64,000 nt of DNA from Anderseniella sp. (GTDB taxonomy: Bacteria > Pseudomonadota > Alphaproteobacteria > Rhizobiales > Aestuariivirgaceae), in NCBI GenBank assembly GCA_030626025.1, contig DAOUPT010000005.1, forward strand, positions 1 to 64,000, given 5' to 3'. A program made the position numbers and the translations under genes. Of this stretch, positions 1 to 64,000 are shown in pieces. Under the pieces are notes generated by a model, which searched no databases, was not told the DNA's origin, and was given only the letters and a program-made list of their open reading frames with translations. Every line of letters starts with the position of its first letter. Position 1 is the stretch's first letter.

Positions 1-226
1 GCATTGCAGTCGTTAGATTCCATCAAACCCTAGCCAATGCTGAATGTCCGTTTATCGTTGTTGAACGGCAGCATCTTAATTCGGCATGATTGGCCGCAAT
101 GGGACGAACTTTCCGATCACCTTACTGCAATTCCCAATCAACTAAATTTCTGCTCCGAGCCCTTCTCGGTCATTGACTTCACTTGCACACATAGGCAATG
201 TTTATCACTGTATGGAGGGCAATCCG

Positions 227-697
227 ATGAATGCAGAAACTGTAGAACTCTATCATCCGAGAAGTGTGTCGGATTTAGGCGTTTGGGAAATCGACTCACT
301 TCAACTGAAAGTCTATGGGATTAAGGCCGACGGGAAAGAAGTTTCTGGAGAAATACTTCGTGATGCGAAAGTGTTTGCCAGCAGCGAAATACCCCACCTC
401 GTAGAAGCGGAGGGAGAAGACAATGGATTGGGCTTTGTAATCATACATCCCGGAGACTTAGGCGTATCAGTTCTAGTGCATTGGTGGATACAGGGTTCTG
501 TTCTGTGCCAACACATCAGGCGCACTCTTTGGGGTGCAGATGTGCCTATGAATACTGCCACCAGACCAGTCATTGCTTGTGTTTGGGAGCTTGGTTTGAT
601 CAACGCAGAACAAACCATTTGGCGCAACACCATGATGGTGGCGCAGCCTGACCCAACGGCGTACCTGAATAATCGGGCAGACATCACTGAAGTCTGA
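227..697 (+). CDS. Uncharacterised 156-residue protein
   Basis: No function is recognised. The start at 227 is chosen because GGAGGG lies at 214-219, seven bases upstream; a longer frame from 173 lacks such a site. The product looks soluble and globular, with no signal peptide or membrane segment. Its middle (roughly residues 65-105) is rich in hydrophobic and aromatic residues (LGFVIIHPGD, VHWW) and carries one isolated cysteine near LCQHIRR. The gene stands alone: nothing intact lies before it in the window, and a decayed gene copy follows. Codon use and the ribosome site make a real gene likely. Confidence 0.6.
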   Translation: MNAETVELYHPRSVSDLGVWEIDSLQLKVYGIKADGKEVSGEILRDAKVFASSEIPHLVEAEGEDNGLGFVIIHPGDLGVSVLVHWWIQGSVLCQHIRRTLWGADVPMNTATRPVIACVWELGLINAEQTIWRNTMMVAQPDPTAYLNNRADITEV

Positions 698-867
698 TGG
701 CAACCTGCTGTCGAGGTCGGCTTTGTCATAAAGCTAGCGATTAGCGGTAAAATTTAAATATCCGCTTAGGGTCAAAAACAGCAATGAATAGCGATCTCAA
801 ACCTGATGGGTCGGCCTTGTTGGTTTAGCGTATTTCCAGTGATGGGTGAAAGCAGTTAACTTGTTTC

Positions 868-1103
868 AGCGGTCGACAATTCCTGACGAATTCCGGCAGA
901 TGTGGACTTGTTCATTCTACAGGTTGCCCCTCTTATGTTCACTAAATCCCAATATGAAGACGCGCGTGATATTGTTTGTCACTCTATGCAACCAACGCGC
1001 ACTATAACTGGCCCCTGATTGGTAACTGGCCGGATGTGATATCTAAGCCAAGCACGAACATCATACACCGATTGGGGCTTTTAAGGTGCGGCGTAGATTG
1101 TAA
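868..1103 (+). pseudogene. Decayed partial copy of the dehydratase gene at 2342, including its upstream region
   Basis: This stretch aligns base by base with about 2275-2510, the promoter-proximal region and first 55 or so codons of the dehydratase downstream. The ATG at 935 matches the ATG at 2342, and the next 14 codons are almost unchanged (KSQYEDARDIV is shared). A one-base loss in the codons for TLQ shifts the frame, later single-base losses follow, and stops appear. Similarity ends near 1103, before the equivalent of the active-site region is complete. The copy cannot encode an enzyme. It lies on the other side of the reductase gene at 1196, as if a tandem duplication had included that gene and one dehydratase copy then decayed. 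Confidence 0.85.
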
Positions 1104-1195
1104 CGGTCGGAGAAGATGGAAAGTCAAGACGGGTGACACTGTTTAACCCAAGCGAATAACGCTATGCTGCCAAAAACAGATAGTTGGAGTTCACC

Positions 1196-2227
1196 ATGTC
1201 ACAAACATCAAATACCAATCGACGCGTCGTCCTTGCAGAGCGCCCCACAGGTCTGCCGGATGAAAACACCCTTCGACTGGAAGAGGTTGGTATTCCTCAA
1301 GCTGGCCCGTGCGAGATGTTATTGCGCACGGTTTATCTCTCGCTCGATCCTTATATGCGCGGTCGGATGAATGATGCAAAATCTTATGCCGAGCCGGTCA
1401 AGATCGGCGAAGTGATGACAGGTCAGGTCGTTGCCAAGGTGGCATCTTCCAACCTTGATGGCTATGAGCCGGGTGACTACGTCTTATCTGGCAGTGGCTG
1501 GCAGGATTATGCGATTTCTGACGGCACCGAGGTCATGAACCTGGGCAAAGACCCGCAAAAACCATCATGGTCGCTTGGTATTATGGGGATGCCGGGCTAC
1601 ACGGCCTATGCAGGCTTGTTAAAAATCGGAGAACCGAAACCCGGCGAGACAGTGGTTGTTGCCGCAGCTTCCGGCCCTGTTGGTGCCACTGTCGGACAAA
1701 TCGCAAAGATCAAAGGCTGCCGTGTGGTCGGCATAGCGGGCGGTGCTGACAAATGCGCCCATGTGGTCAACAATCTCGGCTTTGATGCCTGCATTGATCA
1801 CAAGGCCGACGACTTCGCCGAGCAACTTAACGCCGCCTGCCCTGATGGTATCGATGTTTATTTCGAAAATGTCGGTGGCAAAGTGCTCTATGCTGTTCTG
1901 CCGCTTTTGAACGCCTTTGCCCGCATGCCCGTCTGCGGCGTGGTCTCGTGGTATAATCTTTCAGGCTTGCCTGAAGGCCCGGATTTCGGCCCGGCAATTA
2001 TGGGGACCATTCTGCGCATGAAAGTGAAGGTGCAAGGCTTTATTATTTTCGATAGCTTCCCGAAAAGCACCTACAAAGATTTCGTGCGCGATATGTCGGG
2101 ATGGCTGACTGAAGGCAAAGTTCAGTATAAGGAACAGGTGGTCGAGGGCCTGGAAAATGCACCAGCCGCGCTCAATGACCTTCTTGTTGGCAAGAGCTTT
2201 GGCAAGATGGTTGTGAAGGTGGATTAG
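1196..2227 (+). CDS. NADP-dependent medium-chain reductase, CurA/YncB type
   Basis: A 343-residue member of the zinc-free MDR branch that reduces the 2-alkenal, enone or curcumin-type double bond with NADPH. The N-terminal GroES-like domain carries the family motif SLDPYMRGRM (about residues 49-58), followed by MGMPGYTAY, and a Rossmann nucleotide site ASGPVGATVG at about 158-167. No structural or catalytic zinc cysteines are visible, as expected for this branch. The ATG at 1196 is preferred to an in-frame TTG at 1184 because GGAG (1186-1189) sits correctly for it. The physiological substrate cannot be told; detoxification of reactive carbonyls is the usual role. It is flanked by the dehydratase and its decayed copy. 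Confidence 0.85.
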   Translation: MSQTSNTNRRVVLAERPTGLPDENTLRLEEVGIPQAGPCEMLLRTVYLSLDPYMRGRMNDAKSYAEPVKIGEVMTGQVVAKVASSNLDGYEPGDYVLSGSGWQDYAISDGTEVMNLGKDPQKPSWSLGIMGMPGYTAYAGLLKIGEPKPGETVVVAAASGPVGATVGQIAKIKGCRVVGIAGGADKCAHVVNNLGFDACIDHKADDFAEQLNAACPDGIDVYFENVGGKVLYAVLPLLNAFARMPVCGVVSWYNLSGLPEGPDFGPAIMGTILRMKVKVQGFIIFDSFPKSTYKDFVRDMSGWLTEGKVQYKEQVVEGLENAPAALNDLLVGKSFGKMVVKVD

Positions 2228-2341
2228 ATTTACGTTGCGGCCCTTGCCGGAAGGGGTTTCACTCTTTAGCGGAAGCGGTTGACAATAGCTGACGAATACC
2301 GATAGCTGGGTGCCTGTTTAATTTTCTCAGGTTTCCCTCTT

Positions 2342-3307
2342 ATGTTCTCCAAATCCCAATATGAAGACGCGCGTGATATTGTTTATCGGTCCATGCAGCC
2401 AACGCTGCAGTATAACTGGCCGCTGATTTGTGAACTGACCGGGTGTGATACCTGGGTCAAGCATGAGAATCATACGCCCATCGGGGCTTTTAAGGTGCGG
2501 GGCGGGTTGGTGCATATGCATCGGCGCAAGCAGGCTGGGCAAACCGGCGGGGTGATCACGGCAACGCGGGGCAATCACGGGCAGTCGATTCCCTTTGGGG
2601 CGCGGATTGCCGGGATTGCAACGACTATTGTGGTGCCTGAGGGCAATTCGGTTGAGAAAAACAATGCGATCAGGGCGCTTGGGGCTGAATTGATTGAGAC
2701 CGGCAGTGACTTTATTGCTGCGGCTGATGCGGCAAAGCAAATTGCGGCCGAACGCAGCATCGACATGCTGCCCTCCTATCACGAAGATCTGGTTATGGGG
2801 GTTTCAACCTATGCCCATGAGCTATTTGATGCGGCCGGTGAGCTGGATGCGGTTTATGTGCCAATTGGTTTGGGGTCGGGAATTTCCGGGGTTATTTCAG
2901 CCCGTGACATGCTCGGCTTAAAGACTGATATAGTCGGTGTCGTGTCTGAAAACGCCAAGGCCTACGCGCTGTCGTTTGAAGCAGGCAAACCGGTCAACAC
3001 CAATACGGCGAATACTTTTGCCGATGGCATGGCGGTGCGGGTGGCGCATCCCGATGCGGTTGACTATATCAATAAGGGCGCGGCGCGGATTGTGGCGGTC
3101 AGTGATGAGGAAATTGCTGAGGCGATCAGGATTTATTACCGCACCATTCATAATATTGCCGAAGGGGCTGGAGCTGCCTCGCTGGCTGCCCTGTTGCAGG
3201 AACGCGATGAGATGAAGGGCAAACGGGTCGGGGTTATTCTGTCGGGCGGCAATATTGACACTGACAAATATCTGACAGTATTGGATGGCGGTGTTCCGGC
3301 ACCTTAA
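2342..3307 (+). CDS. PLP-dependent threonine/serine dehydratase family (fold type II)
   Basis: 321 residues. This cytosolic family eliminates the hydroxyl and amino groups of threonine, serine or hydroxyaspartate, giving a 2-oxo acid and ammonia. The PLP lysine is K51 in GAFKVRGG, the substrate loop is TRGNHGQS, and the phosphate-binding glycine loop is GLGSGISG near residue 180. There is no C-terminal ACT regulatory domain, so it resembles catabolic rather than biosynthetic threonine deaminase. Substrate choice (threonine, serine, threo-3-hydroxyaspartate, or the EutB step of hydroxyectoine use) cannot be settled. A degenerate copy of its first part lies at 868-1103. A perfect-stem hairpin ends the unit at 3318. 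Confidence 0.85.
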   Translation: MFSKSQYEDARDIVYRSMQPTLQYNWPLICELTGCDTWVKHENHTPIGAFKVRGGLVHMHRRKQAGQTGGVITATRGNHGQSIPFGARIAGIATTIVVPEGNSVEKNNAIRALGAELIETGSDFIAAADAAKQIAAERSIDMLPSYHEDLVMGVSTYAHELFDAAGELDAVYVPIGLGSGISGVISARDMLGLKTDIVGVVSENAKAYALSFEAGKPVNTNTANTFADGMAVRVAHPDAVDYINKGAARIVAVSDEEIAEAIRIYYRTIHNIAEGAGAASLAALLQERDEMKGKRVGVILSGGNIDTDKYLTVLDGGVPAP

Positions 3308-3317
3308 TCACGTTGCT

Positions 3318-3349
3318 CTGCCATCAAGCAGATTACCACTTGATGGCAG
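3318..3349. terminator. Bidirectional hairpin between convergent genes
   Basis: CTGCCATCAAG pairs perfectly with CTTGATGGCAG (11-bp stem, 10-base loop) between the convergent dehydratase and lipoprotein genes. Only a short T run (TTTGA) follows on the plus strand, so it may work as a weak terminator or as a 3' end stabiliser. Confidence 0.6.
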
Positions 3350-3370
3350 TTTGACGTGTAGGCGTTAAGC

Positions 3371-3796
3371 TTATTCAGCGGCCTTTTTAGCGGCGTCTTC
3401 AACAGCTTTTTTCGCTGCATCGGCGGCAGACTTGGCAGCCTCATCAGCAGCTTGCTTTGCTGCATCAGCGGCGGCTTTGGCAGCTTCATCGGCAGCTTTT
3501 TTAGCTGCTTCAGCTTTGGCTTTTGCTTCGGCTTCCATTTTGGCTTTAGCTTCTTCAGCCGCTTTTTGGGCTGCTTCAGCTTTAGCTTTTGCTTCAGCTT
3601 CCATTTTAGCTTTAGCTTCTTCGGCAGCTTTTTTGGCTACAGCAGCTTTTTCTTCAGCGGCTTTTTGGGCAGCTTCAGCCTTGGCTTTTGCCTCAACTTT
3701 GGCTTTTTCAATCGCGGCTGCTTTTTCTTTTTCTGCGCTGTCATCACACGCTGTCAGCGCCAATGACACCGCCAAAACTGCTATAATTTTCTTCAT
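3371..3796 (-). CDS. Ala/Lys/Glu-rich helical lipoprotein
   Basis: 141 residues. MKKIIAVLAVSLALTAC is a lipoprotein signal with Cys17 as the lipidated residue. The rest is almost only A, K, E, D, M and Q and should form one long helix or coiled coil. A 22-residue unit (AAEEAKAKMEAEAKAKAEAA plus two) is repeated twice nearly exactly at the DNA level, followed by a degenerate 11-residue series such as KKAADEAAKAA. The start at 3796 follows AAGGA and fits the signal peptide; an upstream in-frame start adds 17 unlikely residues. It may act as a periplasmic spacer or wall-associated fibre, like Lpp or TolA-type helices, but no specific family is recognised. Confidence 0.75.
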   Translation of the reverse strand: MKKIIAVLAVSLALTACDDSAEKEKAAAIEKAKVEAKAKAEAAQKAAEEKAAVAKKAAEEAKAKMEAEAKAKAEAAQKAAEEAKAKMEAEAKAKAEAAKKAADEAAKAAADAAKQAADEAAKSAADAAKKAVEDAAKKAAE

Positions 3797-3937
3797 AAGA
3801 CAATATTCCTTGTGGTTTTTTTCACCCGTTATTGAAAGAGTAGTCACACCAGCCTCGGGATTATTTCTGTTGTGAATTCATGTCGTTTCTAAGCTCAAAT
3901 GTGGCAATAGTCTGTCTAAAACCGGTTTTGTAAACGT

Positions 3938-4576
3938 TTAGTTCTTTCGAAAAACCAGATAACGGCCATCAGCGGTCTCAGAGGTTTCATAATTACCTGC
4001 TTCTTTTTCGGCAATACGTGAAATAATCCCCTGATTTTCCAACTGGTCAAACCGCTCAGCAAAGCCCAACTCTTGCCAAATCTGGAGACGTACCACACAG
4101 GCAAAAAGGCCACCGGTTCGAATAATACGAAAAATTTCATCCAGACAGCTAGCATCAAGATGGCCATAGGTGAACAGTCCCGAGGAAATTGCAGCATCAA
4201 ACCGCCCGGTTTCGATTGCCAATTCTCCGGTGAGATCAGCGTTCAGTAATTGGTTGTAAATATCAAGTTTAGCCGCCTGAGCCAGCATTTCATCGGAAAA
4301 ATCCAGACCAACAAGATTATCAAACCCCTGTTCGGCCGCCGCTTTGCCGGTTAGTCCGGTGCCGCAACCGATATCGGCTATCTGGGCTGATTTGTCGGCA
4401 AGCTGTTGGGCCAGCATATCAACCACCCCACGCGGAGCCGAGTAATGCAAACCACCGACCATGGTATCATCATAGGTTGTTGCCCAGTCCTTATAAAGCT
4501 GACGGGTTTCTTCTTTATTTTTTAAATCATAGGCGCGTTGAAGAATTTCTTTCGAGGTTTCATCCACGGGAGGCAT
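3938..4576 (-). CDS. Class I SAM-dependent methyltransferase
   Basis: 212 residues. SAM-binding motif I is IADIGCGTGLTG (about residues 66-77), with the acidic residue of motif II in LVGLDFSDEML. The N-terminal part (YDLKNKEETRQLYKDWATTYDD) resembles the WBSCR27/UbiE-like small-molecule methyltransferases. The substrate is unknown. It is a single gene on the minus strand, pointing towards the helical lipoprotein 140 bases away and divergent from the small membrane protein at 4721. No regulatory signal stands out. Confidence 0.75.
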   Translation of the reverse strand: MPPVDETSKEILQRAYDLKNKEETRQLYKDWATTYDDTMVGGLHYSAPRGVVDMLAQQLADKSAQIADIGCGTGLTGKAAAEQGFDNLVGLDFSDEMLAQAAKLDIYNQLLNADLTGELAIETGRFDAAISSGLFTYGHLDASCLDEIFRIIRTGGLFACVVRLQIWQELGFAERFDQLENQGIISRIAEKEAGNYETSETADGRYLVFRKN

Positions 4577-4720
4577 ATAGTTTCCTGATCAAGTTTATTG
4601 TTGCAGTGTGTGGCATTGTTCAATATCGTTTTTTTAAAATATAACCAGAAAATTATTCGGTTATTTCGACGCAATTGATGTATTGAATCAAGCTTGGGAA
4701 TAATTGGGGAAGCCACCACA

Positions 4721-4891
4721 ATGAAAATTTTTCACTGGATTGCCACCATCGTTTTTCTACCCGGTGACATCGCCATAAAATTACTCGGCCTGAACATGGA
4801 AACCGATGCCGGTATTTTTCGGACCATGATCAACACCTGCTTTTGGGGCGCGATCGCGTTGATCTATGTGGCCAATTTTGTAAAAATCTAG
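4721..4891 (+). CDS. 56-residue membrane protein
   Basis: A short product (MKIFHWIATIVFLPGDIAIK...) with one hydrophobic N-terminal stretch and a second one near the C terminus (INTCFWGAIALIYVANF), so probably two membrane passes. The start at 4721 matches the charge and hydrophobicity pattern and lies just after GGGGAAG. No function is recognised. A strong terminator follows within four bases of the stop codon, which supports it being an expressed gene. Confidence 0.6.
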   Translation: MKIFHWIATIVFLPGDIAIKLLGLNMETDAGIFRTMINTCFWGAIALIYVANFVKI

Positions 4892-4894
4892 GCA

Positions 4895-4932
4895 CAAAAA
4901 AACCCTCCCTGACTGGCAGAGAGGGTTTTTTA
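4895..4932. terminator. Bidirectional intrinsic terminator
   Basis: AAAAAACCCTC pairs with GAGGGTTTTTT around the loop CCTGACTGGCAGA. Runs of A on one side and T on the other let it end both the small plus-strand gene and the minus-strand rplI operon. Confidence 0.85.
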
Positions 4933-4935
4933 TTT

Positions 4936-5565
4936 TTAGTTGTCGTCGTCTGAAGAGGCTTCTTCAGTCGCTGCGGCGGCTTCGTCTTCGGCAGCTTCTT
5001 CTGCTTCGGATTCGTCATCTTCCTGTTCGTTCAACAGGGCTTCAGCAGCTGCCAGTGCATCATATTCACCGTCATCTTCTTCAGCAATGGTTTCACCACG
5101 GGCCTGGGCTTCGGCTTCGTCTTGTGAGCGGGCCACATTGATTGTGATGGTCGCGTCAACTTCGGCATGCAGGGCAATGCGCACTTCATGCAGACCAATA
5201 ATCTTGATCGGGGCGTCGAGCTCGACCTGATTGCGGTTAACAGCAATGCCGCTGGCAGTGGCTGCTTCGGCAATGTCGCGCGGGGAAACTGAACCGTAAA
5301 GCTGTCCTGAATCACCGGCCTGACGGATCAGGATAAAGCTTTCACCATCAAGCGTGCCAGCATCTGTACCAGCTGATTGTGCTTTTTCGGCATTTGCAGC
5401 TTCAATGGCAGCGCGGCCTGCTTCAAATGTTTCCTTGTTGGCCTTGTTGGCGCGAAGAGCTTTGCCTGAAGGCAGCAGGTAGTTGCGGGCGTAGCCGTCC
5501 TTGACCTGTACCACATCGCCAAGGTTGCCAAGTTTTCCGACCCGTTCCAGTAAAATTACGTCCAT
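4936..5565 (-). CDS. rplI: 50S ribosomal protein L9
   Basis: 209 residues. The N-terminal domain is unmistakable (MDVILLERVGKLGNLGDVV, then VKDGYARNYLLP), followed by the long connecting helix and the C-terminal rRNA-binding domain up to about residue 150. A further 55 or so residues are very acidic (runs of E, D and A), a C-terminal extension common in alphaproteobacterial L9. It is the last gene of rpsF-rpsR-DUF2232-rplI and ends at a strong terminator. The usual neighbour dnaB is not adjacent here but 10 kb away. Confidence 0.97.
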   Translation of the reverse strand: MDVILLERVGKLGNLGDVVQVKDGYARNYLLPSGKALRANKANKETFEAGRAAIEAANAEKAQSAGTDAGTLDGESFILIRQAGDSGQLYGSVSPRDIAEAATASGIAVNRNQVELDAPIKIIGLHEVRIALHAEVDATITINVARSQDEAEAQARGETIAEEDDGEYDALAAAEALLNEQEDDESEAEEAAEDEAAAATEEASSDDDN

Positions 5566-5579
5566 AATGTCGTCTCCTT

Positions 5580-6548
5580 TTAAGATTGATTAGTTTTGGA
5601 TTTGCGAAAGTTAAAATTAAGATCGATCAGGCCAAGCACAGTCAGTGGCAAGGCCAGAAGCCAGTTGAAAAGCAATAAACCGCCATAAAGCAGTCCGAGC
5701 AAAAGCAGGCGGGCCGGACTGTTGGCCAACATGTTGTGAACAATTGCCAGTCCCAACAAGGTAAAAGCGGTTACAAACGCGCCTACAGCACCAAGTGCCA
5801 GCAATTGCGGAATACCGGAAAGAAAATAAGCCGCGGCCAGACTGGCAAGCACCGCAATGACTGAGTTTTTTGGAAATGCCAACTGGTCAAACAGAGCCCA
5901 GGGCCGCAAAGCCCGTTTGGTCCGGGATAAAATAACGATGGCCAGGCGCATGGAAGTCACTGTGACCAGCAACCAGATTGAAGAAGCGGCAATCGGCAGA
6001 ACGGTTATCATCATGGCTATAAAATTGTCTTTGGGAAATGGCGGCTGGCCGGGCGGCATTTTCTTTTCAAAGACTGCAATAAGCGGATCGACAAAGCTGG
6101 TGATGAAAGCCTTGTAGGAGGCCATATCAGCGCCCATGGTCAACACCGAAATACTGGTCACCAGAGCAGCGATTGCCGCCAGCCACAAAACCAGTCTGCC
6201 TTCGGGATACCATTCGCGGTCATCGGTGCGCGCTTCGCCCTCTTGCGATGCGGTGCCGGGCGAACGGGTAATCATTGATAACATGCTGGCAACAATGGGG
6301 GCCAAACCAGCTGAAACAACCGCCGTCAGGGAAAAGCCAAGACTGCCTGTCAACAGCGCCAGCGCCACTGCCATAACAACTGTGCCCAAGGCCGCACTGG
6401 CCCAACCACGGGAAAACCCGACCAAAAACAACGGCAACGGACTGAGATAGAAAGCGATGATACTTACTGGCAAGAACGACAATACGGCGCCCTGCATGGC
6501 AGCAGCGGCAAGACCAGCGGCAATCGCGGTAATAATCCAGTTTGGCAT
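5580..6548 (-). CDS. DUF2232 polytopic membrane protein
   Basis: 322 residues with about eight hydrophobic segments in N- and C-terminal blocks separated by a hydrophilic loop around residues 100-120. The position between rpsR and rplI is where DUF2232 (YybS-like) proteins are found in Alphaproteobacteria, which supports the call. Biochemical function is not established. The start at 6548 follows GAGGGA. The spacing of only 14 bases to rplI points to co-transcription. Confidence 0.75.
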   Translation of the reverse strand: MPNWIITAIAAGLAAAAMQGAVLSFLPVSIIAFYLSPLPLFLVGFSRGWASAALGTVVMAVALALLTGSLGFSLTAVVSAGLAPIVASMLSMITRSPGTASQEGEARTDDREWYPEGRLVLWLAAIAALVTSISVLTMGADMASYKAFITSFVDPLIAVFEKKMPPGQPPFPKDNFIAMMITVLPIAASSIWLLVTVTSMRLAIVILSRTKRALRPWALFDQLAFPKNSVIAVLASLAAAYFLSGIPQLLALGAVGAFVTAFTLLGLAIVHNMLANSPARLLLLGLLYGGLLLFNWLLALPLTVLGLIDLNFNFRKSKTNQS

Positions 6549-6638
6549 TTTGGTTGTCCCTCATCTGTTTATGTTTAATCAGATGGGTTAGAGGCGGGAC
6601 TTGTGAAAGCCCGCCCCAACCATTTTCAATTTAAAGGT

Positions 6639-6875
6639 TTACTTGACCAGATAAGGCAGCAAACCAAGGAAGCGGGCGCGTTTGATCGCACGGGCCAGAT
6701 CACGCTGGGGCTTGGCCGAAACAGCAGTGATACGGCTTGGCACAATCTTGCCACGCTCGGAAATATAGCGACGCAGCAAACGCACGTCTTTATAATCAAT
6801 TTTTGGTGCGCCGTCACCTTTGAAAGGGCAGGTTTTCTTACGACGGAAAAAAGGACGTCTTGCCGGACCACTCAT
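6639..6875 (-). CDS. rpsR: 30S ribosomal protein S18
   Basis: 78 residues, the usual length. The S18 signature is clear ([19 protein letters not shown], then [11 protein letters not shown]). S18 forms a heterodimer with S6 on the 30S platform. Its ATG overlaps the rpsF stop in ATGA, so the two partners are translationally coupled. Confidence 0.97.
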
Positions 6876-7270
6876 TTGTCATCTCCTTTGTTTTCGTCTT
6901 TTTTGTCACCAAAGGTTTTTCTGGGCGGACGGTTGTCACGACGCGGACGATCATCGCGCATCATTACAGAAGGTCCTTCTTCGTGCTCGTCAACGCGCAA
7001 GGTGAGGAAACGGATAACATCGTCTGACAAAGTCATTTGACGTTCCATTTCCGCAACGGCGGCGTGTGGTGCAGAAATATTCATCAAGGTGAAATGAGCC
7101 TTGCGGTTCTTTTTCACTTTATATGCAAGCGGTTTAATGCCCCAATATTCGTGTTTTTCAATAATGCCTTCGTTATCTGTGATAACGGAGCGAAATTGTG
7201 CCGTCAGGGATTCAACTTGAGCGTTGGAAGCATCCTGACGCACCATAAAGATGTGTTCATACAGCGACAT
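6872..7270 (-). CDS. rpsF: 30S ribosomal protein S6
   Basis: 132 residues. [13 protein letters not shown] starts the ferredoxin-like S6 fold, and [18 protein letters not shown] is the conserved core. The C-terminal tail after about residue 100 is charged and disordered ([14 protein letters not shown], then [10 protein letters not shown]), as is frequent in Alphaproteobacteria. It is the first gene of the ribosomal unit and overlaps rpsR by four bases. Confidence 0.97.
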
Positions 7271-7547
7271 GCGCGGTTAGCCTTTTTAAATTAACGTTCT
7301 GCAATACCAGCAACCGGCGCGTAGCCTCCTCCGAACCCCTTGAAAAGGCCCGGAAAAAAGTTTCCGAAAGAGCGGGAACACGGGAAAACGCTAGCGTTTG
7401 GCCAACAATCTCCGTTCAGCCCCCAACCGAAAGCTGTTTACAGGCGGGGTTTATACAGATTTTCTGTGGGTTTGCAAGGGGGAGTTTGACCTGCGCCGGA
7501 AGGGGTGAAAACCACCACTATCTGGTTTAACCGGTCAACCTACAATC
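7271..7547 (-). promoter_or_regulatory. rpsF upstream leader region
   Basis: This stretch must hold the promoter and leader of the ribosomal unit. It contains a 14-bp perfect palindrome AAACGCTAGCGTTT at 7386-7399 and a GGAGGAGG-like run read towards rpsF about 55 bases before its start. Many bacteria regulate rpsF-rpsR by S6:S18 binding to a leader RNA; I cannot confirm that structure here by eye. Confidence 0.35.
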
Positions 7548-7632
7548 GTCATTCCCGCGCAGGCGGGAATCCAGGGTTGAAAAACGATAAGTTATTATAA
7601 TCGCTCTGGATTCCCGCCTGCGCGGGAATGAC
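7548..7632. repeat. 85-bp dispersed inverted-repeat element, copy 1
   Basis: Two near-perfect arms of about 28 bases (GTCATTCCCGCGCAGGCGGG... and its complement ending CGCGGGAATGAC) flank an unrelated loop of about 27 bases. The same arms with a different loop and the same 85-base total occur at 54605-54689. This looks like a REP/MITE-like dispersed palindrome. It lies between the rpsF leader and an exporter gene. Confidence 0.9.
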
Positions 7633-7793
7633 ATGGTTGGGTACTTGTATAACTGTTGCTATTGCCGTCTCGGACAGCAGTGGCACGGGACCGGTAATGA
7701 GGGTGGGGGGTGCCGGAAATCGGGAAAATGACCTTGACACCTGCCCGCACAAAATCCACTCTCCATCCCGGTGAGGAGAAATGGAGAACTTGT

Positions 7794-8645
7794 ATGGATT
7801 TTGTTGGTGATCCTGCCGCCCTTGCCTTTCCGCTGATTGTTTTTTCCGCCATTACCCATGCTGTTTACAATGCCCTGATCAAGGCGGCGGAAGACAAATT
7901 GGTGGCGCGGATGTTGATGGCGGTGGTGTCCAGTTTGATTTTGGCACCGGTGGCGTTTTTTATCCCCCTGCCCTCATCAGCCATGTTCAGTTTGCTGGGC
8001 TTTACGGCCTTTGTGCATTTTGCCTATCAGATGGCGCAGGTAAAGTCGTTGCAATATGCCGATTATACCCTGGCCTATCCGTTATCGCGGGGTACGGCAC
8101 CGCTGATTGTCGCCGGATTTGCACCGTTGATCCTTGGTGACACGGTCAATACCGGACAATTGCTCGGCATCACCATTGTCTCGCTGGCTATTTTGTCGAT
8201 GGCACTGTCAGCCCGCAAGGGCAACGGTCATGGTATTTTGTTTGCGCTTTTGACCGGCGTTGCCATTGCCGCTTACACCCTGATTGATGCCAAGGGCAGC
8301 CGGATGTCGGATCATCCGCTGACATTTATTGTCTGGTTTTTCATTTTTGACAGCTTTGTGATTTCAACCTTCACCCTGACCCGCCATCATCAACGCTTCA
8401 AAAGCGCGATCCGGCGTGAATGGAAAGCAGCGGTTCTGAACGGGGTGCTTGGCATTTGCACATTTGGCTCGGCGCTGCTGGCTTTTCGCTATGGCAATGC
8501 ACCGGTTATGGCGGCATTACGGGAAACCAGCGTGCTGTTTGCGGCCCTCATTGGCCTTATATTTCTAGGTGAACGATTTGGCCGAACGCGAGTTGTAGCG
8601 ATCATCGGTATTGCCGCCGGTGTGGCAATTATTAAATTGTTTTGA
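7794..8645 (+). CDS. EamA/DMT-family transporter
   Basis: 283 residues with about ten membrane segments in two repeated EamA halves (note YTLAYPLSRGTAPL in the first and ALRETSVLFAALIGLIFLGE in the second). Members export amino acids, nucleosides or other small metabolites by proton antiport; the substrate is unknown. The start at 7794 is chosen because GAGGAGAAATGGAG precedes it and it begins just ahead of the first membrane segment; a frame from 7710 would add an unlikely 28 residues. Confidence 0.85.
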   Translation: MDFVGDPAALAFPLIVFSAITHAVYNALIKAAEDKLVARMLMAVVSSLILAPVAFFIPLPSSAMFSLLGFTAFVHFAYQMAQVKSLQYADYTLAYPLSRGTAPLIVAGFAPLILGDTVNTGQLLGITIVSLAILSMALSARKGNGHGILFALLTGVAIAAYTLIDAKGSRMSDHPLTFIVWFFIFDSFVISTFTLTRHHQRFKSAIRREWKAAVLNGVLGICTFGSALLAFRYGNAPVMAALRETSVLFAALIGLIFLGERFGRTRVVAIIGIAAGVAIIKLF

Positions 8646-8729
8646 CAGTAAAAGTTAACCCTCCTCCTTGACCAAGCTTAAATCTTTTTCAGGGAAACTT
8701 GCTGAAAATCAACAGGGAAAACTGATCAA

Positions 8730-9215
8730 ATGGCAACTCAGGTAATGTTTGGCAATACAGGTGCAAATGCACCAGCAAGAGCGCCGGTTGCGACCGCAAC
8801 GGCTCAACCGATGCAAACAATGGTAACTATACCGCATACGAATAATCCCACGGATAATCCCTATGCCGGTCAGGACAATTTGAACGAATTTGATTTCGGC
8901 CGGACCTTTGCCGCTCCCTATGCGCAAGGCAGTTCGATGATCGTTGTGTTTGTCCTGTGGCTGTTTTTTGGCAGCTTTGGCGCACACCGGCTTTATATGG
9001 GCAACAAATGGATTGCCATGGCGATGGGCGGGCTGGGCACTTTTAATGGCCTGCTTTGGCTTACCGGTGGCGTTACGGCCTATCTATCCTACAAGGCTGG
9101 AACCGGCATCATGTCAGGCGGTCTGATTTCAGCGGTTGTGGTGATGATTATTCATTTTTCGTGGGTTTTCTTTGATTTTTTCTACATACTGGTGCGCAAA
9201 CTCACTTCCAGATAA
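8730..9215 (+). CDS. TM2-domain membrane protein
   Basis: 161 residues. An Ala/Thr/Pro-rich, probably disordered N terminus (about 1-65) is followed by a TM2 domain: a first hydrophobic segment VVFVLWLFFGSFGAHRLYMG with the conserved G-x-GxHR-FY-G-like turn, then further hydrophobic segments ending near residue 155. Function is unknown. It lies 84 bases downstream of the exporter at 7794 and convergent with the second EamA gene. Confidence 0.8.
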   Translation: MATQVMFGNTGANAPARAPVATATAQPMQTMVTIPHTNNPTDNPYAGQDNLNEFDFGRTFAAPYAQGSSMIVVFVLWLFFGSFGAHRLYMGNKWIAMAMGGLGTFNGLLWLTGGVTAYLSYKAGTGIMSGGLISAVVVMIIHFSWVFFDFFYILVRKLTSR

Positions 9216-9225
9216 AACGCTGAGA

Positions 9226-10119
9226 TTAGCTTTTGGGTCGCGCAACCCAGATGCCCAACAATATCAACAAGCCACCGAGCCCCTGCCAAATATTGAGCGC
9301 CTCATTGAGAAGCAGCCAGGCAAAACCGGCAGCGGCAATTGCTTCGATAAAAATCACCAGCGACGAAAAAGCTGCTGACAGCGAGCCAAGGGCCAGCGCC
9401 AAAAGCCCCTGCCCACCGCTGTGGCTGATAAAACCAAGGGCCAATAAGGCAAACACACCGGCGGCTGATTGCGGGATGAGTGTTGGCTCGAGCACCATAG
9501 CTGCCACCCACAAGGCAATTGTGGTGATGATGGTCGAGGCAAAAATAATGTGCCCTGCCCCCAAAGTGCGACGGGCAAGCCGAATGACCAGAAAATAAGC
9601 GCCAAAGAACAATGATGTCATCACCCCGAAAAAATCACCGAGCACATTATCGGGGGTAAAGCTGTAACTGGAGCCAATCAGAACGGCGGCCCCGGCAATG
9701 CACACGCCAAGACCGGATATGGTGGCGCGGGTGACCGGTTCGCCGATAAACAACCCTGAACCGAGCACCACCCAGACCGGTGCAAGGGTGGCCAGAAAAG
9801 TGGCGTTGGCGATGCTGGTGTTGACGATGGCCAGATGCCAGAAAAACAGGTCACCGGCAAAGAACAATCCGGCCAGAACAATCGGCCAGGTCAACTGCCA
9901 CAGGTCACGCTGATGGCCGCCGCTGTTTTTAATTTCGATCGAGGCCCAAATCCACAATACTGGCAGCGCCAGCGCAACACGCCAGAAGGCTGACGCAAAG
10001 GGTCCGACATCAGCAAGACGAACAAACACCGGCGAGATGGCCATCGCCATGGCGCCGACAATCAGGGCAGTCATGGCAAAGGCAAAGGAGTGGGGTTTGG
10101 CGACTTGGACTGGTTTCAC
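9226..10119 (-). CDS. EamA/DMT-family transporter
   Basis: 297 residues, ten predicted membrane segments in two EamA repeats. Conserved family patches are visible (SPVFVRLADVGPFASAFWR in the first helix pair; ANATFLATLAPVWVVLGS; LLLNEALN near the C terminus). Likely a metabolite exporter of unknown substrate. It starts one base after the methyltransferase at 10121 ends, so the two are probably co-transcribed with the upstream ABC genes. Confidence 0.85.
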   Translation of the reverse strand: MKPVQVAKPHSFAFAMTALIVGAMAMAISPVFVRLADVGPFASAFWRVALALPVLWIWASIEIKNSGGHQRDLWQLTWPIVLAGLFFAGDLFFWHLAIVNTSIANATFLATLAPVWVVLGSGLFIGEPVTRATISGLGVCIAGAAVLIGSSYSFTPDNVLGDFFGVMTSLFFGAYFLVIRLARRTLGAGHIIFASTIITTIALWVAAMVLEPTLIPQSAAGVFALLALGFISHSGGQGLLALALGSLSAAFSSLVIFIEAIAAAGFAWLLLNEALNIWQGLGGLLILLGIWVARPKS

Positions 10120-10120
10120 A

Positions 10121-10834
10121 TCACGGTTCGTTTTTTTGCAGAATATCGACGCGGTTGGGGCTTAGAAAATGGGCCCCGTCATCTTGCATATAACTCTGGA
10201 ATTTATCCCTGACTTGACCATGAAGTTCGGGGCTGACGTTGATATCCAGAAAAGACGCATTCATGATCACATTCTCAAATTCCTCGAAATTTGAGTAGTG
10301 CCCATAGGTGTTGAAAAACACCTGATTGAGTGAGGTGAAATCACCGGCCTCAACAGCGCCCTTTACCGCTTCGAACGCGGCGATGCGCACACGCTCTTCG
10401 TTATGGAACATCTTTATGACATCATTGAAGTCACCGGCAAAAACCGGTTCGGAAATATAGGCAAAGCCACCGGGTTTCAGCACCCGCTGAATTTCACCCA
10501 GCGCCACCCCCATCAGGCCCAACGGCACATGGTGGAGAGATTTGAACATCATCACCACATCAAAGGAATTATCGTCAGCGGGAATGTTTTGCGCTCCACC
10601 CAGACCGAAGGAAAGGTTCTCTGGCCAGTCGCCATCAAGGTTTTTCTGGTGCTGTACTTCATCCACTTCCAGGCCGCGTACGGTACGCTCGGAACCGGTC
10701 AGTGCAATGTCGAGTGAATAACGCCCGCTGCCGCAGCCAAGGTCGAGAATATCGCAGTCATCGAGGTTGAGAATGGAGTTGTAGATGTCTGCTTCAGTGC
10801 AGGTGATCTGTTCGTTGTCTGATTTTAATTGCAT
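10121..10834 (-). CDS. Class I SAM-dependent methyltransferase
   Basis: 237 residues. Motif I is ILDLGCGSGRYSLD (about residues 29-42), motif II the acidic residue in RGLEVDEVQ, and the post-motif region has DDNSFDVVMMFKSLHHVP and LKPGGFAYISEP, as in UbiE/Methyltransf_11 proteins. The C-terminal 90 residues carry no recognised motif. The substrate is unknown. It lies 48 bases downstream of the MlaF-like ATPase. Confidence 0.75.
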   Translation of the reverse strand: MQLKSDNEQITCTEADIYNSILNLDDCDILDLGCGSGRYSLDIALTGSERTVRGLEVDEVQHQKNLDGDWPENLSFGLGGAQNIPADDNSFDVVMMFKSLHHVPLGLMGVALGEIQRVLKPGGFAYISEPVFAGDFNDVIKMFHNEERVRIAAFEAVKGAVEAGDFTSLNQVFFNTYGHYSNFEEFENVIMNASFLDINVSPELHGQVRDKFQSYMQDDGAHFLSPNRVDILQKNEP

Positions 10835-10882
10835 GTAAAAACATCCTGTTAGGCCAAATTGCTGACAATCTGATTCATCTGC

Positions 10883-11656
10883 TTAAGGTTTGAGAACGTC
10901 CATCTGGATCGGCCCCTCTGCGCGGCCATGGATAAACTGGTCGACATGGTCATTTCCAGAGTTGTCAACTTCTTCAGCCGTTCCCTGCCAGATAATTTCG
11001 CCTTTGTAAATCATTGCAATATCATCGGCGATTTTTCGGGCCGAGGCCATGTCGTGGGTAATCGATATGGTGGTCGCCCCGAGGCGCTTGACGCAATCAA
11101 CAATCAGGTCGTTGATGACATCGGCCATAATCGGATCAAGGCCGGTGGTTGGCTCATCGAAAAAGATAATTTCAGGGTCACCGGCAATAGCCCGGGCCAA
11201 ACCAACACGCTTTTGCATACCACCGGAAAGTTCGGCTGGAAACAGTTCGGCAACGTCAGCACCAAGACCGACCTGGGCGAGTTTTTCAAGGGCGATTTCT
11301 TTAGCCTGTTTGCGGTTCATGGCTTTGCCTTGAATGAGACCAAAGGCCACGTTTTGCCAAACCGGCAGACTGTCAAACAGCGCCGCGCTCTGAAACAACA
11401 TGCCAAAGTGTGACAGCACTTCGTCGCGATTTGCCCCGCTCATACCGGTGACGTCGCGACCGCCGATATGGATTGATCCTTCTTCAGGACTGAGCAATCC
11501 CAAAATGCATTTCAGCATGACAGATTTACCTGAGCCTGAGCCACCGATGACCACCATGGAGTGACCGCGTTTCACACTCAGATTCAGGCCGTGCAAAACC
11601 TCTTTGGGACCGAAGCTTTTGTGAATATTTTTCAGTTCAATATGGTTTTCACTCAT
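10883..11656 (-). CDS. MlaF/MKL-type ABC transporter ATPase
   Basis: 257 residues. Walker A GGSGSGKS (38-45), Q-loop LFQSAALFDSL, signature LSGGMQKR (143-150), Walker B FFDEPTTGLD (165-174) and the H-loop in ISITHDM are all intact. The LFQSAALFDSL patch is typical of the Mla/Ttg2A/MKL branch, which powers phospholipid movement between outer and inner membranes. It is coupled to the permease at 11674 by a 17-base gap. No MCE (MlaD) gene lies in the window, so the substrate-binding partner must be elsewhere. Confidence 0.9.
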   Translation of the reverse strand: MSENHIELKNIHKSFGPKEVLHGLNLSVKRGHSMVVIGGSGSGKSVMLKCILGLLSPEEGSIHIGGRDVTGMSGANRDEVLSHFGMLFQSAALFDSLPVWQNVAFGLIQGKAMNRKQAKEIALEKLAQVGLGADVAELFPAELSGGMQKRVGLARAIAGDPEIIFFDEPTTGLDPIMADVINDLIVDCVKRLGATTISITHDMASARKIADDIAMIYKGEIIWQGTAEEVDNSGNDHVDQFIHGRAEGPIQMDVLKP

Positions 11657-11673
11657 CGCTCATTCCCCTTTTG

Positions 11674-12447
11674 TCAATCTGTGAAGAACAGTGATGTCAT
11701 GATGAAATTGGTGGCAAGAATCAAAATCGAGGCCGAGACCACCGCATTGGTTGTTGCCCGCCCGACACCTTGCGCCCCGCCGCGCGAGTTAAAACCGTGA
11801 TAGCAGCCCATCAGGGCAATGAAAAAGCCAAATACCGCCGATTTGATCAGGCCGGAGGTGACATCGCGCACTTCGAGAAAATCCACCGTGGTTTTCAGAT
11901 AGGCACCGGAATTAAAATCCAGCGACTGGGTGCTGACGATGTAGCCGCCCATAATGCCGATGGTATCGCCGACCACTACCAGCAAGGGCAATGTCAACAC
12001 CGCTGCAATCAGGCGCGGCGAAACCAGATATTTCATCGGATTGGTCGATAATGTTACCAACGCATCAATTTGCTCGGTCACCCGCATGGTGCCAAGTTCG
12101 GCGGCAATGGCAGCAGACACACGACCGGCAACAATCAAACCGGCCAGCACCGGGCCCAATTCACGGGCAATGCCAAGGGCAACAATTGATGGCACAGTGC
12201 TTTCGGCGCTAAACCGCGAGCTGCCTTCATAAATTTGCAAAGCCAGCGCACCGCCGGTGAAAAATGCTGTCAAGCCAACCACCGGCAGCGAGTTATAGCC
12301 AATACGGACCATCTGGGTCAAAATCTGGCGCAGATAATAGGGCGGCAGCGAGCCACGGGTCAGGGCATCCCATGTAAACAGGACAACCCGGCCGATTTCT
12401 GCCAGCAGATCAAGGACAAGGGCACCAAGGCGTGCAAGAAAATTCAA
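11674..12447 (-). CDS. MlaE-type ABC transporter permease
   Basis: 257 residues with about five membrane segments. Family signature patches are present: GALALQIY, ELGPVLAGLIVAGRVSAAIAAELGTM and LVSPRLIAA. This is the inner-membrane part of an MCE/Mla lipid transporter with the ATPase at 10883. It lies 18 bases downstream of alr, the arrangement common in Alphaproteobacteria. Confidence 0.9.
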   Translation of the reverse strand: MNFLARLGALVLDLLAEIGRVVLFTWDALTRGSLPPYYLRQILTQMVRIGYNSLPVVGLTAFFTGGALALQIYEGSSRFSAESTVPSIVALGIARELGPVLAGLIVAGRVSAAIAAELGTMRVTEQIDALVTLSTNPMKYLVSPRLIAAVLTLPLLVVVGDTIGIMGGYIVSTQSLDFNSGAYLKTTVDFLEVRDVTSGLIKSAVFGFFIALMGCYHGFNSRGGAQGVGRATTNAVVSASILILATNFIMTSLFFTD

Positions 12448-12465
12448 ATCAAGAGTCCAAAATTG

Positions 12466-13602
12466 TTACGAATCAGAAGGTGAGTATAGCCGCGCATAGC
12501 GAGAACCCAAACCGGTTAAAACTTCATAAGGAATTGTGCCAGACCAGCGGGCCAGATCATCAACCGTTACATTGTCGCCCATCAGCTCGACCCGCTGGCC
12601 CTCACGGACAAATTCTTGCGGAACATCGGTTAGGTCAACAGTAATTAAATCCATCGAAACCCGACCAATGATCGGGGCATAATGGCCGCCGACAAAAACG
12701 CAAGCCGGGCCGTCTTTGGCCGGTGATGAGAGGGCGCGCGGGAGGCCATCGCCATAACCAGCACCGATAATGCCGATTTTCGAAGGTCTTTTGGCCGTCC
12801 ACGAGGCGGCATAACCAACGCTTTCACCGACGCAAATCTCGCGCACCTGCAGCAGCGGTGCATAAAGGCGGGCGACCGGCGACATGGGATTGGCGCGATT
12901 GCCGAACGGATTGCCGCCATACAGCGCAATGCCAGGACGGACCATGTCAAAATTAAAGCCCTCGCCCAGAAAGGTTCCCGGCGAATTGGCCAGACTGGCA
13001 GGCGCATCGGGCAGCAAGGCACGCAATTGATTGAATTTGTCGCGCTGCTCACCATTCATAGGGTCGCCGGGGATCTCGCCACAAGCAAGGTGAGAGATGA
13101 TCAGCGATAATTTGAATGCCGAGAGTACTTCACGCTGGCCGGCCAGTTCGCGGGTTTGCTTGTCGGTCAATCCCAGCCGGTTGATGCCGGTTTCAATGTG
13201 CAGTGCGGCGGGTAGTTTGAGTTCCTGCTCCAGACAATATTCCTGCCATCCCCTGACCTGGGTCGGTGTGCCCAACACTGGGGAGAGCTTATGCTGGTGA
13301 TAAAACGCCGCCTGCCCCGGCATCAGCCCGTTCAAAACATAAATATTAGCCTCGGGCAAAACGGTCCGCACATCGTGCCCTTCTTGCGGCAAGGCCACAA
13401 AAAAGGTCTTGCAACCGGCGTCCGAGAGTGCCGCAACAACCGGCTCAAGACCCAACCCGTAACAGGAAGCCTTAACCGCTGCTGCACACTCGGCAAGTCC
13501 GGCTAATTCGTTAAGTTGCCGCCAGTTGTTCTGCAAAGCCCGCAAATCAATCGTCAACAACGCTCCGGCCAGTTCCGCCCCGACCTGATCACTTTCCCTC
13601 AT
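12466..13602 (-). CDS. alr: Alanine racemase
   Basis: 378 residues. It interconverts L- and D-alanine for peptidoglycan synthesis, using PLP. The PLP lysine is K44 in AAVKASCYGLG (more often KADAYGHG), the second catalytic base is Y264 in ESVGYAASW, and the MD-ITVD patch (VSMDLITVDLTDVP) near the C terminus is conserved. It probably heads a minus-strand unit alr-mlaE-mlaF-methyltransferase-EamA. A repeat-rich gap separates it from kynU upstream. Confidence 0.92.
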   Translation of the reverse strand: MRESDQVGAELAGALLTIDLRALQNNWRQLNELAGLAECAAAVKASCYGLGLEPVVAALSDAGCKTFFVALPQEGHDVRTVLPEANIYVLNGLMPGQAAFYHQHKLSPVLGTPTQVRGWQEYCLEQELKLPAALHIETGINRLGLTDKQTRELAGQREVLSAFKLSLIISHLACGEIPGDPMNGEQRDKFNQLRALLPDAPASLANSPGTFLGEGFNFDMVRPGIALYGGNPFGNRANPMSPVARLYAPLLQVREICVGESVGYAASWTAKRPSKIGIIGAGYGDGLPRALSSPAKDGPACVFVGGHYAPIIGRVSMDLITVDLTDVPQEFVREGQRVELMGDNVTVDDLARWSGTIPYEVLTGLGSRYARLYSPSDS

Positions 13603-13637
13603 AAAACCGCACTACCCTCTAACTGTTTTCGCTGATT

Positions 13638-13691
13638 CTATTCCCCGGTGGCCAGTATATCGAACAAGAATTGGGCAGCAATGAGAACATC
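13638..13691 (-). pseudogene. Fragment resembling the 3' end of kynureninase
   Basis: Read on the minus strand the codons give DVLIAAQFLFDILATGE followed by a stop, against DVRNAAKTLFDILASGE in the kynU gene at 14192. The DNA is also similar (GGTGGCCAGTATATCGAACA against GCTGGCCAATATGTCGAACA). Upstream codons in the same frame do not look like kynureninase. It appears to be a short remnant of a duplicated kynU end. Confidence 0.6.
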
Positions 13692-13962
13692 AATAATTTG
13701 GTCACCCCAAGCAGTCATATAAATTAGATTGGGTTGTAATCTGGCCTTCCAGTTCGATAATCCAGTGTTTTGCCCTGCGCGGGAGAAGGTGCCCGCAAAG
13801 CGGGCGGATAAAGGGGCGCGCTGTAAGCACGAACATTGTTGATGAAAGGCCCCTCGCCCTTCCACTGCCGTGCTGCGGGTCCCTCCCTCTTCCGCAAGGA
13901 GAGAGGGGTTTATAACGAGAGATTTGAGGTTTTGACTGGGTGGTTACGGAGAGGTTTGGATT

Positions 13963-14179
13963 GCGCTCACGGCGTATCTTCGCTGCGCTCAGGCCTCCGC
14001 GGGGGCGGCGCTATTAAGCGCCGAGCCGCGGTCGCGGCTAGTCCTCGCTAGCGCTCGTCCCCTGCGGATTTGTAATAGACTTGAGAATCCGCAGCGGACG
14101 AGGGACTAGTCCCGAGGACCCCGGCCGGTCAGGCCGCCCTCCCGGAGGCCCGAACGCAGTGAGGAATAGCCGCGAGGGG
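13963..14179. repeat. Large GC-rich fold-back element
   Basis: The left half (13963-14070) and right half (14086-14179) are imperfect reverse complements. Near the centre, 16 of 17 bases pair between CTCGTCCCCTGCGGATT and AATCCGCAGCGGACGAG around a 15-base loop; farther out GCCTCCGCGGGGGCGGC opposes GCCGCCCTCCCGGAGGC. The left arm also holds small perfect hairpins: CGGCGCT/AGCGCCG at 14006-14023 and AGCCGCG/CGCGGCT at 14024-14039. There is no open frame of note. It is far more GC-rich than its surroundings and is probably a mobile repetitive unit. The rest of the gap 13692-13962 holds nothing I can identify. Confidence 0.75.
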
Positions 14180-14191
14180 TATAGAAAGAAA

Positions 14192-15406
14192 TTAAGTCAC
14201 CGCGCCGCCTTGTGAATATTCCGGACGGTCCCATTCGCCGCTGGCCAATATGTCGAACAGGGTTTTGGCGGCGTTGCGGACATCCTCAAAACTTAGATAG
14301 AGTGGAGAAAAACCAAAGCGGATTATGTTGGGCTGGCGGAAGTCGCCGATTACGCCACGAGCAATCAGGGCTTGCATGATGGCGTAGCCGTTGGGGTGGG
14401 TGAAGGAGACCTGACTGCCGCGTTGGGCGGCGTCTTTGGGGCTGAATAACTCGACCCCATATTTCCCGCAGCTTTCTAAAACCAGATCGACGAACAGGCT
14501 CGTCAGGGCTTTGGATTTATTGCGCACGGCCTGCATGTCGATGCCTTCGAAGGCGTCAAGGGCAGCATCAAGAGCGGTCATTGACAGGATGGGTTGGGTG
14601 CCACACAGGAAGGCGCGAATGCCTCCGGTTGCTTTGAAGTCAGGTTTGAAGGCGAAGGGTTCGGCATGGGCCCACCAGCCGGACAAGGGTTGTTTGATAT
14701 GGTTGTGATGGCGCTGGTTGGCGTAGATAAAGGCCGGGGCGCCGGGGCCGCCGTTGAGGTATTTGTAGGTGCAACCGACAGCGAAATCGACATTGGCAGC
14801 ATCCAGTTCGATGGGGATTACACCGGCGCTGTGACACAAATCCCAAATCATGATCGCGCCTGCTGCGTGAACCTTTTGCGTGATCGCGGCCATGTCGAGC
14901 AGCGCGCCGGAGCGGTAATCAACGTGGGAGAGCAGGACTACGGCGACATTCTCATCAAGGGCAGCGTCCACCCCCTGCCCTGCCTCACCAATCAGGCGGC
15001 GTTGCAGCTTGGGACGGTCGGCCATCGCCCCTTCCGTCATATACAAATCGGTTGGAAAGCTGGTTTGTTCGGCGACAATCACAGAACGGTCAGGACGCAG
15101 GGCCAGCGCCGCATGCAGGGCCTTGTAGATATTAATTGAGGTGGAATCAGTGACAACAACGCTGTCTGTTGCTGCCCCAATCAGCGGTGCAATTTTCGCT
15201 CCCAGCGTTACCGGCAACTGCCACCAACCGGCTTTATTCCAACTGGTAATCAGATCGCTGGCCCATTGCTGCCTGACTGCGTGATCAATCCGCTCAGGCG
15301 CCGTTTTAACCATCGCCCCAAGGGAATTGCCATCAAGATAAATGACCCCGTCAGGCAGGTGAAACAGGTCGCGATATCTGGCGAGTGGGTCGTTGGAATC
15401 TTGCAT
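14192..15406 (-). CDS. kynU: Kynureninase
   Basis: 404 residues. PLP enzyme that cleaves kynurenine or 3-hydroxykynurenine to anthranilate (or its 3-hydroxy form) and alanine in tryptophan breakdown. Family landmarks are YLDGNSLG (23-30), LSHVDYRSG, the aspartate of WDLCHSAG (D189) and the PLP lysine K215 in CTYKYLNGGPG. The next step enzymes of the pathway are not in the window. It is divergent from the cupin at 15504, and the 97-base gap probably holds both promoters. A remnant of its 3' end lies at 13638. Confidence 0.93.
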   Translation of the reverse strand: MQDSNDPLARYRDLFHLPDGVIYLDGNSLGAMVKTAPERIDHAVRQQWASDLITSWNKAGWWQLPVTLGAKIAPLIGAATDSVVVTDSTSINIYKALHAALALRPDRSVIVAEQTSFPTDLYMTEGAMADRPKLQRRLIGEAGQGVDAALDENVAVVLLSHVDYRSGALLDMAAITQKVHAAGAIMIWDLCHSAGVIPIELDAANVDFAVGCTYKYLNGGPGAPAFIYANQRHHNHIKQPLSGWWAHAEPFAFKPDFKATGGIRAFLCGTQPILSMTALDAALDAFEGIDMQAVRNKSKALTSLFVDLVLESCGKYGVELFSPKDAAQRGSQVSFTHPNGYAIMQALIARGVIGDFRQPNIIRFGFSPLYLSFEDVRNAAKTLFDILASGEWDRPEYSQGGAVT

Positions 15407-15503
15407 TTGACGGACCTTGAGCAGTTTGAATTTGAGGGGCGATCATTGACAGTCACAAGCGTTAAGTCAATGATGTAATCGCAAAAATCAGGAGGGAATA
15501 CGC

Positions 15504-15884
15504 ATGACCACAAAACAAAAATTCAGCCATCACGTTGCTGAAAACGCCGCGTTCGAAACTCGCGGCCTGCGCAGTTATTTCGAATATCGCGATCTTGGTA
15601 TTGCCGATGCTTCCAACGGTGAAGTCGTTGCCCATGTCATCCGGGCCAAAGACGGTCATAGCGCCACCGGTCAGTGGCATGTGCATGATTGCGAATTTCA
15701 GATGGTGTATATTCTCAAAGGCTGGGTGAAGTTTGAGTATGAGGGCCAAGGGGTGAAGATGTTGAAACCGGGCGATTGCGTCTTGCAACCGGCAGGGATT
15801 AAACACCGCGAGATTGAGCACTCGGCTGATCTCGAGCTGATCGAGATTGTCTCACCGGCAGATTTTGGCAGTGTGGATGTTTAG
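15504..15884 (+). CDS. Single-domain cupin protein
   Basis: 126 residues with one cupin beta-barrel. Metal-ligand motif 1 is seen in GQWHVHDCEFQMVYILKG and motif 2 in LKPGDCVLQPAGIKH. Cupins of this size are dioxygenases, isomerases or ligand sensors. Divergence from kynU suggests a link to tryptophan or kynurenine metabolism, but this is inference only. It starts at ATG 15504 after GGAGGG at 15491-15496. Confidence 0.75.
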   Translation: MTTKQKFSHHVAENAAFETRGLRSYFEYRDLGIADASNGEVVAHVIRAKDGHSATGQWHVHDCEFQMVYILKGWVKFEYEGQGVKMLKPGDCVLQPAGIKHREIEHSADLELIEIVSPADFGSVDV

Positions 15885-15912
15885 CGGGTAACAGAACAAT
15901 GACGATGGTACA

Positions 15913-15941
15913 GCTGGTCAGGGATGAAGCCCCGGACCAGC
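15913..15941. terminator. Hairpin between convergent cupin and dnaB
   Basis: GCTGGTC pairs with GACCAGC around a loop that itself contains GGG/CCC complementarity. It sits in the 80-base gap between convergent genes; no T run follows, so the terminator call is tentative. Confidence 0.4.
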
Positions 15942-15964
15942 AATTGAACCCTCATACCAGCCCC

Positions 15965-17482
15965 CTAATCATACTGCTCGGGCAAATAATCATCCCTTAC
16001 CAAATCGCGGAACTTGGTTAGGCTGGCGTCGAACATTACCTCTACTGTGCCGGTTGGGCCGTGGCGTTGTTTGGCGATGATGATTTCTGAGACTGAATCG
16101 ACGCGGGCCATTTCTTCCTGCCACTGGAAGTGTTCGTCGGTGTTAGGTTTTGGTTCCTTGCGGGCCAGATAATATTCCTCGCGGTAGATGAAGCTGACGA
16201 CGTCGGCGTCTTGCTCGATGGAGCCTGATTCACGCAGGTCAGCCAGTTGCGGACGTTTGTCGTCGCGGTTTTCCACTTGCCGTGAAAGCTGTGACAGGGC
16301 GAGGATGGGAACCGCAAGCTCCTTGGCCAGCGCTTTGAGGCCGGTGGTGATTTCGGTCACCTCCTGCACCCTGCCCTGTGACGCCTTGTGGTCGGAACCA
16401 GCCAGCAATTGCAAATAGTCGATGACGATCAGGCCAAGACCGCGCTGGCGTTTGAGGCGCCGTGCCCGTGCTGCCAGTTGAGCGATTTTGATGCCGCCAG
16501 TATCGTCAATATAGAGCGGCAGGGATTGCATTTCCTGACTGACCTCGACGATGCGGCGGAACTCGTCCTCATTGATTTTACCGCGACGAATTTTCTCGGA
16601 CGAGATGGCCGACTGCTCGGAAATAATCCGGGTGGCCAATTGTTCCGATGACATTTCGAGTGAGAAAAACGCAACAACACCACCGTTTTTAACATTGATG
16701 GTGCCATCGGGGTTGTGTTCAGCTTCATAGGATTTGGCGATGTGAAAGGCGATGTTGGTGGCCAACGATGTTTTACCCATGGCCGGGCGTCCGGCGAGAA
16801 TAACAAGATCTGATGATTGCAGGCCACCGAGCTTTTCATCAAGGTCCTTGAGACCGGTGGAGATGCCCGACAGGTGCCCATCGCGCTCATAGGCAGCAGC
16901 AGCCATATCGATGGCTTCGGTCAGGGCGGTGCCGAATTTCTGGAAACCCTGGCCGTATTTGCCGGTCTCGGCAATCTGGAACAGGGTTTGCTCGGCCCGT
17001 TCGATCAAATCGCGGGCATTGGTTTGGACATCCATTTCAAAGGCGTCATTGACGATATCGGTACCGATGCCGATCAGTTCGCGGCGCTGGGCCAGCTCAT
17101 AGATCGAATGACCATATTCCTGGGCGTTGATGATGGTTGCCGCAGATGCAGCCAACCGGGCCAGATAGGCCGGACCACCAATTTCGTTAAGAGTTTCATC
17201 GGTTTCGAAATAGGATTTCAGCGTAACCGGTGACACCAGCTTGCCAGCCCGGATCAGGGTTGAAGCTGCTTCAAATATCCGGGCGTGAATGCCTTCGTAA
17301 AAGTGCTTGGGCTCGAGAAAGCCAGTTACCCGGTCGCAGGCCTCATTATTAACCAAAATAGCGCCCAACAAAGCCTGTTCGGCCTCCAGATTGTGGGGGG
17401 CAATGCGGTATTCCGGTTCATTGTCACCATTGCCGTTAGATGGAAAATCTTCGGGAGGCGGTATTTCAAATACTGTGCTCAT
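15965..17482 (-). CDS. dnaB: Replicative DNA helicase DnaB
   Basis: 505 residues. The N-terminal DnaG-interacting domain (APHNLEAEQALLGAIL from residue 28) is followed by the RecA-like motor: Walker A GRPAMGKTSL (about 231-240), FFSLEMSSEQLATR, Walker B IVIDYLQLL, and SQLSRQVENR with the arginine-finger region. No intein is present. It unwinds DNA as a hexamer at the replication fork. In many relatives dnaB directly follows rplI; here about 10 kb separate them. Confidence 0.97.
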   Translation of the reverse strand: MSTVFEIPPPEDFPSNGNGDNEPEYRIAPHNLEAEQALLGAILVNNEACDRVTGFLEPKHFYEGIHARIFEAASTLIRAGKLVSPVTLKSYFETDETLNEIGGPAYLARLAASAATIINAQEYGHSIYELAQRRELIGIGTDIVNDAFEMDVQTNARDLIERAEQTLFQIAETGKYGQGFQKFGTALTEAIDMAAAAYERDGHLSGISTGLKDLDEKLGGLQSSDLVILAGRPAMGKTSLATNIAFHIAKSYEAEHNPDGTINVKNGGVVAFFSLEMSSEQLATRIISEQSAISSEKIRRGKINEDEFRRIVEVSQEMQSLPLYIDDTGGIKIAQLAARARRLKRQRGLGLIVIDYLQLLAGSDHKASQGRVQEVTEITTGLKALAKELAVPILALSQLSRQVENRDDKRPQLADLRESGSIEQDADVVSFIYREEYYLARKEPKPNTDEHFQWQEEMARVDSVSEIIIAKQRHGPTGTVEVMFDASLTKFRDLVRDDYLPEQYD

Positions 17483-17730
17483 TAATAATTTGTTAACCTA
17501 TTGATTGAGGCAAAGCGAGGTGGATTGAGCGCAGGTAACAGTTATGCGCGTTATTCACAGGATAAAAATAAATATCGGTACGTGGCAAAAAATCACTTGC
17601 CAAGACTTACTGAGATTCGGGACTTACTGACATTCAGAATGAACGGACTTGTTGCCGGAACTGACGCTGCTTGGCTTACCCTCGGTCAGCCAATACACAT
17701 ACACAATATCACTAACCGGGGATAATTAAC

Positions 17731-17908
17731 ATGAAAAATCGACTTTTTATCATCACCATTGCCGCTGTTGCGGCTTTTTGCCATTCGCTCTGCAAAGGCC
17801 AGTCTGAGCACTGTTTTGCGTAAGTTGATTTCACCGGAAGCCCATAACGCCAAGGCCAATGAATGCTGTTGTTATCCCTGTCATCGGGATAATTCCTTCT
17901 TATTTTGA
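17731..17908 (+). pseudogene. Possible frameshifted small secreted Cys-rich protein
   Basis: An ATG at 17731 with GGGGA upstream starts MKNRLFIITIAAVAAF, a good signal-peptide core, but the frame stops after 30 codons. Moving to the next frame inside the run GCGGCTTTTTG gives a longer continuation, LFAIRSAKASLSTV..., ending in NECCCYPCHRDNSFLF and a stop at 17906-17908. One extra base would explain the break. A hairpin TTATCCC/GGGATAA lies at 17872-17891 inside it. The family is unknown. It could also be chance. Apart from this, the gap 17483-18002 holds nothing I recognise. Confidence 0.35.
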
Positions 17909-18002
17909 TAAGATTTTGAGAATGTGGATTGTTTGCCGTTGCGAAATCCGTTGCTCGATTTAGTCAAAGCAACGGATACACAAAGCCTGCCTATTGGCTT
18001 GT

Positions 18003-19229
18003 CTATTGACCAGAAACGCGCATGGAACCTGGCGTGCCAGGCAGTTTAATTTCTGTAGAAGTACCAAACGTACCGTCTTCATTCACCGGAATGACGGACA
18101 TCGTTGAACTGCCAAAATTACCAACATAGACGTATTTGTTATCTGCTGAAAACGCGATGCCTTCCGGAAAGCTTCCAACCTTGATGGTATCTGTCGGCGT
18201 TACAGTTTTCCCCTTGATACGCATCAAAGTAACTTCGCCGACTTCATTGTACCACCATGCATCCTTAGGTACGGCAAAACTGCCGCCAAGAAGAGTGACA
18301 GCCACCAGTGAACTGTCTGGACTGATGGCAATGCCTTCTGGCGCATCGCCAACTGTAATATGTTGCGAAACGATTGGCGGCGTAGCGGTTAGATCAATCA
18401 CGCTAACCGTCTTGTTATTGCCGTCCGAAGCAAAACCTTTATTTCCGATATTTGTCACCATTACGCGCTTGCCATCGCTGGACGCAGTCACTGTCCAGGG
18501 AAACAACCCCACTGGTAAATCACGCCCGGCATAGGTTACTTTGTTCTTTGTCTTATCGATAGATAATTCAGCTACCGAGTGTTCCGACAATTTCGCCGCA
18601 TACGCTCTCGTACCATCTGCAGTAATGGCCACACCCGTTATGTTCGCACCCATTTCAATGGTATCGACTATGGTAACCTTCGTTCCATCAATCGATAGAA
18701 CCGAAATGGTTGTGTCACTTCTGTTGGCGACAATCGCAAGAGTTCCATCAGGACTTATTGAAACTCCCGAAGGCCGTTTACCCAGCTCCAGCTTACTGAC
18801 AATGCGCATCGGACTAGTTGTTAGATCAAGGACCGTCAGAAAATTAGACGGGCCCATTTTCCAACCACCGCCTTCGACAGGTTTATTTTCCATGGCGTTA
18901 GCAACCAGTGCCAGTTTTTGGTCCGGCGTGATGGCAATATTTGTTGGCGGTCCGATAATTGAATTATCAACTTCCACGCTACCGACCAATTTTGGTTTAG
19001 CCGGGTTAGCAAGACTATAAAACTGCACAAGATCATGCCCCGGTTCAAGCGCCTTATAATTTTTACTCTCCTGGCTGTAGGTAAATTTATTATCAATACC
19101 AACGGCAAGTATTTGATCCGCCGCACTGACAACCGAACCCCCGCTCAGGAGTGCCAAAGTGAAAACCACTCCAGAACACAGAAATGATTTTGTTTGGTTT
19201 TTAATTGATGGGAATAAGACGTTTTTCAT
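18003..19229 (-). CDS. Secreted YVTN-type beta-propeller protein
   Basis: 408 residues with an N-terminal signal peptide ending near VVSAADQ (about residue 36). The mature part is made of repeated blades of the pattern P-x-G-I-A-I-(S/T)-P-D-x-x-x-(A/V)-x-V-A-N (for example GVSISPDGTLAIVANRSD, EGIAISPDSSLVAVT, EGIAFSADNKYVYVGNFGS), the YVTN/lactonase-like seven-blade fold. It is probably periplasmic and may bind a ligand or act as a lactonase-like enzyme; no catalytic residues can be assigned. It lies 20 bases downstream of the truncated RidA frame and probably shares promoter-operator copy 1. Confidence 0.8.
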   Translation of the reverse strand: MKNVLFPSIKNQTKSFLCSGVVFTLALLSGGSVVSAADQILAVGIDNKFTYSQESKNYKALEPGHDLVQFYSLANPAKPKLVGSVEVDNSIIGPPTNIAITPDQKLALVANAMENKPVEGGGWKMGPSNFLTVLDLTTSPMRIVSKLELGKRPSGVSISPDGTLAIVANRSDTTISVLSIDGTKVTIVDTIEMGANITGVAITADGTRAYAAKLSEHSVAELSIDKTKNKVTYAGRDLPVGLFPWTVTASSDGKRVMVTNIGNKGFASDGNNKTVSVIDLTATPPIVSQHITVGDAPEGIAISPDSSLVAVTLLGGSFAVPKDAWWYNEVGEVTLMRIKGKTVTPTDTIKVGSFPEGIAFSADNKYVYVGNFGSSTMSVIPVNEDGTFGTSTEIKLPGTPGSMRVSGQ

Positions 19230-19249
19230 ATTATATTTCCTTATAAAAA

Positions 19250-19450
19250 TTATGACTTGGTTGCGATAAGAGAAATTTCTACCAGTGCATTTGAATCAGC
19301 CATTTTGGATTCCACACAAACACGCGCCGGTACGTTTTCAGGGTCAACCCATGTGACCCAAATCTCGTTCAAGGGGTCACGCAAGCGAATATCTACCACC
19401 CAGATTGAGGCTGACAGGATGTTAGACTTAGAGGTGCCTGCCATAGTCAT
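19250..19450 (-). pseudogene. N-terminally truncated RidA-family gene
   Basis: The 66-residue frame is the second half of a RidA/YjgF protein (IWVVDIRLRDPLNEIWVTWV, PARVCVESKMADSNALVEIS, ending ATKS). RidA proteins deaminate reactive enamine intermediates and are about 120 residues long; here the N-terminal half is missing. The first codons MTMAG and everything upstream are the same as at 22255, where they begin a different gene. So a deletion or recombination has joined a foreign start and promoter to a RidA remnant. It may still be translated as a short peptide, but loss of half the fold makes activity unlikely. Confidence 0.8.
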
Positions 19451-19507
19451 CTCGCGCCGGAAGGTTGAAGTTTGTTACTGAACCTCTTATAAACTGGTTA
19501 CTCTCTA

Positions 19508-19560
19508 TCTATGTACACCGACCACTCTCAACGCAAGTAAAAAAATAGTGATCGGTATTT
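19508..19560 (-). promoter_or_regulatory. Promoter-operator module, copy 1
   Basis: Read on the minus strand: half-site ATACCGATCACTA, then a -35-like TTGCGT, a 17-base spacer holding the second half-site AGAGTGGTCGGTGT, and a -10-like CATAGA (19508-19513). It belongs to a block of about 135 bases nearly identical to that upstream of the TetR gene at 22385, and it points into the RidA remnant and beta-propeller gene. The -10 is one base poorer than in copy 2. Confidence 0.6.
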
Positions 19561-19683
19561 AATTAAGTCGGAACCAATATCAGTCACGAGACGTTCCGAT
19601 TTTGATGGAATCGGTTCGGCCCGTTGTTCGCATCCAAGGTCAGGAAGAAACGCGCTGCTTCGTATCGACACCAACTGCAATAG

Positions 19684-19961
19684 CGCAGGCATTTGGATGA
19701 GGTTTTTGTCCAGATCAACGGTGAAACCTTCTATCTCTGGCGGGCGTCGATCATGAGGGTGAAGCGCTAAGTTGCTACAGAAATTTGCTGCCCTGCACGC
19801 TCCAATTCATAATCACTTCAACCAGGAACGTCATTTCTACAATCGTCAAAATTTTAAGTACAACCGATCTGTCGCTTTGGCAGAGTGGCGTCAACTTGCG
19901 ACCTGAAATGCTCTACCATAGGGCACAGTTTACGCTTTAATTATTGCTCTGACAGAACCCC
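19684..19961 (+). mobile_element. Remnant of an IS6-family insertion sequence
   Basis: From 19693 the codons read LDEVFVQINGETFYLWRA, then after a one-base loss VDHEGEAL, a core IS6/IS26 transposase patch containing the second catalytic-aspartate region. A deletion joins this to the C terminus, FAALHAPIHNHFNQERHFYN...WRQLAT and a stop at 19904-19906. The following bases end in TTGCTCTGACAGAACCCC (to 19961), matching the terminal inverted repeat expected for this family. The left end and most of the transposase are missing, so it cannot move. The part from 19561 to 19683 holds no intact frame. Confidence 0.85.
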
Positions 19962-19984
19962 AAATTCTATTCAAACAGCGATAG

Positions 19985-20974
19985 TCACCAAGTTCCGGTT
20001 TTCCCGAGAAAGGGTGATGGCTCAGGGGTGGTCCAGCGTAAAGGCATGGCCGATTTCAGGCGGATCGTTCGCTCGACATGGAAACGCACGACGCGCCGTG
20101 CCCCGGCGAAGGCATCGACTTCGGGGCCGTCCCAGATAATCTCTCCCCTGGTAGCCAGATATACGAGGTCGCCGTTATCCCAGTCGATGAACAACAGCCC
20201 GACGCGGGGTTCATTCGTCATGTTTCCGATCGTGTTGTAATATGCGTTGCCGACAAAATCCGGTGTGGTCAAAGTGCGCTTGTCATCAATTCGAACAAAT
20301 CCCGGCTTGCCACCCCGATGCGATACATCAGCCCCGGCGGACGGGCCGCTTGCATTACAGCTCGTGGAAGCTATAAAAAACGTATCCGCTTTTATGATTA
20401 ACTTGTAATCAGCAGAAGAAAGCGTTTCGCCATGAATGGCGCCTTCCGGCTCAGGAGGATATGAAAAGTCACTCACGAGTGCTGGTTTTCGCATCTGGAT
20501 ATACTTCGCACAATTGCCAAAGCTTTGCGTAACATCAACACAAAACCCCTCTTCTGTAACATGTGCAATCTTTCCATTAACCCGATTGCGTCGGCGTGTG
20601 GTCAATTCAAGGCCAAGGAGGCCTATGTCGGCGCCTGACTTGATGGCCGCATACAGCGGGTTATTGGCAAAGGGGCGTGCGGCGATTGTCAGGGTTCGGG
20701 AATCAGGCGAACTGACAAATCCCGGCGGACCGACAAGAATGCTCGCCCAGGGTTGCCCGGACGAATCGACAGCACCGATAAACATGAACGGCAATTGAGC
20801 ATAAAATTCGCGATGCTGGTCTGGCATGAATGAGCGGATCAACTTTCGCCCAACCATCTCCATCTTATCGCGAACACCAAGGTATTTCTGCACAGACTCC
20901 TCACCAGCATGAAATGGGCTTTGCGGGTGCGACCACCCTTCCGGGGCTCTCTTGTCGACGGCAGTATCTACCAA
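19985..20974 (-). CDS. Pyridoxamine 5'-phosphate oxidase-fold flavoprotein
   Basis: 329 residues with two split-barrel (PNPOx-like) halves. The first is marked by QLPFMFIGAVDSSGQPWASILVGPPGFV, the second by GFVRIDDKRTLTTPDFVGNAYYNTIGNMTNEPRVGLLFIDW. Such proteins bind FMN or another flavin and are often annotated as pyridoxamine-phosphate-oxidase family. In some genomes this module is fused to a ferredoxin-NADP reductase-like domain; here it stands alone. Its ATG overlaps the end of the SDR gene by seven bases, which indicates translational coupling. Confidence 0.8.
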   Translation of the reverse strand: MVDTAVDKRAPEGWSHPQSPFHAGEESVQKYLGVRDKMEMVGRKLIRSFMPDQHREFYAQLPFMFIGAVDSSGQPWASILVGPPGFVSSPDSRTLTIAARPFANNPLYAAIKSGADIGLLGLELTTRRRNRVNGKIAHVTEEGFCVDVTQSFGNCAKYIQMRKPALVSDFSYPPEPEGAIHGETLSSADYKLIIKADTFFIASTSCNASGPSAGADVSHRGGKPGFVRIDDKRTLTTPDFVGNAYYNTIGNMTNEPRVGLLFIDWDNGDLVYLATRGEIIWDGPEVDAFAGARRVVRFHVERTIRLKSAMPLRWTTPEPSPFLGKTGTW

Positions 20975-21630
20975 GGCAAACGCTCCCCGTTTGCGTGAAA
21001 GAACCCGCCAGTATCAGCCAGCGTAAGCTTATCGGTAAGTGCGATGAGTTGCGCTGCAGATTTATCTGCGGTCGTCATACCCTCGTTGCCGGTAAGGTTG
21101 GTCTTTACGAAACCGGGATGAAGCAAGAATACGCCAATGTTACGCGGTTTCAGGTCGATGGCCAGATTGACGCCTGCCATATTGATAGCGGCTTTCGATA
21201 TGCGGTAACCGTACTCACCACCGCGTCCATTATCTGCAAGCGAACCCACACGAGAAGAAATCAACGCGACTTTGGCAGCATCCTTCAACTTGTCTGAGAA
21301 TGCGTGCGTTATAGCGAGCGGGGCCAAGGCATTCACCTCGAACTGATAGCGGATGCGATCAATATCCATATCCTCAAAACTCTCTATGGTTCGTAATCCC
21401 GCATTGTTCACGAGAAGGTCGATGGAGCGATCATCAAGCTTTGAGGCAAGAACAGCGATGGCCTTGGCGTCGGTGACATCAATTCCCTCTAAAACCTCAA
21501 CACCCAACTCGGCTAGTTCGGGTGATGCAGTTCGGCATACGGCCAGAACCGCGTCACCACGTGCATGATACTGGCGGGTTAATTCCAGCCCTATACCCTT
21601 GTTCGCACCTGTAACAACAATTTGTTCCAT
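20968..21630 (-). CDS. Short-chain dehydrogenase/reductase (classical SDR)
   Basis: 220 residues. The cofactor motif TGANKGIG (7-14), NNAG (75-78), the catalytic serine region ISSRVGS (about 124-130) and YxxxK (Y142, K146) are all intact. It reduces or oxidises a carbonyl/alcohol using NAD(P); the length and sequence resemble C-factor/sniffer-type SDRs. It lies in the minus-strand unit VOC-SDR-PNPOx, which begins near promoter-operator copy 2. Confidence 0.87.
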   Translation of the reverse strand: MEQIVVTGANKGIGLELTRQYHARGDAVLAVCRTASPELAELGVEVLEGIDVTDAKAIAVLASKLDDRSIDLLVNNAGLRTIESFEDMDIDRIRYQFEVNALAPLAITHAFSDKLKDAAKVALISSRVGSLADNGRGGEYGYRISKAAINMAGVNLAIDLKPRNIGVFLLHPGFVKTNLTGNEGMTTADKSAAQLIALTDKLTLADTGGFFHANGERLPW

Positions 21631-21678
21631 AATATCATTGGGAAAAACTCTCCCATTCCTTTCAAGACTGAGGTTGGA

Positions 21679-22098
21679 TTAAGCTGGCGCGTTGGCAAAG
21701 AATTCGAAACGCAATCCGCCCGGAATTGTACAAATAAAATGGCGCGCCTGCGATCCGGCACCCGGCGGTTCTGGTTGAAACTCAATCTCAACCCCCGGCC
21801 AGTCATGCACACGAGAAAATACGACATCAAGCGCTGCACTGTCAGCAACCTTAAGTGCAATGTGGTGCAAGCCGATATTCCGCTTACGATCAAACGACGT
21901 TGCTTTGCCTTGGTTTTCAGCCCGCCACAGGGTTAATGTAATACTGCCGTCAGATAAAAACACTGCCGGATAATCGGCATTTTCACCAACCACGCGAAAT
22001 CCAAGTGCACCTTCAAGAAAGCTACGTGTTGGGTCAAGGTCAGCCACTGTAAAGCCAATATGGTGCGCGCCTTGGGTAAATGGGACGGTCTCTGTCAT
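21679..22098 (-). CDS. VOC-superfamily (glyoxalase/dioxygenase-like) protein
   Basis: 139 residues with the paired beta-alpha-beta-beta-beta fold. HHIGFTVADLDPTRSFLEGALGFRVV starts the first module and GLHHIALKVAD the second; potential metal ligands are the histidines of each start and a glutamate near the C terminus (LRFEFF). Substrates of this superfamily range from methylglyoxal adducts to antibiotics. It is the first intact gene of the three-gene minus-strand unit. Confidence 0.82.
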   Translation of the reverse strand: MTETVPFTQGAHHIGFTVADLDPTRSFLEGALGFRVVGENADYPAVFLSDGSITLTLWRAENQGKATSFDRKRNIGLHHIALKVADSAALDVVFSRVHDWPGVEIEFQPEPPGAGSQARHFICTIPGGLRFEFFANAPA

Positions 22099-22120
22099 TT
22101 AAATAATTCCAATTTGTCGA

Positions 22121-22255
22121 TTATAGGTTGTGTTCGGTATAAGCAGGCGCCACACGCTCAGCCTCTCGACCATTCCATGTGTTTTCTGTCAATGGAACCT
22201 TTTGGGCATCGGTTTCATCTGTGAATGGAGGCAAAGTAGGCCCTGCCATAGTCAT
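22121..22255 (-). pseudogene. N-terminal fragment of a DUF1348/NTF2-like gene
   Basis: The frame from ATG 22255 reads MTMAGPTLPPFTDETDAQKV, continues into ENTWNGREAERVAPAYTEHN and stops after 44 codons. This matches the start of DUF1348 (SnoaL/NTF2-like) proteins, which are about 150 residues and continue WRNRAEF...; the remainder is absent. It is the first frame behind promoter-operator copy 2 and lies 22 bases before the VOC gene. It may persist only as a leader peptide. Confidence 0.7.
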
Positions 22256-22312
22256 CTCGCGTCGGAAGGTTGAAGTTTGTTACTGAACCTGTTATAAACT
22301 GGTTACTCTCTA

Positions 22313-22362
22313 TCTATAAACACCGACCACTCTCAACGCAAGTGAAAAAGAGTGATCGGTAT
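22313..22362 (-). promoter_or_regulatory. Promoter-operator module, copy 2
   Basis: On the minus strand: half-site ATACCGATCACTCT (22349-22362), seven bases, -35-like TTGCGT (22336-22341), a 17-base spacer with half-site AGAGTGGTCGGTGT, and -10-like TATAGA (22313-22318). The half-sites form an inverted repeat that brackets the -35. It drives the DUF1348'-VOC-SDR-PNPOx unit and lies 23 bases before the divergent TetR gene, as expected for an operator of that regulator. Confidence 0.7.
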
Positions 22363-22384
22363 CTAATTAAGCCGGAACCATCTC

Positions 22385-22966
22385 ATGCGATACAGCACCA
22401 AACACAAGGAAGAGACCCGCCGCAAACTCCTCGACGCCGCGACCAGAAGGTTCACGGCGTTGGGGTATAATGGCTTGGGCGTCGACGGTCTGGCAAAGGA
22501 GGCGGGCGTTTCCAATGGAGCCTTTTATGGCAACTTCTCTTCCAAGGCTGAAGCGTTTCGCACAATTATGACCACAGAGCTGGATGCTCTTCGCGATGGC
22601 ATTGAGCGTTATCGTAGTGAATATGGCGATGACTGGCTTGCTCCATTCGCTGAATTCTATTTCAGTGATAATAAGCTAAACTGCTCCGAAAACACTTGTC
22701 CGTTACCTGCTTTTGTGCCGGAGGTGGCACGTGCTGACGAAGAGACGCGCGATGCATTTCAGTCAGAATTGTTGCGCATTCTCGATGCAATTACTGGAGG
22801 TTTGGACGACGTAACACAAGAAGAAGCCCGATCTCATGCCTGGACGATTTTGGCACTATTTGCAGGTGGTGTTCTGCTTGCACGTGCCGTACCAGACGAA
22901 AAGTTAACTCAACAAATTTCTGATACTGTTCGAGAAGCCGTCATGAAAGCTGCCGACAAAGATTAA
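22385..22966 (+). CDS. TetR-family regulator, paralogue 1
   Basis: 193 residues. The N-terminal TetR helix-turn-helix is clear (ETRRKLLDAATRRFTALGYN, then DGLAKEAGVSNGAFYGNFSSKAEAF, about residues 8-58). The C-terminal ligand domain has TCPLPAFVPEVARAD in common with paralogue 2. The first 62 residues differ from the protein at 24084 at only four positions, so both should recognise the same operator. It is divergent from the VOC-SDR-PNPOx unit with promoter-operator copy 2 between them and probably represses it. The ligand is unknown; the regulated enzymes suggest a reactive carbonyl or electrophile. Confidence 0.88.
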   Translation: MRYSTKHKEETRRKLLDAATRRFTALGYNGLGVDGLAKEAGVSNGAFYGNFSSKAEAFRTIMTTELDALRDGIERYRSEYGDDWLAPFAEFYFSDNKLNCSENTCPLPAFVPEVARADEETRDAFQSELLRILDAITGGLDDVTQEEARSHAWTILALFAGGVLLARAVPDEKLTQQISDTVREAVMKAADKD

Positions 22967-23015
22967 AGCCACACTGGTTAAAGCCTTTCATGATTTAGTC
23001 TAACGACGAATGGCT

Positions 23016-24017
23016 CTAATGTTTACTATGCATTGCCTTCCAGACTGATGGAGACAAACCGACGCGACGTCGGAATGCAGAGGTAAGGCGGCTGGCGGCT
23101 GGAAAACCGACTTCTCTGGTAACGGTTTTCAAGGGGACCCCGAACGCGATGAGGCCTTTTGCCCGTTCTACCCGAAGCTCTTCGATAAACGCTGCGGGCG
23201 AGCTTCCCATGCTTTCGGTGAAATGGCGCTGAAAAGTGCGCACACTTTGTCCTGTGTATCTCGCGAGAGTTTCGATAGTCAAATCCTGATCCAGATCTGA
23301 TTTGACCCAGGAAATCAAGTCGGCATATGGTGATGCAGCAGCGCTCTGGTGCTTTAATGGTGCTGAGAACTGGGCCTGGCTGCCAGGGCGACGAAGATAG
23401 ACGACCAGTTTGCGCGCAACTTCAGCGGCACGGTCCGGGCCAAGGTCCGCTTCGACCATTGCAAGGCTCATATCTATCCCTGCGGTCACACCAGCGGAGG
23501 TCCAAATGTACCCATCAACAACATAGATTGAATTCGAATCAACGTCCGTATCAGGATATCGCTCAGCCAATTCAGCGGCACGCGCCCAATGCGTGGCCGC
23601 ACGTTTGCCTTTTAACAACCCCCAATCTGCAAGGGCAAAGGCTCCCGTGCAGACAGATCCCCATCGTTGCGCGTGTTCAGTCGCCAAGCGCACCCAATTT
23701 CGAGTTTCGCCTTTAGCAATAAGTGCATTCAAGCCTTCCCGGTCGTGGCCGGATATCAACAGCGTATCGATGCTTTTTGCGGGTATATGCCTTATTGACT
23801 GGGAGTGCAGCTTGACACCTGAAGCTGTTTCGATCAATCCGCCATCAGGCGAAACAACGTTGATCATATATGGCTGGCACTTGCTGCGGGCATTGTTTGC
23901 ACTGCTGAAAACATCTGCCGGTCCTGTAACGTCGAGGGCCTGGACGCCATTCGAGGCGAGAATAACAATGTTGTGGATCATTGGCGTAAATATAACGGTC
24001 TTTGTCATTTGTGCCAA
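23016..24017 (-). CDS. GlxA-type transcriptional regulator (DJ-1/PfpI domain plus AraC HTH)
   Basis: 333 residues. The N-terminal DJ-1/PfpI-like domain (NIVILASNGVQALDVTGPADVFS to about residue 200) has a nucleophile-elbow cysteine C123 in SVCTGAFALA but serves as a sensor rather than a peptidase in this family. The C-terminal AraC/XylS domain has two HTH units (LTIETLARYTGQSVRTFQRHF and VPLKTVTREVGFPAASRLTSAF). The start could also be MTKTV at 24008 or MIHNI at 23981. It is flanked by the two TetR genes and diverges from paralogue 2, with only 66 bases between them. Confidence 0.87.
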   Translation of the reverse strand: MAQMTKTVIFTPMIHNIVILASNGVQALDVTGPADVFSSANNARSKCQPYMINVVSPDGGLIETASGVKLHSQSIRHIPAKSIDTLLISGHDREGLNALIAKGETRNWVRLATEHAQRWGSVCTGAFALADWGLLKGKRAATHWARAAELAERYPDTDVDSNSIYVVDGYIWTSAGVTAGIDMSLAMVEADLGPDRAAEVARKLVVYLRRPGSQAQFSAPLKHQSAAASPYADLISWVKSDLDQDLTIETLARYTGQSVRTFQRHFTESMGSSPAAFIEELRVERAKGLIAFGVPLKTVTREVGFPAASRLTSAFRRRVGLSPSVWKAMHSKH

Positions 24018-24083
24018 GTGTTTTTAGTGCAATGGTAATAGTAGGGCTTTCGCTCATCACCAAATCAAAACCGGAACCACTTC

Positions 24084-24677
24084 ATGCGATACAGTGACGA
24101 GCACAAGGAAGAGACCCGCCGCAAGCTCCTCAATGCCGCAACCAGGCGGTTTACCGCGCTGGGCTATAATGGCTTGGGCATTGACGGCCTGGCCAAGGAA
24201 GCAGGTGTCTCCAATGGAGCCTTTTATGGTAACTTTTCCTCCAAGGCCGAAGCCTTTCGCACAATAATGATCGCTGAGTTGGATAATCTTCGCAGAGGTA
24301 TTGATCGTCATCGCAGTGAATATGGCGACGATTGGCTTGTTGCATTTAACGAATTCTATTTTGGTGATGAGAAACTGGACGATCCCGAGAAGACTTGTCC
24401 GCTGCCAGCTTTTGCACCGGAAGTCGCGCGCGCGCAATCCGAAACACGCGACGCCTTCCAGTCAGAATTGTTACGCATCGTAGATGCTGTTACCGAAGGT
24501 CTGGACGACGACCTGAATGAAATGACGGAAAAGGACGTCCGAGCCCAAGCATGGACAATTTTAGCGTTGTTTACAGGCGGCACTCTGCTCGCTCGTGCTG
24601 TACCAAGTGAAAAACTATCCCGGCAAATTACCGACATCATGCGTGTAGAGGTTATAAAAGCTGCCGGAAAAAATTAA
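24084..24677 (+). CDS. TetR-family regulator, paralogue 2
   Basis: 197 residues, nearly the same as paralogue 1 in the DNA-binding domain (shared stretch DGLAKEAGVSNGAFYGNFSS) and in the middle of the ligand domain (TCPLPAF.PEVARA, ETRDAFQSELLRI). The last third diverges and is a little longer (DDDLNEMTEKDV). This indicates a duplication with kept operator specificity and changing ligand response. It lies upstream of promoter-operator copy 3, which drives the tautomerase-cupin pair. Confidence 0.88.
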   Translation: MRYSDEHKEETRRKLLNAATRRFTALGYNGLGIDGLAKEAGVSNGAFYGNFSSKAEAFRTIMIAELDNLRRGIDRHRSEYGDDWLVAFNEFYFGDEKLDDPEKTCPLPAFAPEVARAQSETRDAFQSELLRIVDAVTEGLDDDLNEMTEKDVRAQAWTILALFTGGTLLARAVPSEKLSRQITDIMRVEVIKAAGKN

Positions 24678-24804
24678 CAAGCCACCTCATTTGCCTTGCC
24701 TTTCAATACCTCCTACTCCCGATCCTTCCTCTATCTATTTTCCCCAAATAATTGGTGTGTAGAGCCGTAATTTCGCCATCGCGCCTCCATTTAGCGGCTT
24801 TTAA

Positions 24805-24871
24805 ACACCGGTCACTCTTTAATGCTTGCATAAAGAGAAGTCGGTGTGTATTGATAGAGAGTGATCGGTGT
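24805..24871 (+). promoter_or_regulatory. Promoter-operator module, copy 3
   Basis: Half-site ACACCGGTCACTCT (24805-24818), seven bases, -35-like TTGCAT (24826-24831), a 17-base spacer with AGAGAAGTCGGTGT, -10-like TATTGA (24849-24854), and a third half-site AGAGTGATCGGTGT (24858-24871). The order and spacing equal copies 1 and 2 on the opposite strand; the third half-site is extra. It points to the tautomerase and cupin genes. The rest of 24678-24992 has only the small frame at 24919. Confidence 0.7.
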
Positions 24872-24918
24872 GCATTAAAGCCTGTCACATTTTGTAACCA
24901 CTAACTCAGGAGGCAGTC

Positions 24919-25056
24919 ATGTCTTTGATGGGATCAATTCGGCGATCTCAATCGACATGCAAAAAGGCTGCTCAAATTAAAGGAATAGAACGATGCCTAG
25001 AATTCAAGTTACAGCCCCACAGGGCGCTCTTTCCAAACAGGACCAGGATGCGATGA
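24919..25056 (+). other. Possible upstream ORF before the tautomerase gene
   Basis: A 45-codon frame (MSLMGSIRRSQSTCKKAAQ...) starts five bases after a perfect AGGAGG (24908-24913), stronger than the AAAGGA site of the tautomerase. It overlaps the tautomerase start in another frame and stops at 25056. It could be the surviving start of a deleted gene or a regulatory upstream ORF; no homology is recognised. Confidence 0.3.
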
Positions 25057-25424
25057 TCTCGCGATTGTCAAATGCCGTGCTGAAATCCGAAGGTGCGCAG
25101 ATTGAGGATCCGGCGGCGCAGTCGCTAGTTTGGGCTGATTATGACGAAAGACCAGCAGGGTCTTCTTATGTCGGTGGCAAAAATCTCGACAAACCACCCT
25201 TCATTGTTTCTGTAACGACACCCCAAGGTGCACTCAATGACGGAACGCGCGCAGAACTCGTTGCAGAGATCGGCGCTATTGTTGACGATATTGTTGGGGC
25301 GTATGACGACCGGCTCAATCATTGGGTAATGCTTTATGAGGTCACCGATGGCGGCTGGGGTGGCGCAAGCCAAGTGTTCCGTCTGGGCGATATTCAAAAC
25401 GCGATGAACATCAAGGCCGCCTAA
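24993..25424 (+). CDS. Tautomerase-superfamily protein with two 4-OT-like modules
   Basis: 143 residues. The initiator Met is followed by Pro (MPRIQVTAPQGALS), the hallmark N-terminal catalytic base of 4-oxalocrotonate tautomerases once Met is removed. A second module starts near residue 68 (PPFIVSVTTPQGALNDGTR) and repeats the TxPQGAL pattern, so the protein is an internal duplication (fused dimer). Substrates of the superfamily include oxo-enoates and haloacrylates. It lies 130 bases downstream of promoter-operator copy 3, with a periplasmic cupin next in the same direction. Confidence 0.78.
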   Translation: MPRIQVTAPQGALSKQDQDAMISRLSNAVLKSEGAQIEDPAAQSLVWADYDERPAGSSYVGGKNLDKPPFIVSVTTPQGALNDGTRAELVAEIGAIVDDIVGAYDDRLNHWVMLYEVTDGGWGGASQVFRLGDIQNAMNIKAA

Positions 25425-25465
25425 GTCTAAACAAAACCCAACTAAATTAAATTAAAGGAACGACA

Positions 25466-26158
25466 ATGAAAACTTCTACATTCATGGCCGCTGTGGTCGC
25501 CACTACTGTGGCATTTGCTGGCCTGGCGCACGCCGAGGATACAAAAACTGATGGCCAGATTCTGCTTTCAGTGGATTTCGAACCACGCAACGTTGATCTG
25601 ATTGAGGTTGGTGATTTTCACTTCTTGCCCGGTCAAAAAGGCCCGACTCATACCCATGATGCTCCTGCAATTGGTTATGTTTCACAGGGTACTATCTACT
25701 ATCAGGTTGAAGGACAAGCTGCACAAATCCTGAAGACTGGAGATGCCTTTTTCGAGCCGACCACCAGCCGCATCATGCATTTTGACAATGCATCCAAAAC
25801 TGAAAAGGCAGTCTTTACCGACTTTAACCTTCAGCGAAAAGGCGAGCCATTCATCAGCTTTGAGAAGCCTTTGACCGAAAAGATTGATCGACGCTCTTTT
25901 CCCACTATCAATTTCGGTGGTCGAAGCGTGAAAAAGGTTGAAGCCTTTTCGAAAACAATCGGCAAGGGAAAGAGTTCAACCAGTAAAGTCAGTGAACCGG
26001 TTCTTGGCTACGTTGCTGATGGCACAATTGTCTTGAAAATCGGAAATGAAAAGCCAGTCGAGATCAAGCGTGGACGAACCTTCTTTCAACCCGCTGGCAC
26101 ATCGATCAAGATCAGCGCGACAGAAAGCGCAAAAGTAATCAGCTTCCACCTCCGTTAG
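25466..26158 (+). CDS. Exported bicupin protein
   Basis: 230 residues. A signal peptide (MKTSTFMAAVVATTVAFAGLAHAED) is followed by two cupin barrels: the first with HFLPGQKGPTHTHDAPAIGYVSQG and PTTSRIMHFDN, the second with GYVADGTIVLKIG and FFQPAGTSIKIS. Histidine metal ligands (HTHD) are present in the first barrel but not obvious in the second, which may be structural. AAAGGA sits before the start. It is probably expressed with the tautomerase 42 bases upstream and acts in the periplasm; the ligand is unknown. Confidence 0.75.
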   Translation: MKTSTFMAAVVATTVAFAGLAHAEDTKTDGQILLSVDFEPRNVDLIEVGDFHFLPGQKGPTHTHDAPAIGYVSQGTIYYQVEGQAAQILKTGDAFFEPTTSRIMHFDNASKTEKAVFTDFNLQRKGEPFISFEKPLTEKIDRRSFPTINFGGRSVKKVEAFSKTIGKGKSSTSKVSEPVLGYVADGTIVLKIGNEKPVEIKRGRTFFQPAGTSIKISATESAKVISFHLR

Positions 26159-26490
26159 GGTCTTAGCTGCCCTGCAAATACCAGAACGAGAGTACTCGGT
26201 TGGCTTCATCAGCGGTAACACGTGGGCGTGGCCGATCGAGTGTTTATGCAACACCGGATAGGCATATCAGACATTTGAATGATCCTTCTGTGGATAGTTC
26301 AATTCTTCAAAATACCTGATTCCTGGCCTCTCAATCAAGAGACAATTAACTGCAGCCTCGCTGCAGGTGTTCCCCTTTGCCGGTGTCAGATGCGATCAAT
26401 TTACCGCCAATATTTTCAGGCAACTAAGAGAGCGCAACTCGATTGTAAATTTAAAATGACGGTTGCCCTGCGGACCTGCACTTAACATTG
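26159..26490. other. Gene-free gap between convergent genes
   Basis: No intact gene is seen. On the minus strand a stop-to-stop stretch of about 26 codons (ending VLSFWYLQGS, stop at 26164-26166) has coding character and could be the end of a lost gene. A 7-bp perfect hairpin CTGCAGC/GCTGCAG lies at 26350-26366. Confidence 0.3.
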
Positions 26491-27180
26491 TTATCTGCCC
26501 TTCAGCCTTTTATCTGTATTTTCGGAAAAACCCTTTACAGCTTTTTTGGCAAAAGCCTCTCGCCAATTTTTTGATAACGCATTGAACTCAGCAAGCTCGG
26601 CAGCGATAGCAGTGTCAAGACGCGGGTTAAAGCGGGCATGAATAAGGCGTTGCAATGACCAGTCCATGTGGATGCGTTCGATGACTTCCATTTTATCACC
26701 AACTTTGACCATGCCGTTTTCCAGAACCCGGTAATACCAACCTGTAAATCCAGTTTTCTGAAACTGGGCAGCCATTTTGTTGAGGCCGGTATGGGCATTA
26801 AGTTTCCAGCACGGTTGGCGCCCCTGACATACTTGTACTGTTGCCGACCCAAGCGACAATACATCGCCAAGATGCAAGTTTTCTTCCGTGAGGCCGGTTG
26901 TCGAGATATTCTCACCAAAGCATCCAGCCCGAAATTGTGCGGCAGCTTCTGGAAATGTATCGCGCCAAAAATCCATATGCTCAGATGCATAATGGTGGAT
27001 GGCTTTCTCGGGCCCGCCATGCACAGCAATATCTGCTTGCTGATCTTCCACAAAACCATTTGTTTCTATATGCAGTGGTCCGTCAACTGGTTGTTTGGCA
27101 ATCGCTGAAGGTGGTTTGTCCGGCCAAAGGTTTTTTATTTTGCCGACAAAAAGGCCCGCTACAATAGCGCTGTCACTCAT
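26491..27180 (-). CDS. MOSC-domain protein, YiiM type
   Basis: 229 residues. The MOSC core is clear: VDGPLHIETNGFVEDQQADIAVHGGPEKAIHHYASEHMDFW, then GCFGENISTTGL and the conserved cysteine patch VCQGRQPCWKLN, followed by a C-terminal 3-alpha extension as in YiiM. These proteins handle molybdenum cofactor-linked sulfur chemistry or reduce N-hydroxylated compounds with partner reductases. It lies 30 bases downstream of the MarR gene and is probably co-transcribed with it. Confidence 0.85.
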   Translation of the reverse strand: MSDSAIVAGLFVGKIKNLWPDKPPSAIAKQPVDGPLHIETNGFVEDQQADIAVHGGPEKAIHHYASEHMDFWRDTFPEAAAQFRAGCFGENISTTGLTEENLHLGDVLSLGSATVQVCQGRQPCWKLNAHTGLNKMAAQFQKTGFTGWYYRVLENGMVKVGDKMEVIERIHMDWSLQRLIHARFNPRLDTAIAAELAEFNALSKNWREAFAKKAVKGFSENTDKRLKGR

Positions 27181-27210
27181 TTCGTTTTCTCCAGAAGGTG
27201 TAAATTATGC

Positions 27211-27762
27211 TTATGCTGTAATTTCGTGCTCAAAGCAGATTTGGGTTGTTTCTGGCCGAGCAAGGGGGACATTGAGCAAGGCGCAGTATGGGGCGTTAGA
27301 CTTTCTGTGGTGGTGTTGGCAAGTTGCACACACACCAAAGCTGCGATCACCACGCGCCCGCAAAAGCTCCTTAACGAAGCCTTTCAGGTTTTGCGCCAAT
27401 TGATCAACTTGTCTTTTATCCATTTGGGCCAATGCAGCACCGATGGATGTTTCAAAGTCGAACGCGTCTTGTCCCTTTGCTGTGAGGGAGTAACTGGTTC
27501 TGCGCCGGTCAGTTTCAGATTTCTGTTCTTCAACAAGCCCCTTGCGGGTCAGTGCTTTTAACGTGCCCGAGACGGTTCCGCGCATGGCCGATAAATATTC
27601 TGCAACCTGTGACGGGGCCCGGGAATACTGGTTGGCCTTTGCCAGATAAGAAAGCGCTGCAAGTTGAGCCGGGTTGAGGTCCCCCACCCAATGCTCGGCG
27701 GCACTGATCCGCGATAGTCGATCAATCAGATCCTGGATTTCGGTGTGTGGATTTTTTTTCAT
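27211..27762 (-). CDS. MarR-family regulator with a C-terminal four-cysteine motif
   Basis: 183 residues. The winged-helix part covers about residues 28-105 (QVAEYLSAMRGTVSGTLKALTRKGLVEE, DRRRTSYSLTAKG). After a helical linker, the C terminus carries C145-x2-C148, C160 and C176 with several histidines (QHHHRK), suggesting a bound metal or Fe-S cluster and hence redox or metal sensing. It is divergent from the secreted protein at 27854; the 91-base gap should hold its operator. It precedes the MOSC gene. Confidence 0.82.
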   Translation of the reverse strand: MKKNPHTEIQDLIDRLSRISAAEHWVGDLNPAQLAALSYLAKANQYSRAPSQVAEYLSAMRGTVSGTLKALTRKGLVEEQKSETDRRRTSYSLTAKGQDAFDFETSIGAALAQMDKRQVDQLAQNLKGFVKELLRARGDRSFGVCATCQHHHRKSNAPYCALLNVPLARPETTQICFEHEITA

Positions 27763-27853
27763 AAATACATAATAGCGAGTCAGAATTACTATTGCAATAT
27801 TTTCGACTCGGTATTATATAGGATTTCTACGTTAATCTAAAATGGAGTTTAAA

Positions 27854-28603
27854 ATGAACGTTCTCACTCTCGGTGTTCTGGCCCTAACCCTCTCAGCATC
27901 TGCTGTATTGGCTGATGCCAGCCACGCAATCAATCAGGAAGGCGCTGTCAAATCGGCTGCCGACAAATCCAAAACCGCATCATTTGACATTCTTGCTGCC
28001 CATGTTCATCGCAAAGGCCGCACAGTAACGTTCCACATGACCACCAATGGCGATGCTGGTGCTAAAACCCCATCGCCAGTCGGCAAGCTTGCCGGGGCTC
28101 CTGTTTATGGCTATGTCTGGCCAACCTCACTTGACCCTTCAACTGTCGGGTTTGAAGGAAAAACCGGTATCCTTGCATTGGCGGCAACAAGTCATCCCGA
28201 CTTTGATGACACGCCATTATATGATGAAAATGCTGATGGCGATTTAGCCAATGACGGCAAGCTTTGGCACAGTCACTGGGTTGTACTGACCCCCACCAAA
28301 GCCTGTGGCGAGGGCGCATTGGCGGTCCGCGACATTCCAAAGGGCGAAACACCCAAAATGCCTGCCACATGGCCCGGCCTGCCTATTTTTATAGACAGTC
28401 CCGGTTACACCCCGCAAATCAGCGGTGCAGAGGTGAAGGTGATTGTACCATTTGCTGATCCAGAAACAGCAAAATATGCGAGCTACGATGGTGTGACAGC
28501 GGCCATGAAGGTCAATGCCAACATCCATGCACCATTGCTTTGTGTTACCGATGTTTTTGATGTTGCATCTGGTAATCTGAGTTTGCCAGGTAAAGTCAAG
28601 TAA
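27854..28603 (+). CDS. Secreted protein of unknown function
   Basis: 249 residues. MNVLTLGVLALTLSASAVLADA is a signal peptide. The mature part has GYVWPTSLDPSTVGF, a DENADGDLANDGKLWHSHWVVL stretch that looks like a calcium- or metal-binding turn, and two cysteines (ACGEG, LLCVTD). No family is recognised with confidence. The start at 27854 has GGAG six bases upstream; the ATG at 27842 has none. It is divergent from the Cys-rich MarR regulator and is the likely target of that regulator. A strong terminator follows. Confidence 0.65.
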   Translation: MNVLTLGVLALTLSASAVLADASHAINQEGAVKSAADKSKTASFDILAAHVHRKGRTVTFHMTTNGDAGAKTPSPVGKLAGAPVYGYVWPTSLDPSTVGFEGKTGILALAATSHPDFDDTPLYDENADGDLANDGKLWHSHWVVLTPTKACGEGALAVRDIPKGETPKMPATWPGLPIFIDSPGYTPQISGAEVKVIVPFADPETAKYASYDGVTAAMKVNANIHAPLLCVTDVFDVASGNLSLPGKVK

Positions 28604-28630
28604 CCCAATCTTTGGTTCGATGATAACTTT

Positions 28631-28664
28631 CGCGAGGGATGAAAAATTCACCCCTCGCGTTTTT
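28631..28664 (+). terminator. Intrinsic terminator after the secreted protein gene
   Basis: CGCGAGGG pairs with CCCTCGCG around a 12-base loop, followed by TTTTT. The rest of the gap to guaA (28665-28941) holds no gene or motif I can support. Confidence 0.85.
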
Positions 28665-28941
28665 GCGTTGGCCGGCATTTCTTTAGCCAACAAACCAATC
28701 GATTTGTATTTCCAACTGGTGAGTTCGTGCATGCATTTCAAAAAACTCACACGACTGTTAGCGTGGACGACCTCTCGGCCGACAACGGTTTGCCCGATAC
28801 CGGCACTACAAGGTGACACATTGAATTGGTGGCCACTGGTGGAAGCCCATGGGCGATACCTGATAAATCTGGAAAGTTAATTTATTTCAACAGGTTAAGC
28901 TTGGATCGGGTTTCCCCAAATTTGCGCAGATTGGAAAATCA

Positions 28942-30489
28942 CTATTCCCACTCAATGGTCCCTGGTGGCTTGCTGGTTATGTCATAGACCACGCGGTTGA
29001 TGCCTTTTACCTCGTTGATGATCCGGGTGGAAACGGTGCTCAGGAAGTCGTGGTCGAAATGGTAATAGTCGGCGGTCATGCCGTCGGTGGAGTTTACGGC
29101 GCGCAGGGCACAGACATATTCATAGGTGCGGCTATCACCCATTACGCCTACGGTCTGGACTGGTAACAGCACAGCAAAGGCTTGCCAGATGGCATCGTAC
29201 AGGCCGGCTTTTCTGATTTCGTCGAGATAAATCGCATCGGCTTTTTTGAGTATTTCGATTTTTTCGCGGGTGATCTTGCCGGGGATGCGAATGGCCAGAC
29301 CCGGTCCGGGGAATGGGTGGCGCCCGACGAATTTTTCCGGCAGGCCAAGCTCGGTGCCCAGCACCCTGACTTCATCCTTGAACAATTCACGTAACGGCTC
29401 GACCAATTGCATGTTCATGCGTTCGGGAAGACCACCAACGTTGTGGTGGGATTTGATGGTCACCGACGGGCCACCGGTAAAAGAGACGCTTTCAATCACA
29501 TCAGGATACAACGTGCCCTGGGCCAGGAACTTTGCTCCGCCAACTTTTTTGGCTTCGGCTTCAAACACATCAATAAACAATTTGCCGATGGTCTTGCGCT
29601 TGACCTCGGGATCATCGACACCCTCAAGCGCATTGATGAACATATCAGCGGCATCTACATGGTCAAGTTTGAGATCATAATGATCGCGGAACATGGTGAC
29701 GACTTCATCGACTTCACCTTGCCGCATCAGGCCGTGGTCGACCAGAATGCAGGTTAGCTGATCACCGATTGCTTCGTGCAGCAGCACGGCAACAACCGAT
29801 GAATCGACCCCGCCCGACAAGCCGCAGATAACTTTATCATCGCCAATCTGCTGACGCATATTGGCTATAATTTCATCCTTGAATGTCGCCATTGACCAGT
29901 CGCCGGTGCACCCACAGATGTTGCGAACGAAGTTTTTATAAAGTTTTGCACCATCGGGTGTGTGCACCACTTCGGGGTGAAACTGTACAGCGTAAAATTT
30001 GCGCGCCTCGTTAGCGATGGCGGCATAGGGTGCGCCGTTTGAAGTGCCTACCACTTCAAACCCTTCGGGGATTGCAGCAACGCGGTCGCCGTGGCTCATC
30101 CATACCTGATGTTTTTCGCCTGGTTGCCAGACACCATCAAACAGGGCGCAGGATCTCTCGACATCAAGGAAAGCGCGGCCAAATTCGCGATGGTCGGAAG
30201 CTTCGACCTTGCCGCCAATCTGCTCGCACATAAGTTGCTCGCCATAACAAATACCAAGCACCGGCAGGCCCATCTCAAAAACCTTTTGCGGGGCGCGCGG
30301 GCTTTGCCCTTCAAGCACACTGGCCGGGCCACCGGAAAGGATAATGCCTTTCAGGCCTTCCCACTCCAGCGCTTTTTCAGCCGATTGAAACGGTACGATT
30401 TCTGAATAAACCCCAAGCTCGCGAACCCGCCGGGCAATCAGCTGGGTTACCTGGGAACCAAAGTCGATAATGAGGATACGATCTGTCAT
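28942..30489 (-). CDS. guaA: GMP synthase (glutamine-hydrolysing)
   Basis: 515 residues, full length. The class I glutaminase domain has its nucleophile C81 in LGICYGEQL and the His-Glu pair in VQFHPEV; the ATP-pyrophosphatase domain has the P-loop LSGGVDSSV, and the C-terminal dimerisation domain ends [13 protein letters not shown]. It converts XMP to GMP with glutamine and ATP. A single gene on the minus strand, divergent from ubiM. Confidence 0.97.
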
Positions 30490-30584
30490 GGCGGGGAATT
30501 ATAGGAAAAGCGCTGAGTCTGCAAGCACGCTTTAAAGAGTACAGGTAAATTGCCGCGACTTCTCGATACCCGCCTGACCTTGAT

Positions 30585-30598
30585 TTGATGCAGGTCAA
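30585..30598 (+). promoter_or_regulatory. FNR/Dnr-type box upstream of ubiM
   Basis: TTGATGCAGGTCAA has the FNR-consensus layout TTGAT-N4-ATCAA with one mismatch. It lies 88 bases before the ubiM start and 96 bases from guaA, so it could mediate oxygen-dependent control of either. Confidence 0.45.
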
Positions 30599-30685
30599 AC
30601 AGTTTGCTTTTACTTTGGTTTAGGTTTCAGGCCGTTCTGGCGCAGTTGCCAGTGGGTCCCTCCCCTAACTGTTCAGGTGAAGCAA

Positions 30686-31879
30686 ATGGATTATGACATC
30701 ATTATTATTGGCGCCGGTCCGGCCGGTCTCAGTTTTGCCCGAGCACTGGCTAATACGGATTTGAAAATCGCCCTTGTCGAGAGGTCGACGGAAAAGGATT
30801 TGGCTGAACCAGCATATGACGGGCGCGAGATTGCATTGACCCACCTGTCACACCGGCTAATGAATGATCTTGGCATGTGGCAGTTGATTGATGATGACAA
30901 GATTGCCCTTATCAAGAGCGCCAAGGTTCTCAATGGCAACTCACCCTATTCGCTCAACTTTGATCACGAGGAGACCAGCAAGGACAATCTCGGGTTCATG
31001 CTGTCCAACAATGTGATCAGGAAGGCAGCGTTTGACTCTTTGAAAGGGTTTGAGAACATCGCCCTTTTGACCGAAAAAGAAGTGGTGAATGTCGGCACTA
31101 ATGCCTCTGCGGGCTGGATAGAATTTGCCGATGAAACCCGCCTTAAAGCACCGCTTGTGGTGGCGGCTGACAGCCGGTTTTCATCAACCCGCCGGATGAT
31201 GGGAATTGCCACCTCGATGCTTGATTTCGGACGCACCTGTATTGTTTGTACCATGCAGGCGCAAAACCTGCATCAATACAGCGCCCATGAATGTTTTCAT
31301 TATGACCGCACGCTGGCGGTGTTACCATTAAATAATAATCAGGTTTCGATTGTCATCACCCTAGCCTCAGAAGAAACAGATTCAGTTCTGTCGATGCACC
31401 GTGATGATTTTGCCCGTGATATTGAGCGGCGCATGAGCAACAAACTGGGCAGGCTGGAACTGACCAGTGAGCGATTTGCCTATCCGCTGGTGGCGACGCT
31501 GGCGCGCAATTTCTACACCAACCGATTTGCGGTTATTGGTGATGCAGCGGTGGGCATGCACCCGGTTACCGCGCACGGCTTTAATCTTGGCCTGCAAAGC
31601 GCCCACATTCTGGCCAGCGAAATCAAGGCAGCGATTGCCAAGGGGGCCGACTATGCCGCCTCGCCGGTGCTGGCCCGTTACTCCAGCAAACACATGCGCA
31701 CCGCCGCGCCGATTTACCATGGCACCAACGCCCTGGTCCGCCTGTATACAACCACCACCCGCCCGGCCAAACTGGCCCGTAGGGCATTGTTGCATCTTGG
31801 TAATATTATCAAACCGGCCAAGGGGTTGATTATGGATCAGTTGACCGAGATTGGGGCGGAGAAAAGCGGGCGGTTTTGA
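30686..31879 (+). CDS. ubiM: UbiH/UbiM-family FAD-dependent ubiquinone hydroxylase
   Basis: 397 residues. FAD Rossmann motif GAGPAGLSFARAL (about 9-21), the substrate-ring motif near DSRFSSTRRMMGI, and the second FAD motif IGDAAVGMHPVTAHGFNLGLQSA (about residue 285) mark the UbiH/UbiF/UbiI/UbiM flavin hydroxylases. The sequence style matches UbiM, the alphaproteobacterial form that can carry out more than one ring hydroxylation in ubiquinone synthesis. The ATG at 30686 has AGGTGA upstream; a GTG at 30677 overlaps that site. The FNR-like box upstream fits an oxygen-linked pathway. Confidence 0.75.
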   Translation: MDYDIIIIGAGPAGLSFARALANTDLKIALVERSTEKDLAEPAYDGREIALTHLSHRLMNDLGMWQLIDDDKIALIKSAKVLNGNSPYSLNFDHEETSKDNLGFMLSNNVIRKAAFDSLKGFENIALLTEKEVVNVGTNASAGWIEFADETRLKAPLVVAADSRFSSTRRMMGIATSMLDFGRTCIVCTMQAQNLHQYSAHECFHYDRTLAVLPLNNNQVSIVITLASEETDSVLSMHRDDFARDIERRMSNKLGRLELTSERFAYPLVATLARNFYTNRFAVIGDAAVGMHPVTAHGFNLGLQSAHILASEIKAAIAKGADYAASPVLARYSSKHMRTAAPIYHGTNALVRLYTTTTRPAKLARRALLHLGNIIKPAKGLIMDQLTEIGAEKSGRF

Positions 31880-32002
31880 TTTGGCGAAGGCTGAATCAGG
31901 GCCAACGAAAATGTGATGATCCAATAGGTGCGTTGCGCTTGAATAGCCCGCAGGCTTGATTATAGTCGGCGATTCTATTTATCAATTAATTGGAAGTTTT
32001 TC

Positions 32003-32437
32003 ATGTTTAACCGAGCTGCTCTTTTCCTTGCCTTGACTTTTTCATTTGCAACCATGGCCACCGCCCCTTCTACAGCGGGATCAGATGATCGGGCATTGCT
32101 GGTTCTCAACGCAGCCGAAGCAACTGAAGTTAGAAGCGAAATGCGCAAGCTGCTGGAATCGGTTTCAGAAATTTTATCGGCATTGAACAAGAAAAACATG
32201 GCCGCTGTTGAAAAAGCCGCCCGCAAGAGCGGTATGGTCATGGTCGGGCAGGTAGAAGTATCGCTAAAAGAAAAACTGACCCCGACCTTCATGAAGCTTG
32301 GCAAAAGTGTTCACGTTGGCTTTGACCAAATTGCCGATGCTGCCCGCGATGGCGCTAATCAGGATAAAATAATCAACCTGCTGTCCGAACAAACCAACCG
32401 CTGCACGACTTGTCATGCTTCGTTTGGGATTAAATAG
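32003..32437 (+). CDS. Cytochrome c'-like periplasmic c-type cytochrome
   Basis: 144 residues. A signal peptide (to about ATAPSTAG, residue 26) is followed by a helical domain and a single C-terminal heme site C134-TT-C137-H138, six residues before the end. A four-helix body with C-terminal CxxCH is the cytochrome c' (or c-556) layout. These bind NO or CO or carry electrons in the periplasm. It lies between ubiM and cysG, near the sulfur-oxidation genes; a direct role there is only inferred. Confidence 0.75.
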   Translation: MFNRAALFLALTFSFATMATAPSTAGSDDRALLVLNAAEATEVRSEMRKLLESVSEILSALNKKNMAAVEKAARKSGMVMVGQVEVSLKEKLTPTFMKLGKSVHVGFDQIADAARDGANQDKIINLLSEQTNRCTTCHASFGIK

Positions 32438-32470
32438 GGTGGATTGGGCGTAAGGATTTAGACTAAGTCC

Positions 32471-33928
32471 TTACTCTCCCTTGCTCACCCATTCCTTCAT
32501 ATCATCGCTCGAATAGTCCGCGTGCATGGAGCCCATGTTGGTTTTGTACCAGGACAGTTTCTCGCGCAGATTGACGACTGTGCCGACGATTATCATGGCC
32601 GGGCCTTTGAAGTTGGCGTCTTTCAGGACGTCGCAGAGGGTTGAGACGGTGGCAGTTATTACCCGTTGGGTTGGGCGGGTGCCGTTGTCTATGACGGCTA
32701 CTGGTAAATCGGGGTCGGCACCGCGCTGTATGAAGCCTTTGCACAGATGTGGCGTGTTGGACAGACCCATGTAGATGGCAACGGTCTGGTTGGGACGCAA
32801 AAGAACATCCCAATCGACATCAAGTACACCATCGCGGCCGTGGGCTGTGGTGAACACACAAGCCTGGGCGTGATCGCGGTGGGTTAGGGGAATTCCGGCG
32901 TAGGTTGAACATCCTGAGGCGGCGGTTATGCCGGGAACGACTTGAAAAGGAATTTGCTCTGCGGCGAGAGCTTCGATTTCCTCGCCGCCACGGCCGAAAA
33001 TAAACGGGTCGCCGCCTTTGAGGCGCAGGACACGTTTGCCTTGCTTGGCCAGATTGACCAGCATTTGTGAGATATCCTGTTGCGGCACGATATGCTGTTG
33101 GGGCATTTTGCCGACATAAACCCGTTCGGCATCACGGCGTACAAGATTCAAAATCCCCTCACCTACCAGGCGGTCATAGACCACCACATCGCAGAGTTGC
33201 ATCAGCCGTAAAGCGCGGAAAGTCAGCAGATCGGGATCACCGGGACCACCGCCGACCAGATAGACTTCGCCCAATTTGGGGCGTTCGGTACCAGCCACAG
33301 CTGCTTCAAGTTCGGCATTAAGTTGTTCTGTGGCCCCTGCTTCATCTCCGGCAAGAAAGCGGTCTGCAACCGGGCCGGTGGTCACAGCTTCCCAAAACCT
33401 GAGCCGGGCACTGCCAGCCTTTAGTTTTTTCATCGCTGCATCGCGGTAATTACCGACAAAACGGGCCAGATCACCGTAAGATGCCGGCAGCATGACTTCG
33501 AGGCGAGCCCTTATGGTGCGGGCCAGAATGGGCGAGGTTCCACCTGTTGATACGGCGATGACCAAAGGATCACGATCAACGATGGACGGGGTGATGAAGT
33601 CGCAATTTTCAAAATCATCAGCGACATTGACCAGCACACCGGCGGCGCGAGCCATGTCGGCAAAGGCTTTGTCAGCCGCCTCATTGCCGGTGCCGCCATA
33701 GGCGATAACGCAGTCTGTTAAGTCGGTTGTTGAAACGCTGCCCGTATGGTGTTTGAAATTGGCATTATCGAGAAAACCATCAAACTCGCCATCTAGCTGC
33801 GGGGCAAAAACCTCGACATTGGCACCGGCCCGCAAGGCCATTTCAACCCGGCGGGCGGCAACCATTGTACCGCCGGTGATAATGACTTTTTTGCCCTTGA
33901 GGTCGAGGAAAATTGGCAAGTGATCCAT
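32471..33928 (-). CDS. cysG: Siroheme synthase (multifunctional CysG)
   Basis: 485 residues from the preferred start MDHLPIFLDLKGKK. The N-terminal precorrin-2 dehydrogenase/ferrochelatase part has the NAD site VIITGGTMVAARRVEMAL and a dimerisation region to about residue 200. The C-terminal uroporphyrinogen-III methyltransferase has VYLVGGGPGDPDLLTFRALR, LRLKGGDPFIFGRGGEE and TAASGCSTYAGIPLTHRD. It makes the siroheme needed by DsrAB, which explains its place near the dsr genes. The same frame extends to 34036, but those 36 residues look like a gene remnant (33965-34021). Confidence 0.93.
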   Translation of the reverse strand: MDHLPIFLDLKGKKVIITGGTMVAARRVEMALRAGANVEVFAPQLDGEFDGFLDNANFKHHTGSVSTTDLTDCVIAYGGTGNEAADKAFADMARAAGVLVNVADDFENCDFITPSIVDRDPLVIAVSTGGTSPILARTIRARLEVMLPASYGDLARFVGNYRDAAMKKLKAGSARLRFWEAVTTGPVADRFLAGDEAGATEQLNAELEAAVAGTERPKLGEVYLVGGGPGDPDLLTFRALRLMQLCDVVVYDRLVGEGILNLVRRDAERVYVGKMPQQHIVPQQDISQMLVNLAKQGKRVLRLKGGDPFIFGRGGEEIEALAAEQIPFQVVPGITAASGCSTYAGIPLTHRDHAQACVFTTAHGRDGVLDVDWDVLLRPNQTVAIYMGLSNTPHLCKGFIQRGADPDLPVAVIDNGTRPTQRVITATVSTLCDVLKDANFKGPAMIIVGTVVNLREKLSWYKTNMGSMHADYSSDDMKEWVSKGE

Positions 33929-33964
33929 GGGGTTCTTTCTGGTCGTCAGTTCGTCTTGTGGCGT

Positions 33965-34021
33965 GCGCTTAGCCACCATTACGCCCATCTCTTTAACGGC
34001 TTGGGCGTAGATGTCAAAGAG
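33965..34021 (-). pseudogene. Remnant of the 77-residue gene end, now fused in frame to cysG
   Basis: The minus-strand frame gives LFDIYAQAVKEMGVMVAKR against IFDIHPQAAKEMGEAMIKW at the 3' end of the small gene at 35568. The DNA patch CCATCTCTTTAACGGCTTGG matches CCATCTCTTTAGCGGCTTGG there. No start signal or remaining gene accompanies it. It would extend CysG if translation began at 34036. Confidence 0.6.
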
Positions 34022-34257
34022 GTCATGCAGCCGCATTCTTTGGCAGCCATGGGTTTTGGTTGAGTTTCGTTGACACTACCCATGTTTCTATGGGAATTCA
34101 ACGTTCAGTTTTTCCCGGAAGTGATAAATACAGTAGCTTTCACCACATATTTGCAGAGTTGTATTTCCAGACCATATGTTCAGCAAAAACGCTTAATAAA
34201 TATGTGTATTTAGTAAACCGTCACCCTACCTTAATGGGTCATTAATTAATTCGGTAA

Positions 34258-34292
34258 CTGTCACCGTAACCTTTCGTAACCTGTCACCGTAA
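34258..34292. repeat. Tandem motif CTGTCACCGTAA, left side of the cassette
   Basis: CTGTCACCGTAA occurs at 34258-34269 and again at 34281-34292, each preceded by GTAAC. The inverse (TACGGTGACAG) lies at 35509-35519 on the other side of the two-gene cassette. The rest of 34037-34318 is AT-rich and holds no gene. Confidence 0.6.
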
Positions 34293-34318
34293 TTTAGGTT
34301 GAAAGCAAGTCGTTCAAA

Positions 34319-34807
34319 TTAAGTCTTTTCATTAGTGAATTCAATCTTACCATCAGGCAGAAGGTAAAGAACGAGAGCTCGTCCATTTGTCACGGTGGGA
34401 TGATGAGCAGAGCCTGGTGGATTCACGCACCATCCAGCACCAAGACCATCAAAATGGGCACCTTGCGTAACCGGCATAACCATACATATTTCACCAGTAG
34501 GGTGTCTATGATGCGGTCCTACGACATTAGTGAGGTCAACCACATCAAGACTCAGATTGGCATTCTTAGCGGTTGCCTCAAGCACACGACCGAACCGCCG
34601 CCCCTCTCCACCTTGCTGGCACATCCATCCTGATGCAATTGCCTGATGGCATGCTTTTTCGATACCACGAAAAACATCACTGGATGGGGGAATGTCGTTG
34701 TTGAGCTTATTTTCAAGATTTGAATCAATCTTTGCCCGGGAAATGATCGCCAACACCGGCGCAACTATTGCCCTGAATTGTTTTAAATTCTCATCCTGGG
34801 GTTTCAT
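34319..34807 (-). CDS. DUF4863 family, 4-hydroxylaminobenzoate lyase-like
   Basis: 162 residues. The C-terminal half is highly characteristic of DUF4863: GRRFGRVLEATAKN, VVDLTNVVGPHHRHPTGE, MPVTQGAHFDGLGAGWCVNPPG and GRALVLYLLPDGKIEF. PnbB, a studied member, turns 4-hydroxylaminobenzoate into protocatechuate and ammonia. The HHRHP and HHPT patches could bind metal as in a cupin-like barrel. No partner nitroreductase is nearby, so the substrate is open. It is divergent from the GFA gene and shares its cassette. Confidence 0.75.
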   Translation of the reverse strand: MKPQDENLKQFRAIVAPVLAIISRAKIDSNLENKLNNDIPPSSDVFRGIEKACHQAIASGWMCQQGGEGRRFGRVLEATAKNANLSLDVVDLTNVVGPHHRHPTGEICMVMPVTQGAHFDGLGAGWCVNPPGSAHHPTVTNGRALVLYLLPDGKIEFTNEKT

Positions 34808-34951
34808 ACCATCCTCAATTTAGTCATGCAGAAACTACTTCGCTAAAATAAACAGCCGCACCCAAAAGCTAGCCTATAACCGATCTTTGGTCTATCTTTG
34901 GTTTCAAAGACCACGCTTTGGCAGGTATGGTTTCAATGGAAGGAGAATAAA

Positions 34952-35419
34952 ATGAATAATGATAAAAAGATGATGGGTGGCTGCATGTGTGGTGCAGTAC
35001 GTTATGAGACCTCAGGCGATACCTTTGGCGTTAATCACTGCCATTGTCGTAGTTGCCGCAGACACACTGGCGCGCCGGTAGTTACGTTGGCGGGGTTTAT
35101 GGCTGACCAGGTCCGCTTTAGCGGCGATGAGCGCAAGGTCTACGAGTCGTCACCAGGCGTTGGTCGCGCGTTTTGCGGCAAGTGCGGAACGCCGCTAACT
35201 TGGGAAGGTGTAAGTAGCACACGGGGCGGGCCGATCTTTGAAATCCATATCAGCACGTTTGATAACCCGGATGTCCTGGTGCCGAATGGGCATTCCTTTG
35301 ATTCCGAGCGCATCTCGTGGTTCGATGTCGCCGATAACCTTCCGCGCTTTGAGAAGTTCAACGGCGATGGCCGTCCTCTACGCCACGGCCCGGTCAGTGA
35401 TGGCCTGCCCTCGGACTAA
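34952..35419 (+). CDS. GFA/CENP-V family zinc protein
   Basis: 155 residues. Zinc-binding cysteines are seen in GGCMCGAVRYE (11, 13), NHCHCRSCRRHTGAP (30, 32, 35) and FCGKCGTPL (75, 78), the complete glutathione-dependent-formaldehyde-activating (GFA) family pattern. Glutathione adduct chemistry is known for few members, so the reaction here is uncertain. The start at 34952 follows AAGGAGA; a longer frame from 34898 adds 18 unlikely residues. Confidence 0.85.
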   Translation: MNNDKKMMGGCMCGAVRYETSGDTFGVNHCHCRSCRRHTGAPVVTLAGFMADQVRFSGDERKVYESSPGVGRAFCGKCGTPLTWEGVSSTRGGPIFEIHISTFDNPDVLVPNGHSFDSERISWFDVADNLPRFEKFNGDGRPLRHGPVSDGLPSD

Positions 35420-35496
35420 GGGGGTTTGTTCACAGAAAATGGACTGATTTCTTTGACTAAGCTATAGTGCGCAAGCTGTTCTTTTGTAGAACAGGA

Positions 35497-35519
35497 AATA
35501 CGGTGAAATACGGTGACAG
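35497..35519. repeat. Motif TACGGTGACAG, right side of the cassette
   Basis: GAAATACGGT is repeated twice in tandem (from 35496) and the second copy runs into TACGGTGACAG (35509-35519), the reverse complement of the left-side motif. A shorter CACCGTAAC lies at 35546-35554. These sites bracket the GFA and DUF4863 genes. Confidence 0.5.
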
Positions 35520-35567
35520 CAACCTAATTATCATTACAGCTACTGCACCGTAACTGGAGGATTCTTT

Positions 35568-35801
35568 CTATTCGTCTGGCATGTTCTCACCAGCCCATTT
35601 AATCATCGCTTCACCCATCTCTTTAGCGGCTTGGGGGTGGATGTCGAAGATTGTTATTCGGGTGCCTTCTTTTACGGTCATGCGGAGCATTTGCATGCCG
35701 TTTTCGTATTCTGACTGTTTGAAGCTGGCCTGCTTCTCATCGGCCAGATACCAATGGGCATTGGCTAAAACACCGGGCGCCAAAAGATCAGAACCGCTCA
35801 T
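35568..35801 (-). CDS. Small protein of unknown function, 77 residues
   Basis: MSGSDLLAPGVLANAHWYLA... ends TIFDIHPQAAKEMGEAMIKWAGENMPDE. The start at 35801 overlaps the stop of the gene before it in ATGA, which makes it a translationally coupled partner. It appears soluble; the mid part (MLRMTVKEGTRITIFDI) looks like beta strands followed by a helix. No family is recognised. With the dioxygenase and the 64-residue protein it forms a minus-strand unit next to the dsr cluster. A remnant of its 3' end lies before cysG. Confidence 0.65.
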   Translation of the reverse strand: MSGSDLLAPGVLANAHWYLADEKQASFKQSEYENGMQMLRMTVKEGTRITIFDIHPQAAKEMGEAMIKWAGENMPDE

Positions 35802-35992
35802 CGTACGATACCCCGGGTAAATGTTCCCTCGAGACGCCAGGCCCAATTGCGCGGGGTGTCGATGTAGTCGGGTTTTACGTCCATTTCCAGTGAGATCAGG
35901 CCGTTTTGTGCTGCCTGGGCAATCAACGCTTCGAGGTCATGGAAGTGAGTTACTTGCGGGTTCTGGATAACAATATCACTGAGTCTTGCCAT
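35798..35992 (-). CDS. Small protein of unknown function, 64 residues
   Basis: MARLSDIVIQNPQVTHFHDLEALIAQAAQ... ends NWAWRLEGTFTRGIVR. It is soluble by composition. It overlaps the next small gene by ATGA and lies 35 bases after the dioxygenase. No family is recognised; the pairing with a second tiny protein suggests a small complex. Confidence 0.65.
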   Translation of the reverse strand: MARLSDIVIQNPQVTHFHDLEALIAQAAQNGLISLEMDVKPDYIDTPRNWAWRLEGTFTRGIVR

Positions 35993-36027
35993 GGGGTTAG
36001 CCTTTTTTCCTGATAATCTGATTCATA

Positions 36028-36990
36028 TTAGATCGGCGACACACGCTCTTTATAACGGATACGATACAGTAACCGTGTGTCACCTACGTCGCTTGCGTCA
36101 ATAAAACCGGTCCGGTTGTGTAATACGTTATTACATATAACGCCCTGCCCCGATTGCAACTTGTGCCTGACAATCAGCGGGTCATTTTTCAGGATGTGGG
36201 TCAGAAACGCTCTGGCCGCATCGGTCACGGCGTCATCGCGCCAGATGATATTGCGCCCGCGGGCGGTGTAGCGCATATGCAGTTGACCGGTCTGGTCATC
36301 AACTTCGAAAACCGGGCCGACACTGTCGGGGCGATAATCACTGCGCGGGTCTTCATTGGCGGGGATGGTCATCGCTTTTGGGCACATCAAGGCAGCGATG
36401 TATTTCGGATTTTCATCGCGCAGACGAATATAGGCGATTTCGGGATCAAGCAATTCATTGACGCCGCCCTCGCTGGCATCACGGACACAATGGAGCACCA
36501 TGGCCCGAATGCGGTCCTCGGGGGCATTGTAATAGCCATCGGTGTGCCAACTGAGCGGTTTGTTGGTATAGGGAATGTAGCCTCCCTTGCCGCCGATTGT
36601 GGTTTGTTCAATGGCCACCACGCCGCTTTTGGCCGCCGAGCGATGGGTCTCCATGGTTTTCAATCCGAGCGCCAGGCAAAATTTTTCAAGGGTGTCGGGT
36701 AGAATCGGGCCTTGTGACTGATAGATCGCCATATTGAATTTTTGGCAATTACTCACAATTTGTTCGATTTCGCGGTCTTGCGGATTTGCCATATCTGCCA
36801 GTGTGACAATCGATTCATTCCGCTGCGCGGGATAATTGGCGAGCTTTTCAGTACGCCAAATCTGATAAGCAGCATTATCTGCCAAATCAAAAACCGCTGT
36901 TTTCCAATGTTTTTCAGTATTTTCTGGATTATTCTGGGGCATGTTCAAACGCTTTATAACGATTCCAAACTGTATTTTGGCCAGCTTCAT
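36028..36990 (-). CDS. TauD/TfdA-type Fe(II)/2-oxoglutarate dioxygenase
   Basis: 320 residues if it starts at 36990; MPQNN at 36942 is an equally possible start, and neither has a good ribosome site. The iron facial triad is visible: H149 and D151 in LSWHTDGYY and the distal H291 in CNNVLHNRTGF, with an arginine for 2-oxoglutarate further on (LLYRIRYKER). Related enzymes release sulfite from sulfonates or hydroxylate acids. Its place directly upstream of, and divergent from, dsrA makes an organosulfur substrate attractive but unproven. Confidence 0.8.
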   Translation of the reverse strand: MKLAKIQFGIVIKRLNMPQNNPENTEKHWKTAVFDLADNAAYQIWRTEKLANYPAQRNESIVTLADMANPQDREIEQIVSNCQKFNMAIYQSQGPILPDTLEKFCLALGLKTMETHRSAAKSGVVAIEQTTIGGKGGYIPYTNKPLSWHTDGYYNAPEDRIRAMVLHCVRDASEGGVNELLDPEIAYIRLRDENPKYIAALMCPKAMTIPANEDPRSDYRPDSVGPVFEVDDQTGQLHMRYTARGRNIIWRDDAVTDAARAFLTHILKNDPLIVRHKLQSGQGVICNNVLHNRTGFIDASDVGDTRLLYRIRYKERVSPI

Positions 36991-37050
36991 TTGTGTGCTA
37001 TTGTGAATGTGTTGTGACCGTTAATCCACAGCCTGGATACAATGCCATAA

Positions 37051-37090
37051 AATTTATATATTGCAATATTCGAATTTTATAATATAAATT
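37051..37090 (+). promoter_or_regulatory. AT-rich dyads at the presumed dsrA promoter
   Basis: The perfect 12-bp palindrome ATATTGCAATAT (37058-37069) overlaps ATTCGAAT (37068-37075), and a wider pair AATTTATAT/ATATAAATT (37051-37059, 37082-37090) encloses both. A good -10, TATAAT, is at 37078-37083. No clear -35 is present, as in activator-dependent promoters. The dsrA start is 175 bases farther on. Confidence 0.5.
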
Positions 37091-37257
37091 GTTCCATCAA
37101 AGGTAACGGCAACGGAACCAACGAATGTCAAAGAGGTAATTGGCTGCCAGTTAAGGTGGGCAGGCTTTTATCAACAACCGAACCGCAAGGCTGTGACAGG
37201 CTAATACATATTGCGGACAGTCCCTGAAATAGAGGGCAGGAAAAGGGAAGACTACAC

Positions 37258-38529
37258 ATGGCTAACAATAGTCATCACGAAACACCTAATCTGGACCAAC
37301 TTGAAGCTGGGCCATGGCCCAGCTTTGTGACAGGCCTTAAACGTCTACGCGACACCAAAGGTGCCCAATATGCACCGATGATGAACGACCTGTTGGGTCA
37401 GCTTGAGCATTCATACCAAAAGAAAATGGGCTTCTGGAAAGGCGGCACGGTTTCTGTATTTGGTTATGGCGGCGGTATTATTCCGCGGTTTTCTGAAGTT
37501 GCCAAGGATTATCCAGCGTCTAAAGAGTTCCACACATTGCGTATTATGCCGCCTCCCGGCAACCATTACACAACAGATTTGTTGCGCAACATGTGTGATA
37601 TCTGGGAAGAGCATGGCTCAGGCCTTATTGCTTTTCATGGCCAGTCCGGCGACATCATGTTCCAGGGCTGTACCACTGAAAACACCCAGAAAGCCTTTGA
37701 TGCACTGAATAAAATCGGTTTTGACCTTGGTGGTGCCGGCCCTGCGTTGCGGACCGCCATGTCATGTGTTGGTCATGCACGTTGTGAAATGTCTTGTTAT
37801 GACGAGCAAAAAGCCCATCGTGAAATCATCAACGAATTCCTTGATGAAATGCATCGCCCGGCTTTGCCTTACAAATTTAAGTTCAAGTTTTCCGGTTGTC
37901 CCAATGACTGTGTGAACGCTATCCACCGGGCAGACTTTGCCGTTATCGGTACATGGCGTGATGACATGAAAGTTGATCAGGTTGAAGTTAAAAAATATGT
38001 CAAGGAAGTTGGCCGCAAATATGTGATCGACTCGGTTATTGCCATGTGTCCGACACGGGCATTGAGCCTTAACGATGATGACACACTTGAAGTTGACAAC
38101 AAGTCCTGCGTGCGTTGCATGCATTGCCTGAATGTGATGAACAAAGCCCTGTCACCTGGTGACGATAAAGGTGCTTCCATCCTGATGGGCGGCAAACGGT
38201 CACTTAAAGTTGGCGATCTGATGGGTACGGTTATCAAACCTTTCATCAAGCTGGACACCGATGAAGATTACGAAGAACTGGTTGAATTTGCCGGTGAATG
38301 TATCGATTTTTTTGCTGATAATGCTCTTGAGCATGAACGTATTGGTGAAACAATTGACCGCGTTGGTCTGCCTTCATTCCTTGAAGCCATCGAGGTTGAT
38401 CCGGATCCAAACATGGTCAATCATCCACGTACATCCAGTTATGTTCGTACCGATGACTTTACCGATGAAGCTGACAAGTACTTTGAACGTAAAGCCAGGG
38501 AAGCCGGTCTGACAGTTGCTGCCGAGTAA
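37258..38529 (+). CDS. dsrA: Reverse-type dissimilatory sulfite reductase, alpha subunit
   Basis: 423 residues. With DsrB it forms an alpha2beta2 siroheme enzyme that here should run in the oxidative direction, DsrC-bound sulfur to sulfite. Siroheme/4Fe-4S cysteines are C170 and C176 (SCVGHARC) and C214 and C218 (GCPNDC). A ferredoxin domain inserted late has C264 (MCPTR) and C284, C287, C290 (CVRCMHC). The oxidative direction is inferred from the presence of dsrEFH and dsrL and the absence of dsrD. First gene of the cluster; a hairpin and 113 bases separate it from dsrB. Confidence 0.96.
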   Translation: MANNSHHETPNLDQLEAGPWPSFVTGLKRLRDTKGAQYAPMMNDLLGQLEHSYQKKMGFWKGGTVSVFGYGGGIIPRFSEVAKDYPASKEFHTLRIMPPPGNHYTTDLLRNMCDIWEEHGSGLIAFHGQSGDIMFQGCTTENTQKAFDALNKIGFDLGGAGPALRTAMSCVGHARCEMSCYDEQKAHREIINEFLDEMHRPALPYKFKFKFSGCPNDCVNAIHRADFAVIGTWRDDMKVDQVEVKKYVKEVGRKYVIDSVIAMCPTRALSLNDDDTLEVDNKSCVRCMHCLNVMNKALSPGDDKGASILMGGKRSLKVGDLMGTVIKPFIKLDTDEDYEELVEFAGECIDFFADNALEHERIGETIDRVGLPSFLEAIEVDPDPNMVNHPRTSSYVRTDDFTDEADKYFERKAREAGLTVAAE

Positions 38530-38571
38530 TTGGCGCAACAACGGACACTTTGAGACTTTAAAAATGCAAAT

Positions 38572-38605
38572 GCTTTGCGTATGGCGTTCAAGTTGTACGC
38601 AAAGC
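38572..38605 (+). other. Intercistronic hairpin between dsrA and dsrB
   Basis: GCTTTGCGTA pairs perfectly with TACGCAAAGC around a 14-base loop. No T run follows, so it is more likely an mRNA processing or stability element than a terminator. Confidence 0.6.
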
Positions 38606-38642
38606 CCTCTAAATTCAAAAGAGATAGCAGAGAGATTTTAAA

Positions 38643-39725
38643 ATGAGTGAAGCAGCAGCAACACCGCGCGAACCCGATGAAGTCGGCGTTCCCAATCCAT
38701 TTGACTACATGCACCCTGTCCTGAAGGACAATTTTGGCAATTGGGACTGGCATGACCGTCCACGCCCGGGCGTTTTGCACCATGTGTCCAAAGACGGCAC
38801 TGAAGTGTGGACAGTTCGCGCCGGCACACAGCGCCAGATGGATGTTTATACCATTCGTACCCTTTGTGACATTGGCGACAAATTTGCTGAAGGTCACGTC
38901 CGGTTCACCACCCGCGCCAATATTGAATACATGGTGTCCAAAGAAGAAATGGTTGATCCATTGATAGAAGCCCTCACCGCTGAAGGTTTCCCGATTGGTG
39001 GTACCGGCAACTCAATTTCAATGGTCTCACACACTCAAGGTTGGCTGCACTGCGATATTCCAGGCACTGACGCATCAGGCGTTGTTAAAGGCCTGATGGA
39101 TATGGTTCACGATGATTTCATCAAAGAAGAAATGCCCAACCGGGTTCGTATTACCACTTCTTGCTGTCAGATTAACTGTGGTGGCCAGGGTGATATTGCG
39201 ATCAACGTGCAATATACCAAACCACCAAAAATCAACCACGATCTGGTTTCTGCAACCTGCGAGCGCCCCTCTGTTGTGGCGCGCTGTCCGGTTGCTGCCA
39301 TTCGTCCGGCTATGGTCAATGGCAAGCCTTCACTGGAAGTTGATGAAAAGAAATGCATTTGCTGTGGTGCGTGTTACCCGCCCTGCCCGCCAATGCAGAT
39401 CAACGGCGAAGAATCAACCAAACTGGCGATCTGGGTTGGTGGCAAGCACTCAAATGCGCGGACCAAACCTACTTTCCACAAACTGGTTGTCGCTAACCTG
39501 CCCAACAATGCGCCGCATTGGCCTGAAGTAAATGAGATCGTTAAGAAAATTCTTGTTTGCTATAAAGAAAATGCTCGCGATTGGGAACGTATGGGTGAAT
39601 GGATTGAGAGAATCGGCTGGCCTCGTTTCTTTGAAATGACGGAGCTTGCCTTTACGCATCACCACCTCGACACTTGGACTGGTGCCCGTAATACAATGAA
39701 TATGTCTACACATATCCATTTCTAA
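38643..39725 (+). CDS. dsrB: Reverse-type dissimilatory sulfite reductase, beta subunit
   Basis: 360 residues. Core cysteines are in TTSCCQINCGG (C174, C175, C179) and ATCERPSVVARCP; the ferredoxin-like cluster site is C238-x2-C241-x2-C244-x3-C248 (CICCGACYPPCPP). DsrB supplies the catalytically active siroheme in known enzymes and contacts DsrC. The start follows AGAGAG-type purines at 38621-38633. The cistron ends at a strong terminator, so dsrAB can be transcribed alone. Confidence 0.96.
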   Translation: MSEAAATPREPDEVGVPNPFDYMHPVLKDNFGNWDWHDRPRPGVLHHVSKDGTEVWTVRAGTQRQMDVYTIRTLCDIGDKFAEGHVRFTTRANIEYMVSKEEMVDPLIEALTAEGFPIGGTGNSISMVSHTQGWLHCDIPGTDASGVVKGLMDMVHDDFIKEEMPNRVRITTSCCQINCGGQGDIAINVQYTKPPKINHDLVSATCERPSVVARCPVAAIRPAMVNGKPSLEVDEKKCICCGACYPPCPPMQINGEESTKLAIWVGGKHSNARTKPTFHKLVVANLPNNAPHWPEVNEIVKKILVCYKENARDWERMGEWIERIGWPRFFEMTELAFTHHHLDTWTGARNTMNMSTHIHF

Positions 39726-39735
39726 ACGATTTTAG

Positions 39736-39777
39736 GGCCGCACACGGTTATCAACACAGTGTGCGGCCTTTTTTTTT
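39736..39777 (+). terminator. Strong intrinsic terminator inside the dsr cluster
   Basis: GGCCGCACAC pairs with GTGTGCGGCC around the loop GGTTATCAACACA, followed by nine T residues. It separates dsrAB from the genes downstream. Confidence 0.93.
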
Positions 39778-39804
39778 GACTTTATATGAGATAATTCGTA
39801 TATT
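39776..39804 (+). promoter_or_regulatory. Sigma-70-type promoter for dsrEFHC and onward
   Basis: TTGACT (39776-39781), exactly 17 bases, then TATATT (39799-39804). The -35 begins within the T run of the preceding terminator. The dsrE start is 44 bases past the -10, with AGGAG at 39834-39838. Confidence 0.8.
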
Positions 39805-39847
39805 TGAACATGAACATGTTAGATTAAGTAATCAGGAGAGCGGGAAC

Positions 39848-40240
39848 GTGAAATTCGGTGTTGTTGTAAATGAAGGACCATATACGCATCAGGCATCTGA
39901 TAGCGCATATAACTTCACCAAGGCTGCTCTGGCCAAAGGCCATGAGATTGTGCGGGTGTTTTTCTACCACGATGGTGTGAACAATGGTACGCGGTTGACG
40001 GTTCCGCCAAGTGATGACCGTAATATCCAGGAAAACTGGTCGGCACTTGCCAAAGAACATGAGCTTGATCTGGTTTTATGTATTGCTGCTGCCCAGCGCC
40101 GCGGCATACTTGATGAAAACGAAGCCAAACGTCAGGGCAAGGATGCCGACAATGTGGCTGAAGGTTTCCGTATTTCAGGCCTTGGTCAATTGATTGAAGC
40201 TGGTATTCAGGCTGATCGCCTGGTCACATTTGGCGATTAA
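39848..40240 (+). CDS. dsrE: Sulfur relay protein DsrE
   Basis: 130 residues from a GTG start with AGGAG nine bases upstream; a longer frame from 39761 would run through the promoter. The DsrE/TusD fold is shown by KFGVVVNEGPYTHQASDSAY and VRVFFYHDGV. The sulfur-carrying cysteine is C78 (LVLCIAAAQRRGI), the same position as the active residue in Allochromatium DsrE. In the DsrE2F2H2 complex it accepts sulfane sulfur and hands it to DsrC in the cytoplasm. Confidence 0.94.
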   Translation: MKFGVVVNEGPYTHQASDSAYNFTKAALAKGHEIVRVFFYHDGVNNGTRLTVPPSDDRNIQENWSALAKEHELDLVLCIAAAQRRGILDENEAKRQGKDADNVAEGFRISGLGQLIEAGIQADRLVTFGD

Positions 40241-40255
40241 GAGGGATTTGAGATT

Positions 40256-40684
40256 ATGAGTGAAGATATGGAAGAAGGCGGCACAGTTAAAAAGTTCATG
40301 TATATGAACCGCAAAGCCCCTTATGGAACGATTTATGCCCTTGAAGCCCTGGAAGTTGTACTGATTGGTGCTGCTTTTGATCAGGATGTCTCTTTGGCTT
40401 TTATTGATGATGGAGTATTCCAGTTAACCAAAGACCAGAACACCGACGACATTGGCATCAAGAACTTTTCACCGGCGTTCCGCGCTTTGGGTGACTATGA
40501 CGTGACAAAGCTTTATGTTGAAAAAGAATCACTTGCCGAACGCGGTCTGACACAAGACGACCTGATGGATCTGGTTTGGGAAGATGAAGACGATGACTGG
40601 GCCGAAAAGCCTTCTATTATCATGGTCAGCCGTGATGAAATGAAAAAGGTTTTGGGCGACCAAGACGTCATTATGAGCTTCTAA
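40256..40684 (+). CDS. dsrF: Sulfur relay protein DsrF
   Basis: 142 residues, slightly longer than the E. coli homologue TusC because of an acidic insert (VWEDEDDDWAEK). The fold core is KKFMYMNRKAPYGTIYALEALEVVLIGAAF followed by VSLAFIDDGVFQL. No sulfur-carrying cysteine is present, as expected for the structural subunit of DsrEFH. GAGGGA lies after the dsrE stop, and the gap is 15 bases. Confidence 0.93.
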   Translation: MSEDMEEGGTVKKFMYMNRKAPYGTIYALEALEVVLIGAAFDQDVSLAFIDDGVFQLTKDQNTDDIGIKNFSPAFRALGDYDVTKLYVEKESLAERGLTQDDLMDLVWEDEDDDWAEKPSIIMVSRDEMKKVLGDQDVIMSF

Positions 40685-40695
40685 GGATTAAACGC

Positions 40696-40998
40696 ATGAG
40701 CATTTTACATACAGTCAACAAGTCGCCATTCCAAAAGAACGATTTCAGTTCCTGCCTTTCCCATGCCAATGCTGGTGATGCAGTTCTGCTGATCGAAGAT
40801 GGCGTTTATGGTGCGGTTTCAGGTACTGAGGCTGCCAAACAAATTTCAAGTGCAGAGGCCAGCGTCTATGTACTTGGTGGCGATCTTGCCGCACGCGGAA
40901 TTGCCAGCGATAAAATTGCTGATGGCATTACAGTTGTCGGATATGACGGATTTGTTGATCTGGCGGCTGAGCATCAGGCAGTTAATTCCTGGCTTTGA
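40696..40998 (+). CDS. dsrH: Sulfur relay protein DsrH
   Basis: 100 residues. MSILHTVNKSPFQ and LLIEDGVYGA mark the DsrH/TusB family. C20 (FSSCLSHA) sits where the conserved cysteine of DsrH lies. Third subunit of DsrEFH; 11 bases after dsrF. The 89-base gap to dsrC holds small hairpins (GCGCG/CGCGC; AGGC/GCCT; GGCT/AGCC before TTTTTT) that may set different expression of dsrC. Confidence 0.92.
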   Translation: MSILHTVNKSPFQKNDFSSCLSHANAGDAVLLIEDGVYGAVSGTEAAKQISSAEASVYVLGGDLAARGIASDKIADGITVVGYDGFVDLAAEHQAVNSWL

Positions 40999-41087
40999 TG
41001 AATTGCGCGTTTCGATCGCGCTTTGAGATGCAGGCAATAGCCTGTGAGAGTGGCTATTAAAGCCAATTTTTTGAAGGAGACTAGAAA

Positions 41088-41420
41088 ATGGCTTATGAAT
41101 TAGATGGACAGACCATTGAGCATGACGAGGAAGGCTACCTCACAGATTTGACTCAGTGGAGCGAAGGCATGGCTGACATTCTTGCAAAAGATGAAGGCAT
41201 TGAAATGACCGACGAGCATTGGGAAGTTGTAAACTTCCTGCGCGAATATTACGACGAATACCAAATCGCTCCTGCGATCCGTGTTCTGGTTAAAGCGCTG
41301 AAAAAGACTATGGGCAAAGAAAAAGGTTCAAACAAATACCTTTACACATTGTTCCCATACGGTCCTGCCAAGCAAGCTTGTAAAATTGCTGGCCTGCCAA
41401 AACCAACCGGCTGTATCTAA
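41088..41420 (+). CDS. dsrC: Sulfur carrier protein DsrC
   Basis: 110 residues. The flexible C-terminal arm carries both functional cysteines, C98 (KQACKIAGLPKP) and the second-to-last C109 (TGCI), the full DsrC pair rather than the single-cysteine TusE form. It carries sulfur from DsrEFH to DsrAB and, as a trisulfide, interacts with DsrK. AAGGAG lies well placed before the start. Hairpins flank the gene on both sides. Confidence 0.97.
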   Translation: MAYELDGQTIEHDEEGYLTDLTQWSEGMADILAKDEGIEMTDEHWEVVNFLREYYDEYQIAPAIRVLVKALKKTMGKEKGSNKYLYTLFPYGPAKQACKIAGLPKPTGCI

Positions 41421-41460
41421 TACAAATTTAGACGCAAACTGGACGAAACAAATTCCTGTT

Positions 41461-41486
41461 CGCCATCTTCGCAAAGCGAGATGGCG
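41461..41486 (+). other. Hairpin downstream of dsrC
   Basis: CGCCATCTTCGC pairs with GCGAGATGGCG around AAA with one bulge. No T run follows. The position just after dsrC suggests a 3' stabiliser that raises dsrC mRNA over dsrM. Confidence 0.6.
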
Positions 41487-41550
41487 GATGGACCAATTCA
41501 GTAACTTTGTGAGAATTTGGCCAATTTGGCCGAGTTAAGGGGTGAGGCTC

Positions 41551-42285
41551 GTGCTTACGACTGTATATGCAATTCTGTTTTATGTAGCGACAATCACACT
41601 GGTTGGCGGTATTGCGCTGCGCATCAAACAATATTGGTCTATCCCTGCTCCCTTGAAAATTCCAACCACACCGGCCCCGACGACCAAGCGTGGTGTGTGG
41701 TTCCGGATGTTTAAAGAAGTGGCACTGTTTGAAAGCCTGTTTAAGTCCAACAAGTGGATTTGGGTTTTTGGCATGCTGTTTCATGCCGGTCTGGCGCTGG
41801 TACTGCTGCGTCACTTCCGTTATTTCACCGACACAACAGCTTTGATCTGGGCATGGGTCCACTGGATACAGCCTTTTGGCCTGTATGCCGGGTTTGCCAT
41901 GCTGGCAGGTCTTGTCGGTCTGTTTATTCGCCGCATTGTTGTCCCTCGCGTGCGCTATATCTCTTCACCATCTGATTATCTGATGCTGATCATGCTGTTC
42001 TTTATCGGCTTTTCCGGCATGATGATGAAATTTGTGGCTCACACTGACATTGTTGCGGTCAAATTGTTTTTCCGCGGACTGATGTATTTTGACTGGCATC
42101 CCCTGCCCGCTGACATTCCCCTGCTGGTGCACCTTACTTTGGTTGCCACGCTGATGATTATATTCCCCTTCTCCAAATTACTGCATGCGCCGGGCGTTTT
42201 CTTTAGCCCGACCCGCAACATGGTCGATAACCCGCGTGAAAAACGCCACATTGTCGCCTGGGCTGCCGATCTGGAAAAGAAATAA
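41551..42285 (+). CDS. dsrM: DsrM, membrane cytochrome b subunit of DsrMKJOP
   Basis: 244 residues with five hydrophobic segments and several histidines placed as heme b ligands (MLFHAGLAL, AWVHWIQPF, VAHTD, LLVHLTLVATL), similar to the gamma subunit of nitrate reductase. It passes electrons between quinone and DsrK. GTG 41551 is preferred since AAGGGG at 41537-41542 is eight bases ahead; an in-frame GTG at 41542 overlaps that site. Confidence 0.92.
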   Translation: MLTTVYAILFYVATITLVGGIALRIKQYWSIPAPLKIPTTPAPTTKRGVWFRMFKEVALFESLFKSNKWIWVFGMLFHAGLALVLLRHFRYFTDTTALIWAWVHWIQPFGLYAGFAMLAGLVGLFIRRIVVPRVRYISSPSDYLMLIMLFFIGFSGMMMKFVAHTDIVAVKLFFRGLMYFDWHPLPADIPLLVHLTLVATLMIIFPFSKLLHAPGVFFSPTRNMVDNPREKRHIVAWAADLEKK

Positions 42286-42307
42286 AGAGATAAACGAGGC
42301 CAAAAAC

Positions 42308-43891
42308 GTGTCAGAACAAACAACAAGTGCCCCAACAGTTGAGGATTATCTCGATCCTCTTGCACTCCCTGAACTACAGGCGGATGCGAGCAAAGAATTA
42401 CATACCTTTGAAGCATCGCCTGCACATCAGGAAAAACTCGGCTTTCCGGGAGAGCTGGTTGATGACTGGCATGATGTCGCCATCAACAAGATGGGTGACT
42501 TGCTGACTAAATATCGCGGTTTTCGGGTTTTTCTGGATTCTTGTGTGAAATGTGGTGCCTGTACTGACAAATGTCACTACTTTATGGGTACGGGCGATCC
42601 CAAGAATATGCCGGTAGCCCGTCAAGATTTGCTGCGTTCAGTGTATCGCCGCTATTTTACCACTGCCGGTAAATATGTTCCCAAGCTGGTTGGTGCCAGA
42701 GATTTGACTGAAGATGTGTTGGGTGAATGGTATAATTATTTTCACCAGTGTTCACAGTGCCGTCGTTGTTCAGTTTACTGCCCTTATGGTATTGATACTG
42801 CTGAAATTTCCATGGCAGCGCGGGAAATTCTCGACACGGTTGGCAAAGGCCAGAAATACTGCAACGAAATTATCGGCAAGGTATACGATGTTGGCAACAA
42901 CCTTGGCTTTCCGACCCCGGCCCTGAAAGCGACGCTGGAAAGTTTTGAAGAAGACCTTGAAGAAGAAACCGGGCTGGAAATCAAATTGCCGATCGACGTC
43001 AAGGGTGCTGATATTCTGCTGGTAACGCCCAGTGCTGATTTTGTTGCTGAACCTCATATTGACGGCCTTTTAGGCTATGCAAAAGTATTCCATGCCACCG
43101 GTGCCAGTTGGACGCTTTCTTCGGTCGCTTCTGAAGCAGGCAATTTTGGCATGTTCATCGGTTCTTATGAAAACATGCGCAAGATTTCGCTTCGTATTCG
43201 CCAGGCAGCGCTTGAACTTGGTGTTAAGCGGATTGTTTTTGGTGAGTGCGGCCATGCCTGGCGGGTTGCTTATTCATTCCTGAACACGCTGGCCGGGCCG
43301 TTTGATTTCCTTGACCCACGCTATACTTCACCAATGCACATTTGCGAATACACCTGGGACCTGATCGAAAAGGGCGAACTTAAATTCGACAAGTCGCGCA
43401 ATGATAAATACCGGCTGACCTTCCATGACAGTTGTAACGTGGCCCGGGCCACCCGCATGGGTGACAAGCCCGGTGGTCAGTTTGAAATTCCACGCAATAT
43501 TCTTAAAGCAACCTGCAACCACTTCTATGACATGGCTGAAGACACCATCAAGGAAGGCACGGTTTGTTGCGGTGGCGGTGGCGGATTGCTGACCGATGAT
43601 TTGATGGATTTGCGGGTCAAAGGTGCCTCACCGCGCATGACCGCGCTACAAAATGTTCAAAAAGAGCACGGCGTTACTCACATGGCAGCGATCTGCGCGA
43701 TTTGTAAGTCGCAATTTGCCAAGGTTATGCCGAAATACGGATTTGAAATGGATAACATCTTGTCCGTTCATCAACTGGTTTCCAATGCCATCCTTCTGGA
43801 AGGCGCCAAAGACCCTGAAGATGACGACGATGATGATGACTGGATACCCCCAACACCGCCGCCGCGCCCACCGCGTGGGTCGGCAGCTTAA
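42308..43891 (+). CDS. dsrK: DsrK, HdrD-like iron-sulfur subunit of DsrMKJOP
   Basis: 527 residues from GTG 42308 after GAGG. Two 4Fe-4S sites come first (SCVKCGACTDKCH, C79-C89; then CSQCRRCSVYCPYG). CCG-type domains follow (FGECGHAWRV; CCGGGGGLL; AICAICKSQF), which in HdrD hold the unusual catalytic 4Fe-4S cluster that splits disulfides. It should oxidise or reduce the DsrC trisulfide/disulfide on the cytoplasmic face. The tail is unusual: a run of eight acidic residues then a proline-rich end (PPTPPPRPPRG). Confidence 0.94.
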   Translation: MSEQTTSAPTVEDYLDPLALPELQADASKELHTFEASPAHQEKLGFPGELVDDWHDVAINKMGDLLTKYRGFRVFLDSCVKCGACTDKCHYFMGTGDPKNMPVARQDLLRSVYRRYFTTAGKYVPKLVGARDLTEDVLGEWYNYFHQCSQCRRCSVYCPYGIDTAEISMAAREILDTVGKGQKYCNEIIGKVYDVGNNLGFPTPALKATLESFEEDLEEETGLEIKLPIDVKGADILLVTPSADFVAEPHIDGLLGYAKVFHATGASWTLSSVASEAGNFGMFIGSYENMRKISLRIRQAALELGVKRIVFGECGHAWRVAYSFLNTLAGPFDFLDPRYTSPMHICEYTWDLIEKGELKFDKSRNDKYRLTFHDSCNVARATRMGDKPGGQFEIPRNILKATCNHFYDMAEDTIKEGTVCCGGGGGLLTDDLMDLRVKGASPRMTALQNVQKEHGVTHMAAICAICKSQFAKVMPKYGFEMDNILSVHQLVSNAILLEGAKDPEDDDDDDDWIPPTPPPRPPRGSAA

Positions 43892-43903
43892 GGAGCTAGA
43901 ATA

Positions 43904-45850
43904 ATGAGCGAGTCAATCGACATAAAACATACAGTTTTGGCCTTTGAACCGGGCGCAACGCCCGATGATTGGGATCTGGAAGAAAAAATATTTCAGGCTG
44001 ACCATTCACACAAATGCCCGACCTATGTGCACAAGACACCTCCTTGTCAGGGTTCGTGCCCGTCAGGTCACGACATTCGCGGCTGGCTGTCCATTGCCCG
44101 TGGTATGGACAAACCACCGGTAGAAGGCATGAGCTGGCAGGAATATGCTTTTCAGCGCATGACTGCTGCCAACCCTTTCCCGGCCACTATGGGCCGTGTT
44201 TGCCCGGCTCCATGTGAAGATGGCTGTAACCGCAACGAAGTTGATGACTATGTTGGCATTAATGCGGTTGAGCAATATGTTGGCGACTTTGCCAATTCAA
44301 ACGATCTGAAACTGGCGCCAGCTGGTGCAGATACCGGTAAATCCATTGCTATTATTGGTGGTGGACCCGCTGGTCTGTCTGCTGCTTATTTCCTGCGTCT
44401 TGCAGGACATGGTGTTACTATTTTTGAATCAGCCAGCGAGCTTGGCGGCATGATGCGTTATGGTATTCCCGGTTACCGGACACCACGAAGCATGCTTGAT
44501 ACAGAAATCGGACGTGTGGTTGACATGGGCTGTACGATTAAACTCAACACCAAAGTTGGTGCTGATGTTAAGATCGAAGCGCTTGAAAATGATTTCGATG
44601 CGATTTTCTGGGCCATTGGCGCTCAAAACGGTCGTGGCCTGCCGATTGAAAGCTGGGACGGCACTGAGAATTGTATTAACGGTGTTGAATTCCTTGACGA
44701 CTTTAACAAAGGCAAGATGACTGACACGGTTAAAAACGTGGTGGTGATCGGTGGTGGTGATACCTCCATCGACGTGGCCTCTGTTGCCCGTCGGATTGGT
44801 CATATCGACAAAAAAGCTGAAAAAGAGCATCCCGAAGGTACAGTGATTGACTTTACCGCCCATGATGTTGCCGGTTCACTTGGCCGCCAAGGCATTAAAG
44901 CCACGCTGACGTCATTGTTCCCGATTGAAGACATGACTGCTGCCGAGCATGAGCGTGAAGATGCGTTGCGTGAAGGTATCGACATTCAAGGGTCTGTAAT
45001 GCCGCTTGAAGTTATCAAGGGTGATGATGGATTGGCCACTGGCCTTAAGGTTTGCGATTGTACCATGGACGGCATGCGTCCCGTTCCGACTGAAGGCACT
45101 GAGCGGATTATCGAAGCTGATCTGATTATTTCCGCCATTGGTCAATTCGGTGATTTCACCGGCATTGAAGCCATGGACAATGGCAAAGGCTTTGTTGATA
45201 CCGATGCCGGTTATTCGGTTAAAGGCAAAGACAAGCATTTTGCCGGTGGCGATATCATCCGCCCTCACCTGTTGACCACAGCTATCGGCCATGGCCGTAT
45301 CGCAGCAGACACCATTGGTCAGTTTCTTGAAGATGGCGAAGTGGCCAAGCGTCCCAAAGTGGATGTGCATCACTTCAATCTGCTCGAAGAACTGCACCAG
45401 CGCAGTAAAGACCCGGTGACCTATGATCATACACAAACCCGTGGTACTGATAATAGTGACTTTGCGATCCATAATTACGAAGACCGTGGTTCCGCGCAAA
45501 TCATCCCGCACGATGAATTGTTTAAAGGTCACTTTAAATATATCGCTCGCGCCCGTCGTGACGAAGTGCATATTGAAGGTGATAATGTTCTGGGTAACTT
45601 TGAAGAACGCATCGTTGCGTTGTCTGAAGAACAAGCCCAGCTTGAAGGCGAACGCTGCATGTCATGCGGCATGTGCTTTGAGTGTGATAATTGTGTGATT
45701 TTCTGTCCTCAGGATGCTGTATTCAAGGTCAAGAAAACCGATGCCACCTTAGGCCGTTATGTTGATACTGACTACACTAAGTGTATCGGTTGTCATATCT
45801 GTGCTGATGTATGTCCGACCGGCTACATCAAGATGGGTCTTGGTGAGTAA
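43904..45850 (+). CDS. dsrL: DsrL, NAD(P)-linked iron-sulfur flavoprotein
   Basis: 648 residues. An N-terminal GltD-type Fe-S region (CQGSCPSGHDIR; CPAPCEDGCNR) precedes the FAD site IIGGGPAGLSAAYFL (about residue 150), the NAD(P) site VVIGGGDTSIDVASVARR (about 280) and a C-terminal pair of 4Fe-4S motifs (CMSCGMCFECDNCVIFCP; CIGCHICADVCP). It takes electrons from DsrAB sulfite formation to NAD(P). Its presence marks an oxidative Dsr system when combined with dsrEFH. Confidence 0.94.
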   Translation: MSESIDIKHTVLAFEPGATPDDWDLEEKIFQADHSHKCPTYVHKTPPCQGSCPSGHDIRGWLSIARGMDKPPVEGMSWQEYAFQRMTAANPFPATMGRVCPAPCEDGCNRNEVDDYVGINAVEQYVGDFANSNDLKLAPAGADTGKSIAIIGGGPAGLSAAYFLRLAGHGVTIFESASELGGMMRYGIPGYRTPRSMLDTEIGRVVDMGCTIKLNTKVGADVKIEALENDFDAIFWAIGAQNGRGLPIESWDGTENCINGVEFLDDFNKGKMTDTVKNVVVIGGGDTSIDVASVARRIGHIDKKAEKEHPEGTVIDFTAHDVAGSLGRQGIKATLTSLFPIEDMTAAEHEREDALREGIDIQGSVMPLEVIKGDDGLATGLKVCDCTMDGMRPVPTEGTERIIEADLIISAIGQFGDFTGIEAMDNGKGFVDTDAGYSVKGKDKHFAGGDIIRPHLLTTAIGHGRIAADTIGQFLEDGEVAKRPKVDVHHFNLLEELHQRSKDPVTYDHTQTRGTDNSDFAIHNYEDRGSAQIIPHDELFKGHFKYIARARRDEVHIEGDNVLGNFEERIVALSEEQAQLEGERCMSCGMCFECDNCVIFCPQDAVFKVKKTDATLGRYVDTDYTKCIGCHICADVCPTGYIKMGLGE

Positions 45851-45883
45851 TCCGGGCAAGTAGGCATAGGGAGTAAGCAAACG

Positions 45884-46432
45884 ATGTTTGCAATTATGAA
45901 ACGGGTTTTATCAGTTGTGTTGTTTGCCAGCGTTTTTAGCCTTGCAAATGCCGCTGGCGCGCAGGAAAAAAATACTCCTGCTCACCCACGCGTATCGGGC
46001 CCGCAATTTACGCTGCCTGAAAGCACCGATAAATGCGTTCATGACTCTGATTATGCCAAAACCGGCAAATGTGTACGCGACACAGAATTTATGCGCCGCA
46101 ACCACATGAATTTGTTGAAGCACAAGCGCGACATCACAATGTATAAGGGCATTCGTTCCAAGCACAACAGCCTGCAAAATTGTATCAACTGTCACGTTAC
46201 CAAAGACGATGCGGGCAAAGCCATCAAGGTTTCCAACTCAAAACATTTCTGCGCATCATGCCATGAGTATGTTGCGGTGAAACTGGATTGTTTTGAATGT
46301 CACCGCTCGACACCCGATACGCCTGCCTCAACGGCCAGCATTCCAAAAATCCCTGCCCATGCCAACCTGCTGGCAAGTAATTCCAGCGAAGTAAAAGCAA
46401 TGGGCACTTTTCTTAAAGGTGTTGCACAATGA
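45884..46432 (+). CDS. dsrJ: DsrJ, triheme cytochrome c of DsrMKJOP
   Basis: 182 residues. The N terminus is a signal peptide or anchor (FAIMKRVLSVVLFASVFSLANA). Three heme sites: C100-IN-C-H104, C123-AS-C-H127 and C136-FE-C-H140. Cysteines outside the heme motifs, C51 and C63, are candidates for the rare heme-ligating cysteine known in DsrJ. GGGAG ten bases before ATG 45884 supports that start. It works in the periplasm and overlaps dsrO by ATGA. Confidence 0.94.
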   Translation: MFAIMKRVLSVVLFASVFSLANAAGAQEKNTPAHPRVSGPQFTLPESTDKCVHDSDYAKTGKCVRDTEFMRRNHMNLLKHKRDITMYKGIRSKHNSLQNCINCHVTKDDAGKAIKVSNSKHFCASCHEYVAVKLDCFECHRSTPDTPASTASIPKIPAHANLLASNSSEVKAMGTFLKGVAQ

Positions 46433-47196
46433 GCGATGTTTCACTGAAAGAAGCTTATATCGATAAAACCCGCCGCGACTTTTTGAAAAAAGCCGGGGCT
46501 GGCGTGACAACTTTGGCATTGGCCTCAGGTGTTACACTGATGGCGTATCCTGAACCTGCATTGGCGCGCAAGCAGGAAGAAATGGTTGATCCTTCCCAAC
46601 GTTGGGGCCTGTTGATTGACGTTAACAAGTGCACCGAGGATTGCGATGCGTGTGTCACTGCCTGTTCTGTAGAGAACGGCTGGAAGCTTGATGGCAATCC
46701 GGCGGTGGACGCCCAGTGGATTCGCAAACTGAAAATCAAAAACCCGCGTAGCGGGCATGAACAGACGTTTCCGGTGATGTGCCAGCACTGTGCCAAGCCA
46801 CCCTGTGTGGATGTTTGTCCCACAGGAGCTTCGTTCAAGCGGGCAGATGGTATTGTGCTGGTTGACAAGCATATCTGCATCGGCTGCCGCTATTGCATGA
46901 TGGCTTGTCCTTACAAAGCCCGTTCCTTTGTTCACGAGCCTTTGGAAGAGCAAAAATCACATGCGCCGCGGGGCAAGGGTACGGTTGAAAGCTGTACGCT
47001 TTGTGTGCACCGAGTTGATCGTGGTGATAAACCAGCTTGCGTTGAAAAATGTGCCAGTGATGGACATGGCGCATTGATCTTTGGTGATCTCAACGATGAC
47101 AACAGTGAAATTTCAAAACGCATTGCAACCTATGCAACCAAACAAATTCGCGCAGATCTCGGTCTTGATACCGGTGTGCGCTATCAGAACCTTTAA
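46429..47196 (+). CDS. dsrO: DsrO, periplasmic iron-sulfur subunit of DsrMKJOP
   Basis: 255 residues. A Tat signal is present (TRRDFLKKAGAGVTTLALAS, twin arginine at 15-16). Ferredoxin-type cluster motifs follow: KCTEDCDACVTAC, CQHCAKPPCVDVCP, CIGCRYCMMACPYKAR and ESCTLCVHRVDRGDKPACVEKC, giving four 4Fe-4S sites like HybA/NrfC. It transfers electrons between DsrJ and the membrane protein DsrP. Confidence 0.94.
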   Translation: MSDVSLKEAYIDKTRRDFLKKAGAGVTTLALASGVTLMAYPEPALARKQEEMVDPSQRWGLLIDVNKCTEDCDACVTACSVENGWKLDGNPAVDAQWIRKLKIKNPRSGHEQTFPVMCQHCAKPPCVDVCPTGASFKRADGIVLVDKHICIGCRYCMMACPYKARSFVHEPLEEQKSHAPRGKGTVESCTLCVHRVDRGDKPACVEKCASDGHGALIFGDLNDDNSEISKRIATYATKQIRADLGLDTGVRYQNL

Positions 47197-47207
47197 GAGG
47201 CAGGCAC

Positions 47208-48428
47208 ATGGCCAAACAACGCATCACCTATTCGCAAATCGGTACAGGCACCGGGTTTTATAGCGTTCTGGCTCTGCTTGGCGCCTTTATCGCGGCAGGC
47301 GCTGCGGCCTTTTTATATGTCGAGCATCACGGTCATATCGTTACCGGCATGACCAACCAGATTGTCTGGGGTATACCACATGTGTTTGCGATTTTCCTGA
47401 TTGTAGCGGCCTCGGGCGCGCTTAATGTGGCCTCCATTGGCTCGGTGTTCAACAAAACCGCTTACAAGCCACTATCACGCATGTCAGGCGTTCTGGCGAT
47501 GGCTCTGCTGGCTGGTGGATTGGCGGTTCTGCTGCTTGATCTTGGTCGTCCGGACCGGATGATCGTTGCCATCACAACTTACAATTTCAAATCGATTTTT
47601 GCCTGGAACATCATTTTGTATTCCGGTTTTATGGCCATTGTCGGGGCTTACCTCTATGTGCAGATGGCTAAAGGTCTGGATAAATACAAAAAACCGATGG
47701 GTATAGCTGCCTTTATCTGGCGTCTGGCGCTGACAACTGGTACCGGCTCAATTTTTGGCTGGCTGGTGGCCCGTCAGGGTTATGATGCTGCGATCATGGC
47801 TCCCCTGTTTATTGCCATGTCCCTGTCCTTTGGCATGGCCTGTTTTATTCTGGTGGTTAAATACACCGGCAAAGCAACAGAGCGTCCGCTGGGCACTCAA
47901 ATGACCTGGCGCATGGGGCGTCTTATGGGTGTTATGGCCGCTGCGGTTTTGTACTTCACCACGGTTCGCCATCTTGGCAATCTTTATGCGGCTGAGCATG
48001 CTGATGTTGAGCAATTCATTTTGTTTGGCGGTAATGTCTACAGCAAGCTGTTCTGGATCGGGCAAGTTCTGATTGGTGGCATCGTACCGCTGGCGCTGGT
48101 ATTTACACCGCATCGCGGCGAGAGTTCATCACGGGTAACACTGGCAGCCCTGCTGATTATCCTCGGCGGTTTTGCCCAGCTTTATGTGATTATTGTTGGT
48201 GGTCAGGCGTTCCCGCTGATCATGTTCCCCGGCATGGAGGTTTCCAGCTCCTTCCAGGACGGTGTTGTTGGCACCTATGTTCCAAGCCTGCCTGAGTTTG
48301 CTCTTGGTCTTGGCGGTGTTGCCATCGCGATGTTAATTACCGTGTTTGCAACGATGACATTCAAACTGCTGCCCAAAGATATTTCTGACGCAGCCCTTGA
48401 CCCACATCTGGCTGCAAAGGCAAAGTAA
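47208..48428 (+). CDS. dsrP: DsrP, NrfD-like membrane subunit of DsrMKJOP
   Basis: 406 residues with about ten hydrophobic segments. NrfD/PsrC family features include the early VWGIPHVFAIFLIVAASGALN and the LLDLGRPDRM patch, which lines the quinone site. It exchanges electrons with the quinone pool together with DsrO and DsrJ. The start lies 11 bases after dsrO with GAGGCAGG upstream. It is the last gene of the M-K-L-J-O-P block. Confidence 0.94.
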   Translation: MAKQRITYSQIGTGTGFYSVLALLGAFIAAGAAAFLYVEHHGHIVTGMTNQIVWGIPHVFAIFLIVAASGALNVASIGSVFNKTAYKPLSRMSGVLAMALLAGGLAVLLLDLGRPDRMIVAITTYNFKSIFAWNIILYSGFMAIVGAYLYVQMAKGLDKYKKPMGIAAFIWRLALTTGTGSIFGWLVARQGYDAAIMAPLFIAMSLSFGMACFILVVKYTGKATERPLGTQMTWRMGRLMGVMAAAVLYFTTVRHLGNLYAAEHADVEQFILFGGNVYSKLFWIGQVLIGGIVPLALVFTPHRGESSSRVTLAALLIILGGFAQLYVIIVGGQAFPLIMFPGMEVSSSFQDGVVGTYVPSLPEFALGLGGVAIAMLITVFATMTFKLLPKDISDAALDPHLAAKAK

Positions 48429-48449
48429 GTTTTATTTCGCTCACGCAAA

Positions 48450-48562
48450 TTGCGCAAAGCGCAATGCTCCATCATGCTGGAAGCATGTCTTCGACATGAC
48501 GGGGCGACGCAGTGGCGTCGGGCTGCAGTCGCAGCCTGCCGTTTCAGTTAAAATGTGAAACG
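48450..48562 (+). repeat. Chain of six small hairpins after dsrP
   Basis: Six perfect 6-bp inverted repeats follow each other: TTGCGC/GCGCAA (48450-48464), CATGCT/AGCATG (48473-48487), CATGTC/GACATG (48484-48498), CGACGC/GCGTCG (48505-48520), GGCTGC/GCAGCC (48521-48536) and CGTTTC/GAAACG (48540-48562). Loops are 3-4 bases except the last (11). The second and third share the bases CATG (48484-48487), so they exclude each other. It lies between dsrP and the transferase gene. Confidence 0.75.
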
Positions 48563-48594
48563 GGTTCGTTTCCTCAAACTTTTGGTGGCTTTTT

Positions 48595-49599
48595 ATGCAA
48601 GAACAACATCCGTTTTCCAAATTCATTGCCATTCTGGCGCGTGGCAAGACCAAACAGCGCCATCTGACGCTGGATGAAGCTGAAGAAGCCATGGCGATGC
48701 TGGTGGCTGGCAAAACAGAGCCTGAACAAATGGGCGCGTTTTTGATGCTACAACGGTTGATGGAAGAAACCTCGGAAGAAATTGCCGGTTTCACCCTTGG
48801 CTCACGTCAGGCAATGCAATTTCCCGCTGATATGCCTGGCGTGGATGTCGATTGGTCATCATATGCCGGCAAAAAGCGTCAGTTACCGTGGTTTATCCTG
48901 TCGGCACTGGTATTGGCTCGCAATGGCCATAAAGTTTTCATGCATGGTACTGAGGGCCATACGCCGGGCCGGGTTTATACCCGCGAATGTCTCGGCGCAC
49001 TGGGTATTCCTGTTGCTGACAGCTATGAAGCGGCTGCTAGTCATATCCGCACCAGCAATTTTGCCTATATGCCGCTTGAGGTGATTAGCCAGCGTTTGCG
49101 CGAAATGATCAATTTACGGCCAATATTAGGCTTACGCTCACCGGTTCACTCGTTCACCCGCATGCTTAATCCGTTCAAGGCTCCGGTGATGCTCAACGGC
49201 ATCTTCCATCGCGGCTTTATGGATATTCACGCTGGTGCGGCTGTTTTGCTCGAGCAACCTCATATGTGTGTGTTTCGCGGTGAAGGCGGTGAGCCTGAGC
49301 GGCGTCCGGGTAAAACCTGTGAGGTGTGGAGCGTCCATGACGGTAAAATCAGCGAAGAACGCTGGCCTGCTATTCTTAACGACCCGCGCCAATCGCCCGA
49401 TGAAGACATGAATATCGATGATCTGGCCGCCATCTGGCATGGCACCCAGGAAAATGAATACGCCGAAGCAGCTGTTTGCGGCACTTTGGCCATCGCCCTG
49501 CGGACCATGCAGTTGGCCGACAGCATTGAGCAGGCCGAAGCCATGTCACGCGAGATGTGGAACGGGCGGGACAAAGCAACCGTTCCGGCAGCAGCGTAG
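48595..49599 (+). CDS. TrpD2/YbiB-like glycosyl(phosphoribosyl)transferase family
   Basis: 334 residues resembling anthranilate phosphoribosyltransferase: an N-terminal helical domain (LTLDEAEEAMAMLVAGKTEPEQMGAFLMLQRL) and a core with HGTEGHTPGRVYTRE. The phosphoribosyl-diphosphate signature of true TrpD is altered (YAGKKRQLPW where GTGGD is usual), typical of TrpD2/YbiB proteins, which bind nucleic acids or act on unknown acceptors. It is followed by dsrN after five bases, so it is likely part of the same process. A role in cofactor modification is inference. Confidence 0.72.
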   Translation: MQEQHPFSKFIAILARGKTKQRHLTLDEAEEAMAMLVAGKTEPEQMGAFLMLQRLMEETSEEIAGFTLGSRQAMQFPADMPGVDVDWSSYAGKKRQLPWFILSALVLARNGHKVFMHGTEGHTPGRVYTRECLGALGIPVADSYEAAASHIRTSNFAYMPLEVISQRLREMINLRPILGLRSPVHSFTRMLNPFKAPVMLNGIFHRGFMDIHAGAAVLLEQPHMCVFRGEGGEPERRPGKTCEVWSVHDGKISEERWPAILNDPRQSPDEDMNIDDLAAIWHGTQENEYAEAAVCGTLAIALRTMQLADSIEQAEAMSREMWNGRDKATVPAAA

Positions 49600-49604
49600 T
49601 CACG

Positions 49605-50978
49605 ATGGCAAAGGCCATCCCCCACATCCTGATTGCCGCTGCGCGCAAATCATCGGGCAAGACATCGTTTTCCCTTGGTCTTGCCCGCGCCCTCACCCGT
49701 CGCGGCATGAACGTGCAGACCTTTAAAAAAGGGCCTGATTATATCGACCCGTTGTGGATGGAACAGGCCTCGGGACGGCCCTGCTATAATCTTGATTTCA
49801 ACACCATGAGCGGTGATGAAATTCTCACCACTTTCCGGCAGAACCTGACCGGCGCCGATATCGCCATTATTGAAACCAACAAGGGTTTGTTTGACGGGCT
49901 GGATGTGGAAGGCAAAGACTCCAATGCGGCGCTGGCCAAGCTGCTTGGCAGTCCGGTTATTCTGGTGCTCGATACGGTTGGAATGACCCGTGGCATCGCC
50001 CCGCTGCTGCACGGCTACCAGACCTTTGACGATGAGATCAATATCGCTGGCGTGGTGCTTAATAAAACCGGCGGGCCGCGCCATGAGGGCAAGCTGATTG
50101 CCGCGATCGATCACTATAACAAATTGACAGTGCTCGGTGCCCTGCCCCGCGATGACGCGCTGGTGGTTGACGAACGGCATCTGGGCCTGACCACACCGGG
50201 CGAAGTTTCGACCACCGCGCCGGTGATCGATGCGCTGGCCGATGCGGTTGAACAGCAGGTTGATCTTGACGGGGTGATTGCCATTGCCCAAAGCGCTGCA
50301 ATTGAACCGCTGGCAAAATCGGTGACAGATTTTAACAGTGGTGATGTGACCATCGGCATCCCGCGCGATACTGCTTTCGGGTTCTATTACCCCGATGATC
50401 TGGAAACGCTGTCCAATGCCGGGGCGAAGCTAAAGTTCTTTAATGCCCTTGAAGATCAGCAATTACCTGATGTGGATGGTCTTTTTATCGGCGGCGGGTT
50501 TCCGGAAACTAACATGGAAAGGTTGAGTCAAAACAGTGCGCTACGCGAGCAGATTAAGAGTTTGATTCAAGCTGGCCTGCCAACTTATGCCGAATGTGGC
50601 GGGTTAATGTATTTATGCGAGAAAATTATCTGGGGTGATCGCTCTTGTGACATGGTTGGGGTCATTCCGGCAAATGCTGTGATGAACCAGCGCCCGCAAG
50701 GTCGCGGCTTTGCCCGGTTAAAAGCGACGGCAGATGCGCCCTGGACCAGTGGAGAATTTGCCGTCCACGAATTTCATTACGCCAGCCTTGAAGGCCTGTC
50801 CGATGATTTAACCTACGCCTATGAAGTCACCCGTGGCCATGGCATTGACGGTAAGCGTGACGGTATTGTGATGAAAAATATGCTGGCAAATTTTTGCCAT
50901 TTGCGCCACACTGATGCAAACCGGTGGGCCGAGAACTTCATAGCCTTTGTTCGCCGTATAAAAAATGACATGACATAA
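49605..50978 (+). CDS. dsrN: DsrN, siroheme amidase (cobyrinate a,c-diamide synthase family)
   Basis: 458 residues. The N-terminal CobB/CbiA P-loop domain has LIAAARKSSGKTSFSLG (residues 8-24) and KKGPDYIDPLW; the C-terminal glutaminase domain has its nucleophile cysteine in YAECGGLMYL and a histidine in EFHYASL. In Dsr systems this enzyme amidates siroheme with glutamine and ATP to the siroamide found in DsrAB. The start at 49605 is preferred over an upstream in-frame one at 49557 inside the previous gene. Adjacent to the TrpD2-like gene and to a 4Fe-4S protein. Confidence 0.9.
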   Translation: MAKAIPHILIAAARKSSGKTSFSLGLARALTRRGMNVQTFKKGPDYIDPLWMEQASGRPCYNLDFNTMSGDEILTTFRQNLTGADIAIIETNKGLFDGLDVEGKDSNAALAKLLGSPVILVLDTVGMTRGIAPLLHGYQTFDDEINIAGVVLNKTGGPRHEGKLIAAIDHYNKLTVLGALPRDDALVVDERHLGLTTPGEVSTTAPVIDALADAVEQQVDLDGVIAIAQSAAIEPLAKSVTDFNSGDVTIGIPRDTAFGFYYPDDLETLSNAGAKLKFFNALEDQQLPDVDGLFIGGGFPETNMERLSQNSALREQIKSLIQAGLPTYAECGGLMYLCEKIIWGDRSCDMVGVIPANAVMNQRPQGRGFARLKATADAPWTSGEFAVHEFHYASLEGLSDDLTYAYEVTRGHGIDGKRDGIVMKNMLANFCHLRHTDANRWAENFIAFVRRIKNDMT

Positions 50979-50998
50979 AACGGCAAAGAGTAACTCAA

Positions 50999-51646
50999 GT
51001 GATCGAAGAAAAATTCTCGCCCTACGGCTTTAAAGCCCTAGGTGTATTTACCATTGAAGCAGAAGACAAGGTGCCAGTTGAAGGCGGCGTGAGCGCTGTA
51101 TTGATTGGCAATTATGGCGGCGAAATGTTCGACCGCTATGCGGCTGAACGTGACCCCTTGACCCAGACTATGGACGAATGGACGGAGCAGGTCATAGAGC
51201 CTATTGCAGCTAAATTAAACGCCACTGCACTCTACCCGTTTTCCAGGCCCGCATTGCCGTTTCAAAAATGGGCCAGACGGGCCAAAGCCGGGCGCCAGTC
51301 GCCGCTTGGTTTAAACATACATCCGGTCTATGGCATGTGGCACGGCTACCGGGCTTTTCTGATCTTTGACCGCGCGGTCGAGTTGGACATTCCACCGGGT
51401 GATGAGCACCCCTGTTTTGGCTGTGAAGATACCCCATGCCTGACCGCCTGCCCGGTTGAGGCTTTTGACGGGGTTCAGTACGATGTTGAAAAATGTGGCG
51501 CTTACCTGATGAAGGTTTCTTCGATGGATTGCCACAACAAAGGCTGCGGCTCACGGCTGGCTTGTCCGGTTGGAACCGATTACAAATATACCGCCAAACA
51601 GATGCAGTTCCACATGACGGCGTTTTCTAATTCTGTTTGGAAGTGA
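50999..51646 (+). CDS. 4Fe-4S protein with QueG-like cluster domain
   Basis: 215 residues from a GTG start. The C-terminal part carries cysteines HPCFGCEDTPCLTACPVEAF, then KCGAYLMK, DCHNKGCGSRLACPVG, similar to the two-cluster region of epoxyqueuosine reductase and reductive-dehalogenase-like proteins. The N-terminal 140 residues lack a recognised cofactor site (LIGNYGGEMFDRYAAERD, then NIHPVYGMWHGYRAF). It ends the plus-strand dsr-linked unit, 20 bases after dsrN. An electron-transfer role in siroheme or sulfur metabolism is plausible but not shown. Confidence 0.7.
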   Translation: MIEEKFSPYGFKALGVFTIEAEDKVPVEGGVSAVLIGNYGGEMFDRYAAERDPLTQTMDEWTEQVIEPIAAKLNATALYPFSRPALPFQKWARRAKAGRQSPLGLNIHPVYGMWHGYRAFLIFDRAVELDIPPGDEHPCFGCEDTPCLTACPVEAFDGVQYDVEKCGAYLMKVSSMDCHNKGCGSRLACPVGTDYKYTAKQMQFHMTAFSNSVWK

Positions 51647-51672
51647 TGGCAGTGCCTGATTTTAGCCTGTGG

Positions 51673-52332
51673 TTAATCTAACAAAACCTCCGCCATCTCA
51701 CGATAATGCCCGAGCACATAATCTGCGCCCAACTCTTCAATCGGCTCATCGCTGTAGCCGAAGGTGAAGGCGATGACCGGAACCTTGGCAGCCTTTGCCG
51801 TCAGAATATCGATTTTTGAATCACCAACCATAATCGAATTGTGAATGTCGCCACCAATCCGTTTCACCGTTTCGCGATAGGGTGCCGGGTCGGGTTTGGC
51901 GATACCGATTGTATCGGGGCCGATGATAGCGGCGAAGTACTTTAGCATATCCAGTTCGGACAACAATTTTACCGCAAAAGTTTCCATTTTATTGGTGCAG
52001 ACGCCGAGTTTCATGCCTCTTGCCTGACATTGTTCAAGCAAATCGATGCAGCCGTCGAAGGGTTTGCTGTCTATGGCGATATTGGCGATGTAGTAGTCGA
52101 TAAAGCACATGAACATCAGATCCAGTTGCTTTTCATCAAGCGGGTCACCGGTGATGTCAAAGCCACGTTTGATCATCTGTTTGGCACCGAAGCTGACGGT
52201 GTCGAGCATATCATCGAGAACCATCGGCTTGCGGTCATTTTGCGTAAGTACATAGTTGGTGGCACGCAGCAGATCAGGCGCTGTGTGCACCAACGTACCG
52301 TCGAGATCGAAAATTACTGTATCTATAGTCAT
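51673..52332 (-). CDS. gph: HAD-family phosphatase, phosphoglycolate phosphatase type
   Basis: 219 residues. HAD motif I is FDLDGTLVHT (D9 nucleophile, D11), motif II in LGVCTNKMETF, and motif III/IV in GIAKPDP and IMVGDSKIDILTAKAAKVP. The cap is of the alpha-helical C1 type, as in Gph. It would remove phosphate from 2-phosphoglycolate or a similar substrate. It is convergent with the 4Fe-4S gene and divergent from the semialdehyde dehydrogenase. Confidence 0.82.
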   Translation of the reverse strand: MTIDTVIFDLDGTLVHTAPDLLRATNYVLTQNDRKPMVLDDMLDTVSFGAKQMIKRGFDITGDPLDEKQLDLMFMCFIDYYIANIAIDSKPFDGCIDLLEQCQARGMKLGVCTNKMETFAVKLLSELDMLKYFAAIIGPDTIGIAKPDPAPYRETVKRIGGDIHNSIMVGDSKIDILTAKAAKVPVIAFTFGYSDEPIEELGADYVLGHYREMAEVLLD

Positions 52333-52409
52333 TTTTTCATTGCTACCCCACCGAGGTTAAATTTATAAGGGCTGAATGACAATTTTTCCCTCACGCATGG
52401 AGTTCTATC

Positions 52410-53885
52410 ATGGACGTTTCAAAAACCGCCAACCTTGCCGACCTTGTATCTGACAAATCACTGATTTGCGAGAAATGTTATATTGACGGAAAATGGGTTG
52501 AGGGCAAGGAGACATTCGATGTTACAAATCCGGTCAATGGCGATGTGATTGCCAGTGTGCCGATGCTGGGCGCAAACGAAACCCGCACCGCCATTGATGC
52601 TGCTGAAACCGCGATGAAAGGCTGGAAAGCCCTGACGGCAAAAGAACGTTCAAACATCATGCGCAACTGGTTTAACCTGATTATGGCAAATCAGGAAGAT
52701 CTGGCCCAGATCATGACGGCCGAACAGGGTAAACCATTGGCTGAATCCCGCGGTGAAATCGCCTATGGTGCTTCATTCATCGAGTTTTTTGCAGAGGAAG
52801 CCAAACGCCTGAACGGTGAGACTATCCCCTCGTTCAAAGCTGATACCCGCATTGTTGTAGTGCGTGAGCCGGTGGGTGTTGTGGCGGCCATCACCCCCTG
52901 GAACTTTCCCAATGCGATGATCACCCGCAAGGCGGGTCCAGCTCTGGCTGCCGGTTGTACCATCGTTATCAAACCTGCCGAAGATACACCTTTATCGGCG
53001 CTGGCGCTGTGTGAACTGGCTGAACGGGCTGGCATCCCCAAAGGGGTTATCAATGTAGTAACCGGAAATCCACAAGCTATTGGCGGTGAAATGACGTCCA
53101 ATCCGACCATTCGCATGGTGACCTTTACCGGTTCAACCGCAGTCGGCAAGATTTTGATGAAACAGTGCGCTGATACGGTCAAAAAAGTCGGCATGGAACT
53201 GGGCGGCAATGCGCCCTTTATCGTGTTTGACGATGCTGACCTTGATGCGGCGGTACTTGGGGCGATGGCCTCGAAATATCGCAATGCCGGGCAGACTTGT
53301 GTATGCGCCAACCGCTTGCTGGTGCAAGAAAGTGTTTATGATGCATTTGCTGAAAAACTGGCCGTAGCGGTGAAAGCGCTGAATGTGGGCGATGGTACAC
53401 AGGATGGTATTACCACCGGTCCGCTGATTAATCAGGCAGCAGTCGACAAGGTGCAAAAACACATTGATGATGCGGTTGCCAAAGGTGCCAAGGTAATTGT
53501 CGGTGGCAAGTCGCTGGGCGGTAACTTTTTTGAACCTACCTTGCTGCGCGATGTCACCACCGATATGATCATAACAAAGGAAGAGACTTTCGGACCGGTT
53601 GGGCCGCTGTTCAAGTTCAAAACCGAGGAAGAGGCCATCCAAATGGCCAATGATACCGAGTTCGGTTTGGCCTGCTACTTTTACTCACGAGATATTGGGC
53701 GCATTTGGCGCGTTGGCGAGGCGCTTGAATATGGTATTGTCGGCATCAACGAGGGTATTATCTCAACCGAAGTTGCACCATTTGGTGGTGTCAAAGAGTC
53801 GGGAATTGGTCGCGAAGGATCAATCCACGGCATGGATGAGTTTACCGAATTTAAATATATGTTGATGGGTGGATTGTCTACGTGA
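52410..53885 (+). CDS. gabD: Succinate-semialdehyde dehydrogenase family (NAD(P)+)
   Basis: 491 residues, ALDH superfamily. NAD-binding and catalytic features are ITPWNFPNAMITRKAGPALAAG, FTGSTAVGKILM, the general-base glutamate in MELGGNAPFIVFDDAD and the nucleophile cysteine in NAGQTCVCANR. The CVCANR context, with a second cysteine two after the catalytic one, matches the redox-switch loop of GabD. It oxidises succinate semialdehyde to succinate. Its stop overlaps the rpiA start (GTGA). Confidence 0.85.
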   Translation: MDVSKTANLADLVSDKSLICEKCYIDGKWVEGKETFDVTNPVNGDVIASVPMLGANETRTAIDAAETAMKGWKALTAKERSNIMRNWFNLIMANQEDLAQIMTAEQGKPLAESRGEIAYGASFIEFFAEEAKRLNGETIPSFKADTRIVVVREPVGVVAAITPWNFPNAMITRKAGPALAAGCTIVIKPAEDTPLSALALCELAERAGIPKGVINVVTGNPQAIGGEMTSNPTIRMVTFTGSTAVGKILMKQCADTVKKVGMELGGNAPFIVFDDADLDAAVLGAMASKYRNAGQTCVCANRLLVQESVYDAFAEKLAVAVKALNVGDGTQDGITTGPLINQAAVDKVQKHIDDAVAKGAKVIVGGKSLGGNFFEPTLLRDVTTDMIITKEETFGPVGPLFKFKTEEEAIQMANDTEFGLACYFYSRDIGRIWRVGEALEYGIVGINEGIISTEVAPFGGVKESGIGREGSIHGMDEFTEFKYMLMGGLST

Positions 53886-54583
53886 CCATTTTAGAACAAA
53901 AAAAAGCAGCGGCTGAAGAAGCGCTTAAATACGTTAAAGACGGCATGTTGCTGGGGCTTGGAACCGGCTCAACGGCCGATTTGTTTACCGAGGCCTTGGG
54001 CAAAAAAGTTGCCGAAGGACTTAATGTAAAATGCGTGCCGACGTCCGAAGCAACACGGCAACTGGCCGAGCGGTTGGATATTGAGCTGATACAACTCAAC
54101 GATGAGCCGGTGCTTGACCTGACGATTGATGGCGCTGATGAACTTGATGCGCAATTGCGTCTGATCAAGGGCGGCGGCGGCGCGTTATTGCGCGAGAAAA
54201 TCGTTGCGACATCGTCCAAGATGATGATTGTTATTGCTGATGAATCCAAAAAAGTCGATGTGCTGGGCAAGTTTCCGTTACCGATCGAAGTGGTGCAATA
54301 TGGCGCGCGCGCGACCGCCTTCATGATTGGCACAGTGGGCGAATGGGCTGGATGCACCGGCAAAATCGAGTTGCGCAAGGATGACAATGAAAACCCGTTT
54401 ATTACCGATAATGGTAATTACATTATCGATTGTCATTTTGGCGAAATCAAAGAGCCGGAGAAACTGTTGTCGGGCTTATCGTCGATTGCCGGGGTGGTTG
54501 AGCACGGGCTTTTTGTCTCCATATGCAAAGTCGCTATTCTGGGCACACCGTTCGGACCGATTACGCTTGAACCCAAAGAGTAA
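53882..54583 (+). CDS. rpiA: Ribose-5-phosphate isomerase A
   Basis: 233 residues. Signature segments are MLLGLGTGSTADLF, VPTSEATRQLAERL, LTIDGADELDAQLRLIKGGGGALLREKI and the catalytic lysine in the last of these. It interconverts ribose 5-phosphate and ribulose 5-phosphate. The GTG start overlaps the gabD stop by four bases, so the two are translationally coupled. Confidence 0.95.
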   Translation: MTILEQKKAAAEEALKYVKDGMLLGLGTGSTADLFTEALGKKVAEGLNVKCVPTSEATRQLAERLDIELIQLNDEPVLDLTIDGADELDAQLRLIKGGGGALLREKIVATSSKMMIVIADESKKVDVLGKFPLPIEVVQYGARATAFMIGTVGEWAGCTGKIELRKDDNENPFITDNGNYIIDCHFGEIKEPEKLLSGLSSIAGVVEHGLFVSICKVAILGTPFGPITLEPKE

Positions 54584-54604
54584 AGTGGCCATATAAAACA
54601 TTTA

Positions 54605-54689
54605 GTCATTCCCGCGCAGGCGGGAATCCAGGGTCACAACGCAAACGCTATCCTGTTTCGCTCTGGATTCCCGCCTGCGCGGGAATGAC
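54605..54689. repeat. 85-bp dispersed inverted-repeat element, copy 2
   Basis: The same arms as at 7548-7632 (GTCATTCCCGCGCAGGCGGG... with complementary end) enclose a different loop. It fills the gap between rpiA and the glutathione reductase gene and ends 28 bases before the latter's start, so the hairpin could serve as the rpiA terminator or affect gor expression. Confidence 0.9.
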
Positions 54690-54717
54690 GATTTTTTCAA
54701 AACAAAGGCACCTCCAC

Positions 54718-56094
54718 ATGACCCAATATGATTACGACCTTTTTGTTATCGGTGCCGGTTCGGGTGGTGTCAGGGCGGCGCGTATTGCGGCCGGTTATGG
54801 GGCCAAGGTGGCTGTTGCCGAGGAATATCGCGTTGGCGGCACCTGTGTCATTCGCGGATGTGTTCCCAAAAAACTGTTTGTTTACGCCAGCCATTTTTCT
54901 GATGAATTCAAGCACGCCAAGGGCTTTGGCTGGGATGTGGGCAAAAGTACTTTCGACTGGCCGACATTGATTGCCAACAAGGATGTCGAAATTGACCGGC
55001 TGAACAAGATTTATATCAAAAACCTGGAGACCGCCGGGGTTGAGATCATTTTGCACCGAGCCGAATTTAAAGATGATCACACGCTGGTTCTGGTTGGCGA
55101 AAACCGCACGGTGACAGCCGAACGCATACTGGTCGCCCCCGGTGCTGCACCGTTTGTGCCGCACAATGTGCCTGGCGCGACTTATGCCATTACCTCGAAC
55201 GAAGCTTTTCACCTCGAAACTCTACCGAAAAGCATCGCCATTATCGGTGGTGGTTATATTGCGGTGGAATTTGCCGGGATTTTTAACGGGCTTGGTGTTG
55301 AAACTCACCTGCTTTATCGCGGCGATCCTATTTTGCGCGGCTTTGATGAGGATTTGCGTAAAGGTGTTCAAGGTGAGATGCAAAAGAAAGGCATTGATGT
55401 TCAGACCAATGCCAATGTTAGCTGCATCCACGATCATACCCACGATAATGGCGGTCATTTCACAGTCGACATTGATGACAAGCCCTCGATTGATGTGGAA
55501 CTGGTGATGTATGCCACCGGCCGGGTGCCGCACACCACCGGCCTCGGGCTGGATAAAGCTGGTGTCAATCTTGATGGGGCCGGGGCGATTGTCGTTGATG
55601 AATTTTCGCAAACCAATATCGAAAATATTTATGCCGTCGGCGATGTTACCAACCGGGCCCAACTAACCCCGGTTGCCATTCGCGAAGGCCATGCATTTGC
55701 CAACACGGTTTATGGTGAGCGCCCGACCAGCGTCGACCACGCGATGATCCCGACAGCAGTTTTCTCACAACCGGAAATGGGCACCGTTGGCCTGACTGAA
55801 GAACAGGCCCGGGAGAAATTTGGCAAAATCGATATTTACAAATCCACCTTCAACCCGATGAAAAACGCCCTGTCAGGCAGCGATGAAAAAACCATGATGA
55901 AACTGATTGTTGATGCCATAACCGACAAGGTTCTGGGTTGTCACATCATGGGGCCTGACTCAGGCGAGATGGCCCAACTGCTCGGCATTTCACTCAGAAT
56001 GGGCGCCACCAAAGCCGATTTCGACGCCACCATGGCAGTGCACCCGACGGCGGCAGAAGAACTGGTGACGATGCGGACGAAATTTGAGGGTTAG
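54718..56094 (+). CDS. gor: Glutathione-disulfide reductase
   Basis: 458 residues. The FAD site VIGAGSGGVRAARIAA (10-25), the redox-active disulfide C43/C48 in GGTCVIRGCVPKK, the NADPH site AIIGGGYIAVEFAGIFNGLG and the C-terminal catalytic His-Glu (VHPTAAEE) are all complete. The RGCVPKKL context is typical of Gor rather than of mercuric or dihydrolipoyl enzymes. Relevant to sulfur metabolism through glutathione persulfide chemistry, though not linked to dsr by operon. Confidence 0.92.
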   Translation: MTQYDYDLFVIGAGSGGVRAARIAAGYGAKVAVAEEYRVGGTCVIRGCVPKKLFVYASHFSDEFKHAKGFGWDVGKSTFDWPTLIANKDVEIDRLNKIYIKNLETAGVEIILHRAEFKDDHTLVLVGENRTVTAERILVAPGAAPFVPHNVPGATYAITSNEAFHLETLPKSIAIIGGGYIAVEFAGIFNGLGVETHLLYRGDPILRGFDEDLRKGVQGEMQKKGIDVQTNANVSCIHDHTHDNGGHFTVDIDDKPSIDVELVMYATGRVPHTTGLGLDKAGVNLDGAGAIVVDEFSQTNIENIYAVGDVTNRAQLTPVAIREGHAFANTVYGERPTSVDHAMIPTAVFSQPEMGTVGLTEEQAREKFGKIDIYKSTFNPMKNALSGSDEKTMMKLIVDAITDKVLGCHIMGPDSGEMAQLLGISLRMGATKADFDATMAVHPTAAEELVTMRTKFEG

Positions 56095-56110
56095 AGGGCA
56101 ATTTTCCAGT

Positions 56111-56722
56111 TCAAATCGGAATACCTTTTTTGAGCAGCTTATCGATCAGTTTTCGACGCAGAATGCCGCGACTGTCGCCACCCTGATAGGTTAGCAGGCC
56201 GGAATTGTAGGTATTGCCGAAGGTCAGCGCCAGGTTTACGGTTTGGCCGATGCCTTTGATAAACTGGCGCTGGTGCAGCTCACTCAAGGGGTGAATGTAA
56301 ACCGCCCACAACAAATTGCGGGCAATGGCGTAACGCGCATCAAGGGCGGTATCGAAATTGGCCTGGGCGATGCGTTTGAGTTGTTTTGCAGTCAATTTTG
56401 CCGCCTTGCGCACTGGCACCATAATCCGCATGCGGTTAGCCTTTACATCCGTGATGATGATCACCGGGGATTTTTCAATTTTAAACTGCCAGATACCGGC
56501 ACGCGGGCTTTTGGCATTTTTGTCGAGCAATTTGATGATCTCTCCCATGCGCTCAAGGGTCATGGTGCCTTCGGGTATTGATTTGGCCGGTTTTTCGCTT
56601 GGCGCTTTTGGCGTTTGGGTTTGCCCGTAGGCAACCGGCGTCGGACTGCCCAATAGTGAAAATGCCAGCACCGAGGATGCCAGCACCATACTTCTTCTTG
56701 CGATTTTTTGATCCGCACCCAT
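56111..56722 (-). CDS. Secreted YbjN-like protein of unknown function
   Basis: 203 residues. An N-terminal export signal with RR (ARRSMVLASSVLAFSLLG) precedes a Pro/Lys-rich linker and a globular part from about residue 50. The alternation of EGTMTLERMGEIIKLL, GIWQFKIEKSPVIIITDVKANRMRIM, and YAIARNLLWAVYIHPLSE resembles the YbjN/type-III-chaperone-like fold (helix, antiparallel sheet, helix). Function is unknown. It points towards the end of gor. Confidence 0.6.
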   Translation of the reverse strand: MGADQKIARRSMVLASSVLAFSLLGSPTPVAYGQTQTPKAPSEKPAKSIPEGTMTLERMGEIIKLLDKNAKSPRAGIWQFKIEKSPVIIITDVKANRMRIMVPVRKAAKLTAKQLKRIAQANFDTALDARYAIARNLLWAVYIHPLSELHQRQFIKGIGQTVNLALTFGNTYNSGLLTYQGGDSRGILRRKLIDKLLKKGIPI

Positions 56723-56850
56723 GAACTTTACCTCTTGTTTATTGTGAGATAAACGGTACGGCGGACACCGTGACCACGCTAATCAAAATTGCGTTATATT
56801 GGTGGGGCTTTAGAGGGTGGCCGGTGACAGTTGAAACGGAAAACCCACAC

Positions 56851-57384
56851 TCACTTCTTGAGCGACCGGCTCCAGGCCATCAGGCCGACGAGGAAAATGG
56901 TGCCGTTGTCATTTGCGGCTTTGGGGTTGGAGGATGAGGTTATCAGGGATATCCAGATGTTTTTACCGTAAACGGTGTGGGAGATGCGGTAGCGGCTTAT
57001 GCCGTTGGCCAGACGGGTTTGCAAGGGGGCGCTATAGACTGTGAAGCCTTTGAACTTTTTCTGTGCGGGTTTGCCAAATTTTAGCGTTACGCCTTTGCTA
57101 CCTCGCTGGCGATAAGCAGCTTCTATCAATTTGCGGTCGGCCTTGAAACTGGAAAAGGACGGGACGGGTCGGGGGCGGTTGAGTATATAGCTGACCTTTG
57201 AACCCTGGACGCATCTTTTTGCCTTGCAAAAATTCATGTGCATGCGCGAGTTAGGAAAAAATTTATACGAAAAACCCTTCACACTTATTGGTGGCTTTAG
57301 TGTTTGCCTGGCCATGGCCGGTGCGACCGACAGGCAAATTAAGGTTAGAGCCAGCAGCAGGTTTATTCGCACAAATGTCAACAT
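56851..57384 (-). CDS. Small secreted protein of unknown function
   Basis: 177 residues with a signal peptide (INLLLALTLICLSVAPAMA). The mature part has one close cysteine pair (FCKAKRC) and a basic composition, followed by a C-terminal SRYRISHTVYGKNIWISLITSS strand region and a hydrophobic FLVGLMAW end. No family is recognised. It lies 128 bases upstream of the YbjN-like gene in the same direction. Confidence 0.6.
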   Translation of the reverse strand: MLTFVRINLLLALTLICLSVAPAMARQTLKPPISVKGFSYKFFPNSRMHMNFCKAKRCVQGSKVSYILNRPRPVPSFSSFKADRKLIEAAYRQRGSKGVTLKFGKPAQKKFKGFTVYSAPLQTRLANGISRYRISHTVYGKNIWISLITSSSNPKAANDNGTIFLVGLMAWSRSLKK

Positions 57385-57430
57385 CGCACCTTTCCTTACA
57401 GGTTAATAGTAACCGAGTGTGCAAACAAGT

Positions 57431-58147
57431 TCAACATGCCGCATTCTCGGGGTCATGAAAGGTTCCATCCTGAAACATGATCTCACCAAGCAACAGGTGG
57501 GTTACGGTCATCAGAAACTGGAAGGTGCCGTGGCCGAGATCGCGGTGGGTTACAACGGGTTGGCCGGGGTTGAGGACTTGGGGCAGTTTCAGGCGCAGGC
57601 CGAATATTTCTATGAAAAAGTGACGCGAGACGAAATGCAGGGCGGTGCCGGCTTCGAAGATGTCAAGAACCATGCCTGAGCCCAAGCCCAACGCGTTGCC
57701 GAAGCATTCGAGACTGCTTCCATCATTAGCGGCTTTTTTGGTGGTGGCGGCACGTACGGTTTTGCTGTCAAAGTGATAGACGCGCTCCCAGACGGTGCCG
57801 CCGCGTTTTTTATCGTGGTATAGTTTAACCTCGCAAGGGACATCAGGGCCGGTCAGATGAGCCACCGGGGCACCGGCGAGACGAGCGATGATGGCCATCA
57901 ATTTGCCAAAACCGGTTGCGGTGGCTTTGTGCATGGTGCCGTGATAGGTGATCGACTCCCCTGCCCTGACCGGATTGGCCAACCGGTCTCGTACTGCTTG
58001 CGGCAACCGGGACCAGCTGCGCGGGCCGAGCAAGGCGGGGATATTTATCGCACCGTCGGTTTGGGGGCCCGTTTTGGGGGAAGTTTTGGTTTTGGCGGGC
58101 CAGATTCGGTCATTGGCCGATTTTGTTTGAGTATCTTGGAGAAACAT
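57431..58147 (-). CDS. DUF4166-domain protein
   Basis: 238 residues from the preferred start (MFLQDTQTK), which has GAGGA seven bases upstream; a longer frame from 58252 overlaps the regulator gene. The body matches DUF4166: LPQAVRDRL, GRPxx-like GTMHKATATGFGKLMAIIARLAGAP, CEVKLYHDKKRGGTVWERVYHF, LRLKLPQVLNPG and a final beta region. Function is unknown; it is likely cytosolic. It lies just after the GbsR/MarR gene and is probably regulated with it. Confidence 0.72.
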   Translation of the reverse strand: MFLQDTQTKSANDRIWPAKTKTSPKTGPQTDGAINIPALLGPRSWSRLPQAVRDRLANPVRAGESITYHGTMHKATATGFGKLMAIIARLAGAPVAHLTGPDVPCEVKLYHDKKRGGTVWERVYHFDSKTVRAATTKKAANDGSSLECFGNALGLGSGMVLDIFEAGTALHFVSRHFFIEIFGLRLKLPQVLNPGQPVVTHRDLGHGTFQFLMTVTHLLLGEIMFQDGTFHDPENAAC

Positions 58148-58238
58148 GATTTTGTCCTCTTGTTTTGGCTCCTCCAGCCGTTCTTCCGCACCCTCCAGGC
58201 ATAATTCTGGCGGGTTTCCTCCGGTTATTCCGGTGTGT

Positions 58239-58769
58239 TTAAAGACCAACAAACTTGCTGATCCGGGCGCCCATTTTCATTAACTTCACCAATGTTACCT
58301 TGGGCAGGCGTACGACTTGCTCGTACCAGCTGGTTAGATTTTCCATGAAATCCAGCATGTCGGACATGCGTTTTTTAATGGCATCGGGTGTTTCAAAATC
58401 TTCGTCCGCTTCCAGTTTGCATTGGCGCAAAAGGGTCAGAGTCGGGTCAATTTCACGCTTTTTGCGCTGGTCAACCACGGTCAGCAGCATGTCCCAAAGA
58501 TCAGATTTCGCTTCAAAATGATCCCGCCGGTCACCCATCACATGGGTCAGGGTAACAAGACCCCAAGACTGCAATTCCTTCAGGCTGGTCGAGACATTGG
58601 AGCGGGCAATGGACAGGGTTTCAACCACTTCTTCAGCATGCATCGGCCTCCCGACCAGATAGAGCAACGCATGGGTTTGCGCGACAGAACGGTTGACACC
58701 CCAGCGCGACCCCATCTCGCCCCAATGAAGAATGTAGCGTTCCATGACAGGTGTGAGTTTCATTTCCAT
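58239..58769 (-). CDS. GbsR/MarR-family transcriptional regulator
   Basis: 176 residues. ERYILHWGEMGSRWGVNRSVAQTHALLYL, MHAEEVVETLSIARSNVSTSLKELQSWGLV and MGDRRDHFEAKSDLWDML define the GbsR-type winged helix (about residues 8-100); the C-terminal helices mediate dimerisation. A nested palindrome lies directly before the start codon, so it probably represses itself and the DUF4166 gene downstream. Confidence 0.85.
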   Translation of the reverse strand: MEMKLTPVMERYILHWGEMGSRWGVNRSVAQTHALLYLVGRPMHAEEVVETLSIARSNVSTSLKELQSWGLVTLTHVMGDRRDHFEAKSDLWDMLLTVVDQRKKREIDPTLTLLRQCKLEADEDFETPDAIKKRMSDMLDFMENLTSWYEQVVRLPKVTLVKLMKMGARISKFVGL

Positions 58770-58810
58770 TATTTCCCGTTATTTCTGTTATTACAGAAAT
58801 TAATGGAAAT
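58762..58810. promoter_or_regulatory. Nested operator upstream of the GbsR/MarR gene
   Basis: The inner palindrome ATTTCTGT-TATT-ACAGAAAT (58781-58800) is perfect; an outer pair ATTTCCATT/AATGGAAAT (58762-58770, 58802-58810) encloses it. The outer left arm overlaps the regulator's start codon region, a typical autorepressor layout, and the site also lies 37 bases from the OmpA-like gene end. Confidence 0.75.
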
Positions 58811-58846
58811 AGTTATTCCTGTCAAGGGCAGCCAAAGTTTTTGAAG

Positions 58847-59521
58847 TTATCCGGCAGTCAATGGTGTAATGCGAATTTCCACCCGGCGGTTCTGAGAACG
58901 CCCGGCGGACGAGCCGTTGGAGGCAATCGGCTGAGCTTCCCCGAAGCCGCGCATTGACAGGCGGCGCGGATCAACCTGGCGGCTGGCAAGGTATTCGGCC
59001 ACTGAACGGGCACGGCGACGTGACAGATCAAAGTTTGAACTGTCTGAACCGACATTGTCGGTATGACCGTCAACATCAACAATGGTCCGGTTAAATTCAT
59101 TAAGAACCAAACCGACAGAATTTAGCACTTCATAGAAGTTGGGCTTAATCGCAGATTGGGCCGTATCGAAGGTGACATTGCCGGGCATATTGAGAATAAT
59201 CTCATCACCCCGCCGGGTTACGCTAACCCCTGATGCCTGCAAACGCTGACGCAATTTGGCTTCCTGATTGTCCATGTAAAGGCCAATCCCCCCACCGGCC
59301 AAAGCACCGACACCGGCACCGATCAGAATGGCGGTGCGTGATTTTGCGCTGGTGGTTTCACCAATAATGGCACCGGCTCCGGCACCAACAGCAGCGCCAA
59401 TCAGACCACCGACAGCCGTTTTTGAAACTTGCTGTTCACCGGTATAGGGATTGGTGCTGCAGGCGGTTAAAAACAGCCCCATCATGGCGATTGCAGTGGT
59501 GGTTTTCAGATGATTTAACAT
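58847..59521 (-). CDS. OmpA-family peptidoglycan-binding lipoprotein
   Basis: 224 residues. Lipobox LTAC with lipidated C21; a glycine-zipper segment follows (GGLIGAAVGAGAGAIIGETT, GAGVGALAGGGIGLYMD). The C-terminal OmpA-like domain has the diaminopimelate-binding pattern VDGHTDNVGSDSSNFDLSRRRARSV, with the conserved D and R, and ends RRVEIRI. It links the outer membrane to the wall. Similar to YiaD. Confidence 0.9.
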   Translation of the reverse strand: MLNHLKTTTAIAMMGLFLTACSTNPYTGEQQVSKTAVGGLIGAAVGAGAGAIIGETTSAKSRTAILIGAGVGALAGGGIGLYMDNQEAKLRQRLQASGVSVTRRGDEIILNMPGNVTFDTAQSAIKPNFYEVLNSVGLVLNEFNRTIVDVDGHTDNVGSDSSNFDLSRRRARSVAEYLASRQVDPRRLSMRGFGEAQPIASNGSSAGRSQNRRVEIRITPLTAG

Positions 59522-60132
59522 TTGTCGTGATCCATTTAATGAAAGGCAGATTGAATGCCTTTGCCCTCGGTTTCTTCAGGGTTCATTTCAAATTAATGCG
59601 GCAAAATAAAGAAACGACTAAGAATACTGACGATATGAATAAAAAATCACCGTTTTTTGACAGTTTTATTGTTCGAACAATAAAACACGGCAAGCTATTT
59701 GCAAAAGTGTGCGGTGTGCCTTAGGGAACTAACATGGAGGTTTGTCGCTTGGTCTTCTGCAGACCTTGATGAATTTTTACGAATTAGAGATGATAGTTGC
59801 GCCCGGGTACTCGACATTTATACTCTCCAAAACTAACTCACTTATACACCCATAAATTTACTCGGGTGCACCTGTAGATACATAAAACTTATGCGGGAAG
59901 TGTACCTTTAGGATTCTAACAAGTTGTTAAGCATGCCGTTGTGTTTTTAGACTCCACTTTATGGTTAGCGCTCGGTTTATTCTTTAGTGTATATTTTATA
60001 CACTCGAATATAAACGAGAACAAATTAAGTATTTTAACGTATATTTCTTGTTTTCAGAGTCTTAAATTGATTCATCTGCAGAAAACAGAGTCATTGAATG
60101 TATTGTAGTGTATTGAATCGAATCAGGGGCCG
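59522..60132. other. AT-rich gene-free gap with a 22-bp perfect palindrome
   Basis: No convincing gene or RNA is seen. TTTTATTGTTC/GAACAATAAAA (59664-59685) is a perfect palindrome without a loop, and TATATTTTATACACTC-type AT-rich patches lie near 59990. The promoters of the GNAT-side genes are not here, since those genes point towards the gap; only the OmpA-like gene has its upstream region here. Confidence 0.5.
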
Positions 60133-60999
60133 TTAATAGATTTTGAGATCCAGCAAAACAACTTCACCGTACAAGAAATCAACTTGCTGCGCAGTCAGCT
60201 TATTACTTGGTTGAAAGTATCGAAACACTTGCAACTGTTGGTTGGCATCGACTTGCGCCTCAGGTGAAATAAATCTTTTATCGCTGGATAGCACTGTATT
60301 GCCTTTGGGCAACAAAATATTGGCGATATCTTTTACATATTTTGCCAAAAGTAACGGGTCGCTGGCATGTAATATCTCATAATAAGCTGTGTGTTCGTCA
60401 CCCTTGCGTTTTACATAGGTAACAAAGAACAACCTTTCGTCGTTTTGAGACAGGAAAAGATGCGGTGTCAGATTGAGTTTTTTATGATCAAGGACGATCT
60501 GTAAATCACCCTCCCCCAGCTCTCTCTGTAAAATCGACATATCGGAAATCAAGGATGCTCCTGCGGGAGGGATATCGTCTGAACGATGCCAGAAAAGGCG
60601 GGTATCTTCGAGCAACTGCCAACCGATTTTCTTTAACAAAGCCCCGGAGCGAAAATTTGCACTGGTCGCAGTATAAGTGATACCCGCACCTTCGGTTATC
60701 AATGCCAGCATTTCCTGCCCGAGACCACTGCGACGCAAGTGTTTTTCCAGGAACCAGGATGTGATGTTGCCAATCCGGTGGTTTTTTCCCGATATAGTCC
60801 GATCGGCAAATACGATACCCAGAAATCCGACTAGTTTATCATTTTCCTCGACCACGACACCGTAACGATCATCGGTATAATTCCACCGACAATCAAGTAT
60901 GTTACGCCATCGTTTGTGGGATATTTTCCCCATGTTTTCAAATAGGTAGGTCTGAATTTTATCCCGCTCATCCGGTCGGGCCCAACGCAGTTTTGTCAT
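60133..60999 (-). CDS. GNAT-family acetyltransferase
   Basis: 288 residues, an N-terminal GNAT domain (about 1-140) plus a C-terminal part of unknown fold. The acetyl-CoA loop is seen in RRSGLGQEML after ITSWFLEKHL, and the domain starts LRWARPDERDKIQTYLFENMG. The substrate is unknown. Its start overlaps the deacetylase gene's stop by ATGA; the pair probably works on the same surface sugar or polysaccharide. Confidence 0.72.
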   Translation of the reverse strand: MTKLRWARPDERDKIQTYLFENMGKISHKRWRNILDCRWNYTDDRYGVVVEENDKLVGFLGIVFADRTISGKNHRIGNITSWFLEKHLRRSGLGQEMLALITEGAGITYTATSANFRSGALLKKIGWQLLEDTRLFWHRSDDIPPAGASLISDMSILQRELGEGDLQIVLDHKKLNLTPHLFLSQNDERLFFVTYVKRKGDEHTAYYEILHASDPLLLAKYVKDIANILLPKGNTVLSSDKRFISPEAQVDANQQLQVFRYFQPSNKLTAQQVDFLYGEVVLLDLKIY

Positions 61000-61751
61000 G
61001 TCAGTTCCCCGTCAAGGAAAATCCATTTTGCTCCGGGGTGGTTATTTGTGTGCCTCGTGAATCGCTCCAGAAACTGCCAAAGTTCTGGCGAATGGTCCAT
61101 GTGATGGGTACACAGACCGGTCGGCTCGCTAGGATCGCACTCGCCTGAGCGGCGTTTTTGCAAGTGGTTTAAAAAATCACCCAAAACTCTTTCGGCTCCC
61201 TTGAACCGGGCATTTTTCTTCCACTTAATTGGGTCGCTATGGGCGTGTATTACTTTAACGTTAAAGTCATTATTTTGACTTCTGAATCCTTCGGCGGAAT
61301 AGGCTTTAAAACCTATTTCAGGCAACAAGGGCATTAACTTGTCGCTAAAGCGTGTCCAGGGTGGCACCAATACGGGCAAGAATTTTTCTCCAAAAGCCGC
61401 GTCAAGGATTTCATAGCCCTGACGCAGTTCAGCTAATACTGTTTCCAATGGACGATGACTGCCGAGCTCCCAACTCCCCTCCCCGTTTGGCGCATGATCA
61501 ATATGGGCATATCCATGCTGGAGGATGCGGGTATTGGGAGATTGAGCAAGATATGCTGTAGCTCCTGCTTCAAGCCTGGCGGGGATAACAGCCAGATGTA
61601 TAGGCACGTCAAATTTATCTGCAATTTCAACCAGTTGTTTTAACTGTGGCGTCAGTTCGCAGGCATCATCGTCGCGCCACCACAAGGTCGCAGAGGCACC
61701 TGCCTGATACCACTTATCCAGTTCGTCGTCCAGTTCCTGCCAGCTGGCCAT
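60996..61751 (-). CDS. Polysaccharide deacetylase (NodB-like) family protein
   Basis: 251 residues. The NodB-type metal motif begins with WWRDDDA (the general-base and metal aspartates) and continues with ILQHGYAHIDH (H-x3-H). PPWTRFSDKLMPLLPEIGFKAYS matches the RPPxG-F region, and a late histidine pair lies in LCTHHMDHS. It should remove N- or O-acetyl groups from a sugar. Coupled to the GNAT gene, which could provide the opposite acyl transfer. Confidence 0.8.
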   Translation of the reverse strand: MASWQELDDELDKWYQAGASATLWWRDDDACELTPQLKQLVEIADKFDVPIHLAVIPARLEAGATAYLAQSPNTRILQHGYAHIDHAPNGEGSWELGSHRPLETVLAELRQGYEILDAAFGEKFLPVLVPPWTRFSDKLMPLLPEIGFKAYSAEGFRSQNNDFNVKVIHAHSDPIKWKKNARFKGAERVLGDFLNHLQKRRSGECDPSEPTGLCTHHMDHSPELWQFLERFTRHTNNHPGAKWIFLDGELT

Positions 61752-61851
61752 ATATACAACTCTTGATGCTTTTCGATAATCTCAATTTAAGCAATACGTA
61801 TCAGACTACAAGGTTCGGAGATGTCACCTTTTGACAATTTTGACTGCTGAG

Positions 61852-63771
61852 TTACCAACCACCGCCACCGCCGCCACCGCCGCCACCGCCGGAAAAACCA
61901 CCGCCGCCACTGCTTGAACCGGATGAGGATGGTGGTGTTGCAGCAGCCATACCAGCGGAAACACCTCCAACAATGCCAGCAGTTGCTGCACCAAGATCAC
62001 TGCTGCTCCAGCTCTGCGAACCACGATACCATTGAGGGTGGTAGGCAGTATCCACATTTCCCGCTTTGGCCAATTGTGCTTCAAGCGCCTTTGACCACGG
62101 CTCTTCAACGCCCATGCCGATTGCATAAGGCAGGAATTTTTCAAAAACCTCAGGCGTCACCTCGGGCGCACCAAGCATGTTCATGCGGTCGACTTCGGCA
62201 ACGGACAGATACAATTTGAAGCCCTCAATTTCATCCATCACCTGACGACCAAGTTCGGTTGGGGCGTGCAAGAGGTTAAAGAAAACCACATTCATTGCAC
62301 CCAGCAGCCCAAATGCAGCGGGAACCCATTGCGGCATGGTTTCAATACCGAGAACCAGCATGAACACGGGAATCAGTGCAGCACAGCCACCAATTGTCAA
62401 AAGAACGCCGACAATTTTTGATCCGCCACCGGGTAGTTTATCCCATAATCGCCGAAGCCCCATTGCAAGTAACAAGCTTCCCGCGCCAGCACTGAGAACC
62501 GAGATCAGCACGATAATGATCTGCTCTCCCTGGCCGGGAAATGTGAATGCGGCAACAAATAGAACAATCACGCTCAAGACTGCACCAATTACAAAAAACA
62601 TCCGGTTATTTTTAAAATAAACATCGCCGTGTTCAGCTTCTATCGCCGCCTTAAAATTCTGCCGGGTGGATTGAACCGTTGAGGCGTTGCTCTCTTCAAA
62701 CCTGATTGTTTTGCGACTACCGAGAAGCCCGCTTAAAATTTTCTGCTCGCCTTTCGGCAAGCCGCGACGGGAAGCATCAAGGCGTTTTAGGGTAAGCGTG
62801 TCGTTGGGTTTTTTAATTACCAATCGTTTTTTAACGGCCAGCGAAACAAGAGCCGCGATAAATGCCAGTGACGCTCCCGATCCCTTGCCTTTAAATTTTC
62901 GATAATGAACAAAGCTTACAGCGCCGGCTGACATACCTGCCGGTGCCGAAAAAAGCGGGATAATAATCCCGCCATCAGGGTCACGACCAAGACGGTCCCA
63001 TGTTGTGTAATAAAACCCTGCAATACCTACCGTGCCAAAAGCAAGGACGATAAAGCCCAAATTGTCCCAGATAAACCACAGCCAATTCGACAAGGATGAA
63101 GGAACCGGGACGATACCCTTTTGCCAACCCACAGCGACCGTAAGACCTTCAAAACTGCCTAGCCCTCTGGTGGTTTCAAAACGAACGGCCCTGTCGGTCA
63201 GCATTATTGCATCGTAGTCACGACCTGATTGTCCAAAGCGCCCGGTAAAAGCATTTTTTTGTAAAATTGTTGCTCCCTCAGGCAAGGTGATTGTTGCTAT
63301 TGCATGATCGATAGGAAAGCGCCATTTGTTGCCGGTTGCGTTCCAATAGAGTTCATCATAATCCTCGAAATAGCGCAATTGGCGGGTAGATTCATAAGTG
63401 ATCTCATAGACAAATTCACCCGCATTCAAAAATGTATTCTTTTCACCGATATACAGCCGCTTATAGTCACCGGACATTTGCGAAAAATGCGGTTCTGCAC
63501 GGCCATCGCGTTTTACGTCGACAACCTTGAAGCCAACCCGTCGCCAATAGCCATTCTTGTTGCGGTAACGAACCGGAAAATCACGATATATTCCGCGTCG
63601 GATTGCCCGTCGTTCTCCGCGGACATGGATGATTTCTTTTACTTTCACGGAACCATCAGGGCGAACGACAATATTACTCTCAAACTTCAGGATTCGTTCT
63701 TTTGCCAATACCGATGATTGCATCGCAAGCAACAGTAACAGAACACTCAGAAGGCCCGAAAATATACGCAT
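61852..63771 (-). CDS. DUF2207 membrane protein
   Basis: 639 residues. Signal peptide ([19 protein letters not shown]), then the DUF2207 extracytoplasmic domain (about 28-220: [37 protein letters not shown]). Membrane segments are near residues 235-255, 395-440 and 460-500, and the C terminus ends in a glycine run (GGGFSGG... W) typical of these proteins. It lies just after the lemA gene, the usual pairing. Function is unknown; wall or envelope stress is proposed for relatives. Confidence 0.87.
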
Positions 63772-63798
63772 TTGTAAAACCGATATGTTGGCTTGAGT

Positions 63799-64000
63799 CT
63801 AGAATTCGACTTTTGGCAGCTGACGTGCGGCATCGTCATCTATCTCAAAAAATTCTGCCTTGATAAAATCAAACTGGTTGGCCACGAGGTTTGAAGGAAA
63901 CGCTTCAACTGACACATTCATAATCCGCACAGCACCGTTATAGTAACGGCGTGACATCTGTATCTGATTTTCAATCTCGTCAAGCGAGTTTTGAAAATCC
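63799..64000 (-). CDS. lemA: LemA-family protein, C-terminal part (cut by the window end)
   Basis: The last 66 or so residues are visible, running over the window edge: ENQIQMSRRYYNGAVRIMNV, then FPSNLVANQFDFIKAEFFEI and the end PKVEF. This is the highly conserved LemA coiled-coil end. LemA is a small membrane-anchored protein with a long helix bundle. It is 27 bases upstream of the DUF2207 gene, and the two form an operon in many bacteria. Confidence 0.9.
   Translation of the reverse strand, partial: DFQNSLDEIENQIQMSRRYYNGAVRIMNVSVEAFPSNLVANQFDFIKAEFFEIDDDAARQLPKVEF

Follow-up and report, generated by a model that had tools for sequence, protein, structure and literature searches.

The window, the 64-kb stretch of DNA analysed here, carries three copies of a three-operator array, and the two TetR paralogues that it encodes, TetR1 and TetR2, are probably repressors of an inducible reactive-compound response that act through these arrays. 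As judged from sequence, this would probably be a little-studied chemical-stress response whose switch adjoins detoxification-type enzyme genes in other proteobacteria as well. More tentatively, the locus may belong to an undescribed family of such responses across Proteobacteria, with one TetR group, tautomerase-linked and YdhR-linked branches, an array whose middle site lies in the promoter spacer, and NemR-like cysteine sensing, the switch having been copied here so that three promoters fall under a pair of diverging paralogues. A guess from a single genome thereby becomes a regulator-operator code testable across species, composed of TetR group, operator, geometry and partner gene kinds, and one assay could settle to which stimuli many tautomerase-like and YdhR-like genes with poor annotation respond.

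Each module holds three operators (O1, O2 and O3) with start-to-start distances of 29–30 and 24 bp, and each of them is predicted to be a complete 14-bp palindromic TetR operator. Module 1 (19491..19558, minus strand) comprises O3 at 19491-19504 (AAACTGGTTACTCT), O2 at 19515-19528 and O1 at 19545-19558 (ATAGTGATCGGTAT), spaced by 30 and 24 bp, and its predicted minus-strand promoter consists of a TTGCGT -35 hexamer, 2 bp from O2, and a CATAGA -10-like hexamer. Module 2 (22296..22362, minus strand), flanked by tetR1 on the plus strand and the VOC-SDR-flavoprotein unit on the minus strand, has O3 at 22296-22309, O2 at 22320-22333 and O1 at 22349-22362, with a spacing of 29/24 bp and the hexamers TTGCGT and TATAGA. 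Module 3 (24805..24871, plus strand) faces the tautomerase-cupin pair, with O1 at 24805-24818, O2 at 24834-24847 and O3 at 24858-24871, the same 29/24 spacing, and TTGCAT and TATTGA. The 17-bp promoter spacer is occupied by O2 in each module. The original prediction had placed all three module sequences where they are found and had read their order correctly, as a half-site, TTGC(A/G)T, a 17-base spacer with the opposite half-site, and a -10-like hexamer; the seven-base gap that it gave before TTGC(A/G)T is present in modules 2 and 3, but is eight bases in module 1. It had also counted two sites per module where there are three, overlooking the third in modules 1 and 2.

As far as the patterns used can show, the arrays are confined to this locus. 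In an array scan of the whole window, with a scoring derived partly from the module sequences themselves, the modules took the top three places at 40/42 each, the best score elsewhere being 33. Exact AGAGNNRTCGGTRT occurs five times in the 3,715,272-base genome, always inside the modules. With up to one mismatch, the genome including the window gave 48 matches against 60 for a reversed-pattern control, so single operators elsewhere in the genome are background; ATA-type sites, 32 against 52 in the control, likewise do not exceed background. The O1-O2 pair pattern, allowing up to three mismatches, matched only modules 2 and 3 at a spacing of 29, and module 1 plus two 3-mismatch sites at a spacing of 30, with two control matches in each case. 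No credible array beyond the three modules was found in the genome with these pair patterns; this search, which had been named as a check on the regulon, restricts the predicted regulon to the locus within the patterns used. An operator matrix built from 30 operators of 11 relatives, with the window left out, ranked O1 of module 1 first and O1 of module 2 fifth among window positions, the remaining seven operators falling at ranks 60 to about 1,450.

Modules 1 and 2, judged by their sequences, are products of one recent duplication: two copies of ~140 bp (19437..19576 and 22242..22380) align over 108 nt at 95% and over another 36 nt at 92%. The modules had been put forward as three copies, and they therefore amount to two independent cases, not three. 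The leader of module 2 contains a 44-codon remnant of a DUF1348 gene (22121..22255, minus strand), whose NCBIfam lasso peptide match (E 0.34) was taken as chance, and that of module 1 contains a 66-codon frame for the C-terminal part of a RidA-family protein (19250..19450, minus strand), joined to the same MTMAG start as the DUF1348 remnant. The truncated RidA-like frame, the 140-bp copy itself and an IS6 transposase fragment at a distance of some 125 bp give some weight to the reading that module 1 is a non-functional duplication leftover near an IS6-type remnant and that the beta-propeller gene lies outside the regulon. We regard this as a real possibility but not the favoured one, given that module 1 retains all three operators and its -35 hexamer, with a score of 40/42, and that its O1 is the best operator-matrix match in the window. 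The beta-propeller protein itself (Lactonase/YncE-like; 18003..19229, minus strand), with an N-terminus that looks signal-like by eye, is only weakly linked to module 1, through a ~270-nt leader containing the broken RidA-like gene.

The array recurs upstream of related TetR genes. In 13 of 14 relative loci its score exceeded 32, the highest value among 680 mononucleotide shuffles, with a scoring written after all 14 loci had been inspected; with a scoring fixed beforehand, it was found at all nine tautomerase-linked plasmid loci, none of 300 shuffles scoring equally high, although five of these nine are from Rhizobium and the R. phaseoli locus is close to L072 (96/121 upstream columns). The operator in relatives is a perfect ATAACGATCGTTAT or AGAGCGATCGCTCT, and the spacings are 28-30 and 20-27 bp within searched ranges of 27-31 and 20-27. 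The AGAG-type arrays at L071 and L072 escaped a plain ATAACGATCGTTAT scan, and the half-type scoring was therefore written. The automatic placement of the Caballeronia array looks shifted and was left as scored; O2 is degenerate in L076, L077 and L111. Three 14-bp operators at 28-30/20-27 bp with a -35 hexamer 1-2 bp from O2 are present in the modules but not at L070, the locus of the closest TetR (57%), which has O1 only and an array score of 29, within the shuffles. In other relatives the ATAACG-type motif is scarce, with at least 12/14 positions matched in 1/43 and 0/24 loci, sets in which at least three loci are counted twice. All 25 array-group TetRs fall on one side of a branch with a support of 97/84, recovered in 94% of bootstrap trees.

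The divergent gene is tautomerase-like at 4 of the 14 loci, YdhR-like (monooxygenase) at 8 and neither at 2. At the plasmid loci, from Rhizobium, Methylocystis, Methylobacter, Caballeronia and Burkholderia arboris, a related TetR and the same array adjoin a divergent tautomerase-like gene in 9/9 cases, with a VOC gene downstream of it at several. One array was examined at each of these loci, whereas the window combines three arrays with a pair of TetRs and additional target genes. Within ~8 kb around the array, the Methylocystis plasmid encodes homologues of the window TetR, PPOX flavoprotein (36%), DJ-1/AraC regulator (33%) and tautomerase (22%). A protein scan of genome contigs gave a single distant locus. 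The three same-genus genomes contained no close homologue (best E 3.7e-7) and so offer no near relative for comparison of the whole gene set. A literature search found no description of the array, which is weak evidence of absence given that subscription journals were mostly outside its coverage; a paper on an Acidovorax TetR (PMC4204640) was set aside, as it concerns pqiAB, and PMC8552027 is unrelated.

The register of the promoter is conserved together with the array. In 20 of 23 relatives, and in all three modules, a gap of 1-2 bp separates the TTG of the -35 hexamer from O2, compared with a mean of 1.6 and a maximum of 7/23 for shuffled gaps. Automatic choice of the best TTGACA match had given TTGAGA, TTGAGA and TTTAAT in the modules; the register comparison favours TTGCGT, TTGCGT and TTGCAT. 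These hexamers match the E. coli standard poorly, and none of the three modules was picked up by a promoter scan based on the E. coli consensus, with 10 promoters found in the region against 10.3 expected.

We propose that each module serves a TetR repressor of an LmrA/YxaF-like group as a control array of three operators, in which each 14-bp palindrome could take one dimer. O2 lies within the -35/-10 spacer of the enzyme gene, O3 just beyond the -10 and O1 behind the -35, and O1 of module 2 is close to the tetR1 start; from these positions, one array could silence the enzyme unit and, in the case of module 2, also tetR1. TetR1 and TetR2 most likely recognise common operators and would jointly repress the VOC-SDR-flavoprotein and tautomerase-cupin units, and perhaps the beta-propeller gene. 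Release would most likely be caused by a reactive compound (an electrophile, quinone-like molecule or reactive chlorine), possibly through Cys105, whereupon small detoxifying enzymes would be produced. Both TetRs keep this cysteine, which aligns with Cys106 of E. coli NemR and is retained in 16/16 array-group rows and 61/64 other rows of the alignment; it may be structural, since it is conserved in the wider family. According to a review (PMC7464077), nemRA-gloA is controlled in response to reactive electrophiles and chlorine; that Cys106 of NemR serves reactive chlorine, and Cys21 and Cys116 electrophiles, counts against this proposal. NemR adjoins genes for an FMN-type reductase and GloA, while the window flavoprotein is PPOX-type. 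The window TetRs further differ from NemR, which sits distant on a long branch, in having Arg at the Lys175 position and a three-operator array.

A less likely explanation keeps the array and the repressors but takes the inducer to be a plant or soil aromatic that is not reactive, such as the flavonoid of QdoR/YxaF, bound in the ligand pocket and degraded by the enzymes, with Cys105 structural. The cupin dioxygenase QdoI is among the targets of the LmrA/YxaF regulon, and a cupin is among the predicted targets here. Hirooka in 2007 is said to have described two TetR repressors sharing one regulon in Bacillus subtilis. Rhizobium also accounts for 64 of the 71 plasmid records. The C-terminal resemblance to LmrA/YxaF is weak, PF21993 reaching 25.9 bits in TetR1 and 22.3 in TetR2 against a cut-off of 27, although 9 of 13 members of group A1 match it at E 0.01 or better. 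As in the window, more than one operator serves a promoter in B. subtilis: according to PMC8481877, QdoR represses PqdoI through two operators and PqdoR through one, and quercetin releases it. Against an aromatic inducer, the window cupin matched no quercetinase among the six PDB sequences found, and elsewhere the array is mostly accompanied by tautomerase-like, YdhR-like and VOC enzymes; such targets, and three operators at 29/24 bp, also set the window apart from LmrA/YxaF.

TetR1 (22385..22966, plus strand, 193 aa) and TetR2 (24084..24677, plus strand, 197 aa) are 77% identical. PF00440 (TetR_N) is above cut-off in both and in 13/13 members of A1; a HopBA1 match for one TetR was taken as chance. 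Their DNA-binding domains are nearly identical, as had been claimed, with 58 of the first 62 residues and the SNGAFYGNF region the same, and by these predicted domains the two paralogues appear suited to a shared operator module. It is nevertheless conceivable, though rather unlikely, that a diverged TetR2 plays no part in repressing these promoters, having another ligand, a heterodimer role or no function. No array lies directly upstream of tetR2, its branch in the tree is ~4 times longer than that of TetR1, and dN between the two is 0.20 from residue 63 onward (0.14 overall, with dS 1.30); over the first 62 residues, in contrast, dN is 0.036 with dS 0.98, which argues against this reading. 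The model first offered, in which a single TetR dimer, or two forming a bridge, would occupy one half-site pair around the -35 of each module, is very improbable: the two window sequences resemble inverted half-sites, but the element is present three times, and single elements in relatives are perfect or near-perfect 14-bp palindromes, that is, whole operators.

Downstream of module 2, the first intact candidate target gene encodes a VOC (glyoxalase superfamily) protein (21679..22098), followed by an SDR oxidoreductase (20968..21630) and a PPOX-type FMN flavoprotein (19985..20974; PNPOx_N in two stretches, TIGR04025 under cut-off), all on the minus strand. The cupin (25466..26158, plus strand) had been called an exported bicupin; its N-terminus looks signal-like by eye and Cupin_2 is found at residues 51-112, but a second cupin half was not detected by Pfam. 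A tblastn search at 1e-5 with 12 window proteins against 55 loci, the window itself (L069) included, yielded the TetRs along with a small number of SDR or DJ-1/AraC neighbours and left the other proteins unmatched: at this threshold neither the tautomerase nor the VOC was matched in the 54 non-window loci, and the cupin and beta-propeller had none there or in the 11-sequence set. The window VOC gave no alignment with array-linked VOCs in direct comparison, so its link is only at superfamily level. Direct comparison weakens the link of the window tautomerase and VOC to the array-linked genes, both being at best distant homologues of the plasmid-locus proteins. Of the single response originally proposed, the VOC part stands as a superfamily-level recurrence, and the tautomerase part has comparative support, the same array facing tautomerase-like genes elsewhere, with the window tautomerase 16-27% identical to these (best E 1e-6 when 11 sequences were compared). 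Its closest relative found, from B. arboris (32%), has no adjacent array. This tautomerase-superfamily protein (24993..25424, plus strand) had no Pfam match, Pfam Tautomerase included; it starts with Met-Pro, as do 5/5 alignment rows, and its predicted model (pLDDT 78.5) matches cis-CaaD and fused 4-OT folds, the best PDB matches being cis-CaaD (E 7.6e-9, TM about 0.65).

The three promoter modules are present at the positions claimed by the original prediction, and each carries three predicted 14-bp TetR operators (O1, O2 and O3); that prediction had overlooked O3 in modules 1 and 2 (AAACTGGTTACTCT). Module 1, facing the beta-propeller gene (minus strand), and module 2, facing the VOC-SDR-flavoprotein unit (minus strand), are ordered O3-O2-O1, with operator starts at 19491, 19515 and 19545 (start spacing 30/24) and at 22296, 22320 and 22349 (29/24), respectively. 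Module 3, facing the tautomerase-cupin pair (plus strand), is reversed, with O1, O2 and O3 starting at 24805, 24834 and 24858 (29/24). On the transcribed strand, the -35-like hexamers TTGCGT, TTGCGT and TTGCAT of modules 1, 2 and 3 end 2 bp ahead of O2, and the -10-like CATAGA, TATAGA and TATTGA start 1 bp past it, so O2 lies inside the 17-bp promoter spacer and almost fills it. These promoters were unflagged by an E. coli-consensus promoter scan. A gap of 1-2 bp between the -35 TTG and O2 was found in 20 of 23 relatives (the exceptions being the loci L070 and L029 and Caballeronia, array as picked), against 1.6 on average and at most 7 in 1,000 rounds of a gap-shuffling control. What had been read as half-sites are whole operators: perfect palindromes occur singly in relatives, as ATAACGATCGTTAT in several and, in B. 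arboris and R. johnstonii, as AGAGCGATCGCTCT; the window operator AGAGTGATCGGTAT combines two half-types. Judging by position alone, a dimer on O2 would cover the promoter spacer, while occupancy of O3 would cover the start region and that of O1 the upstream edge; the module 2 array, divergent from tetR1 (22385..22966, plus strand), could act on that gene too.

Exact AGAGNNRTCGGTRT occurs five times in the 3,715,272 bases of the genome, every time in the modules; with one mismatch there are 48 matches in total versus 60 in the control. The genome search for spaced operator pairs gave modules 2 and 3 at 29 bp, and module 1 with two 3-mismatch matches at 30 bp, versus 2 control matches at each spacing. 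In an array scan of the window, modules 1-3 came out on top (each 40/42, with 33 for the best place elsewhere) under a scoring that contains one half-type derived from the window itself. A matrix built from 30 operators of 11 relatives served as the independent check. It ranked O1 of module 1 first and O1 of module 2 fifth in the window, and the remaining seven operators from 60 to about 1,450, which we attribute to the lack of the AGAG/ACAC half-types in the 11 relatives. The second-best place is the operator-like TATAACGGTCTTTGTC at 23991-24006, which falls within the AraC-type gene, at its 5′ end, and lies about 92 bp upstream of tetR2 (24084..24677, plus strand).

The TetR1 search covered 100 relatives and the TetR2 search 385 genomes of the class; a 13-row profile (both window TetRs and 11 relatives at 100 bits or more) was run against 398 genomes of the phylum and added three group members, L111 (same genus as L077), L113 and L114; L112 was excluded as a repeat of L077. 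A match of at least 12/14 to ATAACGATCGTTAT was found in 8/11 profile relatives versus 1/43 others (54 rows), and in 3/3 new members versus 0/24 others, at least three loci among the others being counted twice (L030/L081, L032/L117 and L089/L138). By a scoring rule devised after the 14 relatives' loci had been looked at, the array scored above 32, the highest value among 680 mononucleotide shuffles, in 13 of them; L070, which holds the closest TetR, scored 29. Ten plasmid TetR loci were then selected from 410 and 71 records. With the rule unchanged, all nine tautomerase-linked ones, five of them from Rhizobium, outscored all of their 300 shuffles. Three further TetR genes were scored: the value of the second Methylocystis TetR was reached by 4/300 shuffles, and two Sphingomonas TetRs scored at chance (reached by 276/300 and 199/300).

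In the TetR tree, all 25 array-group rows, including TetR2 (whose gene has no array of its own) and L070 (O1 only), fall on one side of a branch with support 97/84, and a Sphingomonas TetR without an array adjoins them. Within the group, L029 joins the eight YdhR-linked rows in a branch of nine, and the remaining 16 rows form a second branch made up of the tautomerase-linked rows, L070, and TetR1 and TetR2 as sisters.

The gene divergent from tetR in the 14 loci is tautomerase-like in four, YdhR-like with two domains in eight (L027, L028, L073, L075, L076, L077, L111 and L113), and neither in L070 and L029. Pfam supported the YdhR-like class in the one protein of the eight that was run (PF08803, E 2.9e-16); three of the four tautomerases were run, L071 falling below the cut-off (E 0.032) and L074 and L114 giving no match, and the other assignments are by sequence likeness. 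Several of the YdhR-like proteins have a signal-like N-terminus. In the nine plasmid loci, the tautomerase is assigned by annotation in four and by likeness in five. A VOC-family gene is next in L071, L072 and L074, in R. leguminosarum, R. johnstonii, R. phaseoli and Rhizobium C104, and, by likeness, in Caballeronia; on direct comparison the window VOC failed to align with the VOCs of array loci. The window tautomerase, whose predicted structure fits cis-CaaD best, is a distant homologue of the array-linked ones (20-27% identical in one comparison and 16-27% in the best alignments of another, short ones set aside). It is nearer, at 32%, to a B. arboris protein that is unlinked, no array having been found within 4 kb of it. 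Judged from sequence, the fullest gene-content match to the window is the plasmid of Methylocystis sp. MJC1 (L143). Within about 10 kb it carries an array-bearing TetR locus, another TetR, gloA, homologues of the PPOX-type flavoprotein (36%) and the DJ-1/AraC regulator (33%), and two genes of tautomerase type, the second of which, the non-divergent one, is the homologue of the window tautomerase (22%). From what is generally known of their families, the VOC, tautomerase, YdhR, SDR and PPOX proteins would suit a role in dealing with reactive carbonyls or quinone-like compounds as putative substrates.

The DJ-1/PfpI-AraC (FtrA-like) regulator gene itself (23016-24017, minus strand) lies between tetR1 and tetR2 and belongs to none of the three units; its homologues in Methylocystis (33%) and B. 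arboris (26%) are found close to tautomerase genes. Downstream of the cupin gene, 26491-28603 encodes a MOSC protein, one that by eye is MarR-like and one with a signal-like N-terminus, and contains none of the top-ranked arrays of the window-wide scan.

The modules do not amount to three independent copies: modules 1 and 2 share one duplication of ~140 bp (108 nt at 95% and 36 nt at 92%), extending into the leader up to an MTMAG start common to both. Past it, copy 1 leads into the C-terminal part of a RidA-family gene and copy 2 into a 44-codon DUF1348 remnant. The stretch separating module 1 from the flavoprotein gene holds a short IS6/IS240-type transposase fragment (DEVFVQINGETFYLWRA) at about 19684-19767 (plus strand), which may be relevant to the origin of this duplication. 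Modules 2 and 3, in opposite orientation, are 75% alike across 69 nt. The tetR1/tetR2 gene duplication, with a dS of 1.30 and a dN of 0.14, is on these values probably older than the module 1/2 copy.

In the review PMC7464077, Cys106 of NemR is assigned a part in sensing reactive chlorine via Lys175, and the electrophile response is ascribed to Cys21 and Cys116. Lys175 is replaced by Arg in the window TetRs. Their Cys105 aligns with NemR Cys106 and is kept in 16/16 group rows and 61/64 others; because it is conserved so widely beyond the array group, this residue may be structural.
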